Shown here: one piece after another, positions 1 to 64,000 of the stretch
Numbering within the stretch: the first letter of the stretch is position 1
Layout of the letters: the number at the start of each line of letters is the position of its first letter
NCBI RefSeq assembly: GCF_002288065.1
Contig: NZ_CP016773.1
Span: forward strand, 1,178,001-1,242,000
DNA length: 64,000 nt
Source of the DNA: Candidatus Planktophila sulfonica
Lineage (GTDB): Bacteria; Actinomycetota; Actinomycetes; Nanopelagicales; Nanopelagicaceae
Direction: 5' to 3'
Program-made: the position numbers and the translations under genes
Notes under the pieces: model-generated
Databases searched by the model: none
What the model was told of the DNA's origin: nothing
Seen by the model: the letters and a program-made list of their open reading frames with translations, nothing else

Positions 1-1
1 G

Positions 2-628
2 CCAAAGCGTTTTGATGTTCCTTGGAAAGAGATTGAAGCGCAGGGATATATCGCACCTGCTGAATGTATTGAAGTTCGCGTCAACCTCACTGAAGCAGAG
101 CGTCTCTCCTATGCAACCGCCGAGCCTGAAGAGCGTTATCGCTTCTGCGCAACTACGCGCACAAAGCGCAATGTTGTTGAAGAGCTAGTTGCGCACCACG
201 CAAATGAACAAGTGCTTGTTATCGGTCAGTACATTGATCAGCTCGATGATCTCTCTGAAACTTTAGGTGTTCCACTCATCAAGGGCGATACGCCCCAGAA
301 GGAACGCGAGCGACTATTTGCTGCATTCCGCACTGGCGAAGTTACCTGCCTTGTTGTTTCAAAGGTTGCCAACTTCTCTGTCGACCTTCCGGAAGCAACA
401 ATCGCGATTCAGGTTTCTGGTGCATTTGGTTCTCGTCAGGAAGAGGCGCAACGCCTTGGACGAATCTTGCGACCAAAGGCAGATGGGCGTGGAGCTAAGT
501 TCTACTCAGTTGTTTCACGCGACACTATCGATCAAGATTTTGCACAGAACCGCCAGCGCTTCCTTGCTGAGCAAGGTTATTCATATCGAATTATTGATGC
601 CGACGATGTTTTTCAAGGGAAGTTCTAA
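2..628 (+). CDS. XPB/RAD25-like superfamily 2 DNA helicase, C-terminal part (5' end outside window)
   Basis: The reading frame is open from the window edge to a TAA at 626-628, so only the last ~208 residues are seen. They cover the second RecA-like domain of an SF2 helicase: an opening PKRFDVPWKEIE stretch, the VLVIGQYIDQL strand, SKVANFSVDLPEA, and the arginine-finger motif QRLGRILRPK (motif VI), followed by FYSVVSRDTIDQDFAQNRQ. This pattern is typical of the bacterial XPB helicases common in actinobacteria (the mycobacterial homologue is an ATP-dependent 3'-5' helicase), which are thought to act in DNA repair. The last 38 bases overlap the convergent glutaredoxin-like gene. The Walker A and B motifs lie upstream of the window and cannot be checked. 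Confidence 0.88.
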   Translation, partial: PKRFDVPWKEIEAQGYIAPAECIEVRVNLTEAERLSYATAEPEERYRFCATTRTKRNVVEELVAHHANEQVLVIGQYIDQLDDLSETLGVPLIKGDTPQKERERLFAAFRTGEVTCLVVSKVANFSVDLPEATIAIQVSGAFGSRQEEAQRLGRILRPKADGRGAKFYSVVSRDTIDQDFAQNRQRFLAEQGYSYRIIDADDVFQGKF

Positions 629-836
629 AGCGTTCTCGATCTACTCTGTAGAAGTCGTGGTGCTCGCCATTGATGTGAATGACCGGAACTTCATTTCCAT
701 ATAGCTTTTCTAGTTCTGCATCTCCATCGATATAGATAATCTCAATCTCAAATGCGAGTTCCTCGCGCATGCTCTCTAAGGTTTTCACAGCATCTTCACA
801 AAGGTGACAGCCGTGGCGAGAGTAAACGGTAACCAT
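591..836 (-). CDS. Glutaredoxin-like thiol-disulfide protein (DUF836 type)
   Basis: This 81-residue protein opens with a beta strand (MVTVYSRHGC) and a CHLC active site at residues 10-13, then a thioredoxin-fold pattern with the cis-proline segment NEVPVIHING. This is the short glutaredoxin/DUF836 type rather than classical glutaredoxin (CPYC). It probably reduces disulfides in the cytoplasm, with unknown partners. The gene converges on the helicase gene and overlaps its 3' end by 38 bases, an unusually long tail-to-tail overlap. No clear Shine-Dalgarno site precedes the ATG; a GAGAAT hexamer lies 6 nt upstream. The family assignment is firm, the physiological role is not. Confidence 0.8.
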   Translation of the reverse strand: MVTVYSRHGCHLCEDAVKTLESMREELAFEIEIIYIDGDAELEKLYGNEVPVIHINGEHHDFYRVDRERFRTSLEKHRRHQ

Positions 837-857
837 GACTGCATTCTCGCACCCTGA

Positions 858-863
858 TAGCGT
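858..863 (+). promoter_or_regulatory. Candidate leaderless -10 box of the secreted peptidase gene
   Basis: TAGCGT lies 8 nt before the ATG at 872 and no Shine-Dalgarno sequence is present. ATGACT, a weak -35 match, lies 17 nt further upstream. Confidence 0.35.
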
Positions 864-871
864 TACCCGCT

Positions 872-3247
872 ATGAGAGGCCAATTGAGAAAGAGCAGCAC
901 ATTTGCCCTTGTTCTCGGCCTTCTCGCCTCAATTCTTCTTCCAACTCAATCAGTTGCGCTATCAAATTTTAAAGTCGCGCCATCAACCGTGTGGGGTTAC
1001 ACCTATGCAGGTAAGGCAACCGGAGTCGCCGAAACTCGACCACCGAAAGTTGCCTACCTTGAACAGAAATCTAAATTTGTTGTTAACTATAAGAATTTTC
1101 CTGAATGGGCGAAGCGAGATTTCCAAGCTGCAGTAGATATCTGGTCAGCCAACTTTGCATCAACGCCACAAATTACTATCGATGCATCATGGGGGCGTTC
1201 TGCTTCCTACGGAGTTCTTGGAAGTGCGCGTCCTGGTAATTACTACTCAGGTTTCGATGGCGCACCCGATCAGAGCCTTTGGTATCCATCGGCTCTTGCC
1301 AATGCTCTCGCTGGAAAAGATCTGGAACCAGAAAATCCTGAGATGGTTATTCAGGTAAATTCATTGGCGCAGTGGAACACTCGCGGAGATGGTTCACCAA
1401 AACTCAATGAATACGATCTTCAATCAGTCTTCTTGCACGAGATGGGCCATGGACTCGGATTTCTCTCAACCGATTCCTATGATCAATTCTTTGGCTACGG
1501 AACAATCGAGCAGCCAACTCCATACGATGCCTATGCGCAACTTCCAGATGGCCGTCGTTTATCCGACCTGCCATCTCCATCTATCGAGTTAGGTAAAGCA
1601 CTGACATCGACACTTGTTTGGGCTGGGCCGTTGGGCATGGCCGCTAATGGCGGAGCTAAACCAATCTTGTATACACCTGCTCGTTATGAAGAAGGCTCTT
1701 CGGTAAGCCATCTTGATGAAGCAACGTATGCAAACCTAGGCGCAAACTCGATCATGACCCCCAATCTTGATGCAGGTGAAATTTTTAGAGAGCCCGGAAC
1801 CCTTCTGCTTGCAATGATGGAAGACCTCCGTCGTAAGCCACCTGTGGGCGTTGCAGTTGGTATTCCGCAGACAGTTCGAAATGCGACAGCGCTTATCGCC
1901 GATAGCTCAGCGATTGTTACCTTTGATCCACCAGCTAATGCGCGAACTGCGCAGATCACTAGTTATTCGGTGCGCAATCTCAAGACAGATCAAGTGAAGA
2001 GTTCTACAGAATCCCCCATCACATTTACTGGACTTAAGAATGGCACCAGCTACAGCTTTAGCATCGTCGCAAGCAATACAAATGGAACTTCAGACGCCGT
2101 AATTACGGCGCCAATTACTCCGCAGGCTGGGTGGAAGCGCTTTGTGATTGATGACAAAGCTGATGCACGTCATGTCACAAGTACTACCTTCAACGGTAAG
2201 CCTCTCATTGCATATACAGATAGCAAGAGCGGAATCTTGAAGATTGCCGCTTGGGATGGAAAGTCTTGGAAGCGCACAACTGTCGATGGCGCAGGCGGAA
2301 CATCAGGAAAGACCAAATCTAAGATCACCAGCACAATTTCACTCTGCGTCAATGGATCTGGAACGAAGCAACTGCTCCATATCTTCTACTCAGAGAGTGA
2401 TGACCGAGACCTTCGCTATGCAACATACGATGGCAAGAAATTTGTCTACGAAATTGTTGATGGCAATGGTGTTCAGGTAAATGACTACAAGGACCCTGTT
2501 CGCGTACGAACCGGAAGTGATGTCAGCGTTTCTAACGCATGTGTGGCAACTGCCGGCGGCATTCAAGTCTTCTATCGTGATGAGAGCCAAGGAATTCTCT
2601 TAGGTGCAACAAAAGTTAAGGGCTCAACAAAGTGGAGCTATGAACTTGTTGATGGCGATCGCAAGACTGATGGTCGCAGTACCGGCGATGTTGCATTCCA
2701 CTTGAAAGCGCTCTTTGATGGCAAGAAGACCTACGTTGTCTACGACTCTGTGTTAACGATCAACCAGAAGAAGCAAGCAACGTCTGGTGAAGTACGTGTT
2801 GCCTCTCGAAATACTCTCTCTGCCGAAGCTTGGAGTTACTACAACCTCGACTCTTCAGGTAGCGCTACCCCAATGACTGGCTTTGATATCTCTATCGCAA
2901 AGACTCTCAACGGCCTGCAAGCAACCTGGTTGATTTCCTCTCCAGCCACAGCGCCTAATCCAAACCGAATTCGTTGGAGCCCAGTCCAGAGCAATCCGAC
3001 TCAGAGCGTTGCCACGAGCGAGAACTATGGAGTTCCCGGCAAATATCTCAACACCGACGGAGCTTTCATTGCTTACAACTGCCAGCAAAGACTCTGTGTT
3101 CTCGATAGCGCGAGAGCAGTGCCTGTCATCAAATTGGTTTCATCCGAGCAACGTCCAGAAGGAATTGATTCAGCATGGGTTGTTGTCGATCGTGTTCGTT
3201 ATTTGGTGGCTGGCTATAAAGGCCAGCTTTCCATGTTTCGCCCTTAA
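872..3247 (+). CDS. Large secreted zinc-metallopeptidase-like protein with Fn3 and C-terminal repeat region
   Basis: The 791-residue product starts with a Sec signal peptide (basic start, hydrophobic LVLGLLASILL core, probable cleavage after the SVA/ALS region). Residues ~40-310 hold a peptidase-like domain with HEMGHGLGF at 189-197: the HExxH part and the following Gly fit metzincin-like zinc proteases, but I do not see an obvious third His at the canonical spacing. Residues ~325-415 look like a fibronectin type III domain. The last ~375 residues contain at least three similar units of the form IAYTDS...WDGKSW...VDG, suggesting a beta-propeller. No membrane anchor or sortase motif is visible, so it is probably released. 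Its stop codon shares TTAA with the convergent secreted-protein gene. Substrate unknown; catalytic activity is inferred from HExxH only. Confidence 0.7.
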   Translation: MRGQLRKSSTFALVLGLLASILLPTQSVALSNFKVAPSTVWGYTYAGKATGVAETRPPKVAYLEQKSKFVVNYKNFPEWAKRDFQAAVDIWSANFASTPQITIDASWGRSASYGVLGSARPGNYYSGFDGAPDQSLWYPSALANALAGKDLEPENPEMVIQVNSLAQWNTRGDGSPKLNEYDLQSVFLHEMGHGLGFLSTDSYDQFFGYGTIEQPTPYDAYAQLPDGRRLSDLPSPSIELGKALTSTLVWAGPLGMAANGGAKPILYTPARYEEGSSVSHLDEATYANLGANSIMTPNLDAGEIFREPGTLLLAMMEDLRRKPPVGVAVGIPQTVRNATALIADSSAIVTFDPPANARTAQITSYSVRNLKTDQVKSSTESPITFTGLKNGTSYSFSIVASNTNGTSDAVITAPITPQAGWKRFVIDDKADARHVTSTTFNGKPLIAYTDSKSGILKIAAWDGKSWKRTTVDGAGGTSGKTKSKITSTISLCVNGSGTKQLLHIFYSESDDRDLRYATYDGKKFVYEIVDGNGVQVNDYKDPVRVRTGSDVSVSNACVATAGGIQVFYRDESQGILLGATKVKGSTKWSYELVDGDRKTDGRSTGDVAFHLKALFDGKKTYVVYDSVLTINQKKQATSGEVRVASRNTLSAEAWSYYNLDSSGSATPMTGFDISIAKTLNGLQATWLISSPATAPNPNRIRWSPVQSNPTQSVATSENYGVPGKYLNTDGAFIAYNCQQRLCVLDSARAVPVIKLVSSEQRPEGIDSAWVVVDRVRYLVAGYKGQLSMFRP

Positions 3248-4428
3248 GCGATTGTAAAAATCGCCACCGATTGAGCACTTGTTCTAGCTAAACCTACAAG
3301 CCCTACATCTTTTGAATATGCAAGTGAGAGCGCTTCCGTTAATTCAGTCGACCCCGATGCACTCGTGACAACTCCCTTTGCATCAAATGAGAGAAGCAAG
3401 AGTGACGGAACGGTTGGTCTCCAACCAGTAACACCTGAAACAACTGAATTTGATTGCAGCGCTCCGTACGTTGTACTTCCTGCGCTTTGAACAAGTGAGC
3501 TTCCTGTTGATGGGACGCGAAGTGTCCATGTTGGTGCAAAAGCAGATGTGAATTTGGTGAATGCCGATTCAATAACCTTGCCAGACTTTACATAGCCAGT
3601 CAGGGTAAGCGTTGAATCAGAAGCAATCCAAGAGCGATCTGCCTTTGGTGCTGAGCTTCTGACTACCGAAGCGATGGCGCCAGTCTTAGAGACTTTAATG
3701 AGAACGCCATCTCGAACTCCTGCCAGCTTTTTGCCGCCAAGAGTTTCAGCGCTGCTGCCAAATACAGAGATTGATCCATCGCCATGTCGAAGAACTGCAT
3801 TGAGTTGAGTCTTTGCGGTACCAATTGAAAGTAACTTTCCAAAAGTTCCTGCGTTATTTGCACTCAGTAGGAAGGGCTTATCTTGCAACTGTCCGACGAC
3901 AGAGACTCCGGATGAATTTACTGAAATTGCATTGATCAAGGGCGGTGCAAGTTGCGCTGAAGAGTATGTAGCAAGGACTTCACCGAGAGCTGAAACTTTC
4001 CAGAGAGTGAGAATATTTACATCACTGCGAAGTTTTGTGGTGGGTTCAGCAACTACGCCATCTGGATTCTCAGCTTGAATGACTGCAGTTGCTGACTCTG
4101 GCGCAGTAATACTTGATGCAGCACCTGCGAGCCATATATTTCCCAGTGGATCTACAGCGGTAGTGAGTGCGACTTCATCGGCTCCTGAATCGATGGTCTT
4201 CTGCCAGAGCTGAGCGCCTTTGATATCCATCCCGGTAAGGAGAATGTTTGTATTGGGACCATCGCTATTACTTACTGTGACAAGCGTTTTTCCAGATAGA
4301 ACCAGTTTTTCAGCGCCAGCAACGGTCGCCACAATTGTTAACTTCTTTAGTGCAACTGATTTAGGTGCTGCAACCGCAGGTGTTGTTCCAACCAGTAATA
4401 GAACGAGGAATATTGAAATACGTCTCAT
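3244..4428 (-). CDS. Secreted protein with propeller-like repeats, function unknown
   Basis: The 394-residue product has a signal peptide (MRRISIFLVLLLVGTTPAVA, cleavage expected near AVA-AP). The mature part is rich in short beta strands and has recurring blocks such as VDPLGNIWLAGAAS, ISVNSSGVSVVGQL and GDGSISVFGSS, which resemble SBBP/NHL-type beta-propeller repeats. No catalytic motif is recognised. The start codon overlaps the proC stop by one base (TAATG), so it is probably translated from the proC transcript, an unexpected partner for an exported protein. At the 3' end its TAA is nested in the TAA of the convergent secreted peptidase-like gene. A joint extracellular role with that protein is only a guess from proximity. 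Confidence 0.6.
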   Translation of the reverse strand: MRRISIFLVLLLVGTTPAVAAPKSVALKKLTIVATVAGAEKLVLSGKTLVTVSNSDGPNTNILLTGMDIKGAQLWQKTIDSGADEVALTTAVDPLGNIWLAGAASSITAPESATAVIQAENPDGVVAEPTTKLRSDVNILTLWKVSALGEVLATYSSAQLAPPLINAISVNSSGVSVVGQLQDKPFLLSANNAGTFGKLLSIGTAKTQLNAVLRHGDGSISVFGSSAETLGGKKLAGVRDGVLIKVSKTGAIASVVRSSAPKADRSWIASDSTLTLTGYVKSGKVIESAFTKFTSAFAPTWTLRVPSTGSSLVQSAGSTTYGALQSNSVVSGVTGWRPTVPSLLLLSFDAKGVVTSASGSTELTEALSLAYSKDVGLVGLARTSAQSVAIFTIA

Positions 4429-5228
4429 TATTGGGCGAGTTCTCCAGCGCGACGAGCAGATGCTGCCATCGCATCGGCAACTATCTTTGAAATTCCAGCC
4501 TCATCAAAAACTGCAAGTGCTTCAGCAGTTGCGCCCTTTAGGCTTGTCACTTTTTCTCGAAGTCGAGTTGGTGTATCGCCTGATTCATCGAGAAGGGCTG
4601 CTGCTCCGACAATCGTTTGAATGGTTAGGGTGGTTGCATCTTCATGAGAAAGACCCATTGCAACTGCGCCATCAACCATCGCTTCAACAAATCTAAAGAA
4701 GTAGGCAGGGCCCGAACCACTTGTTCCGGTGAGCGCGTTCTGCAGATCTTCAGGAATCTCAATCGCCTTACCAGTTGCAGCGAGAAGTGAATCGACAAAC
4801 TTCTTCTGTGCATCAGTAACGCCAGCACTGAGTGAATAACCAGCCATTCCCTTACCAATCAGCGTTGGAGTATTTGGCATCACGCGGGCAATGGAGGCAT
4901 GGTTATTGAGACCAGCTGAAATGCCAGCAATGGTCTTTCCGGCGAGCAGCGAGATAACGAGAGCATCGCTCTTGAGGTGTGGGGCAATCTCGGGCATGAG
5001 ATCAGCAAGTCCTTGCGGTTTGATACCTAGAAGAACCACATCACTTGTTTTGAGGGCATCTTCCAGAGGTTTAACAGAGATTGAATACTTAGTTAATAAC
5101 TCTTCGCCTCTTTCAGGGCGGCGTACAACAGCGGTGATTGAATGCGCAGGAACACCTGAACGAATGAGGGCGGCAATGAAAGCTTCGCCCATTACACCCG
5201 CACCAACTACTGCTATCTGATTAGCCAT
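4428..5228 (-). CDS. proC: Pyrroline-5-carboxylate reductase
   Basis: This enzyme catalyses the last step of proline synthesis, NAD(P)H-dependent reduction of pyrroline-5-carboxylate. The 266-residue length is normal. The N-terminal Rossmann motif is VVGAGVMGEAFIAAL, followed by the family blocks VLLGIKPQ, VISLLAGKTI, RVMPNTP and the C-terminal signature region TGTSGSGPAYFFRFVEAM with LREKVTSLKGATAEAL. The start is supported by a TACTCT hexamer exactly 6 nt upstream and by the absence of a Shine-Dalgarno site, so the transcript is probably leaderless. It is divergent from the Cys-rich gene at 5259, with only 30 bp between the two start codons. The downstream secreted-protein gene overlaps its stop. 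Confidence 0.95.
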   Translation of the reverse strand: MANQIAVVGAGVMGEAFIAALIRSGVPAHSITAVVRRPERGEELLTKYSISVKPLEDALKTSDVVLLGIKPQGLADLMPEIAPHLKSDALVISLLAGKTIAGISAGLNNHASIARVMPNTPTLIGKGMAGYSLSAGVTDAQKKFVDSLLAATGKAIEIPEDLQNALTGTSGSGPAYFFRFVEAMVDGAVAMGLSHEDATTLTIQTIVGAAALLDESGDTPTRLREKVTSLKGATAEALAVFDEAGISKIVADAMAASARRAGELAQ

Positions 5229-5234
5229 GGCGAA

Positions 5235-5240
5235 AGAGTA
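5235..5240 (-). promoter_or_regulatory. Leaderless -10 box of proC
   Basis: Read on the minus strand this is TACTCT, exactly 6 nt before the proC ATG, with no Shine-Dalgarno site between. It lies in the 30-bp divergent spacer shared with the gene at 5259. Confidence 0.5.
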
Positions 5241-5244
5241 CGCG

Positions 5245-5250
5245 TAGGCT
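5245..5250 (+). promoter_or_regulatory. Candidate -10 box of the Cys-rich protein gene
   Basis: TAGGCT lies 8 nt before the ATG at 5259. It is back-to-back with the proC -10 box, so the two promoters would overlap. Confidence 0.35.
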
Positions 5251-5258
5251 CTGCGACT

Positions 5259-6068
5259 ATGTCAGAGATAAAGCCAGGTTTCGCTCGCGACTGGGTCGAA
5301 TTCACAGATCCAAATGATGAAGAAGAAATCTTTAAGTGTGATCTGACCTGGTTGACCTCCTTCTGGACCTGCATCTACGGCGATGGTTGCCAAGGTGTAT
5401 TTAAGGATCGTCCCAATGATGGGTGTTGCACAGAAGGTGCGATGTACTCAGATGAGGCCGATGAAGAGCGCACTCGTAAAGCAGCAGAATATTTAACGCC
5501 CGATATGTGGCAGTTCTATGAAGAAGCTCGTCCAAAGAAACCAGGCGGACAACTTCGCATCACAGATTTAGATGAAGATAAAGAACGCAAAACTCGTACT
5601 GTTAACGATGCCTGCATCTTCCTTAACCGTAAAGGTTATGAAGCTCCAGGATTTACCGGTTCATTTGGTTGCGTACTTCACCACCTCGCCCAGAAGCGTG
5701 GCATTCACTTTGTAGATACAAAGCCAGATGTATGTTGGCAACTTCCATTGCGTCGTAGCTATGAAACTCGCGAAGTGGGCGAGCGCGAATATTCAGTAAC
5801 AGTCATCGGCGAATACGAACGTCTTGGTTGGGGCGATGGCGGTGATGATTTCGATTGGTACTGCACAAGCAATACCGATGCACATGTCGGAAGCGAACCG
5901 GTCTACATCTCTAATAAGGCAGAACTTTCACAGTTGATGGGTAAGGATGCCTATGCAATCCTGGCTGAACACTGTGACCGCCGTATCCAAGGTATCCGCG
6001 ATGCGCAGGCGCGCTCGTTGCCGCTCTTCGTTATTCAACACCCAGCAACTATCGCCGCCGGCAAGTAG
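5259..6068 (+). CDS. Conserved cysteine-rich protein of unknown function, possible metal or Fe-S binding
   Basis: A 269-residue cytoplasmic protein with no signal peptide or membrane segment. It has about ten cysteines: an N-terminal cluster at residues 27, 38, 44, 56 and 57 ending in a GCC pair, and others near 119, 138, 159, 203 and 238. The CX10CX5CX11CC spacing recalls YkgJ-type cysteine clusters that bind iron or zinc, but the match is not exact and I do not recognise the family by name. The C-terminal half holds conserved-looking LPLRRSYE and AILAEHCDRRIQGIRDA segments. It shares a 30-bp divergent promoter region with proC and is followed after 26 bp by radA, which has its own -10 box. 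Confidence 0.6.
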   Translation: MSEIKPGFARDWVEFTDPNDEEEIFKCDLTWLTSFWTCIYGDGCQGVFKDRPNDGCCTEGAMYSDEADEERTRKAAEYLTPDMWQFYEEARPKKPGGQLRITDLDEDKERKTRTVNDACIFLNRKGYEAPGFTGSFGCVLHHLAQKRGIHFVDTKPDVCWQLPLRRSYETREVGEREYSVTVIGEYERLGWGDGGDDFDWYCTSNTDAHVGSEPVYISNKAELSQLMGKDAYAILAEHCDRRIQGIRDAQARSLPLFVIQHPATIAAGK

Positions 6069-6082
6069 TCAGCTCCTTCCCC

Positions 6083-6088
6083 TAACCT
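6083..6088 (+). promoter_or_regulatory. Leaderless -10 box of radA
   Basis: TAACCT ends 6 nt before the radA ATG at 6095; no Shine-Dalgarno site is present. The same hexamer at the same spacing precedes cbiM. Confidence 0.5.
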
Positions 6089-6094
6089 ACGACT

Positions 6095-7462
6095 ATGGCC
6101 AAGGTTGAGAAGGATCCATTCCGCTGTACCGAATGTGGTTGGACATCCCAGAAATGGGTTGGCCGCTGCGGAGAATGCCAAGCATGGGGCTCTGTCGAAG
6201 AGTTAGCTGCCCCAAAGAAACTCTCACTCGTTGCAGGCTCTGTTACCTCTAAAGCAACTCCTATCGGCGATGTCGATCTCTCTTCCGCCCGTGCGCGCGC
6301 AACCGGCGTCTCTGAACTCGATCGCGTACTTGGTGGCGGTTTAGTTCCAGGTGCTGCAATCTTGCTCGCTGGCGAACCTGGCGTCGGTAAATCAACTCTT
6401 CTCTTATCTGTTGCGGCACAAACAGCGGCTAAAGGAATTCCTGCGCTCTATATATCTGGTGAAGAATCAGCTTCACAAGTTCGTTTGCGCGCTGAACGCA
6501 TTAACGCAGTAGACCCTCAATTATTCCTGGCCTCTGAAACTGATTTAGGTGCAGTCATTGCGCATGTTGATGCAGTGAAACCTGAGCTCTTGATTATCGA
6601 CTCTGTTCAGACAATCGGATCATCGACTGCTGATGGTTCACCTGGTGGAGTAACTCAGGTTCGCGAAGTTGCGGGTGCACTTATTCGCATCTGCAAAGAC
6701 CGCGATATCACTCTCTTGTTAGTCGGCCATGTCACTAAAGATGGATCTATTGCAGGTCCTCGTCTTCTCGAACATATCGTCGACGTTGTTCTGCAATTTG
6801 AAGGCGAACGTCATTCGCGCCTTCGTTTGATCCGTGCCATCAAGAACCGTTTTGGCGCCAGCGATGAAGTTGGGTGTTTTGATCTCAGCGACACTGGCAT
6901 CGAAAGTGTTCTCGACCCAACTGGTCTCTTTACATCCCGTCACGCCGAACCAGTGCCAGGAACTTGCGTCACGGTCACTCTCGAAGGTCGCCGTCCCCTT
7001 CTTGCTGAAATTCAAGCACTTGTTAGCGCAGGCCGTGAAAATGATTTCGGAAATGCTCGTCGCGTTACTAGCGGCCTCGATTCAGCACGTACTTCAATGA
7101 CTCTCGCCGTCCTCGAACTACGCGCACATATTCGCGTCGGTGGTCGCGATGTCTATGCCGCAACTGTCGGCGGAATGAAGATGTCTGAACCTGCTGCAGA
7201 TTTAGCACTCGCTCTCGCTGTCGCATCTGCTGCAAAAGGTTTAGCTCTTCCTGCAGATCTCGTCGCCATCGGTGAAGTTGGACTTGCTGGTGAAATCCGC
7301 AAAGTAAGTGGAGTATCGCGTCGTCTCGCTGAGGCCTATCGCCTTGGATTTAAGCGCGCACTTGTTCCAACTGGTTCTGATGTGAAGATTGATGGAATGG
7401 AAATCGTTGAAGTTTCTAGACTTGATCAAGCGCTGCAGCGAGTAAAAATCACCGGCGAATAA
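6095..7462 (+). CDS. radA: DNA repair protein RadA/Sms
   Basis: RadA is a RecA-like, DnaB-type hexameric helicase that promotes branch migration in recombinational repair. The 455-residue product has the full family layout: a zinc ribbon with Cys 11, 14, 25 and 28; Walker A GEPGVGKS at residues 93-100; Walker B LLIIDSVQT; the RadA-specific KNRFG motif (AIKNRFGASDE); and a C-terminal Lon-protease-like domain (VGGMKMSEPAADLALALAVASA) that lacks protease function in this family. The last base of its TAA is the first base of the mutY ATG, so the two repair genes are translationally coupled. A radA-mutY neighbourhood is also found in other actinobacteria. Confidence 0.96.
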   Translation: MAKVEKDPFRCTECGWTSQKWVGRCGECQAWGSVEELAAPKKLSLVAGSVTSKATPIGDVDLSSARARATGVSELDRVLGGGLVPGAAILLAGEPGVGKSTLLLSVAAQTAAKGIPALYISGEESASQVRLRAERINAVDPQLFLASETDLGAVIAHVDAVKPELLIIDSVQTIGSSTADGSPGGVTQVREVAGALIRICKDRDITLLLVGHVTKDGSIAGPRLLEHIVDVVLQFEGERHSRLRLIRAIKNRFGASDEVGCFDLSDTGIESVLDPTGLFTSRHAEPVPGTCVTVTLEGRRPLLAEIQALVSAGRENDFGNARRVTSGLDSARTSMTLAVLELRAHIRVGGRDVYAATVGGMKMSEPAADLALALAVASAAKGLALPADLVAIGEVGLAGEIRKVSGVSRRLAEAYRLGFKRALVPTGSDVKIDGMEIVEVSRLDQALQRVKITGE

Positions 7463-8310
7463 TGCTCGAGAAAGAGATCATTTCTTGGTTTAAGAAGAAT
7501 AAACGTGATCTCCCCTGGCGCAAGACTGACACATGGGGCGTTCTCGTCTCTGAATTCATGTTGCAGCAAACACCAGTCAATCGAGTTCTTCCGGTATATA
7601 CCGAGTGGATGAAGCGCTGGCCAACTCCTGCAAAGCTAGCTAAAGCGACACCTGCCGAAGTAATTACTGCATGGGGTCGTCTTGGTTATCCGCGTCGAGC
7701 CTTACGTTTACATGAATGCGCCAAGGTAATTACATCGGAATATAAAGGCGTTATTCCGCGTGAAGAGTCTGAGCTGCGCAAACTTCCAGGAATCGGTGAG
7801 TACACAGCGGCTGCAATGGTTGCCTTCGCATTTGGTGGTCGCTCACTTGTACTCGATATTAATATTCGCCGCCTCTTTGCACGCATTATTGATGGAGTAG
7901 AAACACCTAAGTTGTCGGCAACCAAAGATGAGAAATCACGTTATGAAGCGCTGATTCCGAAGAAGGACCCGCATTTGTGGGCCGCGGCCACAATGGAGCT
8001 CGGTGCACTTGTCTGCACTTCACAATCTCCTAAATGTGGAATCTGTCCTGTTGCAAACGATTGCATCTGGCGCAGCCTTGATTATCCAAAGTCAGATGTC
8101 GTAAAGCGCACACAGAGTTGGCATGGCACTGATCGCCAATGTCGCGGGACTGTTGTTCAAGCACTTCGTGAAAATGATGTGCTGACTAAAGCGCAGATAG
8201 CTCAGTTATGGGATGTTCCATCTCAGCTCGAGAAAGCTTTGATAACTCTGCTTGATGATGGGCTTATTGAACTTCGCGGTAAAGAAAAATTCTCTCTACC
8301 GCGAAGCTAG
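7462..8310 (+). CDS. mutY: A/G-specific adenine DNA glycosylase
   Basis: MutY removes adenine mispaired with 8-oxoguanine. The product has the HhH-GPD fold with LPGIGEYTAAAMVAFAFGG, the catalytic Asp in SLVLDINIRRLFARI, and a [4Fe-4S] loop of the C-X6-C-X2-C-X5-C type (CTSQSPKCGICPVANDC). MutY is distinguished from Nth by the early FMLQQTPVNRVLP block. At 282 residues it is shorter than the usual ~350. The C-terminal 70 residues resemble a small winged helix (VVQALRENDVLTKAQIAQLW), and I see no NUDIX-like 8-oxoG recognition domain. Translation is coupled to radA by a TAATG overlap. The 3' end holds a long inverted repeat before the convergent clpC. Confidence 0.92.
   Translation: MLEKEIISWFKKNKRDLPWRKTDTWGVLVSEFMLQQTPVNRVLPVYTEWMKRWPTPAKLAKATPAEVITAWGRLGYPRRALRLHECAKVITSEYKGVIPREESELRKLPGIGEYTAAAMVAFAFGGRSLVLDINIRRLFARIIDGVETPKLSATKDEKSRYEALIPKKDPHLWAAATMELGALVCTSQSPKCGICPVANDCIWRSLDYPKSDVVKRTQSWHGTDRQCRGTVVQALRENDVLTKAQIAQLWDVPSQLEKALITLLDDGLIELRGKEKFSLPRS
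8272..8306. terminator. Inverted repeat at the mutY 3' end, possible bidirectional terminator
   Basis: CTTCGCGGTA (8272-8281) and TACCGCGAAG (8297-8306) are perfect 10-bp inverted repeats separated by 15 nt. They sit inside the last mutY codons, directly between convergent mutY and clpC. There is no clear U-tract on either side, so factor-independent termination is uncertain. Confidence 0.4.
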
Positions 8311-8316
8311 CAATAA

Positions 8317-10818
8317 TTACGCTGTTGGTGCTTCAGCGAGATCTTCAGGGCTGTCAGGTGTTGAAACCTTTGGTGATCCCTTAAAGGTGAACTTCGCATC
8401 TGCGTCGACACCTTCAACATCTACAACAATGATTTCGCCAGCCTTGAGCTCGCTAAACAAGATTCGCTCTGAGAGTGAATCTTCGATCTCGCGCTGAATA
8501 ACGCGACGCAATGGACGCGCACCAAGAAGTGGGTCATATCCACGAGCTGCCAGAAGATCCTTAGCTGCCTGTGTGAGTTCGATTCCCATGTCCTTAGCCT
8601 TAAGACGCTCATCGAGTCCAGCGATCATGAGATCAACGATCTGAATGATCTGATCCTTGGTGAGCTGGTGGAAGACGATGACGTCATCGATACGGTTAAG
8701 GAATTCTGGGCGGAAGTGGTTCTTGAGTTCGTCTTGAACCTTGCCCTTCATGCGATCGTAATTTGTGAGGTCATCATCGGCGTTAGCAAAGCCAAGCCCG
8801 AGTGACTTAGAGATGTCACGGGTACCCAGGTTTGTAGTCATGATGATGACTGTGTTCTTGAAGTCAACGGTGCGACCTTGTGAATCTGTAAGGCGACCAT
8901 CTTCAAGAACCTGAAGAAGTGAGTTGAAGATATCTGGGTGTGCCTTTTCGATTTCATCGAAGAGAACAACTGAGAATGGACGGCGACGTACCTTTTCAGT
9001 GAGCTGTCCGCCCTCGTCGTAACCCACATACCCTGGAGGTGCACCGAATAAACGAGACGCTGTGTGGCGCTCTGAGTATTCAGACATATCGAGTTGGATC
9101 AAAGCGGTTTCATCACCGAATAGGAATGATGCAAGTGTGCGTGAAAGTTCTGTCTTACCAACGCCAGAAGGACCAGCGAAGATAAATGAACCACCAGGAC
9201 GTTTTGGATCCTTAAGGCCTGCGCGTGTTCGGCGGATTGCTTGTGACAACGCCTTGATCGCTTGATCTTGTCCAATAACGCGACGGTGTAGTTCATCTTC
9301 CATACGGAGAAGACGCGCTGTCTCTTCTTCAGTCAACTTAAATACTGGAATACCAGTTGATGCTGAAAGTACCTGAGCGATGAGTTCTTCATCTACTTCA
9401 GTGACCTTATCGAGGTCAGTTGCCTTCCAATTCTTTTCAGCTTCTTGCTTCTCTTGGATAAGAGTTTTCTCCTTATCGCGAAGAGCTGCAGCGCCTTCAA
9501 AATCTTGTCCGTCGATTGCAGATTCCTTAGCCTTACGAGCTTCAGCAATCTTGTCATCGAATTCGCGGAGTTCAGCTGGTGCTGTCATGCGCTTAATGCG
9601 AAGACGTGAACCTGCTTCATCAATAAGGTCGATCGCCTTATCTGGAAGGAAGCGATCTGAAATGTAGCGATCTGCCATATTTGCAGCGGCAGAGAGCGCA
9701 CCATCTGTAATTGAAACTCGGTGGTGGGTTTCGTAACGATCGCGAAGACCCTTAAGAATTTCGATGGTGTGAGCAACTGATGGCTCTTTCACCTGAATCG
9801 GCTGGAAACGACGCTCAAGAGCTGCATCTTTTTCGATGTGCTTGCGGTACTCATCGAGAGTTGTTGCACCGATTGTCTGGAGCTCACCGCGTGCGAGCAT
9901 TGGCTTAAGAATGCTTGCAGCATCGATTGCACCTTCTGCAGCGCCTGCACCAACGAGTGTGTGAATTTCATCGATAAAGATAATGATGTCGCCGCGAGTC
10001 TTAATCTCTTTAAGAACCTTCTTGAGGCGCTCTTCGAAATCTCCGCGGTAACGTGAACCTGCAACGAGTGCACCCAGATCGAGTGAGTAGAGCTGCTTAT
10101 CCTTGAGAGTTTCAGGGACATCGTTCTTTGCAATTGCTTGTGCAAGACCTTCGACAACTGCGGTTTTTCCAACACCTGGTTCGCCGATAAGAACCGGATT
10201 GTTCTTTGTACGGCGAGAAAGAATCTGCATAACGCGCTCTACTTCGAGTTCGCGACCGATCACTGGATCGAGCTTTCCTTCACGTGCTGCCTGTGTGAGG
10301 TTGCGACCGAATTGATCGAGTACCAATGATGTAGATGGTGTTCCTTCAGCAGGTCCGCCTTGTGAAACAGTTTCTTTGCCTTGGTAGCCAGAGAGAAGTT
10401 GAATTACTTGCTGGCGAACACGATTGAGATCGGCGCCGAGCTTGACGAGTACCTGCGCTGCAACGCCTTCGCCTTCGCGAATGAGTCCGAGCAAAATATG
10501 TTCTGTGCCAATGTAATTGTGGCCAAGTTGTAGCGCTTCACGCAATGAGAGTTCGAGAACTTTCTTTGCACGTGGAGTAAATGGAATGTGGCCGCTTGGT
10601 GCCTGCTGACCTTGTCCAATAATTTCTTCAACCTGTGCGCGAACGCCTTCGAGTGAAATACCAAGTGATTCAAGACCCTTGGCAGCGACGCCTTCACCTT
10701 CGTGGATGAGGCCGAGGAGGATATGTTCGGTGCCGATGTAGTTGTGGTTGAGCATGCGTGCTTCTTCTTGAGCTAGGACAACAACGCGTCGAGCTCGATC
10801 GGTAAAGCGCTCAAACAT
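8317..10818 (-). CDS. clpC: AAA+ protease unfoldase ClpC (class I Clp ATPase)
   Basis: ClpC is the ATPase that unfolds substrates for ClpP proteolysis. The 833-residue product has every expected part: two N-terminal Clp-N repeats (both containing [14 protein letters not shown]), nucleotide-binding domain 1 with GEPGVGKTA and [14 protein letters not shown], the ClpC-type UVR/M domain ([18 protein letters not shown]), and domain 2 with GPSGVGKTE and [20 protein letters not shown] Shine-Dalgarno site (gaaggagttccgccc before ATG) fixes the start, so unlike many neighbours its mRNA has a leader. The 124-bp region upstream must hold its promoter, but I could not identify a convincing box or a ClgR operator there. 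Confidence 0.97.
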
Positions 10819-10942
10819 GGGCGGAACTCCTTCTATTCATTGAATCTGTCGTAAGCCTATAACCCAGCCTAGGGAAGGCGCGAGGTGGATAGCTCTATGG
10901 GCAGTAGAACCCCATATATGGGCTCGATATTCCCGGCAGGGT

Positions 10943-11437
10943 CTAGAGGTTGAGAAGCATGCGGGTATTGCCGAGGGTATTTGGCTTCACCGATTCGAGA
11001 TCTAGGAACTCGGCTACACCGGCGTCATAGGAGCGCAGGAGCTGCTGGTAGACCTCTTGATCAACCGGTGTTCCATGAATTTCAACAAAGCCATGGCGAC
11101 CAAAGAACTCTGTTTGAAATGTGAGGCAGAAAATTCTTTCAACGCCTACTTCGCGCGCACGTTCGATAATGCGCTCCATGATTTTGTGACCGATTCCTTG
11201 CTTATGCAAATCTTTTTGAACAGCCACCGTACGAACTTCAGCTAAATCTTCCCAAAGCGTGTGAAGTGCTCCGCAACCGACAACTTTTCCATCAAGTTCT
11301 GCGACAGTAAATTCTTGAACACCTTCGTAAAGTGTGACCGTCTCTTTTGCAAGCATCTGACCAGGTGCCGCATAGGAATCAACGAGTTCGCGAATTGCCT
11401 TTACGTCTGTTGTCTTAGCTGAGCGAATAACCAACAT
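10943..11437 (-). CDS. GNAT N-acetyltransferase, ArgA-like (N-acetylglutamate synthase type)
   Basis: The 164-residue protein has the GNAT core: the strand VVGCGALHTL, then EDLAEVRTVAVQKDLHKQGIGHKIMERI containing the acetyl-CoA P-loop (Q-x-x-G-x-G/A pattern), and a C-terminal LTFQTEFFGRHGFVEI. This short single-domain form matches the actinobacterial ArgA acetylglutamate synthases (Rv2747 type), which carry out the first step of arginine synthesis without the kinase-like domain. Other GNAT functions cannot be excluded from sequence alone. It lies 2 bp downstream of lysS on the same strand and is likely cotranscribed with it. In mycobacteria the space between lysS and clpC is occupied by lsr2, which is absent here. 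Confidence 0.72.
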   Translation of the reverse strand: MLVIRSAKTTDVKAIRELVDSYAAPGQMLAKETVTLYEGVQEFTVAELDGKVVGCGALHTLWEDLAEVRTVAVQKDLHKQGIGHKIMERIIERAREVGVERIFCLTFQTEFFGRHGFVEIHGTPVDQEVYQQLLRSYDAGVAEFLDLESVKPNTLGNTRMLLNL

Positions 11438-11439
11438 TG

Positions 11440-12948
11440 TTAATCAATTTCTGGCTTAACAAGTGGGAACAAAATTGTTTCGCGGATTCCAAGACCAGTA
11501 AGAGCCATGAGAAGACGATCAACGCCCATTCCCATTCCGCCCATTGGTGGCATTCCAAATTCCATCGCACGTAAGAAATCTTCATCAACCTGCATCGCTT
11601 CGAGATCGCCCTTAGCGCCAAGCTGTGCTTGTTCAACTAAACGATCGCGTTGAATTACTGGGTCGATAAGTTCTGAGTAACCAGTTGCAAGTTCGAAACC
11701 ATCAACGTAGAGATCCCACTTTTCTACGACGCCCGGAATTTCGCGGTGTGCGCGAACAAGTGGAGAAGTGTCGACGGGATAACCCATAACAAATGTTGGT
11801 TCGATTAACTTATCCTGAGCAACATGCTCGAAAATCTCTTCCGCGAGCTTGCCAGTTACCCACTTTGGGTCAATCTTCATGCCGAGCTTTGTGGCGTACT
11901 TCTTAAGTTCATCAATCGAAGTAAGTGCTGTTACCTGCTCGCCAACGCCTTCAGAGATTGCGTCGTAGAGAGAAATTTCTTTCCAAGTGCCACCGAGGTC
12001 GGCTTGGCGACCATCGTGGTGTGTAACAACGTGTGAACCAGCAACAGCCATTGCTGCGTTCTGAATAAGTGAGCGTGTTACATCTGCGATTGAACGCCAA
12101 TCCCCGTAAGCCATATATGACTCAACCATTGCGAACTCTGGAGAGTGAGAAGAATCTGCACCTTCGTTGCGGAAGTTACGGTTGATTTCAAAGACGCGCT
12201 CGATGCCGCCGACAACGCAGCGCTTTAAGAAGAGTTCTGGTGCAATACGCATAAAGAGATCCATGTCGTATGCATTACTGAAAGTCTTAAATGGACGAGC
12301 TGCTGCGCCGCCGTGCATAACTTGAAGCATCGGTGTTTCAACTTCAATAAAGCTTTCGTTATTAAATGTATCGCGAAGTGAACGCATGACCGCTGGACGC
12401 ATACGCGCTGCTGTGCGAGCTTCTGGGCGAACAATCAAATCTACATAACGCATACGAACGCGAGTCTCTTCAGACATCGGCTTGTGATCATTAGGAAGTG
12501 GACGAAGTGACTTTGATGCTAGCGTCCATGAATTTGCAAGGATAGAAAGCTCGCCGCGCTTTGAGGTAATGATTTCGCCCGTAACAGAGACCATGTCGCC
12601 TAAATCGATATCTGATTTCCAGGCATCGAGTTGTTCTTGACCAACTTTGTCGAGAGATAACATCGCTTGAAGTTCAGTGCCATCGCCTTCGCGAAGAGTT
12701 GCAAAACAGAGCTTGCCGGTATCGCGCTTAAAAATGATGCGGCCAGTAAGGCTCTCGATATCTCCGGTAGCTACATCGATTTCAAGACCGGTGTACTTCT
12801 CGCGGACCTCTTTGAGAGATTTGGTGCGGGCAACCGCGACTGGGTATGGCTCGATTCCACGCTCAATAAGGCTGGCGCGCTTCTCACGACGGATCCGAAG
12901 TTGCTCGGGTAGGTCGTCTTCTGTCGCAGGCGTGTTATCGGTTGTCAT
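11440..12948 (-). CDS. lysS: Lysyl-tRNA synthetase, class II
   Basis: It charges tRNA-Lys. The 502-residue product has an N-terminal OB-fold anticodon-binding domain (SLTGRIIFKRDTGKLCFATLREG), class II motif 1 (NNESFIEVETPMLQVMHGGAAARPF), motif 2 (FLKRCVVGGIERVFEINRNFRNEG) and motif 3 (GMGMGVDRLLMALTGL). The start is the ATG at 12948; a TAGACT hexamer lies 9 nt upstream, which might be its -10 box at a looser spacing than at other genes here. It stands 25 bp downstream of coaX, so transcription may also come from the cofactor operon. The cognate tRNA-Lys gene is in this window at 35250-35322. Confidence 0.96.
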   Translation of the reverse strand: MTTDNTPATEDDLPEQLRIRREKRASLIERGIEPYPVAVARTKSLKEVREKYTGLEIDVATGDIESLTGRIIFKRDTGKLCFATLREGDGTELQAMLSLDKVGQEQLDAWKSDIDLGDMVSVTGEIITSKRGELSILANSWTLASKSLRPLPNDHKPMSEETRVRMRYVDLIVRPEARTAARMRPAVMRSLRDTFNNESFIEVETPMLQVMHGGAAARPFKTFSNAYDMDLFMRIAPELFLKRCVVGGIERVFEINRNFRNEGADSSHSPEFAMVESYMAYGDWRSIADVTRSLIQNAAMAVAGSHVVTHHDGRQADLGGTWKEISLYDAISEGVGEQVTALTSIDELKKYATKLGMKIDPKWVTGKLAEEIFEHVAQDKLIEPTFVMGYPVDTSPLVRAHREIPGVVEKWDLYVDGFELATGYSELIDPVIQRDRLVEQAQLGAKGDLEAMQVDEDFLRAMEFGMPPMGGMGMGVDRLLMALTGLGIRETILFPLVKPEID

Positions 12949-12973
12949 AGGGCATTGAGTCTACCTTTTATCG

Positions 12974-13738
12974 CTACTGATTCTTCTCATGAATAAGGCG
13001 TAGACCGATAAGAGTGAGATCTGGTTCGTGCTCATCGATTGTGTCAGAGACGCCGATGATGAGTGGGGCTAAGCCGCCCGTAGCAATAACTGTAGGAGCT
13101 TCGTCGTAATCCTTTGCAAGCTCTGCAGTAATGCGATCAACGAGGCCATCGACTTGTCCTGCAAATCCAAAGATTGTTCCGGATTGCAGAGCTTCGACGG
13201 TGTTCTTTCCAATGACGCTCTTTGGGCGAACCAATTCCACTTTACGAAGTTGTGCAGCACGAGCAGCAAGTGCATCGACAGAAATTTCAATTCCGGGAGC
13301 GAGTGCGCCGCCAAGGAATTCACCCTTAGGAGATACAACATCGAGGTTTGTCGAAGTTCCGAAATCAACAACGATTGCTGGTCCGCCATACAAAGTATGC
13401 GCTGCAAGAGTGTTGACGATGCGGTCGGCGCCGATCTCCTTTGGATTATCAACGAGTAGCTGAACACCAGTCTTAGTTCCTGGTTCAACAATCGTTGTAT
13501 GAATATCCGCAAAGTAAGTTGCAATCATGGTGCGAAGTTCACGCAACGTTGCCGGCACTGTTGAACAGATTGATAACCCTGTCAGTGGATATCCGCTAAT
13601 GAGTGCGCTGTATTGAAGCCAAAGTTCGTCAGCCGTAGTGCGTGGGTCGGTCTTAACGCGCCACGACTTAACGAGATCTTGCTTATCGAAGATTCCAAGA
13701 ACTGTGTTTGTATTTCCTACATCGACTGTTAATAGCAT
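12974..13738 (-). CDS. coaX: Type III pantothenate kinase
   Basis: CoaX phosphorylates pantothenate, the first step of CoA synthesis, and needs a monovalent cation. The 254-residue product has the family motifs DVGNTNTVLG (phosphate loop), IVVDFGTSTNLDVVS, LAPGIEISVDAL and a C-terminal VIATGGLAPLI. Its start codon is 2 bp from the nadC stop region, so it belongs to the panC-nadB-nadC-coaX transcription unit. This pairs pantothenate synthesis (panC) with the next enzyme of the pathway. In mycobacteria the corresponding order is panC-panD-coaX; here nadB and nadC occupy the place of panD. Confidence 0.95.
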   Translation of the reverse strand: MLLTVDVGNTNTVLGIFDKQDLVKSWRVKTDPRTTADELWLQYSALISGYPLTGLSICSTVPATLRELRTMIATYFADIHTTIVEPGTKTGVQLLVDNPKEIGADRIVNTLAAHTLYGGPAIVVDFGTSTNLDVVSPKGEFLGGALAPGIEISVDALAARAAQLRKVELVRPKSVIGKNTVEALQSGTIFGFAGQVDGLVDRITAELAKDYDEAPTVIATGGLAPLIIGVSDTIDEHEPDLTLIGLRLIHEKNQ

Positions 13739-13740
13739 CG

Positions 13741-14565
13741 CTACTCCGCTCTCAGATCTAAACCGATATCAAAAACTGGTGCGCTGTGGGTCAGTGCGCC
13801 AATCGCTAGGTAATTAACTCCTGTGACTGCATATGCCTTTGCGTTTTCAAGTGAGATTCCGCCTGAGGCTTCAAGCTTTGTAGCTCCTGCAACGATAGAA
13901 ACAGCTTCTGCGCATTGCGCTGGGCTCATATTGTCGAGAAGGACGAGATCGGGCTTGAGTGGCAAGATTTCACGCAATTGATCCAAGGTATCGACCTCAA
14001 TTTCAATCTCTGACGTTGGGAACTTAGCGCGGACCTTTGAGAATGCTTCTGCCACGCCGCCCGCTGCAGCAATGTGGTTATCTTTAATCAGCGCAGCATC
14101 GCTGAGGGACATTCGATGATTTGTTCCGCCGCCCATACGGACTGCGTACTTTTCTAGTAAACGCATACCTGGAGTGGTCTTGCGGGTATCGCGAACTTCG
14201 CACTGTGTACCTGCAATCGCATCAACCCATGTACGAGTCAGCGTTGCAATACCACTGAGGTGACCTAAGAAGTTAAGTGCTGTGCGCTCTGCAAGAAGAA
14301 TGGCACGGGTATCGCCACGGACAGTCATTAATACGTCGCCGGTGCTCACTGAGCTTCCATCTTGAACGTGAACGACAATATCGGTGAGCCCTACTTCTTC
14401 AAGAACCGCGCGCGCCATTTCGATTCCAGCCACAACACCAGACTTTCGAGAAATAAAATCGGCAACAACTTTCTCATCACCTGAAACAGTTGCAACGGAT
14501 GTGATGTCTTCTCCGCCTTGCAAATCTTCAGCAAGTGCCCGTTTGATTAAGTCGCGATCAATCAT
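13741..14565 (-). CDS. nadC: Nicotinate-nucleotide pyrophosphorylase (quinolinate phosphoribosyltransferase)
   Basis: It converts quinolinate and PRPP to nicotinate mononucleotide. The 274-residue product has the type II phosphoribosyltransferase features: the RTALNFLGHLSGIATLT helix, VRDTRKTTPGMRLLEKYAV with the conserved Arg and Lys residues, GGGTNHRMSLSDAALIKDNHI, EIEVDTLDQL and LEASGGISLENAKAYA. Its ATG overlaps the nadB stop by 4 bases (ATGA), consistent with coupled translation. The quinolinate synthase gene nadA, often adjacent, is not in this window. Confidence 0.96.
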   Translation of the reverse strand: MIDRDLIKRALAEDLQGGEDITSVATVSGDEKVVADFISRKSGVVAGIEMARAVLEEVGLTDIVVHVQDGSSVSTGDVLMTVRGDTRAILLAERTALNFLGHLSGIATLTRTWVDAIAGTQCEVRDTRKTTPGMRLLEKYAVRMGGGTNHRMSLSDAALIKDNHIAAAGGVAEAFSKVRAKFPTSEIEIEVDTLDQLREILPLKPDLVLLDNMSPAQCAEAVSIVAGATKLEASGGISLENAKAYAVTGVNYLAIGALTHSAPVFDIGLDLRAE

Positions 14566-16175
14566 TTGCTACCCACTTCTTGGTATCCACTCGTCCAATA
14601 ACCCTTTTGATCAAGATGTTGGACAATGCGCTTCTTCCATTGATTACTTGTCTCAGGAAAATCTTCGCGCCAGTGCGATCCGCGAGTTTCTTGGCGAATG
14701 AGCGCAGCTTTAAGAATCGCTTGTGCAAGCTGGAACAAGTTCGTTGTCTCCCAGGCTTCAACGCACGGTTCTGTGCTCTTCTTATCTTCAATACGAGTTA
14801 AATCTGAGCTGGTCTTCAATAGTGAATCTGATGAGCGAAGTACTCCGGCGCCACGGCTCATACTCACTTGAATCTCATGACGAACCTTTGGGTCAAGCAG
14901 TATTGCTTGTGATGCGTTCTCAACAGGATCACTTTTCTCTGGCAGGTTCTCAGCAATATCTGCAGCAATGCGCGCGCTGAAGACGAGACCTTCAAGGAGT
15001 GAATTTGATGCCAGGCGGTTAGCGCCATGAACGCCCGAACATGCTGTTTCACCGCATGCATAGAGGCCGTTAACGCTTGTACGTCCATTTAGATCTACAC
15101 GAACTCCGCCAGATGCGTAGTGCGATGCAGGGGCTACGGGAATCAAATCCTTAAGTGGGTCAATGCCATGTGAAATGCATGATGCATAAATTGTTGGGAA
15201 TCGTTCCTTAAATCCTTCAAGGTGTCGGACATCGAGCCAAACATGATGCGCACCTGTCTTATTCATGACGCGCATAATTGAAATTGCAACAACATCGCGA
15301 GGAGCTAGTTCTGCAAGTGGGTGAATGTCTTGCATAAACCGCTTTCCGTTATCGTCGACGAGGTATGCACCTTCTCCACGAACGGCTTCGCTTATCAGCG
15401 GCTGTTGTCCTTCAGAGTTATCGCCCAGCCATAAAACTGTTGGGTGGAATTGAATGAATTCAACATCAGCAACTTTGGCACCTGCGCGAAGTGCTAGCGC
15501 AACGCCATCACCAGTTGAAACAGATGGATTTGTTGTCTGAGCAAAAACTTGGCCAAGTCCACCAGTTGCAAGAACAACAGCACGTGCAAGTCCACGGCCA
15601 ACACCATCTCGGCTACCTGCACCAATTACGTGGAGAGTTACGCCGCAGACTTCGCCGATATCGTTCTTGAGCGCATCAAGAACGAGCGCGTGTTCTAGAA
15701 CTTCAATCTCTGGATCGTTCTGCACTGCAGCAAGAAGCGCACGTGAAACTTCGGCGCCAGTTGCGTCCCCTCCAGCATGAAGAATGCGATTACGTAAATG
15801 TCCGCCTTCGCGTGTCAAAGCAATTTCGCCGCTATCTTCCTTATCGAAGATTGCTCCTCTTTCAATTAACTTACGAACTGCTTCAGGTCCTTCTGTAACT
15901 AGTACGCGGACCGCTTCAACATCACAAAGATCAGCGCCTGCAACGAGTGTGTCCTTCTCATGCGCTTCAGGTGAATCACCATCGCCAAGGGCTGCAGCGA
16001 TACCGCCTTGAGCCCACTTGGTTGAGCCTTCATCAACGCGCGCTTTAGTTACAAGTAAGACAGATAGACCATATGTGCGGCATTGCAGAGCAGTAGTAAG
16101 ACCTGCGATACCTGATCCGACAACAATCACGTCAGCAGAAGCGGTCCAGCCTGGTGCCGGTGCCAAGAGCTTCAT
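14562..16175 (-). CDS. nadB: L-aspartate oxidase
   Basis: This flavoenzyme oxidises L-aspartate to iminoaspartate, the first step of de novo NAD synthesis. The 537-residue product has an FAD-binding Rossmann motif VVGSGIAGLTTALQC near the N-terminus, the succinate-dehydrogenase-like KWAQGGIAAAL and LTREGGHLRNRILHAGGDATG blocks, a VEFIQFHPTVL segment, and the capping-domain region PASHYASGGVRVDLNGRTSVNGLYACGE. The C-terminal helical domain is complete. It overlaps panC upstream and nadC downstream by 4 bases each (ATGA). Confidence 0.95.
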   Translation of the reverse strand: MKLLAPAPGWTASADVIVVGSGIAGLTTALQCRTYGLSVLLVTKARVDEGSTKWAQGGIAAALGDGDSPEAHEKDTLVAGADLCDVEAVRVLVTEGPEAVRKLIERGAIFDKEDSGEIALTREGGHLRNRILHAGGDATGAEVSRALLAAVQNDPEIEVLEHALVLDALKNDIGEVCGVTLHVIGAGSRDGVGRGLARAVVLATGGLGQVFAQTTNPSVSTGDGVALALRAGAKVADVEFIQFHPTVLWLGDNSEGQQPLISEAVRGEGAYLVDDNGKRFMQDIHPLAELAPRDVVAISIMRVMNKTGAHHVWLDVRHLEGFKERFPTIYASCISHGIDPLKDLIPVAPASHYASGGVRVDLNGRTSVNGLYACGETACSGVHGANRLASNSLLEGLVFSARIAADIAENLPEKSDPVENASQAILLDPKVRHEIQVSMSRGAGVLRSSDSLLKTSSDLTRIEDKKSTEPCVEAWETTNLFQLAQAILKAALIRQETRGSHWREDFPETSNQWKKRIVQHLDQKGYWTSGYQEVGSK

Positions 16176-16942
16176 GCGCGAATTCCCATAGGCATATTGT
16201 CAATCAAACGCACTCCATTAATCCAGCCAGCGACAATTGCACGGAGATCACTAGAGGACGATTGAGCGTGCGTGAAACTCTGCTCATCAATGAAATCTGC
16301 ATAATCAACGGTGAAAGCAGGTTCAGTCGCCAATATCGCTCTTAACTCTTCCTCAGTCTTTGCCTGAGTCAGAGCCCTATAGATAACAGTTGCCGCGGTT
16401 CGACCTTCTGGAGTCAATCGAACATTGCGAGAAGACATTGCAAGTCCATCGTTTTCACGAACCGTAGGAGCGGTAATGATTTCTACTTCACCGGCAATTG
16501 CCTTAATCAAATGCAATTGTTGGAAATCTTTCTCGCCAAAGATTGCAACTGTGGGATTAACTAAATCAAAGAGGCGGCGAACAACGGTAAGAACTCCATC
16601 AAAGTGTCCTGGCCGAGATTTACCTTCATAGATATCACCAATTGGACCAGCTGATTGCTTTGCAAATCCTTCTGGATAAATCTCTGATTGATTTGGCAGC
16701 CAGAGATGTGTAACTCCGGCTGTTGCTGCGATTTCAATATCAATATCAGGGGTACGCGGGTACTTCGCTAAATCTTCTTGACTCTCAAATTGCAGTGGAT
16801 TGATGAAAATACTTGCAACAACGTTCTCGCTATATTTCTTTGCAAGCTGAAAGAGAGATGCATGTCCCGCGTGAAGGGCGCCCATTGTTGGAACAAATGC
16901 GCAGGCAGAAGGAAGCTCGCGAGCATTTGTTACTACTTTCAT
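16172..16942 (-). CDS. panC: Pantothenate synthetase
   Basis: PanC ligates pantoate and beta-alanine using ATP. The 256-residue protein is slightly shorter than typical (~280). It has the cytidylyltransferase-type HxGH motif in VPTMGALHAGHASLF, the SIFINPLQF block, KSRPGHFDGVLTVVRRLFDLV, FGEKDFQQL (KMSKS-equivalent region) and VRENDGLAMSSRNVRL. It is the first gene of the panC-nadB-nadC-coaX group, with AAGGA and GGAG Shine-Dalgarno-like sequences just upstream of the ATG and a 50-bp gap to folK. Neither panB nor panD is seen nearby, so beta-alanine and pantoate must be made or taken up through genes elsewhere. Confidence 0.94.
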   Translation of the reverse strand: MKVVTNARELPSACAFVPTMGALHAGHASLFQLAKKYSENVVASIFINPLQFESQEDLAKYPRTPDIDIEIAATAGVTHLWLPNQSEIYPEGFAKQSAGPIGDIYEGKSRPGHFDGVLTVVRRLFDLVNPTVAIFGEKDFQQLHLIKAIAGEVEIITAPTVRENDGLAMSSRNVRLTPEGRTAATVIYRALTQAKTEEELRAILATEPAFTVDYADFIDEQSFTHAQSSSSDLRAIVAGWINGVRLIDNMPMGIRA

Positions 16943-16992
16943 GGCTCCAGTCCTTTCAGGTACCGGGCAGGCAGTAAGTGAATTCTAAGGCG

Positions 16993-17439
16993 TTAAGGCA
17001 GTTGCGCCAAAAGTTCAGAGATTTTGCCGTGTGTAAGCAGAACAGCATCAGGTTCAATCTCATGCCATGGCTCAATAACAAAGCGGCGTTCATGTGCACG
17101 CGGATGTGGGAGTTCGAGCTCTTCGGCCTTACTCAGAAGTGATCCATACTGAATGAGATCGAGATCAATCGTGCGAGGTCCCCATCTTTCGATACGTTCG
17201 CGACCAAGTGATTTTTCTATTCCTTGAAGAAGCGAAAGTAAATCCAGGGCTGGCAGTTCACTTTCAAGAATGCAGACAGCGTTGATGTAATCGGGTTGTT
17301 CCGGACCGCCGACTGGTTTTGTTGTATAAAAACTAGAGATTGCAATTACTTCGGTGGCTTCCTTCAGCATGGCAATTGCCAAATTCATCTGTTCACTTGG
17401 ATTGCCGATATTGGCGCCAAGTGCGACCACTGCCTTCAT
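16993..17439 (-). CDS. folK: 2-amino-4-hydroxy-6-hydroxymethyldihydropteridine pyrophosphokinase
   Basis: FolK transfers pyrophosphate from ATP to hydroxymethyl-dihydropterin, directly before dihydropteroate synthase. The 148-residue product has the family landmarks VALGANIGNP, FYTTKPVGGPEQPDYINAV, LGRERIERWGPRTIDLDLIQYG (metal-binding Asp pair in DLDL) and LPHPRAHERRFVIEP. It overlaps folB by 4 bases. It is the last gene of the folate segment before a 50-bp spacer and panC. Confidence 0.95.
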   Translation of the reverse strand: MKAVVALGANIGNPSEQMNLAIAMLKEATEVIAISSFYTTKPVGGPEQPDYINAVCILESELPALDLLSLLQGIEKSLGRERIERWGPRTIDLDLIQYGSLLSKAEELELPHPRAHERRFVIEPWHEIEPDAVLLTHGKISELLAQLP

Positions 17440-17792
17440 CGGGTAATCGTTACCGAGATATCTGAAGTCTGAGCTGAAACCGGTGCTTTCGGTTTATGTA
17501 CTGTCACAGCAATTGCAGTTATCTCTGGGTGGCCCGATTTAATGCGATCTGCAATGCGTCCTGCAAGTCTTTCGATGAGCTGAACTCGTTCACCGGTAAT
17601 TTCTTCTACAACTAGATCAGCTAATGAGCCGTAATCAATCGTCTCGGCAAGATTATCTGACCTGCTTGGCTTAGAAAGATCGAGTGAAATTTCAAGATCA
17701 ACAAAGAAATCTTGACCATTCTTTGCTTCATGATCAAAGACTCCGTGATATCCAAAGCCCCAGATACCTTTTAAGGAAATCTTGTCGCTCAT
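17436..17792 (-). CDS. folB: Dihydroneopterin aldolase
   Basis: FolB cleaves dihydroneopterin to hydroxymethyl-dihydropterin and glycolaldehyde. The 118-residue length is normal. It has the tunnelling-fold pattern: ISLKGIWGFGYHGVFDHEAKNGQDFFVDLEISLDL, with the active-site Glu in the first block, then AETIDYGSLADLVVEEI, LIERLAGRIADRI and VTVHKPKAPV. The gene is embedded between folP and folK with 4-base overlaps on both sides, so FolP, FolB and FolK should be translated as a coupled set. Confidence 0.95.
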   Translation of the reverse strand: MSDKISLKGIWGFGYHGVFDHEAKNGQDFFVDLEISLDLSKPSRSDNLAETIDYGSLADLVVEEITGERVQLIERLAGRIADRIKSGHPEITAIAVTVHKPKAPVSAQTSDISVTITR

Positions 17793-18544
17793 GAGGTAAT
17801 CGCTTCCTTATTCGCCTTCACGCCATGAACTCTAACTGCCCAGATACCTTTGCCGACAAGCGATTGAGTGACCTGTACCGTCGCTTCTTCGCGATCATCA
17901 GGCGTATCGCCACCAAGAAAACGTTTACGTGAATGCCCAATGAGCACTGGGTAGCCAAGCGCAATGAATTCATCGATACGGTTAAGGATTTCCCAGTTAT
18001 GTTCAGCATCTTTTGCAAAGCCAATGCCCGGGTCAAGAATGATGTTCTCTCGCTTAATGCCAGCAGCTAGCGCCTTATCTAATTGAATTGAAATCTCTTC
18101 AATCACTTCGGCTACAACATCTGAATAAATCGCCTTTGAATTCATATCTTTAGAGTGTCCACGCCAATGCATAAGCGTGTATTTGCAGCCTAATTGGGCG
18201 ACTGTTGAAAACATCTCTGGGTCGGCGGCTCCTCCGCTGACATCATTCACAATCGTTGCGCCTGCTTCCACACCTAACTTGGCAGTTGATGCACGCATGG
18301 TGTCGATACTGATGACCACGCTCTCTTTGGCAAGTTCTCGAATAACAGGAATCACTCGCGCTTGTTCTTCTTCGGCAGATACACGATCAGCACCGGGACG
18401 CGTTGATTCTCCCCCAATATCGATAATGTCGACGCCATCTTCAATCATCTCGCGGCCATGTGTGATTGCGAGATCTGTATCAAAATGAAGGCCACCGTCG
18501 GCAAATGAATCCGGTGTGACGTTGAGAATTCCCATCACCAACAT
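17789..18544 (-). CDS. folP: Dihydropteroate synthase
   Basis: FolP condenses hydroxymethyl-dihydropterin pyrophosphate with p-aminobenzoate and is the sulfonamide target. The 251-residue TIM-barrel protein starts with MGILNVTPDSFADGG, the pyrophosphate-binding signature, then IDIGGESTRPGA, VISIDTMRA, IVNDVSGGAADPE, YTLMHWRGHS, ILDPGIGFAK and VLIGHSRKRFLGG. It lies 6 bp downstream of folE and overlaps folB by 4 bases. Confidence 0.96.
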   Translation of the reverse strand: MLVMGILNVTPDSFADGGLHFDTDLAITHGREMIEDGVDIIDIGGESTRPGADRVSAEEEQARVIPVIRELAKESVVISIDTMRASTAKLGVEAGATIVNDVSGGAADPEMFSTVAQLGCKYTLMHWRGHSKDMNSKAIYSDVVAEVIEEISIQLDKALAAGIKRENIILDPGIGFAKDAEHNWEILNRIDEFIALGYPVLIGHSRKRFLGGDTPDDREEATVQVTQSLVGKGIWAVRVHGVKANKEAITS

Positions 18545-18550
18545 GTGCGG

Positions 18551-19162
18551 TTATCGATTCGTAATAAGGCTAATTGCTTCTGCGCGAGTTGTTGCATCGC
18601 GGAGTACTCCGCGTACCGCAGAAGTTGTTGTTCGAGCTTGAGACTTTCGAACTCCGCGCATCGACATACATAAATGTTCGCAGTCGATTATGACAATGAC
18701 GCCCATCGGTTTCAAGATCTCAACAAGTGCATCTGCAATCTGCGTTGTAAGTCGCTCTTGCACCTGCGGGCGACGGGCAAAGAGATCAACGAGACGTGCC
18801 ACTTTAGAGAGCCCAGTGATTTTTCCGCTGGGGATATATCCAACATGAGCAACGCCATGGAAAGGAGTGAGGTGATGTTCGCAATGAGAGAAGACTTCGA
18901 TATCTCGGATGATGACGAGCTCTTCATGGCCGATATCAAAGGTAGTTGTGAGGACATCTTCTGGCTTCTGCCATAGTCCCTCGAAATTCTCTTTAAATGC
19001 GCGAGCAACTCGTGCTGGAGTCTCTTTCAATCCTTCGCGTTCTGGATCTTCTCCGAGTGCAAGAAGAAGCTCGCGAACAGCTTTTTCGGCGCGCTCCTGA
19101 TCATATGGGTGTGATGCTCTTCCATCACTTGGACCCATTGATACAGAAGAAATCTCACTCAC
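18551..19162 (-). CDS. folE: GTP cyclohydrolase I
   Basis: FolE converts GTP to dihydroneopterin triphosphate, the entry reaction of folate synthesis. The 203-residue product has the zinc and active-site signature [29 protein letters not shown], the [13 protein letters not shown] helix and [17 protein letters not shown] with the third zinc-ligand Cys. Its start overlaps the 3' end of ftsH by 8 bases, so ribosomes must initiate inside ftsH. The folE-P-B-K order downstream of ftsH is conserved in actinobacteria. Confidence 0.96.
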
Positions 19163-21245
19163 TAGGTGTGGCCTTCTTTACGCGACGATTCTTACGTGGA
19201 GCATCTTCAGCAGGTGCAACTACACGTTCAGGAATATCAATCGGTGGCTGTGAAGAAGGGATTCGAGTCGCTGACCCTGTCCATGCTGGGCGAGTAGGCC
19301 AAGACTTTACCTTTGCAAAGATTTCTGCGATCTCTTCCTTATTGAGAGTTTCCTTCTCAAGGAGTTGAAGAACCATCTCATCAAGAATTGTGCGGTTAGC
19401 TTCAAGAATGTCGTAAGCCTCTTGATGCGCAGTTCCAATTAAGTTGCGAATCTCTGCATCAACAACTGCTGCAACGTTTTCAGAGTAATCACGCTGGTGG
19501 CCGTAATCGCGACCCATAAATGGTTCTGATGCATCTGAGCCAAGCTTGATTGCACCAATCGCTTCAGTCATTCCGTATTGAGTAACCATGGCACGCGCCA
19601 GTGCTGTTGCCTTTTCAATATCATTTGAAGCACCCGTTGATGGATCGTGGAAGATTAGCTCTTCTGCAGCGCGCCCACCCAATGAATATGCCAATTGATC
19701 AAGCAACTGATTGCGAGTAGTTGAGTACTTGTCATCATCTGGAAGAACCATTGTGTAACCAAGTGCACGACCACGAGGCATGATCGTGATCTTATGAACA
19801 GGGTCTGTATGTGGAAGTGCGTGTGCAACAAGTGCATGTCCTGCCTCGTGATACGCAGTAACGCGACGTTCTTCTTCAGACATCAAACGTGACTTACGTT
19901 GCGGACCAGCCATGACACGATCGATTGCTTCATCAATCTGTGAGTTGTTAATTGTCTTCTGGCCTTCACGAGCTGTGAGCAAAGCTGCTTCATTCAATAC
20001 ATTTGCGAGGTCTGCACCTGTAAATCCTGGCGTGCGACGGGCATATGCAACGAGCTCAACATCCTTAGAGATTGGCTTGCCCTTTGCATGGACCTTGAGA
20101 ATATCTTCGCGGCCTTTGAGATCAGGACGTTCAACTGGAATCTGTCGATCAAAACGACCTGGGCGCAAGAGCGCTGGATCAAGAACATCGGGACGGTTCG
20201 TTGCAGCGATAAGAATTACTTGGCCATTTGCTTCAAAGCCATCCATCTCGACGAGTAACTGATTAAGAGTTTGTTCGCGTTCATCGTGACCGCCACCCAT
20301 ACCTGCACCGCGCTGACGACCCACTGCATCGATTTCATCAACGAAGACAATTGCAGGTGCATTTGCCTTAGCTTGATTAAAGAGATCGCGCACGCGAGCT
20401 GCACCAACACCGACAAACATTTCGACAAAGTCAGAACCTGAAATTGAATAGAAAGGAACTTTTGCTTCGCCCGCAACGGCACGCGCAAGAAGTGTCTTAC
20501 CTGTTCCTGGAGGGCCGTAGAGAAGTACGCCCTTAGGAATCTTTGCACCTAAGAGTGCGTACTTGGCAGGGTCAGCTAGGAAATCCTTGATCTCTTCTAG
20601 TTCAGCAATTGCTTCATCAGAACCTGCAACATCGGCAAAGGTATTTTGTGGAACATCGTTATCTTGCAACTTCGCACGTGATTTTCCGAAGGAGAAGACG
20701 CGATTTCCGCCTTGAGCCTGGCTCATCATGAGGAAGAAGAGGAATCCAATAATCAGAATTGGTCCAAATGAGAACAAGAATGTTGTGAAGAATGATTGCG
20801 TTGGAACATCAACGCTCCAGCCTTTTGCTGGTGGGTTAGCTGTTAGCGCATCAACAAGAGTTGGTTCTTGGCGCGCCACATACGAAGCTTCAACTTTCGT
20901 TGAACCCTTAATGGTGTTGCCATTTGAGAGCACCAAGCGAATCTTCTGAGACTTATCGACCAGCACTGCGGATTCAACTTGTGAGCGAGAAATCGCATCA
21001 ATTGCCTGTGAAGTTTTGATCTCTGTGTAGCGACCCGATGCAGAAGAGATTTGGCCGAAGATTGAGACACCAAAGATTGCAACGATGATCCAGAAAAGTG
21101 GCCCACGGAAAATCTTCTGCGAGCGAGTAAGAGGAGCCTTCTTTCCGCCATCTTTCGCAGGTGAGTTCTGACCCTTCTTAGATGTTGCCTTCTTCAGCTT
21201 ATCCATCGGGTTATTTGATTTCTTCTGTGGTTCGAGGGAAGTCAT
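19155..21245 (-). CDS. ftsH: ATP-dependent zinc metalloprotease FtsH
   Basis: This is a membrane-anchored AAA+ protease for quality control of membrane proteins. The 696-residue product has a charged Lys-rich N-terminal extension (~45 residues), TM1 ([15 protein letters not shown]), a periplasmic domain, TM2 ([19 protein letters not shown]), then the AAA domain with [22 protein letters not shown] and the second region of homology [21 protein letters not shown]. The protease zinc site is HEAGH (in [15 protein letters not shown]). The C-terminal tail is basic and low complexity ([13 protein letters not shown]). It follows hpt after 8 bp. Confidence 0.97.
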
Positions 21246-21253
21246 AAATATCC

Positions 21254-21805
21254 TTATGAGTACATGTGCTTTGCAAGCACACCGATAAATGAAAGGTTGC
21301 GATACTTCTCATCGAAATCGAGACCGTAGCCAACAACAAATTCCTTAGGAATATCGAAGCCAACGTACTTCACATCAACTTCAACTTTTGCAGCCTCAGG
21401 CTTACGAAGGATTGCAAGAATTTCAACAGATGCTGCGCCGCGAGAGAAAAGATTTGATTTAAGCCATGAAAGTGTCAGACCGGTATCGACGATATCTTCG
21501 ACAATCAGAACGTGGCGTCCGGTGATATCGCGGTCGAGATCTTTAAGAATACGAACTACGCCACTTGATTTTGTTCCGGAACCGTAAGAAGAGACAGCCA
21601 TCCAATCCATCTCAATATGAGTCTGCATTGCACGAGTGAGGTCAGCCATCGCCATGATTGCGCCCTTGAGAACTCCAACAAGAAGAACGTTCTTATCTTT
21701 GTAATCTGCATCAACGCGAGCTGCAAGTTCTGCAATCTTTGCTGCAAGTTGCTCTTCTGTTGCGATTACCTTTTCAACATCGGTTCCGACTGCTGCTAAA
21801 TCCAC
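21254..21805 (-). CDS. hpt: Hypoxanthine-guanine phosphoribosyltransferase
   Basis: It salvages hypoxanthine and guanine using PRPP. The 183-residue product has the PRPP-binding loop VLIVEDIVDTGLTLSWL, the early LVGVLKGAIMAMADL block (PPi loop) and the C-terminal YVGFDIPKEFVVGYGLDFDEKYRNL. The start is a GTG with a good GAGGAG Shine-Dalgarno sequence 8 nt upstream. It sits between tilS and ftsH, the standard tilS-hpt-ftsH order of Gram-positive bacteria. It complements the de novo purine operon at 43-54 kb. Confidence 0.96.
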   Translation of the reverse strand: MDLAAVGTDVEKVIATEEQLAAKIAELAARVDADYKDKNVLLVGVLKGAIMAMADLTRAMQTHIEMDWMAVSSYGSGTKSSGVVRILKDLDRDITGRHVLIVEDIVDTGLTLSWLKSNLFSRGAASVEILAILRKPEAAKVEVDVKYVGFDIPKEFVVGYGLDFDEKYRNLSFIGVLAKHMYS

Positions 21806-21824
21806 GTGGTCTGCTCCTCGATAG

Positions 21825-22787
21825 TTAAGGCTGGGCTAAGAGCGAAAGTCTGCCCGAAATTCGCTCAACCTTCACACCACCGGGAAGGCTGATAGCCCCT
21901 TGGCCCCTCCATGACGTGACGAGCGCCTCAACTGCGGCTAAATGATCGGCTGTAATTGAGCCTGATGGGGCTCCGGCAGCGTAAATAGCCGCCCTCAGGA
22001 TACGTGAGCGAATAGCTCTCGCCAGGCTCGCTAAATGCTCGCAGTCGAGTTGAGCTGGGTCGAGCTCTGTCATTTCTTTCTGGGCAATCTCATCAAGGGC
22101 ATCGGCATCATCGCGCAATAAAGATGCGCTCCTTGCAAGTGCGGCTGAAATTCCAGGACCTAACTTCTCTTCCATCACCGGAAGAACTTCGCTGCGAACT
22201 CTTACTCGAGAAAATTCTGTATTGCCGTTATGCGGATCGTTCCAGGGGTCAATCCCAATCTCTTTACATGCAGCAACTGTCTCAGCACGAGTAATTCCTA
22301 AAAGTGGACGTAGATAAATTCCATTCTTCATTGCCATTCCAGAAAGTGATCGTGTTCCAGATCCACGAGCTAATCCAAGTAAAACTGTCTCAGCTTGATC
22401 ATCACGTGTGTGACCTAAGAAGATTTGCGTTGCCTTCTCTTGCGCAGCGCACGCAGCAAGAGCTTGATAACGTGCATCACGAGCGCCAGCTTCGAGGCCG
22501 GACTGAGTAGTGACCACAACTTTGCGAGTAATAACTTTCTCATAACCCATCCTCTTTAACTGAGCTTCTACCTTTTCCGCTTGAATATTTGAACCGCTTT
22601 GCAATTGGTGATCGATAGTTACACCAATCGCGGTGATTGCATTTGCTTGCGATTCTTTAAGAATTGCATATGCCAGTGCAAGTGAATCTGCGCCTCCAGA
22701 AACAGCAACAAGAACTGTGTCGCCTGCTTCGAGGGATGCAAGGTATGGCTTTACTGCGTTGCGGATAGCAACGGTTGCATCAGTCAT
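21825..22787 (-). CDS. tilS: tRNA(Ile)-lysidine synthase
   Basis: TilS converts C34 of the CAU-anticodon tRNA-Ile to lysidine, which is essential for AUA decoding. The 320-residue product has the PP-loop motif VAVSGGADSLALAYA, FLGHTRDDQAETVLLGLARGSG and LRPLLGITRAE, the core TilS catalytic domain, followed by a short helical C-terminal part. The longer C-terminal tRNA-binding domains of the E. coli type are missing, as in other actinobacteria. A TAATCT hexamer 6 nt before the ATG overlaps the end of the preceding gene and may provide tilS-hpt-ftsH with its own leaderless promoter. Confidence 0.94.
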   Translation of the reverse strand: MTDATVAIRNAVKPYLASLEAGDTVLVAVSGGADSLALAYAILKESQANAITAIGVTIDHQLQSGSNIQAEKVEAQLKRMGYEKVITRKVVVTTQSGLEAGARDARYQALAACAAQEKATQIFLGHTRDDQAETVLLGLARGSGTRSLSGMAMKNGIYLRPLLGITRAETVAACKEIGIDPWNDPHNGNTEFSRVRVRSEVLPVMEEKLGPGISAALARSASLLRDDADALDEIAQKEMTELDPAQLDCEHLASLARAIRSRILRAAIYAAGAPSGSITADHLAAVEALVTSWRGQGAISLPGGVKVERISGRLSLLAQP

Positions 22788-22793
22788 GAGTGA

Positions 22794-22799
22794 AGATTA
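22794..22799 (-). promoter_or_regulatory. Leaderless -10 box of tilS
   Basis: Minus-strand TAATCT lies exactly 6 nt before the tilS ATG, at the extreme 3' end of the upstream NlpC/P60 gene; no Shine-Dalgarno site is present. Confidence 0.45.
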
Positions 22800-23999
22800 G
22801 ACCCGACCACCGAAAGGCATAAGCCCCTTAACGCTATAGATATTGGAGTAGAGCAAGCCCTTACCCTTTGAATTCGCCTCCCACATCATTCCTTCGCCTG
22901 CATAAATAGTGATGTGGTGGATAGTGGAGATAGTTCCCTTATATGAATAGAAGAGAAGATCGCCCGGCTGAAGTTGAGTGAGTGGTACATGCTTTGTATA
23001 ACCTGAATACAGAGCAGAGTTGAGGCGATCCCAGTTTGGCCAGCCCAGACCTGCTGATTTATATGCAGCATAGACAAGACCTGAACAGTCGAATGAGTTT
23101 GGCCCTTGGGTTCCCCAGATATATGGCTTGCGCGCAAGAACCTGCTTCTTCGCAAATGCAACTGCTGCTAATCGTTGCGCTTCTGTTGTGCGAATTGTAG
23201 AACGGCCCTTAAAGCCGCGATCTGGCCAAACTTTCGCCTGATTAATTGTTGTCGTAGCAGTTGTTGCTTGGCTCTCTTCCAAGAGCGCCAACTGACGTTG
23301 CTGTTCCAGAGTAATTCTTACATTTCGCGCACTCGCTAATTCACGAATCAACTTATCTTGAACTGCTCGAAGTTTATTAACTTCCTTTTGTTGTAGCGCT
23401 TGAGCGGCATCAGCAATCTTCTTCGTTGCTTCTACCTTTGCAGTAGCGACAACTTGAATGGCGCGCGCTTCATCTGCCTTCTTCTTTGCAGCCTTTGCAA
23501 TAATTTCTGCAGCCTTGTATCGCTCGAGCGCTGTCGTGTTGCGCGCACCGAGAGTATTAAGTGTTGAAAGTTGATCAACAAGATCCTGCGGACCATTAGC
23601 GCTCAACAAAGGTTGGATATCGCTCATGCTTCCGCCAAGAATGTAGGCATCTGCGGCAAGCTTTCCGATAACTCGGTGAGCTTCAGCTACGGCCTCGGCA
23701 GTTTCGGCTGCGTACTTGGCCGCTGCAACTGCTTGCGCTGTTGCGATATCTAACTCTTTCTTCGCTTTGAGATAGATAGCCCTAGCTGTATTTGCCCGAG
23801 CTGTTAATTGCTTAAGTGTGAGATTGGCTGCCGCTAACTTTTTTGCTGCCGCATCTGCAGCTTTCTTCTTCGCTGCTTCTGCTTGCTTCGCTGCCTCGAT
23901 TTCGGCAAGCGTTGGCTTGGGTTTTGCGATTGCAGGGGTCGAGGCAAGAGTCAGGCTTGCAATGATTGCAAGGCAAATAAAGCTCTTTCTCCGACGCAT
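22797..23999 (-). CDS. Secreted NlpC/P60 peptidoglycan endopeptidase with N-terminal coiled coil
   Basis: The 400-residue product starts with a signal peptide (FICLAIIASLTLASTPAIA). Residues ~30-250 are Ala/Lys/Glu-rich heptads forming long coiled coils, and residues ~270-400 form an NlpC/P60 domain: the catalytic Cys in NSFDCSGLVYAAYKSAGL, a His in the TIHHITIYAGEGMMWEA block, and LQPGDLLFYSY between them. This RipA/RipC-like layout is typical of actinobacterial enzymes that cleave D-Glu-mDAP bonds during division. The coiled coil probably serves for autoinhibition or binding to an activator, by analogy. A TATTCT box 6 nt before the ATG suggests a leaderless mRNA. Confidence 0.9.
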   Translation of the reverse strand: MRRRKSFICLAIIASLTLASTPAIAKPKPTLAEIEAAKQAEAAKKKAADAAAKKLAAANLTLKQLTARANTARAIYLKAKKELDIATAQAVAAAKYAAETAEAVAEAHRVIGKLAADAYILGGSMSDIQPLLSANGPQDLVDQLSTLNTLGARNTTALERYKAAEIIAKAAKKKADEARAIQVVATAKVEATKKIADAAQALQQKEVNKLRAVQDKLIRELASARNVRITLEQQRQLALLEESQATTATTTINQAKVWPDRGFKGRSTIRTTEAQRLAAVAFAKKQVLARKPYIWGTQGPNSFDCSGLVYAAYKSAGLGWPNWDRLNSALYSGYTKHVPLTQLQPGDLLFYSYKGTISTIHHITIYAGEGMMWEANSKGKGLLYSNIYSVKGLMPFGGRV

Positions 24000-24005
24000 T
24001 GTTGA

Positions 24006-24011
24006 AGAATA
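24006..24011 (-). promoter_or_regulatory. Leaderless -10 box of the NlpC/P60 gene
   Basis: Minus-strand TATTCT (a 5/6 match to TATAAT-type boxes apart from the variable core) lies exactly 6 nt before the ATG at 23999. Confidence 0.55.
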
Positions 24012-24053
24012 ATTGAGCCCCCACTCTTATTGCGGGGTATCAGGTGAGTGTCG

Positions 24054-24845
24054 CTAGTTAGCCACATCTCTCCGCGAAAAGAGCACGGTCGCAACAAGTG
24101 CTCCGACCAATACATAGGAAGTTCCCAGAGTTAACGCATGCGAATATGAAATATCTGCGCTACCGCCCTGAGCAATCATGCTTAGTTGGTTGCCAGGCAT
24201 CCATTCTAGGAATACTGGCTTCACAGCTCCTAAGAGATTTTCAATGATCAGAATCCATAGGACACCGATTGAGATTGCAGAAATTGGTGAGCGAAGGAGA
24301 AGGCCAAGGACCATTCCCACGATTCCGAAGTAGACGACAGAGATTGTTACGTTAACTAGGGTCTTTCCAATTTCGGTATATCCATCGGATGTAAACCAAA
24401 GCTCTGTAGAAACTTTGGCGCGATCAGATAAGAAGTAAGAGATTCCAATACTTACTGCAGCTGAAATAAGAATCATGATGAGGGCAAATATTTTCATCGC
24501 AATGAGCTTGCCGACGAGTATTCGAATACGACCTGGTTGGCGAACCAAGATATTTCGCAAGGTGCCGTATGTGTACTCCTGCGCAGTCTGAGCTGCAAAA
24601 ACGCAGAGCGCAATGATTCCGAGTAACCCACCTACTGATGCAAATCCATAAACAGAACCGCCTGCAAGTTCGAGCACTTCACGGCCAATTTGTCGTCCAC
24701 GGTCTCCATTTCCTTGCTCGGAATCAATCATCAAATACAGGAAGGTGGATGTGAGCCCAGTAAAGAAGAGGGCTGCGCCGATAGTTCCTAGGAAGAGAGT
24801 TGGACGGCGCAATTTTCGCCATTCTGCGCGAACAATGCGAATCAT
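24054..24845 (-). CDS. ABC transporter permease (ABC-2 type)
   Basis: The 263-residue membrane protein has about six hydrophobic segments: near the N-terminus (LFLGTIGAALFFTGLTSTFLYLMI), then VGGLLGIIALCVFAA, ALIMILISAAVSIGISYFL, VTISVVYFGIVGMVLGLLL, AISIGVLWILIIENLL and a last one before the end. The pattern and the YTYGTLRNILVRQPGR segment fit ABC-2 permeases of the NatB/BcrB type. It overlaps the ATPase gene by 4 bases (ATGA), so the two form one exporter. The substrate (ion, peptide or lipid) cannot be told from sequence. Confidence 0.85.
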   Translation of the reverse strand: MIRIVRAEWRKLRRPTLFLGTIGAALFFTGLTSTFLYLMIDSEQGNGDRGRQIGREVLELAGGSVYGFASVGGLLGIIALCVFAAQTAQEYTYGTLRNILVRQPGRIRILVGKLIAMKIFALIMILISAAVSIGISYFLSDRAKVSTELWFTSDGYTEIGKTLVNVTISVVYFGIVGMVLGLLLRSPISAISIGVLWILIIENLLGAVKPVFLEWMPGNQLSMIAQGGSADISYSHALTLGTSYVLVGALVATVLFSRRDVAN

Positions 24846-25750
24846 TTCTTTTCTCCTGTCATCTCAAAGAATGTCTCTTCGAGGTTAGGCATCTGCGGCG
24901 ATAGCTGGGTAATCAAAATCCCTGCATCAAAGGCTTTGCGATTGAGTGTTCCTGCCCAATCTGCTGGCCCCTCGATATGTGCAACTTCAGAACGGATAGT
25001 TGCTTTATGACCATCAGCTTCAGCAATTGCAACAATCTTTTGTAGATCGCTCTGCGAATCTGTTTTCACCAAGATAAATGGCTGTTGCATGAGGAAGAGA
25101 TCTTGGATTGGGCCTGCAAAAACAACTTCACCTTTTCGCAGCATGACGATGTATTCGCTGATGATTTCAAGTTCAGAGAGCAAGTGTGAAGAGACGAAAA
25201 CTGTTGTCCCCTGGCTAGCTAACTTCTTGAGTAAATCACGAACCTCTTGAATACCTTCAGGATCAAGACCATTTGTTGGTTCGTCGAGAACGAGAACTTT
25301 TGGTTCAGGAAGTAGAGCGGCTGCGATTCCGAGGCGCTGTTTCATGCCGAGCGAATAAGTTTTGTACTTGGAATTTCCGCGACCTTCGAGTCCAACAGTC
25401 TTAATCAATTCAGCAACGCGTTCGATGGGATATCCGCCAAGTGTTGCTAGAACTTTGAGGTTTTCTTCGCCGGTAAGTGCTGGATAAAAGGCGGGACCTT
25501 CAATCATCGCTCCGACGCGTGAAAGATATTTTTCAGGGTGAGTAATGGATTCACCGAGAACTTCTGCTGTTCCGCCAGTTGGCGTAATAAGCCCAAGAAG
25601 CATGCGAATTGTTGTTGTCTTGCCTGCTCCGTTGGGACCGACAAATCCACAGATTGTTCCGAGTGGTACTTCAAAATTCGCGTGAGAGACAGCAAATCCT
25701 GAGTCATATTTCTTGCTCAGATCCTTTACGGATATCGCTAATGAGGTCAT
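24842..25750 (-). CDS. ABC transporter ATP-binding protein
   Basis: The 302-residue ATPase has Walker A GPNGAGKT, a signature motif YSLGMKQRLGIAAALL, Walker B KVLVLDEPTNGLDPEG and the switch His in VFVSSHLL, followed by a ~90-residue C-terminal extension of the type seen in BcrA/NatA/DrrA-family exporters. It is the first gene of a two-gene exporter unit with a TATATT -10 box 6 nt before the ATG. It is divergent from metZ across 58 bp. Confidence 0.93.
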   Translation of the reverse strand: MTSLAISVKDLSKKYDSGFAVSHANFEVPLGTICGFVGPNGAGKTTTIRMLLGLITPTGGTAEVLGESITHPEKYLSRVGAMIEGPAFYPALTGEENLKVLATLGGYPIERVAELIKTVGLEGRGNSKYKTYSLGMKQRLGIAAALLPEPKVLVLDEPTNGLDPEGIQEVRDLLKKLASQGTTVFVSSHLLSELEIISEYIVMLRKGEVVFAGPIQDLFLMQQPFILVKTDSQSDLQKIVAIAEADGHKATIRSEVAHIEGPADWAGTLNRKAFDAGILITQLSPQMPNLEETFFEMTGEKK

Positions 25751-25756
25751 GCGGGC

Positions 25757-25762
25757 AATATA
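25757..25762 (-). promoter_or_regulatory. Leaderless -10 box of the ABC exporter operon
   Basis: Minus-strand TATATT lies exactly 6 nt before the ATG at 25750. It is in the 58-bp divergent region shared with metZ. Confidence 0.55.
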
Positions 25763-25796
25763 GCGGGCAAAACTTAAGGCTTTCTGAATATGGACT

Positions 25797-25802
25797 TAGG
25801 AT
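25797..25802 (+). promoter_or_regulatory. Leaderless -10 box of metZ
   Basis: TAGGAT lies exactly 6 nt before the ATG at 25809. The AGGA inside it could also be read as a Shine-Dalgarno sequence, but the TAnnnT-N6 layout recurs at many other genes here. Confidence 0.5.
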
Positions 25803-25808
25803 GTGCTC

Positions 25809-27032
25809 ATGAGCAAAGAGGTATGGGGCTATCACGAGCACCCAAAACGTCGCGAACCGGATTGGGAAGTCAATTCTCAAACTGCTGCAGTTCGCGAAGG
25901 TCTTGCTCGCTCTGGTTTCGGTGAAACTTCTGAAGCTCTCTATCTCAATAGTGGTTTTACTTATGCTGATTCGCAAGAAGCTCTTGATTCCTTCACGGAC
26001 GAGACAGATCACTTCCTTTATAGTCGATTTCATAACCCAACGGTTGCTATGTTTGAAAAGCGCCTCGCAGCAATCGAAGGCGCGGATTACTGCGTAGCCA
26101 CTGCGTCAGGTATGGCAGCAATGTTTGCATCTCTTGCCTGCCTTGTTGAAGCAGGCGATCACGTTGTGGCTTCTGCTTCTATGTTTAGTTCTTGCCACGT
26201 TGTTATTACAGAAATCCTTCCTAAGTGGGGCGTTACTTACGAACTTGTGAAAGCAAATGACAATGCAGCGTGGGAAAAAGCTCTCTCAAAGCCGACAAAG
26301 GCTGTCTTTATCGAAACTCCAAGTAATCCATTGATGGAGATAGTTGATATTCGCGTTGTCTCAGATCTTGCTCATAAAGTCGGCGCAACTGTCATCGTGG
26401 ATAACGTCATGGCTTCTCCTGTATTGCAGAAGCCCCTCGAGCTCGGTGCAGATGTAGTCATGTACTCAGCAACAAAACATATTGATGGTCAAGGCCGTGT
26501 ATTAGCTGGTGCACTTCTTGGCTCCTTCGAATACATCAATGAGAAACTCATTCCATTCATTCGCCACACGGGTCCATCACTGAGCGCATTCAATGCATGG
26601 GTGCTTGTTAAGTCACTTGAAACCATGGATCTACGCGTTACTCGTATGTGCGAGAACGCTCAGGCCATCGCTGAATTCTTGGAGCCACGTAAAGAAATTA
26701 AGAGCGTCCGCTACCCAGGGCTGGCATCTCACCCAGATCGCGCAGTCATTGCTAAGCAGATGAAGGCTGGCGGAACGACGATTGGTATTGAGTTTGCCGG
26801 CTCTCAGAAGGATGCATTTAAATTTATGGATGCTCTTCGAGTCATCGATATCTCAAATAACTTGGGCGATAGCAAGTCGTTGATTACTCACCCAGCTTCG
26901 ACAACACATCGCCGACTATCTGTTGAGACTCAAGCAGAGATGGGCATTACGCCATCTGTTTTAAGGCTTTCAGTAGGGCTTGAGCACATTGATGACTTGC
27001 TAAGAGATATAACTCAAGCGCTTAGTAGCTGA
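25809..27032 (+). CDS. metZ: O-succinylhomoserine/O-acetylhomoserine sulfhydrylase (MetZ type)
   Basis: A PLP enzyme of the Cys/Met metabolism family that makes homocysteine from activated homoserine and sulfide. It has 407 residues from the ATG at 25809. I prefer this to the GTG at 25803 because TAGGAT lies 6 nt before the ATG and would abut the GTG. Family landmarks are FLYSRFHNPTVAMFEKRLAAIEGADYCVATASGMAAM, FIETPSNPLMEIVDI, TVIVDNVMASPVLQKPL and the PLP lysine in MYSATKHIDGQGRVLAG (Lys about 223). The GLEHIDDLLRDITQAL end is typical of MetZ. It could equally use acetylhomoserine. The 3' end overlaps convergent ctaB by 19 bp. Confidence 0.9.
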   Translation: MSKEVWGYHEHPKRREPDWEVNSQTAAVREGLARSGFGETSEALYLNSGFTYADSQEALDSFTDETDHFLYSRFHNPTVAMFEKRLAAIEGADYCVATASGMAAMFASLACLVEAGDHVVASASMFSSCHVVITEILPKWGVTYELVKANDNAAWEKALSKPTKAVFIETPSNPLMEIVDIRVVSDLAHKVGATVIVDNVMASPVLQKPLELGADVVMYSATKHIDGQGRVLAGALLGSFEYINEKLIPFIRHTGPSLSAFNAWVLVKSLETMDLRVTRMCENAQAIAEFLEPRKEIKSVRYPGLASHPDRAVIAKQMKAGGTTIGIEFAGSQKDAFKFMDALRVIDISNNLGDSKSLITHPASTTHRRLSVETQAEMGITPSVLRLSVGLEHIDDLLRDITQALSS

Positions 27033-27883
27033 GCAACAACTAGCAATATCGAGAGCAAGCTCAAGTAAGTGATGGACCAGTGGAAAATTCCTGCCGCCAC
27101 TTTATTGTAATTATCTGAATTCTCTTTCAGTGCAAAGAGTTGGAAGGTAAAGACCGCACCAAGTAGAACTGTTGTGCACAAGACCCATACAGGCAGCTCG
27201 GCAAGTTGAATCATCGCTGTTGAAGAAATAACCATTGCAATCGTGTGAAACCACATCTGTCCGATCACTGATGATTGCGAAGAAACAGAAGGCAACATCG
27301 GAATTCCTGCAGCGGAATAATCATCTTTATATTTGATTGCAAGTGCCCAAAAGTGCGGTGGAGTCCAGAAGAAGACCACCATAAAGAATGCAACTGGAAC
27401 CCATGTCAGAGATCCTGTAACTGCAGCCCAACCAATCAGTACAGGCATACAACCTGCTGCCCCACCCCACACAATATTTTGAGATGTATTTGGCTTGAGA
27501 AGAATTGTGTAGATCACTACGTAGTAGAAAATTGCTAACGCCGTGAGCAAAGTGGCAAGCGCTGTAGTAAAGATTGCGAAGATTGCGAGCGAGAGAATTG
27601 ATATCGCTGTTGCAAAGAGAGTTGCGTGTTTGCGTGAAATTGCACCTGTGACAATTGGGCGCTTAGAAGTACGCACCATCAATTTGTCTGTGTCGGCTTC
27701 GATCACCATGTTGAAGGCGTTTGACGCCCCCGCTGCGAGTGTTCCACCGACCAGAGTGGCAGCGACTAGGCCAAAGGAAGGAAGACCCTTTTCAGCCAAG
27801 ACCATAGCGGGCAGTGTTGTGATGATTAAGAGCTCAACTACGCGTAATTTCATCAAATCGATATAGGCGCGGAGGGCTGACAC
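27014..27883 (-). CDS. ctaB: Protoheme IX farnesyltransferase (heme O synthase)
   Basis: CtaB farnesylates heme B to heme O for cytochrome oxidase. It is a UbiA-type membrane prenyltransferase with ~9 transmembrane helices. The first Asp-rich motif is NMVIEADTDKLMVRTSKRP and the second is the YKDDYSAAGIPML loop. I take the GTG at 27883 as the start (289 residues, VSALRAYIDLMKLRVVE), because TACCCT lies exactly 6 nt upstream. A longer frame to a GTG at 27934 exists but adds a non-conserved-looking 17-residue leader. CDS ends overlap with metZ (19 bp). No other cta genes are in the window. Confidence 0.94.
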   Translation of the reverse strand: MSALRAYIDLMKLRVVELLIITTLPAMVLAEKGLPSFGLVAATLVGGTLAAGASNAFNMVIEADTDKLMVRTSKRPIVTGAISRKHATLFATAISILSLAIFAIFTTALATLLTALAIFYYVVIYTILLKPNTSQNIVWGGAAGCMPVLIGWAAVTGSLTWVPVAFFMVVFFWTPPHFWALAIKYKDDYSAAGIPMLPSVSSQSSVIGQMWFHTIAMVISSTAMIQLAELPVWVLCTTVLLGAVFTFQLFALKENSDNYNKVAAGIFHWSITYLSLLSILLVVAQLLSA

Positions 27884-27889
27884 GCGCTT

Positions 27890-27895
27890 AGGGTA
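27890..27895 (-). promoter_or_regulatory. Leaderless -10 box deciding the ctaB start
   Basis: Minus-strand TACCCT lies exactly 6 nt before the GTG at 27883, supporting that start over the upstream GTG at 27934. Confidence 0.45.
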
Positions 27896-27982
27896 CCCAT
27901 AATTGCCAGGGAGGATGAGGTCGATTCTCAGCACCCTTTAAGGATGCTCTTCTACCTTGCTCTTAATGAAAGGGGTCACACA

Positions 27983-28441
27983 ATGACACCGAATACGACA
28001 CCAGATCCGTCACCAAAACCAGAATGGTTTGAACTTACTGAGAATCAAACTCCATCAGCGGGTTTGCGCAAGGTAAATAAGGTTCTTCCAATTACCACTC
28101 TTGTGGTTGCTGGCGGTCTACTTCTTGGTGGTTCATTATTTGCAAACGCTAATAATGAAAGTTCGATCCCTACAGAAAATTCAGTAGCAACTCAATCTGC
28201 TGTAGCAAGTGCACCGGCACCAACTGCTGCGAGTGTTTCTAATAACTCTGCGGCGGTAACTCCCGCCAAGCCAACCACAGTAAAAACTGTAACCGGCGCC
28301 AACGGACTTCCGATGCCCGTTGTAACAAACGTTCCTCAACGTGGCGATGACGACGATGATGAACACGAAGGACGTAAACGCGGCGATCGTGAGAGAGATC
28401 ATGACGATGATGATCAAGATGAAGATGAGGACGACGACTAA
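27983..28441 (+). CDS. Single-pass membrane protein with highly acidic C-terminal tail, unknown
   Basis: The 152-residue frame begins at the ATG at 27983, preceded by a good GAAAGGGG Shine-Dalgarno sequence 7 nt upstream; an in-frame upstream start at 27944 lacks this. Residues 1-33 are Pro-rich and polar, 34-55 form one transmembrane helix (LPITTLVVAGGLLLGGSLF), then a Ser/Ala/Thr/Pro-rich linker, and the last ~32 residues are almost all Asp/Glu with some Arg/His/Lys (DDDDDEHEGRKRGDRERD and a final DEDEDDD). By the positive-inside rule the tail should be outside, where it could bind Ca2+ or other cations. I recognise no family. Its stop is nested (CTAA) with that of the convergent PBP4 gene. 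Confidence 0.6.
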   Translation: MTPNTTPDPSPKPEWFELTENQTPSAGLRKVNKVLPITTLVVAGGLLLGGSLFANANNESSIPTENSVATQSAVASAPAPTAASVSNNSAAVTPAKPTTVKTVTGANGLPMPVVTNVPQRGDDDDDEHEGRKRGDRERDHDDDDQDEDEDDD

Positions 28442-29637
28442 GCCGTTGTTACAACCTCAACTGCTACAACCTCGGCAGGTTGAACCGGGAAGATAGGAAG
28501 TAGCGGAGCCGCGACTTTGCCAAGTATGCGGTCCACGGTTGAACGTGCAAATTTCTCAGCGCGTGAACTTCTATTTAAGCGATCTGCGATGATAACGAAG
28601 ACATACTCACGATCACCTGCTTCGACATAACCTGCAAGATTTGTTGTTCCGTTCAATGTTCCTGTCTTTGCTTTAACTAAACCAATAGCTTCTGGCGCAG
28701 TGTCAACAAATCTCTTCTTAAGTGTTCCAGTGATTCCACCGATTGGAAGTCCACTAATGAGCGGGGCAAACTTTGCATCGGTGCGTATCTTCGCCAACAA
28801 ACGGGCGACTTGAATCGCTGTAATTCGATTCTCATGTGAAAGGCCACTCGCATCGCGGGCTAAGAGGCCCTTGCTATCTACTCCCAAGCCAGTCAGAACC
28901 TCGTCAAAAGTTCTTGCTACACCTTCATTATTGAGCGGATAGCCAGCAGCTTGAGAGGCAAGGCGGGCGATGCGCTCAGTTAATAAATTATCGCTCCATG
29001 TCAGAGCAAAGGCCAACATTTCCTGAAGTTCAGGAGACTGTGAAGAGAGAATTTCTTCTCCAGAAAGTTCTAGAGCTTTCTCACTCGATACCCGCTTCAT
29101 CGCGGCCTTTACTCCGCGCTTTGCAAAGAAAGCTTTGATGTTGGCTACATCTTGTGAATACAGATCAGAGTAATAAATTGTTGAGTTGCGGATAGAACCA
29201 GGGTTCGCCTCTTGCAGTGCTGATAGTGCGTTGTATTCAATCCGCGGAATAGATGTGCGGCCCATCTTCTTAGCTACTGAATCGTTCAAGCTCATCCAGG
29301 GGTCGAGTGATCCATGGATCACAATGCTCTTCTCATTGACTCCAACCCAAGCCGACGTTGTAAAGCGTTCGGTTGGATCCATGTAGGTCAGTGCGGCAGC
29401 TGCGGAATAGATTTTTAATACAGATGCAGGTTTGCGAGGAGAGTATGCGCTCTTCTCAAATACAACAGCGCCTGTCAGCTGGTCAATGACTGCAACTGAT
29501 GGATTAGCAAGTGCTGAACTTGCTGTCAGTCTTTCAAAGGTTGCGGCAACGCTTAGCGGGTCAACTGCCGAAGCTTGAATGGGAGAAATATTTGGGATGG
29601 CAAAAATAAGACATGCCAATATCCCAAACTTCTTCAT
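28438..29637 (-). CDS. dacB: D-alanyl-D-alanine carboxypeptidase/endopeptidase, PBP4 (peptidase S13) family
   Basis: This exported penicillin-binding protein trims or cleaves peptidoglycan peptides. The 399-residue product has a signal peptide (FGILACLIFAIPNISPIQASA) and the three serine-acyl-transferase motifs: SVLK at 72-75 (after KPA), SDN in LTWSDNLLTERIA, and KTG in VKAKTGTLNGTTNLAGYVE. The spacing between SxxK and SxN includes the insert domain typical of PBP4. Its 3' end shares CTAA with the acidic membrane protein gene, and it lies 8 bp downstream of the small membrane protein gene on the same strand. Confidence 0.92.
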   Translation of the reverse strand: MKKFGILACLIFAIPNISPIQASAVDPLSVAATFERLTASSALANPSVAVIDQLTGAVVFEKSAYSPRKPASVLKIYSAAAALTYMDPTERFTTSAWVGVNEKSIVIHGSLDPWMSLNDSVAKKMGRTSIPRIEYNALSALQEANPGSIRNSTIYYSDLYSQDVANIKAFFAKRGVKAAMKRVSSEKALELSGEEILSSQSPELQEMLAFALTWSDNLLTERIARLASQAAGYPLNNEGVARTFDEVLTGLGVDSKGLLARDASGLSHENRITAIQVARLLAKIRTDAKFAPLISGLPIGGITGTLKKRFVDTAPEAIGLVKAKTGTLNGTTNLAGYVEAGDREYVFVIIADRLNRSSRAEKFARSTVDRILGKVAAPLLPIFPVQPAEVVAVEVVTTA

Positions 29638-29645
29638 GAATTCAA

Positions 29646-29990
29646 TTACCAGACGTATGCAATAAGAATGTTCAGAACTGTTAATCCGAGCATTGCGGCC
29701 CAGACTGAATTCTTAAGTACTGGCTTCTTTAGATTCTTATAACCAAGTGTCAAAATCACAGCGATAACCAATCCTTTGACCCCAAATTTGCTGTGGTTTG
29801 CAGCCTCTTCGTGAGCCTGATCCCACAGACCAACCATGACCACTGCGGCAACGAGGGCGGTAAGAGAAGCGTGGACAACGCCAGCACTTAACTTCTTTGG
29901 ATTCTTATTAGCCTGCAAGAGCAAGAGCACAAGAATTCCAACTACGCAGAGCAGGTGGATGCCAAATGCGATGTGATAAACGATCTCCAT
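29646..29990 (-). CDS. Small four-helix membrane protein, unknown
   Basis: The 114-residue product has four predicted transmembrane segments: IAFGIHLLCVVGILVLLLL, VVHASLTALVAAVVMVGLW, FGVKGLVIAVILTLGY and VWAAMLGLTVLNILIAYVW. The first helix contains a His (IHLL), and a small His/Asp/Glu-containing loop (WDQAHEEAANHS) lies between helices 2 and 3. A clear AAGGAG Shine-Dalgarno sequence sets the ATG at 29990. It precedes the PBP4 gene by 8 bp and may be cotranscribed with it. Function not recognised. Confidence 0.65.
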   Translation of the reverse strand: MEIVYHIAFGIHLLCVVGILVLLLLQANKNPKKLSAGVVHASLTALVAAVVMVGLWDQAHEEAANHSKFGVKGLVIAVILTLGYKNLKKPVLKNSVWAAMLGLTVLNILIAYVW

Positions 29991-30002
29991 GATGACTCCT
30001 TA

Positions 30003-30032
30003 TTGGTAATGCCACTGCCTTAAGTTTAGAGT
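30003..30032 (+). promoter_or_regulatory. Leaderless promoter of the SpoU methyltransferase gene
   Basis: TTGGTA (30003-30008), an 18-nt spacer and TAGAGT (30027-30032) are followed by exactly 6 nt and the ATG at 30039. This is one of the few leaderless promoters here with a recognisable -35. Confidence 0.55.
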
Positions 30033-30038
30033 GCATCC

Positions 30039-30689
30039 ATGGAAATCAATACACCTGCAGTCATCGGACCGGGTGAATTTTTCCCTGTTGTCGGAGTCGG
30101 GCCTCACGAAAAGCCATGGCCAACCGGCGCTCAATATGATCCTGAACTTCTTGAAAATGGCGATCGTAGAAATGTCTTGGACCATTACAGATATTGGACA
30201 GTTGAAGCAATTGTTGCCGATCTCAATACCAAGCGACATAAACTTCAGATTGCAATTGAGAATTGGCAACATGATTTAAATATCGGCTCCATAGTTCGCA
30301 CAGCTAATGCATTTAACGCTTCTTATGTACATATTGTTGGCAAGCGCGACTGGAATAAGCGCGGAGCCATGGTGACAGATCGATATCTCACCGTTTTACA
30401 TCATCCAACAATCGCAGAATTTGCTCAGTGGTGTGCAGAAAATGAAACACCGATTATTGGAATCGACAATGTTCCAGGTTCAAAGCACCTTGAAGGTGCG
30501 CAACTTCCAGAGAAATGCGTTCTTCTCTTTGGCCAAGAGGGCGCAGGCATGTCTGATGAAGGCATCGCTATCTGCGAAGTTCTCTATGCAATCGAGCAAT
30601 ACGGGTCAACGCGTTCCATGAACGCATCTGCAGCCGGTGCAATAGCTATGTACCACTGGGCTTTGCAACACCTGCCCCGCAAGATTTAA
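30039..30689 (+). CDS. SpoU/TrmH-family RNA 2'-O-methyltransferase
   Basis: The 216-residue protein contains the three SPOUT motifs: NIGSIVRTANAFNASYVHIVG (motif 1, with the catalytic Arg), CVLLFGQEGAGMSDEGIAIC (motif 2) and IEQYGSTRSMNASAAGAIAMY (motif 3), forming the trefoil-knot SAM site. The N-terminal ~85 residues are a family-specific extension. Substrate RNA (tRNA or rRNA) cannot be decided. The preceding TTGGTA...TAGAGT promoter places the transcription start at or next to the ATG. Its stop codon shares TTAA with that of the convergent TPR gene. Confidence 0.88.
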   Translation: MEINTPAVIGPGEFFPVVGVGPHEKPWPTGAQYDPELLENGDRRNVLDHYRYWTVEAIVADLNTKRHKLQIAIENWQHDLNIGSIVRTANAFNASYVHIVGKRDWNKRGAMVTDRYLTVLHHPTIAEFAQWCAENETPIIGIDNVPGSKHLEGAQLPEKCVLLFGQEGAGMSDEGIAICEVLYAIEQYGSTRSMNASAAGAIAMYHWALQHLPRKI

Positions 30690-31651
30690 TCGTTTAAAGT
30701 AACAATCGCATCCGTTTCAGGATCATCTGCGAGAGCTTCTCGTACAGACTTGAGGCGTCGTTCAACTTCATCGGCCTCTTCCATTCGACCAAGTTGGCGC
30801 ATAACAGCAACCATACGGTCTTCGATATCGAGGATGAACTCAAAATCTTTTGGTTCATCTTCGGCAACTATCTGCAGAACGCCATCGAGAGTGGAAAGTC
30901 CGTCTTCTAGCTTTCCTAGAAGGATTTCAGCTTTTCCGAGTTCAAAAAGAGCAAAAGTTTCGCGGCGGTGATCGTGCGCAGTTTCAAAGACATCAATTGA
31001 TTTCTGCGCCGCTTCGAAGGCTTTCTCGCCTTCTTTAAGTTCGTTGTAGCAAGATGCAATCTTCTGGTCGCAGCGAGCAACGTGGATGATTTCTTTCTCG
31101 AGCTTAAACATCTTGCGCGCTTCTTGGAAACAGATGACTGCTTCGGAGTAATTCTTCAGTTCGCGCTGTGCGCATCCGATGAGGTGCATATCGTTTGCTG
31201 CGCCGATGTTATTTCCATCAACGAGATGTTCTTGTGAACATTCGTACATGGTTTCGATTACCTTTTCGTAATTCTTTGAGGCGTACCACCATTCGCCGAG
31301 AGTGCAGGCGAGTTCAAGAGCGATAGGAGATTTGTTCTCACGCAAAATAGAAACTGCTTTGCTCATTGCAGTTGCTGCTTCATCCATACGCTTTAACTGA
31401 TTGAGGTTGTATCCAATTGCAGAATATGCCTGAGCTAATCCTTCACTTGGCGCTGATGCTCCGAGTTCAGAGAAGATATCTCGCGCAGTTTCAGCGAGCG
31501 CGAGCGCCTCGTCATATTGGCCGCGAGCAAAGATGCGCGCAGAAAGTTCGTAATAAGTATTTGCTCGTTCTTCACCGTGGACTTCGGGGATTCGATCCCA
31601 GAGCATCTCTTCAGTTACGAGCTCGTCCTGGCCTTCGTCATCACTCATCAA
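30686..31651 (-). CDS. Tetratricopeptide-repeat protein
   Basis: The 321-residue soluble, acidic protein consists of about six TPR-like helical hairpins, e.g. ANTYYELSARIFARGQYDEALALAETARDIF, AQAYSAIGYNLNQLKRMDEAATAMSKA, and ANDMHLIGCAQRELKNYSEAVICFQEARKMF (quoted in parts). No signal peptide or catalytic domain is seen, so it is probably a scaffold or an adaptor. A strong GGGGAGGT Shine-Dalgarno sequence fixes the start. It is divergent from the cbiM operon across 165 bp; the Fur-like operator there is 137 bp away and much closer to cbiM. Confidence 0.8.
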   Translation of the reverse strand: MMSDDEGQDELVTEEMLWDRIPEVHGEERANTYYELSARIFARGQYDEALALAETARDIFSELGASAPSEGLAQAYSAIGYNLNQLKRMDEAATAMSKAVSILRENKSPIALELACTLGEWWYASKNYEKVIETMYECSQEHLVDGNNIGAANDMHLIGCAQRELKNYSEAVICFQEARKMFKLEKEIIHVARCDQKIASCYNELKEGEKAFEAAQKSIDVFETAHDHRRETFALFELGKAEILLGKLEDGLSTLDGVLQIVAEDEPKDFEFILDIEDRMVAVMRQLGRMEEADEVERRLKSVREALADDPETDAIVTLND

Positions 31652-31787
31652 AAGACCTCCCCTTGCTTCGTTCTAGCGCTTCCTACTAGGACTCGAGATT
31701 CACACACACTAGACCTAACGCCCAGGATGGGGCCGATATTTCCCTGCGAGAGGCGTGAGAATCTAGTCTTCTGCCTTCCAGATGCAG

Positions 31788-31804
31788 ATGCAAATGATTT
31801 GCAT
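31788..31804. promoter_or_regulatory. Fur-family operator-like perfect palindrome in the cbiM promoter (Nur/Zur-like)
   Basis: ATGCAAATGATTTGCAT is a perfect 8-1-8 inverted repeat. It contains TGCAA-N5-TTGCA, the core I recall for boxes of the nickel regulator Nur in Streptomyces, and it also has the AAATGATTT centre of Zur-type boxes. It directly abuts TAACCT, the inferred -10 box, and so fills the 17-nt promoter spacer. A repressor bound here would block transcription of the ECF transporter. Confidence 0.65.
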
Positions 31805-31810
31805 TAACCT
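31805..31810 (+). promoter_or_regulatory. Leaderless -10 box of the cbiM operon
   Basis: TAACCT lies exactly 6 nt before the cbiM ATG at 31817 and immediately follows the palindromic operator. No Shine-Dalgarno site is present. Confidence 0.55.
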
Positions 31811-31816
31811 TCTTCC

Positions 31817-32494
31817 ATGCATATTCCTGATGGGTTTATCGATATCCCTACGTCGACCGCCTTTGCCGCCCTTGCGGCAGCCGGAGTCGCTCTCTCAATT
31901 AAGGGAGCGAAATCGACTCTCGATGAGAAGACAGCTCCTCTTGCAGGACTTACTGCGACATTTATCTTTGCAGTTCAGATGCTCAACTTCCCCGTCGCTG
32001 CAGGAACTAGTGGCCACTTACTTGGAGGCGCACTTGCTGCCGTTCTTGTGGGGCCGTATGCGGCAACGCTTTCACTTACCGTCGTTCTCTTAATGCAAGG
32101 TCTCCTCTTTGCAGACGGTGGATTAACAGCAATTGGTCTCAATGTATTTAACATGGCGATCATCGGAGTCTGGGCTGGCTATGGCGCGTTCTTGCTTCTT
32201 CAAAAGATTTTGCCGTCATCAAAATTCTCCACAACGATTTCTGCAGGGTTAGCTGGATTGCTCTCAGTCCCAGCAGCTGCAGCAGGATTCGTATTGCAAT
32301 ACTCAATCGGTGCAAATGCAACATTCTCGGTCTCTGCAGTTTTGACAGCAATGATTAGTACTCACGTTCTTATCGGAATCGGTGAAGCGCTCATTACAGC
32401 TTTTGCAGTTGGCGCAGTTCTCGCGAGTCGTTCTGATTTGGTTTACGGATACAAGGGCGAGAAGCAAGCTCTCGAAATCAGGAGCGCATCGTGA
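31817..32494 (+). CDS. cbiM: ECF transporter substrate-specificity component CbiM/NikM (nickel/cobalt)
   Basis: CbiM is the S component of group I energy-coupling-factor transporters for Ni2+ or Co2+. The 225-residue membrane protein begins MHIPDGF; in this family the N-terminal His2 together with an invariant internal His coordinates the metal. It has ~6 transmembrane helices, a typical FPVAAGTSGHLLGGALAAVLVGPYAATL block and a GLTAIGLNVFNMAIIGVW block. The residues alone do not separate Ni from Co. The operator just upstream, the lack of a cobalamin riboswitch and the PDGLE partner slightly favour nickel. It overlaps the PDGLE gene by 4 bases (GTGA). Confidence 0.93.
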   Translation: MHIPDGFIDIPTSTAFAALAAAGVALSIKGAKSTLDEKTAPLAGLTATFIFAVQMLNFPVAAGTSGHLLGGALAAVLVGPYAATLSLTVVLLMQGLLFADGGLTAIGLNVFNMAIIGVWAGYGAFLLLQKILPSSKFSTTISAGLAGLLSVPAAAAGFVLQYSIGANATFSVSAVLTAMISTHVLIGIGEALITAFAVGAVLASRSDLVYGYKGEKQALEIRSAS

Positions 32495-32793
32495 AGAATA
32501 AAAACTTTCTACTTGCAGGCCTGCTTGCCTCTCTCTTGCTAGCTGGCGTCGCATCTTTCTATGCATCTTCTAGTCCTGATGGTCTTGAGAAAGTTGCAGA
32601 AGATATTGGATTTATCGATTCAGCAAAAGATCATGCAAATGCTGATGGCGCTCTCGCAGATTACGGAGTGAAGGGAATCGATAACCCTCGCTTCTCAACG
32701 GGTGCTGCGGGAGTTATTGGAGTCTTAGCTACAGGGGTTATTTCAACTGGCTTATTTATGCTGGTCCGCCGTAAGTCAGGTTCAGAGAAATAA
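32491..32793 (+). CDS. PDGLE-domain protein, CbiN/NikN-like ECF transporter subunit
   Basis: The 100-residue protein has an N-terminal transmembrane helix (FLLAGLLASLLLAGVASFYA), then the diagnostic SSSPDGLEKVAEDIGF motif, an extracytoplasmic loop and a second helix (GVIGVLATGVISTGLFMLV). This is the usual two-helix small subunit needed for metal uptake by CbiM/NikM transporters. The start is a GTG overlapping cbiM. Its TAA at 32791 overlaps a possible non-canonical start of the next gene. Confidence 0.9.
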   Translation: MKNKNFLLAGLLASLLLAGVASFYASSSPDGLEKVAEDIGFIDSAKDHANADGALADYGVKGIDNPRFSTGAAGVIGVLATGVISTGLFMLVRRKSGSEK

Positions 32794-32852
32794 AGCCGCA
32801 TACTCAGGATTTAGATCTCGTTCACACCCACGGCCACCACCACGGCCACGAT

Positions 32853-33608
32853 GTGGGTGAAAGGCTTTATCTACACAGACACTCTGTGACTCATCTACTT
32901 CCATCACACATCAAAATCCTCGCGGTTCTGGCCTTTATCTTGGTCGCAGTTTCTACTCCAATTACGCGTTGGCAGACTTTTATCGCTCTCTTTGCATTGG
33001 TGATTGCCGCTGCGTTCTTCAGCAAGATTCCTCTGCTTCTTCTCTTCAAGAGAGCACTCATCGAAATTCCATTCGTCTTCTTCGCAATCCTTATGCCTTT
33101 CTTTGGCGAAGGTGAGCGTTTTGAAATCGCCGGTATCCAGCTCTATCGCGAAGGTCTATTGGCCGGTACTTCTATCGTTGCCAAAGGAAGTCTCGGGGTA
33201 CTTGCGGCAGTAATCCTTTCTACGACGACAACTGCGCGTGAAATTCTCCGTGGACTTGAAAGACTTAAATTGCCGACAGTCATGGTGCAGATTGCATCTT
33301 TCATGTTGCGCTACGTCAACGTAATTAGCGATGAGATGGAGCGCATGAAGATTGCGCGCGAATCTCGTGGATTTATCGCCACCGGAATTAAGCATTGGAA
33401 AGTAATCGCCACATCTGCGGCTGCTCTCTTTATCCGTTCTTACGAACGCGGCGAGCGAGTTCACTTGGCGATGCTTTCACGTGGTTTCGATGGAAATTTG
33501 CCGTCGCTTGGAAATCCTGTAGTTACAACTCGTCAGTGGTTTACCGCTCTATCTCTACCTGGAATTGCACTATCCACATCACTTCTATTTCTTGCGATCG
33601 GTTGGTAA
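32853..33608 (+). CDS. cbiQ: ECF transporter transmembrane coupling component CbiQ (5' end uncertain)
   Basis: The T component couples the S component to the ATPase. From the GTG at 32853 it has 251 residues with ~5 transmembrane helices and the two coupling-helix motifs of the family, the A-R-G type ARESRGF and the second LAMLSRGFDG. The N-terminus LYLHRHSVTHLLPSHIKILAVLAF aligns with the start region of CbiQ proteins. The frame is open further upstream to 32775 and there encodes HTHGHHHGHD immediately before this GTG, but contains no ATG, GTG or TTG; the most likely true start is an ATA at 32790 overlapping the stop of the PDGLE gene. The GTG has no Shine-Dalgarno site. Confidence 0.85.
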   Translation: MGERLYLHRHSVTHLLPSHIKILAVLAFILVAVSTPITRWQTFIALFALVIAAAFFSKIPLLLLFKRALIEIPFVFFAILMPFFGEGERFEIAGIQLYREGLLAGTSIVAKGSLGVLAAVILSTTTTAREILRGLERLKLPTVMVQIASFMLRYVNVISDEMERMKIARESRGFIATGIKHWKVIATSAAALFIRSYERGERVHLAMLSRGFDGNLPSLGNPVVTTRQWFTALSLPGIALSTSLLFLAIGW

Positions 33609-33611
33609 AGC

Positions 33612-34355
33612 ATGAACACAACACCAAGTCTGCAGATTTCAAATCTCGCCTTTGCCTACCCAGATGGCAACCAAGCGCTTTACGGCGTGAACCTCACAAT
33701 CAGTAAGGGTGAGCGAGTAGCCCTTCTTGGTCCTAACGGTGCCGGTAAGACAACGCTTGTCATGCATATGAATGGAATTCATCCCACGATGCAGGGTGAA
33801 GTCAGAATTGCGGGCGAGCTCGTTGATGCAAAGAATAAAGAGACGCTCAAGCAGATTCGCGCCAAAGTAGGAATCGTTTTCCAAGATCCAGATGACCAAC
33901 TTTTCATGCCGACCGTTGGCGAAGATGTTGCTTTCGGTCCATTCAATATGGGACTTCGTGGAGATGAATTAAGTGCAGTAGTTGATGAAGCTCTGAGCCA
34001 AGTTGGAATGCTTGAATTTAGAGATCGCCCACCTCACCATCTCTCATTCGGTCAGCGTCGTCGCGTGGCTGTTGCAACCGTGCTGGCTATGAAGCCAGAG
34101 ATTCTTGTTATGGATGAGCCTTCTTCAAATCTTGATCCAGCTAGCCGCCGCGAATTGGCAGAGATTGTTCGATCATTAGATGTCACTATCGTCATGGTGA
34201 CGCATGATCTTCCTTATGCACTCGAACTCTGCGAGAGATCAGTGATTCTTTCCGGTGGAATCATTGTTGCTGATGCACCTACGCGAGAAATTCTTACCAA
34301 TGCCTCACTCTTGGCATCGCATCGCCTCGAGCTACCCGTTGGATTTACGCTGTAA
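33612..34355 (+). CDS. cbiO: ECF transporter ATP-binding component CbiO
   Basis: The A component powers nickel/cobalt uptake. The 247-residue ABC ATPase has Walker A GPNGAGKT, the Q-loop [24 protein letters not shown] (the DPDDQLF pattern is characteristic of ECF ATPases), signature [13 protein letters not shown], Walker [14 protein letters not shown] and switch His in [14 protein letters not shown]. It starts 3 bp after cbiQ and completes the four-gene cbiM-PDGLE-cbiQ-cbiO operon. Only one ATPase is present, so it should act as a homodimer. Its 3' end overlaps the convergent EamA gene by 24 bp. Confidence 0.95.
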
Positions 34356-35231
34356 TAACTTGATTCGCTCTTGAGCAATCGCAGCGCCCAGCAATACCAC
34401 TAGAGCCCCAACTGGTTCATGCCAGGTTACTTTCTCATTCAAGAAGATAACTCCCACAATCACCGCAACGAGCGGTGTTAAGTAAGTGACGCTACTTGCA
34501 ATCGCACTTCCTGCAATCTCCATCACTCGGAAGTTCCAGAGGTATGCGAAACCACTTCCAAAGACACCAAGCCCGAGCATTCCAAGAAGCGGGCCAATTT
34601 TGTATTCGTCTTTAGCGATTCCATCAAAGAGATAGAAAGGCAGAAGCGTTGCTGCGGCCAAAGTTAGTTGGGTCGCGACAATCGATTCTGGCTTTAATTT
34701 ATAAGGCATAACAAATCTGCGGGTATATGGATATGAGATTCCATAGCAAGCAACCGCAGCTAACAGAACGAGGATTGCCCAGAGCGGGTTATCTCCCAAT
34801 CCTTTCCAAGCTCCGAGAACTGTAAGTACTCCGAGGAAGCCGATGAATAATCCGAATATTTGGAAGGCCTTTGGCTTCTCTTCGCGATTAACAACCAAGA
34901 TTGCAATCAAGGTCATCAGCGGTGTAACTGCATTGATGATGCCTGCAAGAACTGATGTCACTTCTGTTTCAGCAAGAGCAAAGAAGATTCCAGGAATTAC
35001 ATTGAGCAGCAGAGCCACGATCCATAGGTGAAAGAGAACCTTGCGATCGGTTGGTAGTCGGAAACCGCGAAGCTTTGCAACAATCAAGAGCGTTGCCGCA
35101 CCTAGGGCGCATCTTCCGAATGCGACTCCGAAAGGAGTCAGGAATTCAAGACCGAGTTTGATGAAGATAAAGGAACAGCCCCAGACAATTCCTACAGCGA
35201 TATAAGTAGGAATCCAGGACTTATTTTTCAT
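34332..35231 (-). CDS. EamA/DMT-family membrane transporter
   Basis: The 299-residue protein has ten hydrophobic segments in two EamA repeats of five, e.g. YIAVGIVWGCSFIFIKLGLEF at the N-terminus and ASSVTYLTPLVAVIVGVIFL in the second repeat. The GCSF and LTPLVAVIVG patterns are typical of RhaT/PecM-type drug/metabolite exporters. Substrate unknown. The ATG lies only 18 nt from the 3' end of tRNA-Lys on the same strand, and TATCTT lies exactly 6 nt upstream of it, so translation may start on a leaderless transcript. Confidence 0.88.
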   Translation of the reverse strand: MKNKSWIPTYIAVGIVWGCSFIFIKLGLEFLTPFGVAFGRCALGAATLLIVAKLRGFRLPTDRKVLFHLWIVALLLNVIPGIFFALAETEVTSVLAGIINAVTPLMTLIAILVVNREEKPKAFQIFGLFIGFLGVLTVLGAWKGLGDNPLWAILVLLAAVACYGISYPYTRRFVMPYKLKPESIVATQLTLAAATLLPFYLFDGIAKDEYKIGPLLGMLGLGVFGSGFAYLWNFRVMEIAGSAIASSVTYLTPLVAVIVGVIFLNEKVTWHEPVGALVVLLGAAIAQERIKLLQRKSNG

Positions 35232-35237
35232 AGCGAG

Positions 35238-35243
35238 AAGATA
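35238..35243 (-). promoter_or_regulatory. Leaderless -10 box of the EamA transporter gene
   Basis: Minus-strand TATCTT lies exactly 6 nt before the ATG at 35231, in the 18-nt gap to tRNA-Lys. Confidence 0.45.
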
Positions 35244-35249
35244 CAGGTG

Positions 35250-35322
35250 TGGGCCCTGTCGGGCTCGAACCGACGACCCACGGATTAAAAGTCCGTTGCT
35301 CTACCGACTGAGCTAAAGGCCC
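35250..35322 (-). tRNA. tRNA-Lys (anticodon TTT)
   Basis: The minus strand folds into a complete 73-nt cloverleaf: acceptor GGGCCTT/AGGGCCC, D stem GCTC/GAGC, anticodon stem ACGGA/TCCGT with loop CTTTTAA, and T arm GTCGG-TTCGAGC-CCGAC, discriminator A. The TTT anticodon reads AAA/AAG. CCA is not encoded. It lies between tsaC and the EamA gene on the same strand. Confidence 0.95.
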
Positions 35323-35351
35323 CAACTAAATAACTGGCGCAGTCTACTACC

Positions 35352-36317
35352 TCAGCGACCACGGCTGGCACGCAGTAATCGGTCGCGAATTGCCACAGAG
35401 ATATCGTCACCAGAAGGCTGGTGCACGACAACTCGAGATAACGATTGCTCATCCGCGCTTCGAAGAGATGTGTAGAGAACTCGTGCAAAATCTTCATTGC
35501 TCTGCGGCGAAGATAAACGAATTACACCATCAGGTGTCGGAGTTGAAGCGAGTGCAATAAATCCATCGCCATTTTCGGGAGCGATATCAAGAACCACCTG
35601 CGCATTAGGTGAGTAGTGATTCTCCAGTGATCCACTGACGCGAATTTCCGTTGCATCGTATGAAATATCAATCCCTGTGACAGCCTCAATCATCTCTTCT
35701 GTGATTGCACCGGGGCGCAATATCTTTGGACTTTCTGTTGTGCAATCGATAATCGTTGATTCAACTCCAACTAGCGATGGTCCACCTTCAAGTAAGACAT
35801 CTTCAGGCGCTAAGTATTGCGATAGTTCATCGCTGACTGCTTGGGCAGTTGTTGGAGAAACATGGCCAAAGCGATTAGCACTTGGTGCTGCAACTCCCTT
35901 GCCACCAAGTTTCTTAAATTCGCTCAGAAGTGCAAGTGCAATCACATGGTTAGGAACACGCAGTCCCACAGTGTCTTGTCCCCCAGTAATGAAATCTTGA
36001 GCAAGGGCAGAGCGCTTGAGAATCAAAGTCATTGGGCCTGGCCAGAAATTGCGAGCAAGTGCGATTGCATAATCTGGGATGTCATCTGACCAATCAGCGA
36101 TATCTTGCATATCGCCAACATGAACGATGAGCGGATGATCTGCAGGGCGACCCTTTGCTTCATAAATGCGAGCAACAGCAGATGCATTGGTGGCATCAGC
36201 ACCTAATCCGTAGACAGTCTCGGTTGGAAATGCGACCAGGTGGCCTGCCTGCAAGGTCTGGGCGGCGCGAGCCATCGCATCGGCTGTGCACTTAGATACG
36301 AATTGCCCGCTAGTCAT
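35352..36317 (-). CDS. tsaC: L-threonylcarbamoyladenylate synthase, Sua5 type
   Basis: It makes threonylcarbamoyl-AMP for the t6A37 modification of ANN-decoding tRNAs. I use the ATG at 36317 (321 residues, MTSGQFVSKC), with GATAAT 7 nt upstream; a longer frame to a GTG at 36356 has no support. The YrdC domain shows FPTETVYGLGADATN, KGRPADHPLIVHV, FWPGPMTLIL, TVGLRVPNH and APSANRFGHVSPTTA. The last ~110 residues form the Sua5-specific C-terminal domain (ITEEMIEAVTGIDISYDATE...), so this is the long Sua5 form, not the short TsaC. It is divergent from the glycosyltransferase gene with 39 bp between starts. Confidence 0.93.
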   Translation of the reverse strand: MTSGQFVSKCTADAMARAAQTLQAGHLVAFPTETVYGLGADATNASAVARIYEAKGRPADHPLIVHVGDMQDIADWSDDIPDYAIALARNFWPGPMTLILKRSALAQDFITGGQDTVGLRVPNHVIALALLSEFKKLGGKGVAAPSANRFGHVSPTTAQAVSDELSQYLAPEDVLLEGGPSLVGVESTIIDCTTESPKILRPGAITEEMIEAVTGIDISYDATEIRVSGSLENHYSPNAQVVLDIAPENGDGFIALASTPTPDGVIRLSSPQSNEDFARVLYTSLRSADEQSLSRVVVHQPSGDDISVAIRDRLLRASRGR

Positions 36318-36324
36318 AAGTTCA

Positions 36325-36330
36325 ATTATC
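36325..36330 (-). promoter_or_regulatory. Candidate -10 box of tsaC/sua5
   Basis: Minus-strand GATAAT (5/6 to TATAAT) lies 7 nt before the ATG at 36317, in the 39-bp divergent region. Confidence 0.4.
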
Positions 36331-36356
36331 CAGCCTTTTTGCGAGAAGATAACCAC

Positions 36357-37496
36357 ATGGCTGAGCGCATCAAAGTTATGCAGATCATCGCCCGCATGAA
36401 TGTGGGTGGTCCAGCCGTCATTGTTGCCGAGTTAATGCGCGGCCTTGATTCCTCACGATTCGAACAAGTTCTTATCACCGGTTACTGCGATGAAACAGAA
36501 GCTGATTATCTGGATGAAGTTGCTACCGATATCAAGGCAACTCGCATTGCAGGTCTTGGTCGCTCGGTTTCGCCGATTGCCGACTTAAAAGCATTTATTG
36601 GATTAGTACAGAAGATTAGAACTTTTAAACCCGATGTCATCCATACCCATACAGCTAAGGCTGGCGTGCTTGGTCGTTTGGCTTCGATCATTGCAGGGCG
36701 TGGAGCGACTCGTATCCATACCTTCCATGGCCACTTACTTCACGGTTATTTTGCAGGGTGGAAGACCTCACTTGTTATCGCCATTGAGAAGTTCTTAGCA
36801 AAGCGCACTCACTTTCTTGTTGCCATTGGCAATGAAGTAAAGAACGACCTGATCCATGCTGGCATTGGAAGTGCAGATCAATACAGTGTCTTCTTCCCAG
36901 GACTACCAGCGCCTCACACTGCGAGCAAGTCAGAACTTCGAAAGAACCTCGAGCTAGACCCAGCCACTATTTACTGCACCTTTGTTGGCCGCCTCACTCA
37001 GATTAAACGCCCTGATCGTTTACTCGATATCTCAGCTGCAATGGTGAAGCGAGAAGTTGCTATCCATTTCTTAGTTGCCGGCGAAGGCGAACTCTTTGAG
37101 AGTTCGAAGGCTCGCGCTGCTGCAGAGAACTTGCCCGTTACCTTCCTAGGCTGGCGTAAAGATATTGATGACTTATTTGCAGCCAGCGATATCGCAATTC
37201 TTACCAGCGATAATGAAGGTATTCCGCTGACTTTGATTCAAGCGGCGCAGGCAGGGCTTCCAATCGTTGCTCCAGCTGTTGGATCGATTTCAGATATTGT
37301 CGACAACGATAAAACAGGCTTCCTTACTTCACCTCAACCAGGTGGAATGGCTAGTGCGTTAAGCGCTCTAGCGACCGATTCAGAGCTGCGAAATCGACTT
37401 GGTTCTGCGGGCAAAGCGCATGCTCATGAGTATTTCTCGCTAGAGCGAATGCTCCGAGATCACACAGAAATCTATAACCGCTCACACAATAAGTAA
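36357..37496 (+). CDS. GT4-family glycosyltransferase
   Basis: The 379-residue GT-B fold enzyme starts at the ATG at 36357 (MAERIKVMQIIARMNVGGPA); the frame extends upstream into tsaC antisense but without support. The N-terminal acceptor domain has NVGGPAVIVAELMRGL and VIHTHTAKAGVLGRLAS; the C-terminal donor domain has FVGRLTQIKRPDRLLD and LTSDNEGIPLTLIQAAQAGLPIVA. In the EX7E element the first Glu is present, but the second position is Gln (EGIPLTLIQ), where Glu is usual. It probably adds a sugar to a cell-surface glycan or lipid; the substrate is unknown. The WecA/MraY-like gene at 39-40 kb could supply a lipid-linked acceptor. Confidence 0.88.
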   Translation: MAERIKVMQIIARMNVGGPAVIVAELMRGLDSSRFEQVLITGYCDETEADYLDEVATDIKATRIAGLGRSVSPIADLKAFIGLVQKIRTFKPDVIHTHTAKAGVLGRLASIIAGRGATRIHTFHGHLLHGYFAGWKTSLVIAIEKFLAKRTHFLVAIGNEVKNDLIHAGIGSADQYSVFFPGLPAPHTASKSELRKNLELDPATIYCTFVGRLTQIKRPDRLLDISAAMVKREVAIHFLVAGEGELFESSKARAAAENLPVTFLGWRKDIDDLFAASDIAILTSDNEGIPLTLIQAAQAGLPIVAPAVGSISDIVDNDKTGFLTSPQPGGMASALSALATDSELRNRLGSAGKAHAHEYFSLERMLRDHTEIYNRSHNK

Positions 37497-37498
37497 GA

Positions 37499-37504
37499 GA
37501 TAAT
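37499..37504 (+). promoter_or_regulatory. Leaderless -10 box of the SIMPL gene
   Basis: GATAAT (5/6 to TATAAT) lies exactly 6 nt before the ATG at 37511. Confidence 0.45.
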
Positions 37505-37510
37505 AGGTTT

Positions 37511-38218
37511 ATGACAACTCGTAAACGTATCTCCGTAATTGCCCTTTTGATGACTGTTGCTGCGGGAGTTCTAAGCCCTGCAGCTGAAGCAGCAGCAACT
37601 CGCTACATCACAGTCTCAGCACAAGGCGTCGTAAAAGTTGTCCCAGATGCAGTTCGAATCAACGCAACTGCTACCGCTGTAGCTGCAACAAGCAAAGAAG
37701 CCCTTGCTGCAACAGCAAAGACTGCAACAGCAGTTCGTGCGGCACTTAAGACAGCAAAGATTGATACAAAAGATATTGCCACTCAGAGCGTTACGGTCTA
37801 TCCGGAATATAAGTACACCAATGACGGTGGATCTACTCTGACTGGATACCGCGGTTCACAGTCATTTACCATCACGGTTCGCGCTGCTGATACAGCAGGC
37901 GCACTCGTTGATTCACTCGTTGCAGCCGGTGGCGATAATTTGCAGATCAATGGCGCAACACCATTCGTACTTGATTCAACAAAATCACTCGAAGCAGCAC
38001 GAGCTGCTGCAGTAAAGAGCGCTAAAGCAAAAGCATCTTCCTATGCAAAGTTAATGGGAGCAAAGCTCGGCAAAGTTAATTACCTCATTGAGAATTCTGC
38101 TCCTACAAATTACACACCTGTGATGGCTGTTGCTAAAGCAGAATCTGATGCAACGGTGATTGATTTAGGTCAGCAAGATGTGACCATTGCCGTCACAGTT
38201 CAGTGGGCTCTGCTCTAA
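37511..38218 (+). CDS. Secreted SIMPL-domain (DUF541) protein
   Basis: The 235-residue product has a signal peptide (VIALLMTVAAGVLSPAAEAAA). The mature part is a SIMPL domain: ITVSAQGVVKVVPDAVRINATATAV at the start, TVYPEYKYTNDGGSTLTGYRGSQSFTITVRA in the middle, and LEAARAAAVKSAKAKASSYAKLMGAKLGKVNYL near the end (each quoted in part). Members form ring-like oligomers outside the membrane; roles range from oxidative stress to signalling and are not settled. It starts 14 bp after the glycosyltransferase gene but has its own -10 box. Confidence 0.88.
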   Translation: MTTRKRISVIALLMTVAAGVLSPAAEAAATRYITVSAQGVVKVVPDAVRINATATAVAATSKEALAATAKTATAVRAALKTAKIDTKDIATQSVTVYPEYKYTNDGGSTLTGYRGSQSFTITVRAADTAGALVDSLVAAGGDNLQINGATPFVLDSTKSLEAARAAAVKSAKAKASSYAKLMGAKLGKVNYLIENSAPTNYTPVMAVAKAESDATVIDLGQQDVTIAVTVQWALL

Positions 38219-38251
38219 AACTGCCCGTTTTCTAGGGTCTTTTTCGCGAGT

Positions 38252-38280
38252 TTGGTCGTGCACGCTTAAGAAGGTACGAT
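38252..38280 (+). promoter_or_regulatory. Promoter of the tRNA-Glu/tRNA-Asp unit
   Basis: TTGGTC (38252-38257), a 17-nt spacer and TACGAT (38275-38280) predict a start near 38287, about 9 nt before tRNA-Glu. Confidence 0.6.
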
Positions 38281-38295
38281 TTGCGAGCCTCAAAC

Positions 38296-38368
38296 GTCCC
38301 CATCGTCTAGGGGCCTAGGACATCGCCCTTTCACGGCGGTAACACGGGTTCGAATCCCGTTGGGGGCA
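38296..38368 (+). tRNA. tRNA-Glu (anticodon TTC)
   Basis: A 73-nt cloverleaf: acceptor GTCCCCA/TGGGGGC, D stem GTCT/GGAC (with one G-T pair), anticodon stem TCGCC/GGCGG with loop CTTTCAC, and T arm ACGGG-TTCGAAT-CCCGT, discriminator A. CCA is not encoded. Confidence 0.95.
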
Positions 38369-38404
38369 CTCGAGGTAGCAAGAAGTACGGCTTTGATTTA
38401 TCAA

Positions 38405-38478
38405 GGCCCGGTAGCGCAGTTGGTTAGCGCGCCGCCCTGTCACGGCGGAGGTCGCGGGTTCAAGTCCCGTCCGGGTCG
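38405..38478 (+). tRNA. tRNA-Asp (anticodon GTC)
   Basis: A 74-nt cloverleaf: acceptor GGCCCGG/CCGGGTC, D stem GCGC/GCGC, anticodon stem CCGCC/GGCGG with loop CTGTCAC, T arm GCGGG-TTCAAGT-CCCGT, discriminator G as is usual for tRNA-Asp. It is 36 nt after tRNA-Glu and followed at once by a strong terminator. Confidence 0.95.
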
Positions 38479-38480
38479 CG

Positions 38481-38516
38481 AAAGAAGAGAGTGTCCACAC
38501 GCTCTCTTCTTTTTTT
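38481..38516 (+). terminator. Rho-independent terminator after tRNA-Asp
   Basis: A 14-bp stem (38481-38494 with 38499-38512, including one G-T pair) with a CCAC loop, running into a T tract to 38516. It closes the tRNA-Glu/Asp unit and separates it from tRNA-Phe. It is the clearest factor-independent terminator in the window. Confidence 0.88.
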
Positions 38517-38544
38517 AACATAGCAATAACTACAACTACATATT

Positions 38545-38618
38545 GGCTCGGTAGCTCAGTTGGTACGAGCGCGCGACTGAAAATCGTGAGGTCGACAGTT
38601 CGATCCTGTCCCGAGCCA
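38545..38618 (+). tRNA. tRNA-Phe (anticodon GAA)
   Basis: A 74-nt cloverleaf: acceptor GGCTCGG/CCGAGCC, D stem GCTC/GAGC, anticodon stem CGCGA/TCGTG with loop CTGAAAA (one G-T pair in the stem), T arm GACAG-TTCGATC-CTGTC, discriminator A. It lies after the terminator, so it needs its own promoter in 38517-38544, where I see no convincing box. Confidence 0.94.
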
Positions 38619-38632
38619 CAAGTGCTTCTTCA

Positions 38633-38923
38633 TTACAGAAGTTTGGGTTCGCCCATTAACTCTTCAAGCTTTGCTTGGAGAGTTTTTTTATCTCCATCGA
38701 CTAATAACCGTTTATCGCGACCCAGTTCGCCAAAGACAATTGTGAAATCACGGGCTCGCAGATTAAAAGCGCTAGCTAACTCTTTTATAACTGCTTGATT
38801 GGCTTTGCCATCGACTGCAGGAGCTTGCACTGCAACGATTAATCGAGGGGGTTCTCCAACGCTTCCGCCAACTTTATTTCGCGAAGCGTTTGGTCGAACT
38901 CTAATTTCAAGAAGAAATGGCAC
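38633..38923 (-). CDS. DUF167/YggU-family protein
   Basis: The 96-residue protein has the family pattern IRVRPNASRNKVGG near the N-terminus, IVAVQAPAVDGKANQAVIKELASAF in the middle (KANxxxIxxL is diagnostic) and VFGELGRDKRLLVDG near the end. The function of this widespread family is unknown. The start is a GTG 14 nt downstream of the DUF5302 stop, so the two are probably cotranscribed. It converges on tRNA-Phe with 14 bp between. Confidence 0.88.
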   Translation of the reverse strand: MPFLLEIRVRPNASRNKVGGSVGEPPRLIVAVQAPAVDGKANQAVIKELASAFNLRARDFTIVFGELGRDKRLLVDGDKKTLQAKLEELMGEPKLL

Positions 38924-38937
38924 TGCTAGAAGAAAAT

Positions 38938-39129
38938 TTAGCCTGCAGAACCTGAGCCAGATGGTCCGGCCTTACGCTGAACTTGTGGAGCTCCACCGCT
39001 GCGTTGTCCGCCGCGAATCTTTGATCCTGATTCAGAATGTGTTTGAGTGCCTGGAGCGCCCTTCTTATTCTTCTTTGCTTCAAGGGCAGCAAGCATTCTT
39101 GCTTTCATGTCATCATTCTTATCGGCCAT
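38938..39129 (-). CDS. Small DUF5302-like protein
   Basis: The 63-residue protein is polar and low complexity: MADKNDDMKARMLAALEAKK, then a Gly/Ser/Lys-rich part and a QVQRKAG segment near the C-terminus. This layout (acidic start, short helix, SKI-x-GG-Q-x, and x-RRKxG end) matches the small actinobacterial DUF5302 proteins, of unknown function. TAGACT exactly 6 nt before the ATG suggests a leaderless promoter overlapping the end of the upstream wecA-like gene. Confidence 0.65.
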   Translation of the reverse strand: MADKNDDMKARMLAALEAKKNKKGAPGTQTHSESGSKIRGGQRSGGAPQVQRKAGPSGSGSAG

Positions 39130-39135
39130 GGTGAG

Positions 39136-39141
39136 AGTCTA
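39136..39141 (-). promoter_or_regulatory. Leaderless -10 box of the DUF5302-like gene
   Basis: Minus-strand TAGACT lies exactly 6 nt before the ATG at 39129 and overlaps the TAG stop of the upstream gene. Confidence 0.45.
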
Positions 39142-40179
39142 CCCCTCAGATGGAATTCGTAAGAAGAAAATCAGTTTTGCAACCCACACTGTTGCTCCAA
39201 AGATGATGAGCGGCAGACCGTATGTATCCGGCCATGTATAGATTGCAAGAGCGATAAAGCCGTAGAAGGCCGCTAAACCCCACAGCGTGAAAGCTGTGAT
39301 GCGCCGGTTTAGACCTTCGCGCATTAGGCGATGTGACAAGTGATCGCGTCCACCTTGGAATGGAGAGATGCCGCGATAAAGGCGTGAAATAACGGCGACG
39401 GTGGTGTCGAGAATCGGTGTTGCCATTAAGAAGAGCGGAATAGCAAGTGATTTATAGGAAGGAATTACTCCAGGGCTTAAACGAATCGTGAGCACCGAGA
39501 TGATGATTCCAAGGAAGAGAGAGCCCGCATCTCCCATGTAAATCTTGGCAGGGTGGCGGTTCCAGATAAGAAAGCCTGCAGTTGCGCCTGCTGTAACGAT
39601 TGCAAGTGCGCTGACCAAAATCTGTTGGCGGTCATAGGCGATAAAGAAGAGGAAGAAGGTAATAACTGCAACTGTTCCTGCTGCTCCACCATCGTGGTTA
39701 TCGAAGAAGTTAATTGAATTACAGACGCCGACGATCCAGAGAACGGTGATCGAGTAGTTAAGTAGGTGGTTATTGAAGGCAAATCCCATTGTGTCGGTAA
39801 CGGTCAAAATGACTGCAACGATGATTCCAGTGAAAGTCTGAGCAACGAGACGAGGCCATGGTTCAAGACCTTTGAGGTCATCCCAAAGCCCCATCGCTGA
39901 AATTGCAATTGCAGGTACAAGAACAAAGCTTGCAAGTTTCAAGCTATCAATTGAGAAATCGACGGCAAGGATTGATCCGTAGGATGCAGAAACGATTCCG
40001 ATAGCAATCGCAACTCCACCTAAATAAGGAACTGGCTCCTTCTGAGCTTTGCGAGCAAGTGTCGGTGCATCGACTGCGCCAACACGCAAAGCGACATTAC
40101 GAATTGGCGGAGTAATGAGTCCAACAAAAACGAGTGTCAGAAAACCGAGTAAGAAAAATTGCTCAATGGAATAGGTCAT
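39139..40179 (-). CDS. MraY/WecA-family undecaprenyl-phosphate sugar-1-phosphate transferase
   Basis: This is a polytopic membrane enzyme that transfers a phospho-sugar (commonly GlcNAc-1-P) from a UDP-sugar to undecaprenyl phosphate, starting a cell-wall polymer or glycan. The 346-residue protein has ~10-11 helices and the family's catalytic Asp motifs: the cytoplasmic NSINFFDNHDGGAAG, IYMGDAGSLFLG, and the C-terminal GGRDHLSHRLMREG carrying the HIS motif of WecA/TagO rather than MraY. The DNHDGG core differs slightly from the usual D-N-x-DG-L. With the GT4 gene at 36 kb and gmd/fcl at 62 kb it suggests a fucose-containing surface polymer, which is inference. Confidence 0.86.
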   Translation of the reverse strand: MTYSIEQFFLLGFLTLVFVGLITPPIRNVALRVGAVDAPTLARKAQKEPVPYLGGVAIAIGIVSASYGSILAVDFSIDSLKLASFVLVPAIAISAMGLWDDLKGLEPWPRLVAQTFTGIIVAVILTVTDTMGFAFNNHLLNYSITVLWIVGVCNSINFFDNHDGGAAGTVAVITFFLFFIAYDRQQILVSALAIVTAGATAGFLIWNRHPAKIYMGDAGSLFLGIIISVLTIRLSPGVIPSYKSLAIPLFLMATPILDTTVAVISRLYRGISPFQGGRDHLSHRLMREGLNRRITAFTLWGLAAFYGFIALAIYTWPDTYGLPLIIFGATVWVAKLIFFLRIPSEG

Positions 40180-40208
40180 AGTGAAAAGTTCATCTAGCTA
40201 AATAGGTA

Positions 40209-40406
40209 TTAGTTCTGTGCCTTGAAATAATTTGCGCGAAGATCATCGACTTCAGATTTACGATAACGACGGTGGCCACCCAATGTACGAATCGAGGTGA
40301 GCTTTCCTGCCTTTGCCCAGCGAGTAACTGTCTTGGGATCAACACCAAAGAGATCAGCGACTTCGCGTGGGGTAAGGAGTACCTCTGCATCAGGCAGACG
40401 ATTCAT
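40209..40406 (-). CDS. bldC: BldC-type MerR-like winged-helix DNA-binding protein
   Basis: The 65-residue protein is almost all one MerR-type winged helix-turn-helix: LLTPREVADLFGVDPKTVTRWAKAGKL followed by the wing SIRTLGGHRRYRKSEVDDL (quoted in two parts). This is very close to Streptomyces BldC, which oligomerises head-to-tail on direct repeats to control development; its role in a non-sporulating cell is unknown. I choose the ATG at 40406 because GGGAG lies 5-6 nt upstream; a GTG at 40418 gives four extra residues. It lies in the conserved bldC-DUF3073-purM-purF neighbourhood. Confidence 0.92.
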   Translation of the reverse strand: MNRLPDAEVLLTPREVADLFGVDPKTVTRWAKAGKLTSIRTLGGHRRYRKSEVDDLRANYFKAQN

Positions 40407-40475
40407 AAGCTCTCCCACTTAATTCACTCATCGGATGCGGGACTGAAATGTCCGTTTTGCTCCGTAATGACGGGA

Positions 40476-40504
40476 AGTATTCCTCACGAAATCACCTGTG
40501 GCAA
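40476..40504 (-). promoter_or_regulatory. Candidate bldC promoter
   Basis: On the minus strand TTGCCA, a 17-nt spacer and AATACT are found ~70 nt upstream of the bldC start. If correct, the bldC mRNA has a leader of about 60 nt and the gene can be transcribed apart from the purine genes. Confidence 0.4.
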
Positions 40505-40546
40505 TACCGCCGAAGATGAAATCCAAAATGAAATTATCTAGGAGCG

Positions 40547-41362
40547 CTAAATTGCTGATTCGAAGGCTTGAACTGCGCGCCAGCGGGAAACCAAGCGCTC
40601 ATAACCCTGACCTGCGATTGAACCATCGCCGGCTGAGAGCCCAGACAAACTAAATGCAACATCTTCAATGGATGAATCATCATTAATCCCATCAAGGCCT
40701 TGGGCACGAAGTGCTGAATCGAGATAACCGGCCAGCCCACCGTAATCGAGTTCGACAAGTGATTCAGGGTGGAAGAGTTCAAGCCAATCGATCATATTTT
40801 CAATCTCTTGCTCGACAGGACCTTGTCCAAATGCACCAAGAACAGTTTCATGAGACTCGAGTGCACGTTCGCGTGCCTTCGACATTGTGGTGCGAGCAAA
40901 AGAATACGGTCCATCTTCATCTACTCCGCGCACTCGTTCATCGGGAGTAAAAATCGAGAACCAGCGAGGTGGAACAACCCAATTCTCAGTGATGATGTGC
41001 GGCACGCGATCTTCAAGTAGATCAACGCCAGTTGTAATTACCTCTTCGAGTGAAGATGGAATAAAGAATGGCGTGATGGAAGATGGGAGTGAATCTTTAA
41101 AATCATCAAGAGCTGCCCAGCAACGAGTTGCAGTAGACCACGGCGACACATAACGAGTTCCATTGATATCAAGAACGTGTGCACCATCAGGGCGAACGGC
41201 TGGAGGTTCAGGAAAAACTAAACGACGAAGTGCGAGCGCCTGCTCTTCTTTTCGAGAGTCGATTGATGCATCGATATTCTGCCAACGAATTCGGTCGACA
41301 GGTTCGAATGCTGAAAGGGGTTCGTAAATTCGCAGTGATGCGACATACGGCGTTGGTTTCAC
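40547..41362 (-). CDS. Conserved actinobacterial hypothetical protein
   Basis: The 271-residue soluble protein starts from a GTG that overlaps the DUF3073 stop (GTGA). Noted segments are YVASLRIYEPLSAFEPVDRIRW at the start, VLDINGTRYVSPWSTATRCWAAL, and ENWVVPPRWFSIFTPDERV (quoted in part), with a possible helical C-terminus ending RLVSRWRAVQAFES. No catalytic motif is clear. I recognise it only as a protein that tends to accompany DUF3073 and bldC in actinobacteria. It is the last gene of the long purine operon. Confidence 0.65.
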   Translation of the reverse strand: MKPTPYVASLRIYEPLSAFEPVDRIRWQNIDASIDSRKEEQALALRRLVFPEPPAVRPDGAHVLDINGTRYVSPWSTATRCWAALDDFKDSLPSSITPFFIPSSLEEVITTGVDLLEDRVPHIITENWVVPPRWFSIFTPDERVRGVDEDGPYSFARTTMSKARERALESHETVLGAFGQGPVEQEIENMIDWLELFHPESLVELDYGGLAGYLDSALRAQGLDGINDDSSIEDVAFSLSGLSAGDGSIAGQGYERLVSRWRAVQAFESAI

Positions 41363-41535
41363 GCGCGTGGAATGTAATTGCCTTCAGCAAAAGGATCGTC
41401 ATCATCCTGATTCTGCTGATTAGGGACATCTCCGTGGAGTTCCTTAGTAAGGCGATCGAGGTCCATGTCCTGAGAGTTGTACTTCAAATCGCGAGCAACC
41501 TTGGTCTGCTTAGCTTTTGCACGGCCGCGGCCCAT
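41359..41535 (-). CDS. DUF3073 family small protein
   Basis: This 58-residue gene begins MGRGRAKAKQTKVARDLKY, a basic N-terminus, continues with NSQDMDLDRLTKELHGD and ends in an acidic DDDDPFAEGNYIPRA tail. That is the characteristic DUF3073 sequence (Rv0810c family), conserved next to purM across actinobacteria and of unknown function. A perfect GGAGGT Shine-Dalgarno sequence lies about 6 nt upstream of the ATG. Its TGA overlaps the GTG start of the next gene. The bipolar charge suggests binding to nucleic acid or ribosomes, but this is only a guess. Confidence 0.92.
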   Translation of the reverse strand: MGRGRAKAKQTKVARDLKYNSQDMDLDRLTKELHGDVPNQQNQDDDDPFAEGNYIPRA

Positions 41536-41577
41536 GGGCGACCTCCTTACGAATAGCTGATGTGCCAGGCGCGTAGG

Positions 41578-42966
41578 TTATCGCGCCTGAGCGCTGGACT
41601 CCAAAGCAACGGCAAATGAGCCTGTTTTGACCCGATGACGGAGGGCGAAGTAGCCCAAGACCTGCAGAAAGACGCTCAGAGACATCGTAGGGATGCGGAA
41701 ACGGTGATCTCCAATCGTTCCCATGGATACGAGCCACGAGATGACGACAGGGATAGCAGAGGCATATGCCAGGTTGGCATAGATGCCCTTCATGGAACGG
41801 AGCCAGAAGAATCCGATGAAGAAGAGAGAGATGCAACCGATGACCCAGAAGAATGAAATTCCGCGGCCAATTGATTTATAGACAAGGTCGTTGCCGGATT
41901 GGCTGCCCTTGGCGATATTTACAATCGGATTGACCTTAAGCCATGGATTGCGCGCCATCGTTCCGTTACCAAGTGGGCCAGACCAAGGTGTCCAATAGAA
42001 CCAAGCCTTGTTAATAAAGAGGCGGATTGATTTTCCAGGGTTGCTTGCATACCACTTGATCACACACTTCACGACATCGTTATCAGTAACTGCAGTTGCT
42101 GGCGCTACTGGCTCGCAAGGAACATCAGGACCAGTGTGTGCGTATCCGCCTTGAGTTTCATCGCCTGCACCGATGCGCATTGTGACGCCCAAGTTTGTAG
42201 AAATAACTGACTTATCAATCGACTGAATATTTCGCTGAATCATGATGGCAGGTGCAAGAGCCATGATTCCAACAACGCCGACAAGAATCAGTGCTTGTGC
42301 TTTACGGCCCTTAGTGATGAGCGCCCACAAAACTGCAATAACGATTGAGGTAAGAATCCAGCGGGGCTGCATAAAAGTTGCTAGCGCTGAGAAGAATCCT
42401 GCAGAAATAACGCGGAGAATAAATTGGCGATCATGCGCACTTTGTCGTGACTTCATAATCAAGCCGACAACCATCAACATACATGCAGCGATAGGGCTTT
42501 CATATCCGACGGCCAATGAACTGAGTGAGAGCGTTGGATTGAAGGCGAGTGCAAGGCCAATAAGGAACATATATGGCTGCAACTTGGTGCCACGTAGCTG
42601 CTTTACAAAGTAATAGCTTGCGTATGCGTAGAAAATAGATTGGGTAAATGAAATAAGGAAGATGACATGAGCAAGTGAAATCTTTGTGAGGATCCAGATA
42701 AGAATGGGATAGCCAGCTGGCCAGTAAGAAAGAATGCTCTTATCGCTGAAATAACCTTGCTGAAGTAAGCCATCGACGCCACTTAAGTAGTTCTCACCAT
42801 CTGCGCCTAACCACCCACCCAACATCGCACCATCAGTCCCACGGATATTGGACATGATGATCAGTTTGATGAAGAAGGCGAAGACAGGAATGGCGATGAG
42901 ATAGAAGCTGATCTTCTTTGCAGATGATGCCTGCTTCCTAGCTGCGACCTTGGACTTACTTGCCAT
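41578..42966 (-). CDS. Polytopic membrane protein, probable GT-C-fold glycosyltransferase
   Basis: The 462-residue protein has a basic cytosolic start (MASKSKVAARKQASSAKK) and ~10-12 membrane segments. The first extracytoplasmic loop contains GTDGAMLGGWLGADGENYLSG with acidic residues at the position of the catalytic Asp of GT-C enzymes, followed by YWPAGYPILIWI, a pattern common in PMT/ArnT-like families (DGxxY...PPGYP). A later loop holds NKAWFYWTPWSGPLGN. This suggests a dolichyl/polyprenyl-phosphate sugar transferase, with unknown donor and acceptor. It starts 5 bp after purM, so a surface-glycan gene is carried in the purine operon. Confidence 0.68.
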   Translation of the reverse strand: MASKSKVAARKQASSAKKISFYLIAIPVFAFFIKLIIMSNIRGTDGAMLGGWLGADGENYLSGVDGLLQQGYFSDKSILSYWPAGYPILIWILTKISLAHVIFLISFTQSIFYAYASYYFVKQLRGTKLQPYMFLIGLALAFNPTLSLSSLAVGYESPIAACMLMVVGLIMKSRQSAHDRQFILRVISAGFFSALATFMQPRWILTSIVIAVLWALITKGRKAQALILVGVVGIMALAPAIMIQRNIQSIDKSVISTNLGVTMRIGAGDETQGGYAHTGPDVPCEPVAPATAVTDNDVVKCVIKWYASNPGKSIRLFINKAWFYWTPWSGPLGNGTMARNPWLKVNPIVNIAKGSQSGNDLVYKSIGRGISFFWVIGCISLFFIGFFWLRSMKGIYANLAYASAIPVVISWLVSMGTIGDHRFRIPTMSLSVFLQVLGYFALRHRVKTGSFAVALESSAQAR

Positions 42967-42971
42967 GAAAT

Positions 42972-44030
42972 TTACCCCTTGTAGTCAGATACCAAGTATG
43001 AACGAGCAGCGTCCTTATCTCCAGAAGGCTCAACGACGCCAGCAATCCAAGCTGACATGCCTCGCGCTGCCAATGAGCGAATTACTAAATCTCCGATAGC
43101 TGGGTCGACGACAGCCGACATTCCAATGCCACAGTTCCAGGTGCGTTCCATATCTTCTTGTGGGACAGAAGCAACATCTGCCAAGAACTTAGTTGCGGCC
43201 GGAAGCGCCCAAGTAGAACGATCATATTTCGCGGTAAGGCCTGCAGGGATAACTCGTGCAGTGTTGTCAGCAAGTCCGCCGCCAGTGATGTGGCTAAATG
43301 TACGTAACTTCTCGCCCTGCGCCTTGATGAGTGCAAGACAGTCGAGTGAGTAAATCTCAGTCGGGGTCAGAAGAATCTCACCGAGTGACTGTGAGAAACC
43401 TTCATAAGTCTTTGAAAGGTCAAGTTTCTGAGAGCTGAGAATGTGGCGAATTAATGAATAACCATTTGCATGGAATCCACTTGCTGGCATTGCGATGATG
43501 AGATCTCCGGCCTTAACGCGATGAGCGCCAAGTTGTTTATCTGCATCTACTGCGCCAGTTGCAGCTCCTGCGATATCAAATTCATCTTCTGCAAGAAGTC
43601 CGGGGTGTTCTGCAGTCTCGCCACCAACAAGTGCTGTTCCAGCTTTCTGACAACCACGCGCAATTCCAGCGACGATATCTGAAATGCGCTCAGGGATCAC
43701 TTTTCCAACAGCGATGTAATCAGTCATAAAGAGTGGTTCTGCGCCACAAACAACAAGATCATCAACAACCATGGCAACGAGATCTTCACCGATGGTGTCG
43801 TACTTACCCATTGCACGTGCAATCTCTGTCTTTGTTCCGACGCCATCGGTTGATGTTGCAAGTAGTGGTTGCTTCATCTCTTTCAGTGCTGATGCATCAA
43901 AGAGGCCAGCAAACCCACCAATGCCACCCATTACTTCAGGGCGTGATGCGCGGGCAATTGAGGCCTTCATCAATTCAACTGCGCGATCTCCTGCATCGAT
44001 ATCAACGCCAGAATCTTTATACGTTGCCAT
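42972..44030 (-). CDS. purM: Phosphoribosylformylglycinamidine cyclo-ligase
   Basis: It closes the imidazole ring to give AIR, the fifth purine step. The 352-residue protein has the PurM/ThiL-type ATP fold: the Gly-rich MGGIGGFAGLFD, LLATSTDGVGTKTEIARAMGKYDTIGEDLVAMVVDDLVVCGAEPLFMTDYIAVGK (quoted as a pattern of adjacent blocks; key residues are the DGVGTK Asp and VDDL Asp pair), GGETAEHPG, and ITGGGLADNTARVIP near the C-terminal domain. Its ATG overlaps the purF stop as TAATG. Confidence 0.96.
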   Translation of the reverse strand: MATYKDSGVDIDAGDRAVELMKASIARASRPEVMGGIGGFAGLFDASALKEMKQPLLATSTDGVGTKTEIARAMGKYDTIGEDLVAMVVDDLVVCGAEPLFMTDYIAVGKVIPERISDIVAGIARGCQKAGTALVGGETAEHPGLLAEDEFDIAGAATGAVDADKQLGAHRVKAGDLIIAMPASGFHANGYSLIRHILSSQKLDLSKTYEGFSQSLGEILLTPTEIYSLDCLALIKAQGEKLRTFSHITGGGLADNTARVIPAGLTAKYDRSTWALPAATKFLADVASVPQEDMERTWNCGIGMSAVVDPAIGDLVIRSLAARGMSAWIAGVVEPSGDKDAARSYLVSDYKG

Positions 44031-45517
44031 TACTTGTGAACCTTTACTGTGTGAACATCTGTGACTTCAAGGCGCATTTTGCCTTCTGACATATCTGTTG
44101 GAATAGCGATTGGGTATTGTCCTGAGAAACATGCACGGCAGAGCTTCTCTTCGGCAACGTTAGTCGCTTCAATCAAACCTTCTTCAGAAACGTAAGCGAG
44201 TGAATCAGCGCCAATAGAGCGACGAATCTCTTCAACTTCAAGGCCACTGGCAATGAGTTCTGCGCGAGTAGCAAAGTCGATTCCGTAGAAACAAGGCCAC
44301 TTCACAGGTGGGGATGAAATTCGAACGTGAATCTCGAGAGCACCAGCTTCACGCAACATACGTACAAGTGCGCGCTGCGTATTGCCACGAACAATTGAAT
44401 CATCGACAACGATGATTCGTTTTCCTTCGATGATCTCGCGTAGCGGATTAAGTTTGAGGCGAATACCAAGTTGGCGAATAGTTTGTGATGGTTGAATAAA
44501 TGTACGGCCAACATAGGAATTCTTCACAAGTCCTAAGCCGTATGGGATTCCTGATTGTTTTGCGTAACCAATAGCTGCAGGCGTTCCTGATTCAGGAACG
44601 GGTATTACAAGATCTGCATCTACTGGCGCTTCAATGGCAAGGCGCTGGCCAATGCGGCCGCGGACTGCATGAATGCTCTGTCCAGCAATTGTTGTATCTG
44701 GTCGGGCAAGATAGACATATTCAAATATGCAACCCTTTGGTTCAGGCTTTGCCCACATCTCAGAGCGAATTCCATCTTCATTGATTGCAAGGAATTCACC
44801 TGGTTCGACTTCACGAACAAAAGCTGCACCGACAATGTCGAGCGCTGCAGATTCTGATGCAACTACCCAGCCACGATCGAGTTTGCCGATAACAAGTGGG
44901 CGAACACCATGACGATCGCGCGCTGCATACAAGGTGTGTTCATCCATAAAGACGAGTGAGAAGGCACCTTCAAGCTTTGGCAAAACAGCGAGTGCACTTG
45001 CTTCAACGTTCTTCTCGTCTTGCAGACCAATGAGCGCCGTCATGATTTCAGTATCTGTCGTTGCACCGCGTTCATTCTTTGGTGTTTCAACCTCAAGTTT
45101 CTGCACTAACTCGGCAAGGTCGCCAGTGTTTGTGAGATTGCCATTGTGAGCAAGCGCCAAAGTTCCGTACTTTGTTGGGCGAAGAGTTGGCTGCGCATTG
45201 ACCCATGTGCTTGAACCTGTTGTGCTGTAGCGGCAGTGACCGATTGCAAGATTGCCAACGAGTGAAGCTAAATCTGTTTCAGTGAAGACCTGTGAAACCA
45301 AGCCCATATCTTTATAGACCAAGATGCGATTGCCATCAGATGTTGCGATTCCTGCTGATTCTTGTCCGCGATGTTGCAACGCGTAAAGGCCGTAGAACGT
45401 TAACTTTGCGACTTCTTCGCCTGGTGCCCACACGCCAAAGACTCCACATGCATCTTGCGGACCTTTATCGTCTTCAAGAACGTTGTGATTTAACAATCCA
45501 TCTGGGCGACGGCTCAT
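44030..45517 (-). CDS. purF: Amidophosphoribosyltransferase
   Basis: It catalyses the first committed purine step, from PRPP and glutamine to phosphoribosylamine. The 495-residue protein has an N-terminal propeptide expected to be cleaved before Cys24 (DACGVFGVWAP), an Ntn-type glutaminase domain (YALQHRGQESAGIA, GHCRYSTTG), and a phosphoribosyltransferase domain with PRPP loop RIIVVDDSIVRGNTQRALV. Three C-terminal Cys in EEKLCRACFSGQYP plus an upstream Cys (RPDTTI-adjacent CIFEYVY) fit the Fe-S cluster of the Bacillus-type enzyme. It overlaps the SCP-like gene by 4 bases. Confidence 0.97.
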   Translation of the reverse strand: MSRRPDGLLNHNVLEDDKGPQDACGVFGVWAPGEEVAKLTFYGLYALQHRGQESAGIATSDGNRILVYKDMGLVSQVFTETDLASLVGNLAIGHCRYSTTGSSTWVNAQPTLRPTKYGTLALAHNGNLTNTGDLAELVQKLEVETPKNERGATTDTEIMTALIGLQDEKNVEASALAVLPKLEGAFSLVFMDEHTLYAARDRHGVRPLVIGKLDRGWVVASESAALDIVGAAFVREVEPGEFLAINEDGIRSEMWAKPEPKGCIFEYVYLARPDTTIAGQSIHAVRGRIGQRLAIEAPVDADLVIPVPESGTPAAIGYAKQSGIPYGLGLVKNSYVGRTFIQPSQTIRQLGIRLKLNPLREIIEGKRIIVVDDSIVRGNTQRALVRMLREAGALEIHVRISSPPVKWPCFYGIDFATRAELIASGLEVEEIRRSIGADSLAYVSEEGLIEATNVAEEKLCRACFSGQYPIAIPTDMSEGKMRLEVTDVHTVKVHK

Positions 45518-45810
45518 GGGGTCATCCTAAGCGGTAGTAGTTGGGATAAATCGGCGCGGATGCCAGAAGCGGAGATCAGGCCAGCTGCCATTGCATCTGC
45601 CCAACTCTTTTCACCATTGGCAAGTGCCAACCATGTCTGTGCATCCATCTCAACAGTATTCGGTGGAGTTCCGCGAGTATGTGTTGGACCTTCACCGCAT
45701 TGCACTGCGGCATATGGCGGAATACGAACTTCGATGGCGCGACCAGGTGCACGTTCAGTAAGGAGAGCGAGAGTCTCCTTTACTTCTGCAAGTACCTGTG
45801 GATCGCGCAT
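45514..45810 (-). CDS. Sterol-carrier-like (SCP-2-type) small protein, Rv0807 family
   Basis: The 98-residue protein has an SCP2-like fold pattern: RAIEVRIPPYAAVQCGEGP, then RGTPPNTVEMDAQTWLALANGEKSWADAMAAG (quoted as adjacent parts; the segment MDAQTWLALANGEKSW is typical) and the hydrophobic end ISASGIRADLSQLLPL. It corresponds to the bacterial SCP-like gene found between purL and purF in many actinobacteria (Rv0807 in M. tuberculosis). No lipid ligand is known. The conserved operon position suggests a role tied to purine synthesis or to the PurL/PurF proteins, which is inference. Confidence 0.78.
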   Translation of the reverse strand: MRDPQVLAEVKETLALLTERAPGRAIEVRIPPYAAVQCGEGPTHTRGTPPNTVEMDAQTWLALANGEKSWADAMAAGLISASGIRADLSQLLPLRMTP

Positions 45811-45815
45811 CGAAT

Positions 45816-48047
45816 TTATCCAAACAACTTTGGGAAAGTTTCGGTATGCGCTTTACGAAGTTCAACCAGTGAAATCTTCGCGTCGTTGATAACGAGTGAA
45901 TCTCCCCCAGTTGTTCCAATCTTTGTCAGCGCAATCTTCTGAGAAGCTGCCTCGCTTGTAAGTGCGGCGGTTCGTGCAGGGTCAATAGCAACGACTACAC
46001 GTCCTGGGGTTTCGCTCAAAAGTGCAAGACCAACATTGTCGAGTTGCACAGTTGCACCTGTGTTGTAACGCAGAACCATTTCGGTCAGAGTTGCAGCAAG
46101 ACCGCCCTGACTTAAATCGTGCGCTGCGCTAAAGATCTTCTTTGTGCGGCCAGCAACAAGAAGATCAATCAATCGCATTTCACGTTGAAGATCTGCAGTT
46201 GGTGCAATACCGCCACGTTGGTCGTGCATGTATGCCCATTCGCTACCCGCAAGATCATTCTCGGTTTCACCTAATAGGTAGAGATCAAGACCTGCGCGAT
46301 CAAATGACATTGGAGTGCGTGTACGAACATCATCGATTACTCCAAGAACACCAATGACTGGAGTTGGAAGAATTGCTACTGCGCCTGTCTGGTTGTAGAA
46401 CGAGACGTTTCCGCCTGTTACAGGAAGACCCATCTCTAGACAGCCATCAGCAAGGCCACGCACTGACTCTGCGAACTGCCACATTACCCCTGGATCTTCA
46501 GGAGAACCAAAGTTAAGGCAGTTAGTAACAGCTAGTGGTTTTGCGCCAGCAGTTGCAATATTGCGAGCAGCTTCAGCAAGTGCCAACTTCGCGCCTTCGT
46601 ATGGATTCAGATATGACCAGTTGGCATTGGCATCTGTGGCAACTGCAACTCCGAGATGCGTCTTCTCATCGATACGCACCATTCCAGAGTCATCTGGCTG
46701 CGATTGAATTGAGTTTCCCTGGACATAACGGTCGTATTGATCAGTTACCCAAGACTTATCTGCAAGGTTTGGAGTTGCAGCAAGTTTCAAAACTGTTGCT
46801 TTGATTTCATCAGCAGTTGTTGGAAGCGGAACGTTGATAACTTCCTTTGCAACTGCATCGATATAGGCTGGTTGTGCAAGTGGTCGGTTATAGACCGGAC
46901 CATCGTGGGCCACAGTGCGAGGTGGAACATCAACGATAAGTTCGCCGTTCCAGGTAATTTCAAGATGGTTGCCATCTGTGACTTCACCAATGACCGTGAC
47001 AGTGACATCCCACTTCTCGCAGATTTCGAGGAAGCGAGCAATCTTGCTTGGTTCGACAATTGCGCACATGCGCTCTTGTGATTCTGACATCAAGATTTCT
47101 TCTGGTGAAAGTGATGGATCGCGCAATGGAACCTTGTCGAGCTGAACCTTCATGCCACCTGAGCCACCTGAAGCAAGTTCTGATGTTGCACAAGAAAGAC
47201 CTGCGCCGCCAAGATCTTGAATACCTACAACTAAATCTTCAGCGAAGATTTCGAGTGAACATTCGATAAGAACTTTCTCAACGAATGGATCGCCAACCTG
47301 AACTGCCGGACGCTTTGCAGGTCCCTTTGATTCAAAAGTTTCAGAAGCAAGGACAGATACTCCGCCGATTCCATCTCCGCCAGTCTTTGCCCCGTAGAGA
47401 ACGACAAGGTTTCCGGCACCGGCAGCTTTGGCAAGCTTGATATCGCTATGTTTCATAACGCCTACGCAAAGAGCATTAACCAAAGGGTTTCCGAGGTAGG
47501 TCTCATCGAATACAACTTCGCCACCGATATTTGGCAAACCAAGACAGTTTCCGTATCCACCGACGCCTGCAACGATGCCAGGTAATACGCGTCGAGTATC
47601 GGCTGCATCCGCTGGACCAAAGCGAAGTGGATCCATCACTGCGATCGGACGTGCACCCATCGTCAAGATGTCACGAACGATTCCACCAACGCCGGTTGCA
47701 GCGCCTTGGTATGGCTCGATAAATGATGGGTGGTTGTGAGATTCGATTTTGAAAGTTACTGCGTAACCCTGACCAACATCGACAACGCCAGCGTTCTCGC
47801 CGATACCGACAAGAAGAGCATCGGTCTTAACAGCCTTGTCACCGAATTGCTTCAGGTGAACTTTGGAAGATTTATATGAGCAGTGTTCGGACCACATCAC
47901 TGAATACATAGCGAGTTCAGATGAAGTTGGGCGGCGACCAAGAATTTCCTTGATGCGCGCGTATTCGTCGGGCTTCAAGCCAAGTTCAGCAAATGGTTGT
48001 GAAGCGTCTGGATTTGCTTGTGCTGTTGCAACGGTATCGAGTGACAT
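45816..48047 (-). CDS. purL: Phosphoribosylformylglycinamidine synthase subunit II
   Basis: This is the synthetase subunit of the PurSQL complex that converts FGAR to FGAM. The 743-residue small-type PurL has the duplicated PurM-like fold: [17 protein letters not shown] near the N-terminus, [55 protein letters not shown], and in the second half [21 protein letters not shown] and [12 protein letters not shown]. Its ATG overlaps the purQ stop as TAATG. Presence of separate purS and purQ upstream agrees with the short PurL. Confidence 0.97.
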
Positions 48048-48715
48048 TACTTCACCATCGCTTTCAGAACGGAAGTAAAGAACCCAAGACCATCTGCTGA
48101 TGGACCAGTAAGTGAATCGATTGCATGTTCGGGGTGTGGCATCAAACCAACAATATTTCCACGTTCGTTTGTAATTCCAGCAATCAAATTACGTGATCCA
48201 TTTGGATTTTCGCCAACATAGCGAGCAATGATGCGACCTTCGCCTTCAAGCGCTGCAAGGGTTTCATCATCGCACATATATGCGCCTTCTCCATTCTTTA
48301 AGGGAATGAGGATCTCTTGCCCTTGAGTAAATGAAGATGTCCACGCAGTATTTGTATTTTCGATGGTCAGTTTCTGGTCACGGCATAAGAAGTGAAGTTC
48401 GTGGTTACGAGTAAGCGCACCTGGTATCAGGTGAGCTTCGGCAAGGACCTGAAAGCCGTTACAGATACCTAGTAGAGGCATACCGCCCTGGGCTGCCTTG
48501 ATGATTGGCTCCATCACTGGAGAAAAGCGAGAGATTGCACCACAACGGAGATAGTCACCGTAAGAGAAGCCACCAGGGAGGATGACTGCATCTACACCGT
48601 GAAGATCTGCATCGTTATGCCACAAAGCAACTGATTCGCCACCGGCATGGCGTACAGCGCGGGCTGCATCTCGATCATCGAGAGTGCCTGGAAAAGTTAC
48701 AACACCAATTTTCAT
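48047..48715 (-). CDS. purQ: Phosphoribosylformylglycinamidine synthase subunit I (glutaminase)
   Basis: PurQ supplies ammonia from glutamine to PurL. The 222-residue class I glutaminase has [17 protein letters not shown] at the start, [18 protein letters not shown], the nucleophile Cys in [19 protein letters not shown], and the catalytic His-Glu in [11 protein letters not shown]. It follows purS by 5 bp. Confidence 0.97.
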
Positions 48716-48720
48716 TGTTA

Positions 48721-48966
48721 TTACTTCTCCACTCGAACTGTGAAGTTTTCAATCACAGGGTTTGAAAGTAGCTTCTCAGCTGCCTTTTCGACATCGGCAA
48801 GCTGAGCGGGAGTTGGATCGCCATCGACTTCAATTTCAAATCGCTTTCCTTGGCGAACATCTTTGGCAAAGTTAAATCCAAGACGAGGGAGCGCTGCAGC
48901 AACTGCCTTACCTTGTGGGTCAAGAATTTCGGGCTTTAACATCACATCAACCACGATCTTTGCCAT
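48721..48966 (-). CDS. purS: Phosphoribosylformylglycinamidine synthase subunit PurS
   Basis: This is the small structural subunit that links PurQ and PurL. The 81-residue protein shows the family pattern [26 protein letters not shown] (in part), [14 protein letters not shown] and a C-terminal [19 protein letters not shown] Shine-Dalgarno sequence 6-7 nt upstream sets the ATG. The 32-bp gap to purC is the largest spacing between purA and purM. Confidence 0.95.
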
Positions 48967-48998
48967 TTTTATCTCCCTAGTTGTTATTTTGGAATCTA

Positions 48999-49880
48999 TT
49001 AAAACTTGCTACCGGTAATACGTTCAAAAGCTTCTTCATATCGCGCCGCAGTTTTTTCTACAATCTCTGCAGGCAATTCTGGAGGTGTGGATTCTTTATC
49101 CCATCCACTTGATGTCAACCAATCACGGACAAATTGCTTATCAAATGATGGTTGCGATTTTCCTGGAGCCCATCCATCGGCCTCCCAGAAACGGGAAGAG
49201 TCAGGAGTCAGAGCTTCATCACCCAATGTAATTTCACCAGCCATATTGATTCCAAATTCAAATTTTGTATCTGCCAAGATAATTCCGCGGCTGCGAGCAA
49301 AATCAGCTGCTGTGTCATAGAGCTTGATAGTTAAGTCGCGCAGTTCTGCTGCTTGATCTGCGCCAACAATATTGGCAGCGCTTTCAAAATCGATATTGAT
49401 GTCGTGGTCGCCGATTTCAGCCTTTGTCGCTGGGGTAAAGATGCTTGTTGGAAGCGCTGAGCCATCTAATAACCCTGCTGGGAGTGGGTTTCCGCAGACT
49501 GCCTGGTTGCCTTTATATTCAGCAAGTCCGCTGCCCGTCAGATACCCGCGAGCTACGCATTCGATGGCAAACATTTCAAGCGGTTGGACAATGACTGCGC
49601 GATCAGAAACTGAAGCAGGGACATCATCGCTAATGATGTGGTTGGGAACGATATCCGCCAAGAGTTCGAACCAGAACAGTGAAAGCTGAGTAAGAATCGC
49701 GCCCTTATTAGGAATTGTTGTCGGCAAAACCCAATCGAATGCAGAGATGCGATCGGATGCAACTAAGAGAATTTCACCGGATTCATTTGTATAGAGATCG
49801 CGGACTTTTCCTGTGCGAAGGTGCTTCCAACCTTCGATGACTGGTGCTGGCGGTGCGCCAGCTGCGCCGAAGCCGCTCAC
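48999..49880 (-). CDS. purC: Phosphoribosylaminoimidazole-succinocarboxamide synthase (SAICAR synthase)
   Basis: It joins CAIR and aspartate with ATP. The 293-residue protein has the N-terminal HLRTGKVRDLYTNESGEILLVASDRISAFDWVLP (key residues GKVRD and SDRISAFD), ECVARGYLTGSGLAEY, and ILADTKFEFGI with LTPDSSRFW near the C-terminus. The ~293-residue length matches the long actinobacterial type. It overlaps purB by 4 bases. Confidence 0.96.
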   Translation of the reverse strand: MSGFGAAGAPPAPVIEGWKHLRTGKVRDLYTNESGEILLVASDRISAFDWVLPTTIPNKGAILTQLSLFWFELLADIVPNHIISDDVPASVSDRAVIVQPLEMFAIECVARGYLTGSGLAEYKGNQAVCGNPLPAGLLDGSALPTSIFTPATKAEIGDHDINIDFESAANIVGADQAAELRDLTIKLYDTAADFARSRGIILADTKFEFGINMAGEITLGDEALTPDSSRFWEADGWAPGKSQPSFDKQFVRDWLTSSGWDKESTPPELPAEIVEKTAARYEEAFERITGSKF

Positions 49881-51298
49881 CGGATACTGGCGGGTTTGTA
49901 CTGCGCTGCGGCAGGGTGCGCGGAAGTAATCGCGTCGATGCGACTTACAACTCGAGCTACTTGTTGGCGAGCATCGCCAGTAAATTCAATGGGGTTACCA
50001 ATCAGCGCATCTAGTTCTGCGCGCTTAAATGGAATGCGGTCATCGCCTGCAATTGCATCGAGGAAATTGTTTGGCTTTCCTTCGCGCATACCAAGAGCTG
50101 TAGCAACTGCATGTTCTTTAATCGCTTCATGTGCGACTTCGCGACCGACGCCCGCTTTAACAGATGCCATCAAAATCTTTGTTGTTGCTAAGAATGGAAG
50201 GTAGCGCTCGAGCTCTGCAGAAATCACTGCGGGGAAAGCGCCGAACTCGTTGAGAACTGTAAGCATTGTTTCGAGCAATCCATCCATGGCATAGAAGGCA
50301 TCGGGAAGAGCAACGCGACGAACAACGCTGCATGAAACATCGCCTTCGTTCCATTGATTTCCAGCAAGTTCAGAGACCATCGATGCGTAGCCGCGCAAAA
50401 TAACGGTGAGGCCGTTTACGCGTTCGCATGAACGGGTATTCATCTTGTGTGGCATCGCCGATGAACCAACCTGGCCTGCCTTAAAGCCTTCTGTAACAAG
50501 CTCTGCGCCCGCCATTAAGCGGATTGAGGTTGCAAGAGAAGATGGTGAAGTCGCCAGCTGAACAAGAGTTGTGAGTACTTCGTAGTCGAGTGAACGGGGA
50601 TAAACCTGGCCAGTTGAATCGAGAACGCGATCGAAGCCGAGTTCTTTAGCAATCGCAGATTCTAGTGATTGGTGCGCTTCGGTGGAACCGAGCAAATCGA
50701 TTGAATCTTGAGCGGTACCAACAGGACCCTTAATTCCACGCATTGGATAGCGGCTCTGCAGAGAAGCAAGACGTTCGTAGGCATAAAGGAGTTCTTCGGC
50801 AGCGGATGCAAAACGCTTTCCGAGTGTGGTGATCTGTGCAGGCACATTATGTGAACGGCCAGCAATTGGTTGATCTGAATACTGTGCAGCTTTTGCACCA
50901 AGGGCGGCAAGGAGTGCAACTGTCTTATCGTGAACAATTGCCAGACCATCGCGCACCTGAAGCGCCTCAATATTTTCGGTTAAGTCACGGCTAGTCATTC
51001 CGGCATGGATTGCTTCATGACCAGCAAGTGCGTTGAATTCTTCGATACGTGCCTTCACATCATGGCGAGTAACTTTCTCGCGTGCATCGATAGAAGCTAA
51101 ATCAACCTTTGTTAGCACCTTTTCGTAATCAGCGATTACTGCATCCGAGATTGGGTGTCCAAGCTTGGATTGCGCACGAGCAACTGCAAGCCACAACTTA
51201 CGTTCGGCGATGATCTTCTGTTCTGGCGCAAAGACTTGGCGCATCTCTTTCGATGCATAACGATCAGCTAATACGCTCACTGGTGCATTCTCCCCCAT
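49877..51298 (-). CDS. purB: Adenylosuccinate lyase
   Basis: It acts twice in purine synthesis, on SAICAR and on adenylosuccinate. The 473-residue protein of the fumarase/aspartase superfamily has the TSRDLTENIEALQ block, IAGRSHNVPAQITTLGKRFASAAEEL (catalytic His), and the mobile signature loop GSSAMPHKMNTRSCERVNGL. The gene directly abuts purD (no gap) and overlaps purC by 4 bases. Confidence 0.97.
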   Translation of the reverse strand: MGENAPVSVLADRYASKEMRQVFAPEQKIIAERKLWLAVARAQSKLGHPISDAVIADYEKVLTKVDLASIDAREKVTRHDVKARIEEFNALAGHEAIHAGMTSRDLTENIEALQVRDGLAIVHDKTVALLAALGAKAAQYSDQPIAGRSHNVPAQITTLGKRFASAAEELLYAYERLASLQSRYPMRGIKGPVGTAQDSIDLLGSTEAHQSLESAIAKELGFDRVLDSTGQVYPRSLDYEVLTTLVQLATSPSSLATSIRLMAGAELVTEGFKAGQVGSSAMPHKMNTRSCERVNGLTVILRGYASMVSELAGNQWNEGDVSCSVVRRVALPDAFYAMDGLLETMLTVLNEFGAFPAVISAELERYLPFLATTKILMASVKAGVGREVAHEAIKEHAVATALGMREGKPNNFLDAIAGDDRIPFKRAELDALIGNPIEFTGDARQQVARVVSRIDAITSAHPAAAQYKPASIR

Positions 51299-52543
51299 TT
51301 AATTGCCCTTCTCGGCGACCGACGCATTAAGCGCGATATCAGAGCGGTAGAACGATCCTTCTAGTTCAATCTGCGAGATTGCGCGATATGCGCGGTCGCG
51401 CGCTTCGGTTAAATCAGCGCCTGTTCCGGTGACCGTTAAGACTCGGCCGCCCGTTGAAAGTAGTGCACCGCTGCTATCGCTTGTGCCTGCATGAAATACC
51501 TGTGATTTATCAATGGCGGGAATTGATGAAATAGCAGCGCCAGTCTTTGGTGATTCTGGGTATCCCTGAGCCGCGAGAACGACAGTGACGGCGCTTTCAT
51601 CGCGCCAGTGAAGAACTGCGTCATCCAAACTATCTGTTGCAGCGTTATAGAGAAGGGTTGCCAGCGGAGTAATAAGTCGTGGAATCAGAACTTGAGTCTC
51701 TGGATCACCAAAGCGCGCGTTAAATTCAATGACGCGAATTCCATCATCGGTGAGTGCAAGACCTGCATAGAGAAGACCTACAAATGGAGTTCCACGAGCA
51801 GCCATCTCGGCAATCATGGGAGCTAAGACTTTTTCATATGTCTCTTCGACGATGTCATCCGGTGCCCATGGAAGTGGCGAGTAAGCACCCATGCCACCAG
51901 TGTTTGGTCCTTCGTCGCCATCGTATGCACGTTTGAAATCTTGAGCTGGTTGCATCGGCAAAATATTGCGGCCATCAGAAATTCCAAAGAGTGAAATTTC
52001 TGGACCTGCAAGATATTCCTCGATGACAACCCGTGAACATGCAAGCGCATGATCGAGTGCTGCTTGGCGATCATTTGTAACGACAACACCTTTACCTGCA
52101 GCAAGGCCATCATCTTTCACAACGTATGGAGCACCGAAGGTGTCGAGCGCCATTTCAATTTCTGATTGTTCGGTGCAAGTGAAGCTGCGCGCTGTTGGAA
52201 CTCCGGCATCGCGCATTACTTTCTTAGCAAAATCTTTTGAGCCTTCGAGTTGTGCAGCTGCCTTTGATGGGCCAAATACTGCAAAGCCAGCGTCACGCAG
52301 TGCATCAGATACCCCATTTACCAAAGGCACTTCAGGGCCTACGACAACAAGATCGACTGCTAATTGCTGTGCGAGTTTGAGGATTGCGTTGTTATCTGTA
52401 ATTGCAACAGGGTGAAGAGTTGCAAGGGATGCAATACCTGGATTTCCAGGAGCTGCATGAAGTTCAGTGCAACTTTTATCTGCTCTTAGCCCTAGTGCGA
52501 GTGCGTGCTCACGACCGCCGCTACCGACTAGGAGGATTTTCAT
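51299..52543 (-). CDS. purD: Phosphoribosylamine-glycine ligase
   Basis: It catalyses the second purine step. The 414-residue ATP-grasp enzyme starts KILLVGSGGREHALALGL and has VVGPEVPLVNG, YVVKDDGLAAGKGVVV, the GDEGPNTGGMGAYSP loop, and IRVIEFNARFGDPETQVLIPRL with the metal-binding Glu and Asn. It lies 3 bp downstream of purA. Confidence 0.97.
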   Translation of the reverse strand: MKILLVGSGGREHALALGLRADKSCTELHAAPGNPGIASLATLHPVAITDNNAILKLAQQLAVDLVVVGPEVPLVNGVSDALRDAGFAVFGPSKAAAQLEGSKDFAKKVMRDAGVPTARSFTCTEQSEIEMALDTFGAPYVVKDDGLAAGKGVVVTNDRQAALDHALACSRVVIEEYLAGPEISLFGISDGRNILPMQPAQDFKRAYDGDEGPNTGGMGAYSPLPWAPDDIVEETYEKVLAPMIAEMAARGTPFVGLLYAGLALTDDGIRVIEFNARFGDPETQVLIPRLITPLATLLYNAATDSLDDAVLHWRDESAVTVVLAAQGYPESPKTGAAISSIPAIDKSQVFHAGTSDSSGALLSTGGRVLTVTGTGADLTEARDRAYRAISQIELEGSFYRSDIALNASVAEKGN

Positions 52544-52546
52544 GGC

Positions 52547-53854
<1,308 letters not shown>

Positions 53855-53858
53855 TTAA

Positions 53859-54893
53859 TTACTTAAGAAGTGATGTGCCAGTTGAACGAAGATCTTCGCA
53901 AGCAACGCCAACACGTGCAGCGATTCCTGCTTCAGCAGCCTTGCCCCACGCACGTGGATCGTAAGCCTTCTTATTTCCAACTTCGCCGTCAATCTTGAGA
54001 ACGCCGTCGTAGTTCTTGAAGATGTGATCAACAACTGGACGTGTAAATGCGTACTGAGTATCAGTATCGATATTCATCTTAATTACGCCGTAATCAAGTG
54101 ATTCGCGGATTTCAGTAAGAAGTGAGCCTGAACCACCGTGGAATACGAGATCCATTGGCTTGCTTCCTGCTGGAAGACCGAGCTTTGCAGCTACTGCATC
54201 CTGAAGTGTCTTAAGAATCTTTGGCTGAAGAACAACGTTTCCTGGCTTGTAAACACCGTGAACGTTTCCGAATGTTGCTGCCACCATGTAGCGAGCATTT
54301 GCATCGTGTCCAAGTGTTTCAATTGTAAGAAGTGCATCTTCAGGTGTTGAGTAAAGCTTTGCATCGTGCTTTGCCTCGATGCCATCTTCTTCTCCACCGA
54401 CAACGCCGATTTCGATTTCAAGAACTGTGCGAGCTGCAACTGACTTATCGAGAAGTTCGCGAGCAACCTTCATGTTCTCTGGCATATCAACAGCTGATCC
54501 ATCCCACATATGTGAGTTGAATAGAGGCTGCTTGCCTTCCTTAACGCGCTGCGCTCCGATTTCGAGAAGTGGACGCATGAAACCGTCGAGCTTCTCCTTT
54601 GGGCAGTGGTCAGTGTGGATACCAATGTTGACGTTGTAATTCTTTGCAACAACGTGTGCGAATTCTGCGAGCGCTACTGCGCCATCGACCATGTGCTTAA
54701 CAGTTGAGCCTGATGCGTATTCAGCGCCACCCCAAGAAAATTGGATGATTCCATCTGATTCTGCTTCAGCGAATCCACGGATCGCACCAATAATGGTCTG
54801 CGAAGATGAAACGTTGATTGCTGGGTATGCGAATGCTCCGGCCTTAGCGCGGTCCAACATTGCTGCATAAACTTCAGGGGTTGCTATTGGCAT
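53859..54893 (-). CDS. fba: Class II fructose-bisphosphate aldolase
   Basis: This zinc-dependent aldolase of glycolysis and gluconeogenesis is 344 residues long from the ATG at 54893, preceded by GGGAGT 4-5 nt upstream; a TTG at 54905 would add four residues without support. Family motifs are FAYPAINVSSSQTIIGAI, GIHTDHCPKEKLDGF (zinc ligand His), EIEIGVVGGEEDGIE, VAATFGNVHGVYKPGN and DLVFHGGSGS with a zinc-binding His and phosphate-binding Gly-Ser. It belongs to the longer E. coli/actinobacterial type A. Confidence 0.95.
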   Translation of the reverse strand: MPIATPEVYAAMLDRAKAGAFAYPAINVSSSQTIIGAIRGFAEAESDGIIQFSWGGAEYASGSTVKHMVDGAVALAEFAHVVAKNYNVNIGIHTDHCPKEKLDGFMRPLLEIGAQRVKEGKQPLFNSHMWDGSAVDMPENMKVARELLDKSVAARTVLEIEIGVVGGEEDGIEAKHDAKLYSTPEDALLTIETLGHDANARYMVAATFGNVHGVYKPGNVVLQPKILKTLQDAVAAKLGLPAGSKPMDLVFHGGSGSLLTEIRESLDYGVIKMNIDTDTQYAFTRPVVDHIFKNYDGVLKIDGEVGNKKAYDPRAWGKAAEAGIAARVGVACEDLRSTGTSLLK

Positions 54894-54988
54894 TGTGACT
54901 CCCAAATCAGTGACTAGAACTGGTGTAAACGCTCTTGACGCACCATTGGGTCTAAGTGAGGCTTACGCCTAATCCAACCACCTACCCC

Positions 54989-55020
54989 CGCGTATGAAAA
55001 ATCGGCACACTCAATACGCG
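54989..55020. repeat. Inverted repeat between fba and the small peptide gene
   Basis: CGCGTAT (54989-54995) and ATACGCG (55014-55020) are perfect 7-bp inverted repeats with an 18-nt loop. It touches the next hairpin (55021-55033). It may be a terminator for the small peptide transcript or an operator; no clear U tract on the minus strand. Confidence 0.4.
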
Positions 55021-55037
55021 AGGGCGCAGCCCTTTTT
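55021..55037 (+). terminator. Terminator-like hairpin on the plus strand between fba and the peptide gene
   Basis: AGGGC-GCA-GCCCT followed by TTTT forms a short but GC-rich terminator-like structure for plus-strand transcription, though no plus-strand gene is annotated upstream. It could end a small RNA or antisense transcript starting in 54906-55010. Confidence 0.35.
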
Positions 55038-55052
55038 GGCCGCTGGGCTGGC

Positions 55053-55154
55053 CTACGGGTGGAGGTACTTCTGCAGGAAGGCTATGAAGCCTGCGAGTAG
55101 GGCTGGGTTGCTCAAGACCTTGAGCAAGATCGTCAAGAATGCTGCGATTGTCAT
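55053..55154 (-). CDS. Small hydrophobic peptide gene (33 residues), unknown
   Basis: An ATG at 55154 is preceded by a strong AAAGGAGAG Shine-Dalgarno sequence. The frame encodes 33 residues: MTIAAFLTILLKVL, then SNPALLAGFIAFL, then QKYLHP and a TAG. It is almost wholly hydrophobic with two Lys and no acidic residue, able to form one membrane helix or an amphipathic helix with a Pro kink. This recalls type I toxin peptides, small membrane regulators and cytolytic-like peptides, but I recognise no family. It lies 159 bp upstream of fba on the same strand and is divergent from acs. The Shine-Dalgarno quality makes a real gene likely; function is open. Confidence 0.5.
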   Translation of the reverse strand: MTIAAFLTILLKVLSNPALLAGFIAFLQKYLHP

Positions 55155-55209
55155 CTCTCTCCTTTCATATTTTCCTATTTCAAGGCGCGAAGTATCTGCA
55201 GAAATCGAA

Positions 55210-55225
55210 ATGAACAAATGAACAA
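55210..55225. repeat. Tandem 8-bp direct repeat in the acs/peptide divergent region
   Basis: ATGAACAA occurs twice in a row (55210-55217 and 55218-55225), upstream of both the small peptide gene and acs. It could be a binding site for a regulator; no function is established. Confidence 0.35.
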
Positions 55226-55258
55226 AATCAATCACTGTTGATAAATCAGAGTGGGCGG

Positions 55259-55264
55259 TAATCT
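55259..55264 (+). promoter_or_regulatory. Candidate leaderless -10 box of acs
   Basis: TAATCT lies 7 nt before the ATG at 55272; no Shine-Dalgarno site is seen. Confidence 0.42.
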
Positions 55265-55271
55265 CACCTAC

Positions 55272-57230
55272 ATGACTTCTGACTCGATTGAGAATCTCTC
55301 CACAGAGAGCCGCACCTTTGCGCCTTCTCCTGAATTCACTGCACAAGCAAATGCGCAAGCAGGTCTTTACGGTGAAGCAGATAAAGATCGTTTAGCTTTC
55401 TGGGATCAACAAGCTGAAGCGCTGATCTGGGAGAAGAAGTGGGATAAGACCCTCGAGTGGGAATCACCATATGCAAAGTGGTTTGTCGGCGGAAAACTCA
55501 ATACAACAGTTTCAGCGCTAGATCGTCACGTTACTGAAGGTCACGGCGGCAGAATCGCTTTTCACTTTGAAGGTGAGCCAGGAGATACGCGCACAATTTC
55601 TTATGCACAACTCCTTACCGATGTCAGCAAGGCAGCAAATGCACTGACTTCGATCGGAATAAATGCTGGCGATCGCGTTGCGATTTATATGCCGCTTATT
55701 CCTGAAGCAGTGGTCGCAATGCTTGCCTGTGCCCGTATCGGTGCAATTCACTCTGTTGTATTTGGTGGATTCTCTGCAGACGCTCTTCTTTCAAGAATTC
55801 AAGATGCAGATGCGAAGTTGGTAATCACTGCAGATGGTGGGTTTAGAAAGGGCGCTGCATTTGCGCTCAAGCCTGCAGTCGATGAAGCGCTCAAGGGCGA
55901 AACAAACGTTGCGCAAGTACTTGTTGTGCAGCGCACCGGTCAAGAAACTGCCTGGGTCGAAGGTCGCGACTTGTGGTGGCACGATGTTGTTGATCCACAG
56001 CACTCAACACATACCCCCGAATACTTCGATAGCGAGCACCCACTCTTTATCTTGTACACATCAGGTACAACGGCGAAACCAAAGGGAATTTTCCACACAA
56101 CGGCTGGTTATTTAACGCAGGTCGCTTACACACATAAGGTCGTCTTCGACATCAAACCAAAGACAGATGTGTACTGGTGTACTGCAGATGTTGGCTGGAT
56201 TACTGGCCACTCATACATGGTTTACGGCCCGCTTATTAACGGCGCAACTCAAGTTATCTACGAAGGCACACCTGATACTCCGCATAAAGGACGCATGTTC
56301 GAGATCATCGAAAAGTATGGCGTCACAATTTTGTATACAGCTCCAACACTGATTCGCACATGGATGAAGTGGGGAGATGAATTTCCAAATCAATTTAATC
56401 TCTCATCACTTCGACTTCTTGGCTCCGTTGGAGAACCAATTAACCCTGAAGCGTGGATCTGGTATCGCCACGTTATTGGTGGAGGCAATTGCCCAATCGT
56501 TGACACATGGTGGCAGACAGAAACGGGCGCAATCATGATTTCACCCCTGCCCGGTGTCACTGCTACAAAGCCAGGATCTGCGATGAAACCAATTCCTGGA
56601 ATCAGTGCAAAGGTCGTCGACGATAAAGGCGTTCCTGTTCCAAATGGACATGGTGGATTCCTTATTCTTGATCAACCTTGGCCATCAATGTTGCGCGGCG
56701 TGTGGGGCGAAGATGAACGCTACAAAGAGACTTATTGGTCGCGCTTTCCTGGAATTTACTTCGCAGGAGATGGTGCAAAACTCGATGAAGATGGCGCAAT
56801 CTGGTTGATGGGTCGCGTTGATGATGTCATGAACGTTTCAGGTCACCGTATTTCAACAACCGAAGTTGAATCAGCGCTTGTTTCTCATGAAGCTGTTGCA
56901 GAAGCTGCCGTAGTTGGAGCAGCTGATCCACTTACCGGTCAAGGAATTGTTGCTTTCGTAATTTTGCGCGGTGGCGTTGAACATGCAGATGGCGATGTTT
57001 TGATCAAAGAACTTCGTAACCATGTGGCTAAAGAGATTGGCGCAATCGCAAAGCCGCGCCAAATCATGGTTGTAAACGAGCTACCTAAGACCCGAAGCGG
57101 CAAGATCATGCGTAGATTGCTGAAAGATGTTGCCGAAAACCGCGCAGTGGGCGATGCAACTACTTTGGCAGATCCGAATGTGATGAAGCTGATTTCAGAA
57201 GGTTTGAAATCTTCTAAAGACGAGGATTAG
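55272..57230 (+). CDS. acs: Acetyl-CoA synthetase
   Basis: It activates acetate to acetyl-CoA through acetyl-AMP. It has 652 residues from the ATG at 55272 (MTSDSIENLST); a frame to 55251 exists but TAATCT upstream fits the later start. Motifs: IYMPLIPEAVVAMLACARIGAIHSVVFGGFS (partly), P-loop YTSGTTAKPKGI, TWWQTETGAIMISPLPG, YFAGDGAKLDEDG, MGRVDDVMNVSGHRISTTE and the catalytic, acetylation-controlled Lys in LPKTRSGKIMRRLLKD. This is the standard full-length AMP-forming enzyme. Its 3' end overlaps cvpA by 17 bp. The acs-cvpA-tlpA-nth-crp neighbourhood matches that of mycobacteria. Confidence 0.96.
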   Translation: MTSDSIENLSTESRTFAPSPEFTAQANAQAGLYGEADKDRLAFWDQQAEALIWEKKWDKTLEWESPYAKWFVGGKLNTTVSALDRHVTEGHGGRIAFHFEGEPGDTRTISYAQLLTDVSKAANALTSIGINAGDRVAIYMPLIPEAVVAMLACARIGAIHSVVFGGFSADALLSRIQDADAKLVITADGGFRKGAAFALKPAVDEALKGETNVAQVLVVQRTGQETAWVEGRDLWWHDVVDPQHSTHTPEYFDSEHPLFILYTSGTTAKPKGIFHTTAGYLTQVAYTHKVVFDIKPKTDVYWCTADVGWITGHSYMVYGPLINGATQVIYEGTPDTPHKGRMFEIIEKYGVTILYTAPTLIRTWMKWGDEFPNQFNLSSLRLLGSVGEPINPEAWIWYRHVIGGGNCPIVDTWWQTETGAIMISPLPGVTATKPGSAMKPIPGISAKVVDDKGVPVPNGHGGFLILDQPWPSMLRGVWGEDERYKETYWSRFPGIYFAGDGAKLDEDGAIWLMGRVDDVMNVSGHRISTTEVESALVSHEAVAEAAVVGAADPLTGQGIVAFVILRGGVEHADGDVLIKELRNHVAKEIGAIAKPRQIMVVNELPKTRSGKIMRRLLKDVAENRAVGDATTLADPNVMKLISEGLKSSKDED

Positions 57231-57684
57231 AGAGCGCCTTTTCCACTTCGCGGCGAATATCTGCAATGACTCCGGGTGCATGTTTATTCACCTGGAGGTA
57301 GAACTCGCTTTCAGAGACTGCATTCTGTCCTGCGCTCCATGGCGCCCACAACAGAATTGTTCCGATCACGTAGAAGAGAAGAACGTACTTTCCTACTTCA
57401 AGTACTGCGCCCAATGCGGAATCGATCAGACGCAGTGGCCCGCGAATCAAGGTGAGCTTCAAGGTCTTCGCTAACTGTGTTCCAACCCAAGCTGCTGCAT
57501 ATGCACCAAAAATAATTGCCACGATGAGCCAGCCGCTCTGGTCATATTTCACAACGAAGTACATCGCAGCAACTCCGCCAGCGATAAAGAAGGCAGTGCG
57601 AAGAATCGTTGTCAGAAGCCCATTTTTATATCCATTGAAAAGTGCTCCAACAAAGATCAGCGCAACAATTACATCAAAGATCAT
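57214..57684 (-). CDS. CvpA-family membrane protein (stand-alone; MarP position)
   Basis: The 156-residue protein has four transmembrane helices: MIFDVIVALIFVGALFNGYKNG with the typical CvpA GYKNGL turn, then a helix near TAFFIAGGVAAMYFVV, LIVAIIFGAYAAAWVGTQLA, and a last helix around VGKYVLLFYVIGTILLW, with GPLRLIDSALGAVLEVGK before it. In mycobacteria the gene at this place (Rv3671c, MarP) carries the same membrane domain fused to an extracytoplasmic serine protease; here the protease part is absent. It overlaps tlpA by 4 bases. Confidence 0.85.
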   Translation of the reverse strand: MIFDVIVALIFVGALFNGYKNGLLTTILRTAFFIAGGVAAMYFVVKYDQSGWLIVAIIFGAYAAAWVGTQLAKTLKLTLIRGPLRLIDSALGAVLEVGKYVLLFYVIGTILLWAPWSAGQNAVSESEFYLQVNKHAPGVIADIRREVEKALSNPRL

Positions 57685-58205
57685 TTCACTCCTAAGTACT
57701 TAATTGTCGCCATTTCAATTTCCTCAAGAGATTTAAATGGACCGAACTTCTTATAGGCAACTCTGCCCGAAGAATCGATAAACCAAGTAACAGGCACGCC
57801 CATGCCAAAAGTTTCACGGGTGGATCCATCTGCGTCATAGAGAATCGGCCACGTAATGCCATGGGTTTCTACAAACTTCTTAACTACTGCAGGGCTCTTC
57901 TCTTCTACTGCAATACCAATCACCTTCGCGCCCTTTGGATGTTGAGCCAAGTAATGCGCAAGGTGTGGAAGTTCCTGGCGGCAAGGCTTGCACCACGTTC
58001 CCCACACATTGACTATCGCTGGACCGCGAATTGCACTGACTGCAGCCCCTTCGCCCCCACCAAGACATTCAAGTGGCGCATCAGTACTTGGGCTTACCCG
58101 AATTGATTCGCATGAAACAACTTCGCCTTTCACCGGAATTGGTTCGGTAAGTGAACAACTCGTAAGTGTGGCGACCGAAAGGAAAGTCGCTAAGAATTTC
58201 TTCAT
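57681..58205 (-). CDS. TlpA-family thiol-disulfide oxidoreductase, lipoprotein
   Basis: The 174-residue product begins with a lipoprotein signal (MKKFLATFLSVATLTSC, lipobox LTSC, lipidated Cys17). The thioredoxin-like domain has the WCKPC active site at residues 71-75 (VWGTWCKPCRQELPHL) and the VPVTWFIDSSGRVAYK cis-proline region. It should keep extracytoplasmic protein thiols or apocytochrome Cys reduced, as in TlpA/ResA, with unknown partner. Two extra Cys (32, 47) are present in the mature part. It overlaps cvpA and nth by 4 bases each, so a DNA repair enzyme, a thiol-redox lipoprotein and a CvpA protein share one operon. Confidence 0.9.
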   Translation of the reverse strand: MKKFLATFLSVATLTSCSLTEPIPVKGEVVSCESIRVSPSTDAPLECLGGGEGAAVSAIRGPAIVNVWGTWCKPCRQELPHLAHYLAQHPKGAKVIGIAVEEKSPAVVKKFVETHGITWPILYDADGSTRETFGMGVPVTWFIDSSGRVAYKKFGPFKSLEEIEMATIKYLGVK

Positions 58206-58900
58206 CGGAAATCCTTATCTGTCTTCACAAGCAGCTTGGCTTTCTCTTTATCCATCTCACCGATGCCTACCGAAGGACAGATCTTTGCGAGAGGACAGGC
58301 GCCACATGCAGGTTTACGTGAATGACAGATGCGACGGCCATGCCAAATCATTCGCTGCGAGAGATTGGTCCACTCTTTCTGCGGAATGAGTTTTCCGACT
58401 TCATGTTCAACTTTTACAGGATCCATTGATTTGGACCATTCGAAACGGCGAGAGAGTCGTCCGAAGTGCGTATCGACTGTAATTCCTGGAATATCAAAGG
58501 CATGTCCTAAAACTACATTTGCAGTTTTACGGCCAACTCCGGGCAAAGTAATTAACTCTTCAAGAGTTGCAGGCACATGATCATCAAATTCTTCAACTAA
58601 CTTAATTCCGATACCTTTGAGATGGCGTGCTTTCACATGATGGAAACCAGCTGAGAAAATAAATTCTTCGATCTCCGCAAGGGGCGCCTTTGCATAATCT
58701 TTTGGCTTCTTATACTTCTTAAAGAGCGCAGGCGTAATGGCGTTAACTCTCTTATCTGTGCACTGTGCTGAAAGCACAACTGCAACGAGGAGTTCGAGAG
58801 GATTCTTAAAATCTAGCTCACAGCGAATATCGGGGTAGGCCTTGGTCAAAATTCGATAGATAGCCCTTGCTTCTCTTCGAGTTTCGCTATCGACGGCCAT
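58202..58900 (-). CDS. nth: Endonuclease III
   Basis: Nth is a bifunctional glycosylase/AP lyase for oxidised pyrimidines. The 232-residue product has VAVVLSAQCTDKRVN near the start, the HhH motif with catalytic Lys downstream of LPGVGRKTANVVLGHAF, catalytic Asp in ITVDTHFGRLSRR, and the [4Fe-4S] loop CHSRKPACGACPLAKIC (C-X6-C-X2-C-X5-C). A TAGTTT hexamer exactly 6 nt before the ATG overlaps the -10 box of divergent crp. The operon is nth-tlpA-cvpA. Confidence 0.96.
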   Translation of the reverse strand: MAVDSETRREARAIYRILTKAYPDIRCELDFKNPLELLVAVVLSAQCTDKRVNAITPALFKKYKKPKDYAKAPLAEIEEFIFSAGFHHVKARHLKGIGIKLVEEFDDHVPATLEELITLPGVGRKTANVVLGHAFDIPGITVDTHFGRLSRRFEWSKSMDPVKVEHEVGKLIPQKEWTNLSQRMIWHGRRICHSRKPACGACPLAKICPSVGIGEMDKEKAKLLVKTDKDFR

Positions 58901-58905
58901 ACGAG

Positions 58906-58911
58906 TAAACT
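58906..58911 (+). promoter_or_regulatory. Leaderless -10 box of the crp gene
   Basis: TAAACT lies exactly 6 nt before the GTG at 58918. It is nearly coincident with the nth -10 box on the other strand. Confidence 0.5.
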
Positions 58912-58912
58912 A
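58907..58912 (-). promoter_or_regulatory. Leaderless -10 box of nth
   Basis: Minus-strand TAGTTT lies exactly 6 nt before the nth ATG at 58900. It overlaps the crp -10 box by five bases, so RNA polymerase cannot open both promoters at once. Confidence 0.5.
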
Positions 58913-58917
58913 CCGAC

Positions 58918-59601
58918 GTGCCTCAAGAAGATGAAGTCGTAAGACGCGCCCCTCTCTTTACCGCCCTTGACGATGCGCAAGCGGCGTCTCTGCGCACCTC
59001 AATGGATTCAGTAAAGATCAGCAAGGGCGGAATTCTCTTCAAAGAAGGCGATGAAGGCGAGCACGTCTACGTAATCCTCGAAGGAAAGCTCAAGCTTGGA
59101 ACTTCCAGCGGCGATGGACGCGAAAACCTTCTCTCAATTCTCGGACCCGGTGAAATGTTCGGCGAACTTTCACTCTTCGATCCAGGCCCACGTACTTCAA
59201 CTGCAACAGCAGTTACCGATGCAAAGCTTCTATCTCTTAGCCACGAGAAGTTAATTCCTTGGCTTAAGGGAAATCCAGAAGTTTCACTTCATCTTTTGGC
59301 TCGTCTTGCTCAGCGCCTACGTCGCACAAATGAAGCAGTGGGCGATCTCGTATTTTCAGATGTTCCTGGCCGCGTTGCTAAGGCGCTCATGGATCTTGGA
59401 ACTCGCTTTGGCAAGAAGACTGATGACGGTCTCTTTGTTCACCACGACCTTACGCAAGAAGAGCTTGCTCAACTTGTTGGCGCATCACGCGAAACTGTAA
59501 ATAAAGCTCTCGCTGATTTTGCAGGTCGCGGATGGCTCAAGCTCGATGGTCGCGCTGTATTAATTACAGATATTGAGCGCCTCGAAAAGCGCGGGAAGTA
59601 A
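58918..59601 (+). CDS. crp: Crp/Fnr-family transcription regulator (actinobacterial CRP/GlxR type)
   Basis: The 227-residue protein has an N-terminal cyclic-nucleotide-binding domain (FKEGDEGEHVYVILEGKLKL, and the phosphate-binding cassette GEMFGELSLFDPGPRTSTATAVTD in part), a dimerisation helix around residues 110-140 and a winged helix domain with recognition helix LTQEELAQLVGASRETVNKALADF. The start is a GTG with TAAACT 6 nt upstream. The synteny with nth fixes it as the GlxR/Crp orthologue, a global regulator of carbon metabolism in related genera. The RTSTA segment in the binding cassette is consistent with cAMP, but ligand binding is inference. Confidence 0.92.
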   Translation: MPQEDEVVRRAPLFTALDDAQAASLRTSMDSVKISKGGILFKEGDEGEHVYVILEGKLKLGTSSGDGRENLLSILGPGEMFGELSLFDPGPRTSTATAVTDAKLLSLSHEKLIPWLKGNPEVSLHLLARLAQRLRRTNEAVGDLVFSDVPGRVAKALMDLGTRFGKKTDDGLFVHHDLTQEELAQLVGASRETVNKALADFAGRGWLKLDGRAVLITDIERLEKRGK

Positions 59602-59619
59602 TTCCTTAAAAGGAATTAC
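59598..59619. terminator. Perfect inverted repeat between convergent crp and ridA
   Basis: GTAATTCCTT and AAGGAATTAC are 10-bp perfect inverted repeats with a 2-nt centre. They include the crp stop codon and the ridA stop codon. Its AT-rich stem and lack of a U tract make strong factor-independent termination doubtful; it may act in both directions. Confidence 0.45.
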
Positions 59620-60074
59620 TTAACCTCGACTGTCAGTTCAACTTCGACAGGTGAGTTAAGAGGAAGTTCAGCAACACCAAGTGCACTTCGTGCAGCAACT
59701 CCAGCGTCTCCCCAGATATGCATAAAGAGCTCTGATGCTCCATTTGCAACTGCTGGCTGAGAGATAAACCCTGGTGCACCGTTTACATAACAGACGATGC
59801 GAACAACCTTGACGATTGAATCTACTGGAGCAACGAGTTCAACTGCAGAGAGTGCGTTAAGCGCACAGATCTTTGCGAGTTCGTAAGCCTCTTCAACTGT
59901 TACATCTGCGCCGACTTTTCCAGTCTTTGCGATTGCGCCATCAACCATAGGAAGTTGGCCAGCAGTAAAGACGATATTGCCGGTACGAACTGCAGGAACA
60001 TATGCAGCTAGCGGCTTTGATGAAACTGGAAGTACTAAGCCCTTTTCAGCGAGCTTTGCGCGAACATCAGTCAT
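59616..60074 (-). CDS. RidA/YjgF-family reactive intermediate deaminase
   Basis: RidA enzymes hydrolyse reactive enamine/imine intermediates from PLP enzymes. The 152-residue protein shows the TAGQLPMVDGAIAKTG and YELAKICALNALSAVE blocks and a VKVVRIVCYVNGAPGFISQ stretch, then NGASELFMHIWGDAGVAARSALGV (quoted in part), with the Arg of the active site in AARSALG and a family Gly-rich end. The subgroup is the longer RidA-like type of actinobacteria (Rv3678c position). Its ATG overlaps the DUF4177 stop as TAATG, so the two are likely coupled. Confidence 0.9.
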   Translation of the reverse strand: MTDVRAKLAEKGLVLPVSSKPLAAYVPAVRTGNIVFTAGQLPMVDGAIAKTGKVGADVTVEEAYELAKICALNALSAVELVAPVDSIVKVVRIVCYVNGAPGFISQPAVANGASELFMHIWGDAGVAARSALGVAELPLNSPVEVELTVEVK

Positions 60075-60226
60075 TACTTAACCTCACGCTTCATATATGC
60101 AACGAGTTGTTCGCCGCCTGGTGCCGGAATAACGGTGACGAGTTCCCATCCATCTGAACCCCAAGTATCAAGAATCTGCTTTGTTGCATGTGAGAGAAGT
60201 GGAACGGTTGCGTATTCAAACTTCAT
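60074..60226 (-). CDS. DUF4177-type small protein
   Basis: A 50-residue gene starts at the ATG at 60226 with a GGAGG Shine-Dalgarno sequence 7-8 nt upstream. The product begins MKFEYATVPLL and has WGSDGWELVTVIPAPGG and LVAYMKREVK. The EYATVPLL...GSDGWELVTV pattern is characteristic of DUF4177 and matches the small gene annotated next to ridA in mycobacteria (Rv3678A position). It overlaps ridA (TAATG) and lies 1 bp from the yqeY stop. Function unknown. Confidence 0.85.
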   Translation of the reverse strand: MKFEYATVPLLSHATKQILDTWGSDGWELVTVIPAPGGEQLVAYMKREVK

Positions 60227-60227
60227 A

Positions 60228-60686
60228 TTAATTTCCTCCGGCTAGAGCGGCTTTAACGAGAGATGAAACGAGTGATCCATCTGCCTTTCCTGCAATCTGT
60301 GGCTTGATAGCGCCCATGACCTTGCCCATATCGGCAGGTCCTGCAGCACCGGTTGATGCAACTGCAGCAGCAATCAGTGCCTTGATGTCATCTTCTGAAA
60401 GTTGTGCAGGCAAATACTTAGCGATTACTTCGCCTTCTGCTTTCTCTTCAGCTGCCTTTTCTTCACGGCCTGCCTTAGCAAACTCTTCCGCTGCTTCGCG
60501 ACGCTTCTTCGCTTCTCGTGAGAGCACAGTGATGATTTCCTCATCAGTTAAAACGCGCGCTTCTTTTCCTGAAACTTCTTCATTGGTGATTGCAGTCAGA
60601 ACCATGCGGATGGTGCCTGATACAACTTTGTCACTGCTGCGAATTGCTTCGGTGAGGTCGCTCTTAAGTGTCTCTTTTAAGGTCAT
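60228..60686 (-). CDS. GatB/YqeY-domain protein
   Basis: The 152-residue protein has the YqeY layout: a charged helical N-terminus (TLKETLKSDLTEAIRSSDKV) then GTIRMVLTAITNEE, EIITVLSREAKKRREAAEEF and the C-terminal helical domain KYLPAQLSEDDIKALIAAAVASTG, MGKVMGAIKPQIAGKADGSLVSSLVKAAL (in part). The domain is shared with the tail of GatB amidotransferase; the free-standing form probably binds tRNA. It is the first gene of the yqeY-DUF4177-ridA unit and divergent from the phosphoesterase gene. Confidence 0.9.
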   Translation of the reverse strand: MTLKETLKSDLTEAIRSSDKVVSGTIRMVLTAITNEEVSGKEARVLTDEEIITVLSREAKKRREAAEEFAKAGREEKAAEEKAEGEVIAKYLPAQLSEDDIKALIAAAVASTGAAGPADMGKVMGAIKPQIAGKADGSLVSSLVKAALAGGN

Positions 60687-60709
60687 GTGCTCATCTTCTC
60701 ACAGCCCTG

Positions 60710-60715
60710 TATCTT
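60710..60715 (+). promoter_or_regulatory. Candidate leaderless -10 box of the phosphoesterase gene
   Basis: TATCTT lies 7 nt before the ATG at 60723; no Shine-Dalgarno site is present. Confidence 0.4.
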
Positions 60716-60722
60716 GTTGCAC

Positions 60723-61538
60723 ATGAGCTACGTACTCCGCGAGGCCGAGATGCCTATCTTGCCTCCTGGCCACGACGATATCCGCATCCTGCACTTCTCT
60801 GACCTGCACTTAACTCCTGCACGTAAAAAAGAGATTGCAGATATCAAGTCATTTATTTCGCTGAAGCCTGATCTTGTAATCAGCACCGGAGATTTCTTGG
60901 CACATAAGAACGCAGTGCCTGTAGCTCTTGATGCACTCGATGCACTGCTTGATATCCCTGGACTCTTTGTCTTTGGCTCCAATGATTACTACGAACCTGT
61001 TCCGAAGAATCCTTTGAAGTACCTACTGCCGAATCACGGCAAGCGCGTTCATGGTCCTGAACTTCCATGGCAAGAACTTGATGCAGGCTTACAAGCCCGT
61101 GGTTGGAAGAACCTCAATACATCACGCACAACGATCACAATCAATAAAACTGTTATTGAGGCTCGCGGAACCGATGATGCCCACCTTGAATTTGATGATT
61201 ACTCACTCGTTGCCGGTGAAGCAGGAAAGTGCCACGTAGCAATCGGAGTAACGCATGCGCCTTACTTAAGAATTATCGAAGGAATGAAGAAAGATCACCT
61301 CGATGCAATCTTTGCTGGCCACACACATGGTGGACAGGTGCGACTTCCATGGCCCGGTGGATCAAAGGCGCTGACAACTAATTGCGATCTACCGAATTGG
61401 CGTGCTCGCGGATTAACTGTTGTCAAAGGTGAACCTTTGCTCAACGTTTCAGCAGGTATGGGTACAGGACCGTTCTCAAGAATTAGAGTTGCCAGCCCAC
61501 CAGAAGTTTCTCTGGTGACGCTCACTGCAGCTTTTTAG
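60723..61538 (+). CDS. Calcineurin-like metallophosphoesterase
   Basis: The 271-residue protein from the ATG at 60723 carries the dimetal motifs: ILHFSDLHLTP (D-x-H), LVISTGDFLAHKN (GD), FGSNDYY (GN[HD] variant with Ser for Asn-Gly order), VTHAPYL and FAGHTHGGQVRLP (GHxH). No signal peptide or transmembrane helix remains in this start, unlike some homologues. The YkuE/Rv3683-like family acts on phosphoesters of unknown identity. Its stop directly abuts the stop of convergent gmd with no bases between. Confidence 0.88.
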   Translation: MSYVLREAEMPILPPGHDDIRILHFSDLHLTPARKKEIADIKSFISLKPDLVISTGDFLAHKNAVPVALDALDALLDIPGLFVFGSNDYYEPVPKNPLKYLLPNHGKRVHGPELPWQELDAGLQARGWKNLNTSRTTITINKTVIEARGTDDAHLEFDDYSLVAGEAGKCHVAIGVTHAPYLRIIEGMKKDHLDAIFAGHTHGGQVRLPWPGGSKALTTNCDLPNWRARGLTVVKGEPLLNVSAGMGTGPFSRIRVASPPEVSLVTLTAAF

Positions 61539-62522
61539 CTACTTCTTCAACGCCTCAATATCGGCATCAACCATAAGTTCTGCAAGCTCTTTCCAATGAG
61601 TCTTAGCTTTCCAGCCAAGTGCTTGTTCAGCCTTTGACGGATCTCCGATAAGTGCATCAACTTCTGTAGGACGGATGTACTTTTTATCTGTCTCAACATG
61701 GTCTTGCCAGTTAAGTCCTGCGCGTGAAAACGCTGCTTCTGCAAAGTCTTTTACTGTCGCACCAACGCCAGTGGCAACAACGTAATCAGATGGCTTATCT
61801 TGCTGAAGCATCAACCACATTGATTCGACATACTCTTTTGCATAACCCCAGTCGCGAACTGCATCAAGGTTTCCAAGGAATAGCTTGTCTTGTTTGCCTG
61901 CCTTGATTGCAGCTACTGCGCGTGTGATTTTGCGAGTTACGAAAGTTTCACCGCGGCGTGGAGATTCGTGGTTAAAGAGAATTCCGTTTGTTGCATGCAG
62001 GCCATAACCATCGCGGTAGTTAACGGTGCACCAGTAAGCCATCAACTTTGCAGCTGCATATGGTGACTGTGGGCGAAATACAGAAGTTTCATTCTGCGGT
62101 GGTGGAGTTGAACCAAAGAGTTCTGATGTTGACGCCTGATAAAAACGAATATCAAGATCTGCTGAACGAATTGCTTCAAGAAGACCAACAGCGCCGACAG
62201 CATCAACTTGACCTGTGTACTGAGGCATTGTGAATGAAACTTGAACGTGTGATTGTGCACCAAGGTTGTAGACCTCAGTTGGCTTGATTTCGCGGATGAG
62301 GTTGGTAAGTCCAACTCCGTCAATAAGGTCGCCATAGTGCAGGAAGAGCTTTGGATTCTTATCGTGTGGGTCTTGGTAGATGTGATCGATACGTGAAGTA
62401 TTAAATGTTGAAGAACGACGGATCAGGCCGTGTACTTCATAACCCTTTGCGAGCAAGAACTCTGCAAGGTATGAACCATCTTGACCTGTAACACCAGTAA
62501 TTAGTGCAACTTTTCTACTCAT
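61539..62522 (-). CDS. gmd: GDP-mannose 4,6-dehydratase
   Basis: It converts GDP-mannose to GDP-4-keto-6-deoxymannose, the first step of GDP-fucose synthesis. The 327-residue extended SDR has [16 protein letters not shown] (NAD(P)-binding), [13 protein letters not shown], the catalytic Thr-Ser/YxxxK set with [13 protein letters not shown], and [20 protein letters not shown], specific for Gmd. It overlaps fcl by 4 bases (ATGA), so the two form one operon. Confidence 0.96.
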
Positions 62523-63451
62523 CGTCTCGCTACTCCCTTTGCAGATGCATCTTTATACCAAGCGATAGTTGATGCAATTCCATCACTTAAAGAAATCTTC
62601 GGTGCCCAACCTAGCGATTTAGCCTTCGAAACATCAAGAACCTTGCGTGGAGTCCCATCAGGTTTTGATGAATCCCATGCAATTTCTCCCTCAAATCCAG
62701 CTAATTCAGCGACAAGCTCGGCAAGTGCCTTAATTGTCAGATCTTCACCAGTTCCAATATTGATGTGATCAGATGAGTTGTAATTCGAACCAAGATGAAC
62801 AACAGCTGCTGCCAGATCATCGACGTGAAGAAATTCTCGCTTTGGTGAACCTGTCCCCCATAAGGTTTCAGTCGCTACTTTCTTTTCAGCTGCTTCAACA
62901 AAGCGACGGATAAATGCAGGCAGAACATGTGAGCCCTGAAGTTCAAAGTTGTCATTAGGGCCATAGAGATTTGTTGGCATCAAGGAAATCCAAGTGCGGC
63001 CATACTCTTTACGGAACGATTTAATGAGTTCGATGCCGGCAATCTTTGCAATCGCATAGGCAGAGTTGGTCTCTTCAAGAGGGCCCGTAAGCAAATACTC
63101 TTCTTTAATTGGTTGCGCGCAATCGCGTGGATAGATACAGCTTGAACCCAAGAAGATGAACTTTTCTACATCGGCAGCATGAGCTGCCTCCATGAGATTG
63201 CTCTGAATGCGCACATTGTCTGAAAGGAACTCGACTGGAAATGCGTTGTTCGCACCGATTCCGCCCACCTTGGCAGCAGCATCGACAACAAGAGAAGGCT
63301 TGGTCTTCTTGAGATATGCCGTGGTGGCATCGCGATCAAGGAGATCTACGACTGAGCGGTTGAGTGCGATGACATCGGCGCCAGTTGCCTGATAGGCCCG
63401 CACGATTGCAGAGCCCGCAAGACCAGTTCCGCCCGCGACAACGATTGTCAT
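62519..63451 (-). CDS. fcl: GDP-L-fucose synthase
   Basis: This epimerase/reductase turns GDP-4-keto-6-deoxymannose into GDP-L-fucose. The 310-residue SDR starts [18 protein letters not shown] and has [29 protein letters not shown] (catalytic Ser/Cys), [14 protein letters not shown] (YxxxK) and [19 protein letters not shown] lies exactly 6 nt before the ATG. With gmd it makes GDP-L-fucose for surface glycans; no fucosyltransferase is adjacent. Confidence 0.95.
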
Positions 63452-63457
63452 GGGTGC

Positions 63458-63463
63458 AGTCTA
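63458..63463 (-). promoter_or_regulatory. Leaderless -10 box of the fcl-gmd operon
   Basis: Minus-strand TAGACT lies exactly 6 nt before the fcl ATG at 63451; no Shine-Dalgarno site is present. Confidence 0.5.
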
Positions 63464-63470
63464 GTTGCGA

Positions 63471-64000
63471 TTACTTGCTGAATTCAGCAGCAACGAGTTC
63501 CGCAATTTGTGCAGTATTTAACGCTGCACCCTTGCGCAAGTTATCTCCACAGACAAAGAGGTCGATTGCCTTTGGATTATCCAAAGACTGGCGGACGCGA
63601 CCAACCCATGTTGGATCAGTTCCGACTACATCTGCTGGAGTTGGGAACTCCTTCTTCTCTGGGTTGTCATAAAGCATTACGCCTTCTGCCTTCTTAAGTG
63701 CAGATTGAGCAGCCTTACGTGTAACAACCTTTGAGAATGTTGCATGCACTGTCAGTGAGTGAGTTGTAATCACTGGCACACGAACACATGTTGCAGAAAC
63801 TTTGAGCTTTGGCATTCCTAGAATCTTGCGAGATTCATTGCGAACTTTGAGTTCTTCAGATGAGTAACCAGCTTCTTTGAGTGAACCTGCCCATGGGACA
63901 ACGTTCATTGCAAGGGGTGCTGGGAATGGGCCAAGGTCTGTGATTACTCCACGAAGATCTTTTGCAACTGAACCAAGGTTCTTTCCAGCGACCTTTGAAA
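63471..64000 (-). CDS. asd: Aspartate-semialdehyde dehydrogenase, C-terminal part (5' end outside window)
   Basis: This reductase forms aspartate semialdehyde for lysine, threonine, methionine and cell-wall diaminopimelate. The frame continues past the window edge; ~176 residues are seen. They include [42 protein letters not shown] with the substrate-binding Glu-Ser-Arg-Lys set, and [17 protein letters not shown], where the His acts in catalysis, and the end [17 protein letters not shown]. The catalytic Cys lies outside the window. Confidence 0.95.

Follow-up and report, generated by a model that had tools for sequence, protein, structure and literature searches.

The window, i.e., the whole 64,000-nucleotide stretch analysed here, comes from Candidatus Planktophila sulfonica (Ca. 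Planktophila genus, acI), whose genome consists of a single 1.34-Mb contig. It contains a metal importer whose M, PDGLE, Q and O components are all encoded in one operon (Table 1). Pfam (CbiM, PDGLE, CbiQ and ABC_tran) and NCBIfam models confirm the order cbiM-PDGLE-cbiQ-cbiO that had been proposed in an initial annotation made from the letters alone. CbiM scores under every equivalog cut-off of the NCBIfam models, and nickel as its substrate is inferred from genome content.

Table 1. Features of the importer locus (window positions).
Feature	Position	Strand	Basis
TPR-protein gene (divergent), constant on the left of the exchanged importer	30686..31651	-	
-35 position hexamer ATGCAG	31782..31787	+	aligned with 35 same-layout cbiM promoters
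17-bp palindrome ATGCAAATGATTTGCAT, predicted Nur operator	31788..31804	.	8-1-8 symmetry; conservation at cbiM and NiCoT
-10 element TAACCT	31805..31810	+	TANNNT in 35/35 same-layout promoters
cbiM, ECF substrate-binding component	31817..32494	+	PF01891, E 1.2e-54
PDGLE protein (CbiN-like partner)	32491..32793	+	PF13190, E 1.1e-21
cbiQ, ECF transmembrane component	32853..33608	+	PF02361 / TIGR02454 above cut-off
cbiO, ECF ATPase	33612..34355	+	TIGR01166 above cut-off
EamA transporter gene; several relatives, of both importer types, also have it to the right of the importer	34332..35231	-	

The palindrome ATGCAAATGATTTGCAT has perfect 8-1-8 symmetry with none beyond it, and it makes up the entire 17-bp spacer between the -35 and -10 positions. 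TCTTCC (31811-31816) then fills the 6 nt between the -10 element and the cbiM ATG (31817). Because only these six bases separate the two, the cbiM mRNA is probably leaderless, i.e., transcription is predicted to begin at the start codon or right beside it. The initial annotation had described the palindrome, the TAACCT element and this distance, and was accurate to the base. Its claim of a very compact promoter is upheld by conservation but not by a generic sigma-70 scan, which called no promoter at the site upstream of cbiM because the -35 is poor compared with TTGACA; the assignment of the predicted promoter rests on conservation. An extra TGCAG upstream of the palindrome could be read as a third half-site for overlapping dimers, but this is disfavoured, as it occupies the exact -35 position with a 17-bp spacer.

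Symmetry alone proves little for the cbiM palindrome, because the window holds four perfect 8-1-8 palindromes where mononucleotide shuffles lead one to expect about one. The only exact match to TGCAAATNATTTGCA in the source genome is the cbiM site, and genome-wide sites were listed by a pattern search allowing up to three mismatches. No Rfam family matches within 31000-35000, which rules out a cobalamin riboswitch at cbiM and bears out the earlier statement that no B12 box is present.

We searched 201 genomes of the same family for CbiM and found it in 55. Of the 54 cbiM genes whose upstream regions were read, 51 carry a near copy of the box (at most two mismatches to TGCAAATNATTTGCA), so the palindrome is present in close relatives, where its absence had been named as grounds for dropping the initial reading. 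An identical layout is shared by 35 of these promoters: the site's end is exactly 13 nt upstream of the start codon, and a TANNNT -10 is kept in every one. At the -35 position, 26 of the 35 have NTGCAG or NTGTAG (TTGCAG in 14, ATGCAG in 7, TTGTAG in 4 and GTGCAG in 1). In an alternative layout (e.g., in G073), the box comes just 3' of a TTAACC -10, and the start codon has a Shine-Dalgarno sequence ahead of it. The predicted operator is therefore one that switches side of the -10, yet both layouts overlap the core promoter or start region. Outside the family, TGCRA-N5-TYGCA-like sites lie upstream at cbiM loci of Streptomyces, Actinomadura and other actinobacteria.

The box is not confined to cbiM. 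In most genomes without cbiM, a box search places it before a NiCoT permease gene (PF03824), which is present in 125 of the 201 genomes. When a weight matrix was built solely from cbiM sites, it detected the box in 69 of the 70 NiCoT promoters tested, at scores exceeding the 99% level of shuffled regions. We take the box to be real because it is conserved at a fixed promoter position before both importers (51/54 cbiM and 69/70 NiCoT), and the same conservation rules out chance symmetry as its explanation.

Only one genome, G020, contains both importer types, and there the NiCoT gene survives as a relic: about 95 codons, with a stop in frame. At this locus (L309, G020:C66, 2930-3350), the decayed NiCoT has its own Nur-type box, and directly behind it comes an intact cbiM preceded by a second box. 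Here the replacement of one importer by the other is seen midway.

Several genomes of both types share the neighbour order TPR gene, importer, EamA gene, and close relatives can differ in the importer between these neighbours. For example, the TPR proteins are 98% identical between G073 (cbi) and G091 (NiCoT), where 130 of 150 promoter-region bases are also identical, 100% between G061 (cbi) and G097 (NiCoT), 94% between the source genome (cbi) and G028 (NiCoT), and 92% between G016 (cbi) and G085 (NiCoT). Because such close pairs have opposite importers at the same locus, the comparison suggests that the importer has been exchanged there several times. The putative operator is retained while an unrelated importer family is swapped in behind it. 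A tRNA-Lys gene lies just past the EamA gene (window positions 35249-35322) and a Glu-Asp-Phe tRNA cluster lies further on (38296-38619); tRNA genes near the locus might aid gene replacement.

Nickel is the likely cargo of this importer, because the source genome encodes a nickel superoxide dismutase (NiSOD; TIGR02753), together with a probable maturation protease, and because no corrin-ring gene was found among its relatives. NiSOD is encoded in 178 of the 201 family genomes, and the corrin gene CbiC/CobH in none. The CbiM, CbiQ and CbiO families are named after cobalt uptake and certain NiCoT permeases transport cobalt (PMC2667541), which would fit an importer carrying cobalt for cobalamin under a cobalt-sensing Fur-family protein. 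We consider this very improbable: no corrin-ring gene was found in the 201 genomes, acI genomes are reported to lack cobalamin synthesis (PMC5301498), and the locus has no cobalamin riboswitch.

The source genome has two Fur-family genes, one Nur-like and one Zur, so a regulator of the kind that the initial annotation required does exist. The Nur-like gene (G000:74823-75230) best matches 3eyy, the Nur of Streptomyces coelicolor (E 2.9e-45, 55% identity), with the next-best match at E 9e-16. Its protein keeps all four CxxC cysteines and six of the seven histidines that we take to form the Nur metal sites along with these paired cysteines (positions 33, 70, 72, 86, 88, 90 and 126). The exception is H86, presumably one of the four M-site histidines, which is Leu here; all 20 relatives aligned also lack His at this position. 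Because of this replacement, the residues alone leave the predicted metal specificity unsettled. A GCV_T/YgfZ-like gene lies directly downstream, and S. coelicolor nur likewise stands before a ygfZ-type gene (PMC4531530).

The Zur-like gene (337642-338046, minus strand) matches 2o03 and 3mwm and lies downstream of a ZIP transporter gene. This pair carries its own distinct box, TGAAAATGATTTTCA; the Zur box TGAAAATNATTTTCA is at G000:338779-338793, 19-20 nt upstream of the ZIP-zur operon, with similar arrangements at L386-L400. A clear Zur box precedes ZIP in 15 of 30 Planktophila genomes, and position -5 is A in all 15, whereas it is C in all cbiM boxes. Because of this difference, the cbiM-type and Zur boxes are, as predicted motifs, separate classes. 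The initial annotation had likened the palindrome core to both Nur and Zur boxes; the likeness to the Nur box (TGCAA-N5-TTGCA) stands, and the Zur box is close but distinct at -5.

Could the site nevertheless be a Zur operator and the importer carry zinc? A Zur gene is present, and its box TGAAAATGATTTTCA and the palindrome core are alike except at two symmetrical positions. However, the A/C distinction at -5 is invariant, the genes behind the cbiM-type box belong to Ni/Co transporter families rather than being zinc genes, and NiCoT takes the place of cbiM under the same box. We therefore reject this identity as hardly probable. The earlier preference for nickel over cobalt or zinc gains from the same evidence: the frequency of NiSOD, the lack of CbiC/CobH, NiCoT under the same box and a separate box for Zur.

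Comparison of genomes establishes the box, its promoter layout and conservation, the regulator genes, sodN, the lack of corrin synthesis and the presence of the same box on NiCoT. The palindrome very probably serves as the operator at which a nickel-sensing Fur-family repressor of the Nur type controls the cbiM nickel importer. For Nur boxes, the consensus tTGCaa-N5-ttGCAA has been published (PMC3919588), and the core TGCAA-N5-TTGCA found here agrees with it, differing in the outermost pair. The Nur-like gene, the conserved box and the nickel-linked genome content likewise support the Fur-family nickel repressor that had been put forward as the simplest reading.

We infer a leaderless transcript, binding of the box by Nur, and nickel as both the co-repressor and the metal imported. 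When nickel is ample, a nickel-loaded Nur dimer would bind TGCAAATGATTTGCA and fill the promoter spacer, excluding RNA polymerase from the probably leaderless cbiM promoter. As nickel falls, Nur would be released and the CbiM-PDGLE-CbiQ-CbiO importer produced, and the imported nickel would mainly feed NiSOD. Against the Nur reading stand the replaced H86, the lack of a box at sodN, and the occurrence of the same core at the nur operon and sulfur genes, where its placement does not suggest repression. The initial annotation had suggested looking for the palindrome before the NiSOD gene; none was found beside sodN, so we discard Nur control of sodN.

The S. coelicolor Nur regulon (sodF, nikABCDE) shares with this system a Nur-type repressor, a TGCaa-N5-ttGCA core, a nickel-importer target, a nur gene beside ygfZ and NiSOD as a client. 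It differs in that its importer target is nikABCDE, whereas here it is cbiM-PDGLE-cbiQO or NiCoT. Further differences here are that the promoter is probably leaderless, with a spacer made up entirely by the box, and that one presumed M-site histidine is Leu. The actinobacterial Zur box TGAAAATNATTTTCA has the same Fur-family 7-1-7 symmetry, AT-rich centre and compact promoter position, but has A rather than the invariant C at -5 and is found before the ZIP-zur operon. NikR-controlled Nik/CbiMNQO and NiCoT importers also place a nickel repressor ahead of interchangeable importer families (PMC2667541), whereas the present box is of the Nur form, with a predicted sensor from the Fur family.

Nur-type control is already known, and the evolutionary series here is unusually clear. 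The swapping of importers behind a persisting operator provides a natural series, including a decayed old importer, for studying how regulation survives gene replacement. The reading also links an importer annotated automatically as cobalt transport to a different metal, nickel, and to a sensor, in a lineage that is among the most abundant freshwater bacteria and relies on NiSOD.

The same core also occurs at genes other than importers. The box TGCGAATTGTTCGCA (G000:73135-73149; L034, 5136-5150) has a thioredoxin-like gene on one side and the DUF4395-sulfurtransferase-DUF1416-nur operon on the other, and is kept in several relatives; nur autoregulation is possible. Mini-ORFs with Cys-rich tails (MQSIITWFFTRNRIVDFCLSTSCSC; in the source genome MFFIKRRVIDYCRITSTSCCL, G000:103474-103620) stand before cysK or an exported sulfurtransferase gene, with further examples in relatives (L127, L144, L121, L141, L146, L356, L357, L359 and L361). 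They are probably leaderless and look like cysteine leader peptides, and a TGCAA-N5-TTGCA-type box lies upstream of them. At the nur operon and sulfur genes, the distance from the box to the -10 downstream of it is mostly about 25-30 nt.

Either Nur acts at these sulfur genes too, or another regulator with a similar core does. If the latter also held at cbiM, the palindrome would be the operator of, e.g., a LysR-type sulfur regulator, which could explain why the core precedes both the Cys-rich leader ORFs with cysK and the DUF4395-sulfurtransferase-nur operon. We regard this as quite improbable, since nearly every nickel importer, in either of two unrelated families, has the box at a position suited to repression, and Streptomyces Nur is known to use the same core (PMC3919588). 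Nur itself might have a dual role, repressing the resident nickel importer and acting from upstream on the sulfur genes and the sulfurtransferase-nur operon; we think this unlikely, and if true it would tie nickel supply to cysteine and sulfur supply. Similar boxes adjoin a gene recognised by eye as rhodopsin-like at L116, L128 and L138, and at L116 and L138 the box lies between the rhodopsin-like gene and an MFS-like transporter gene.
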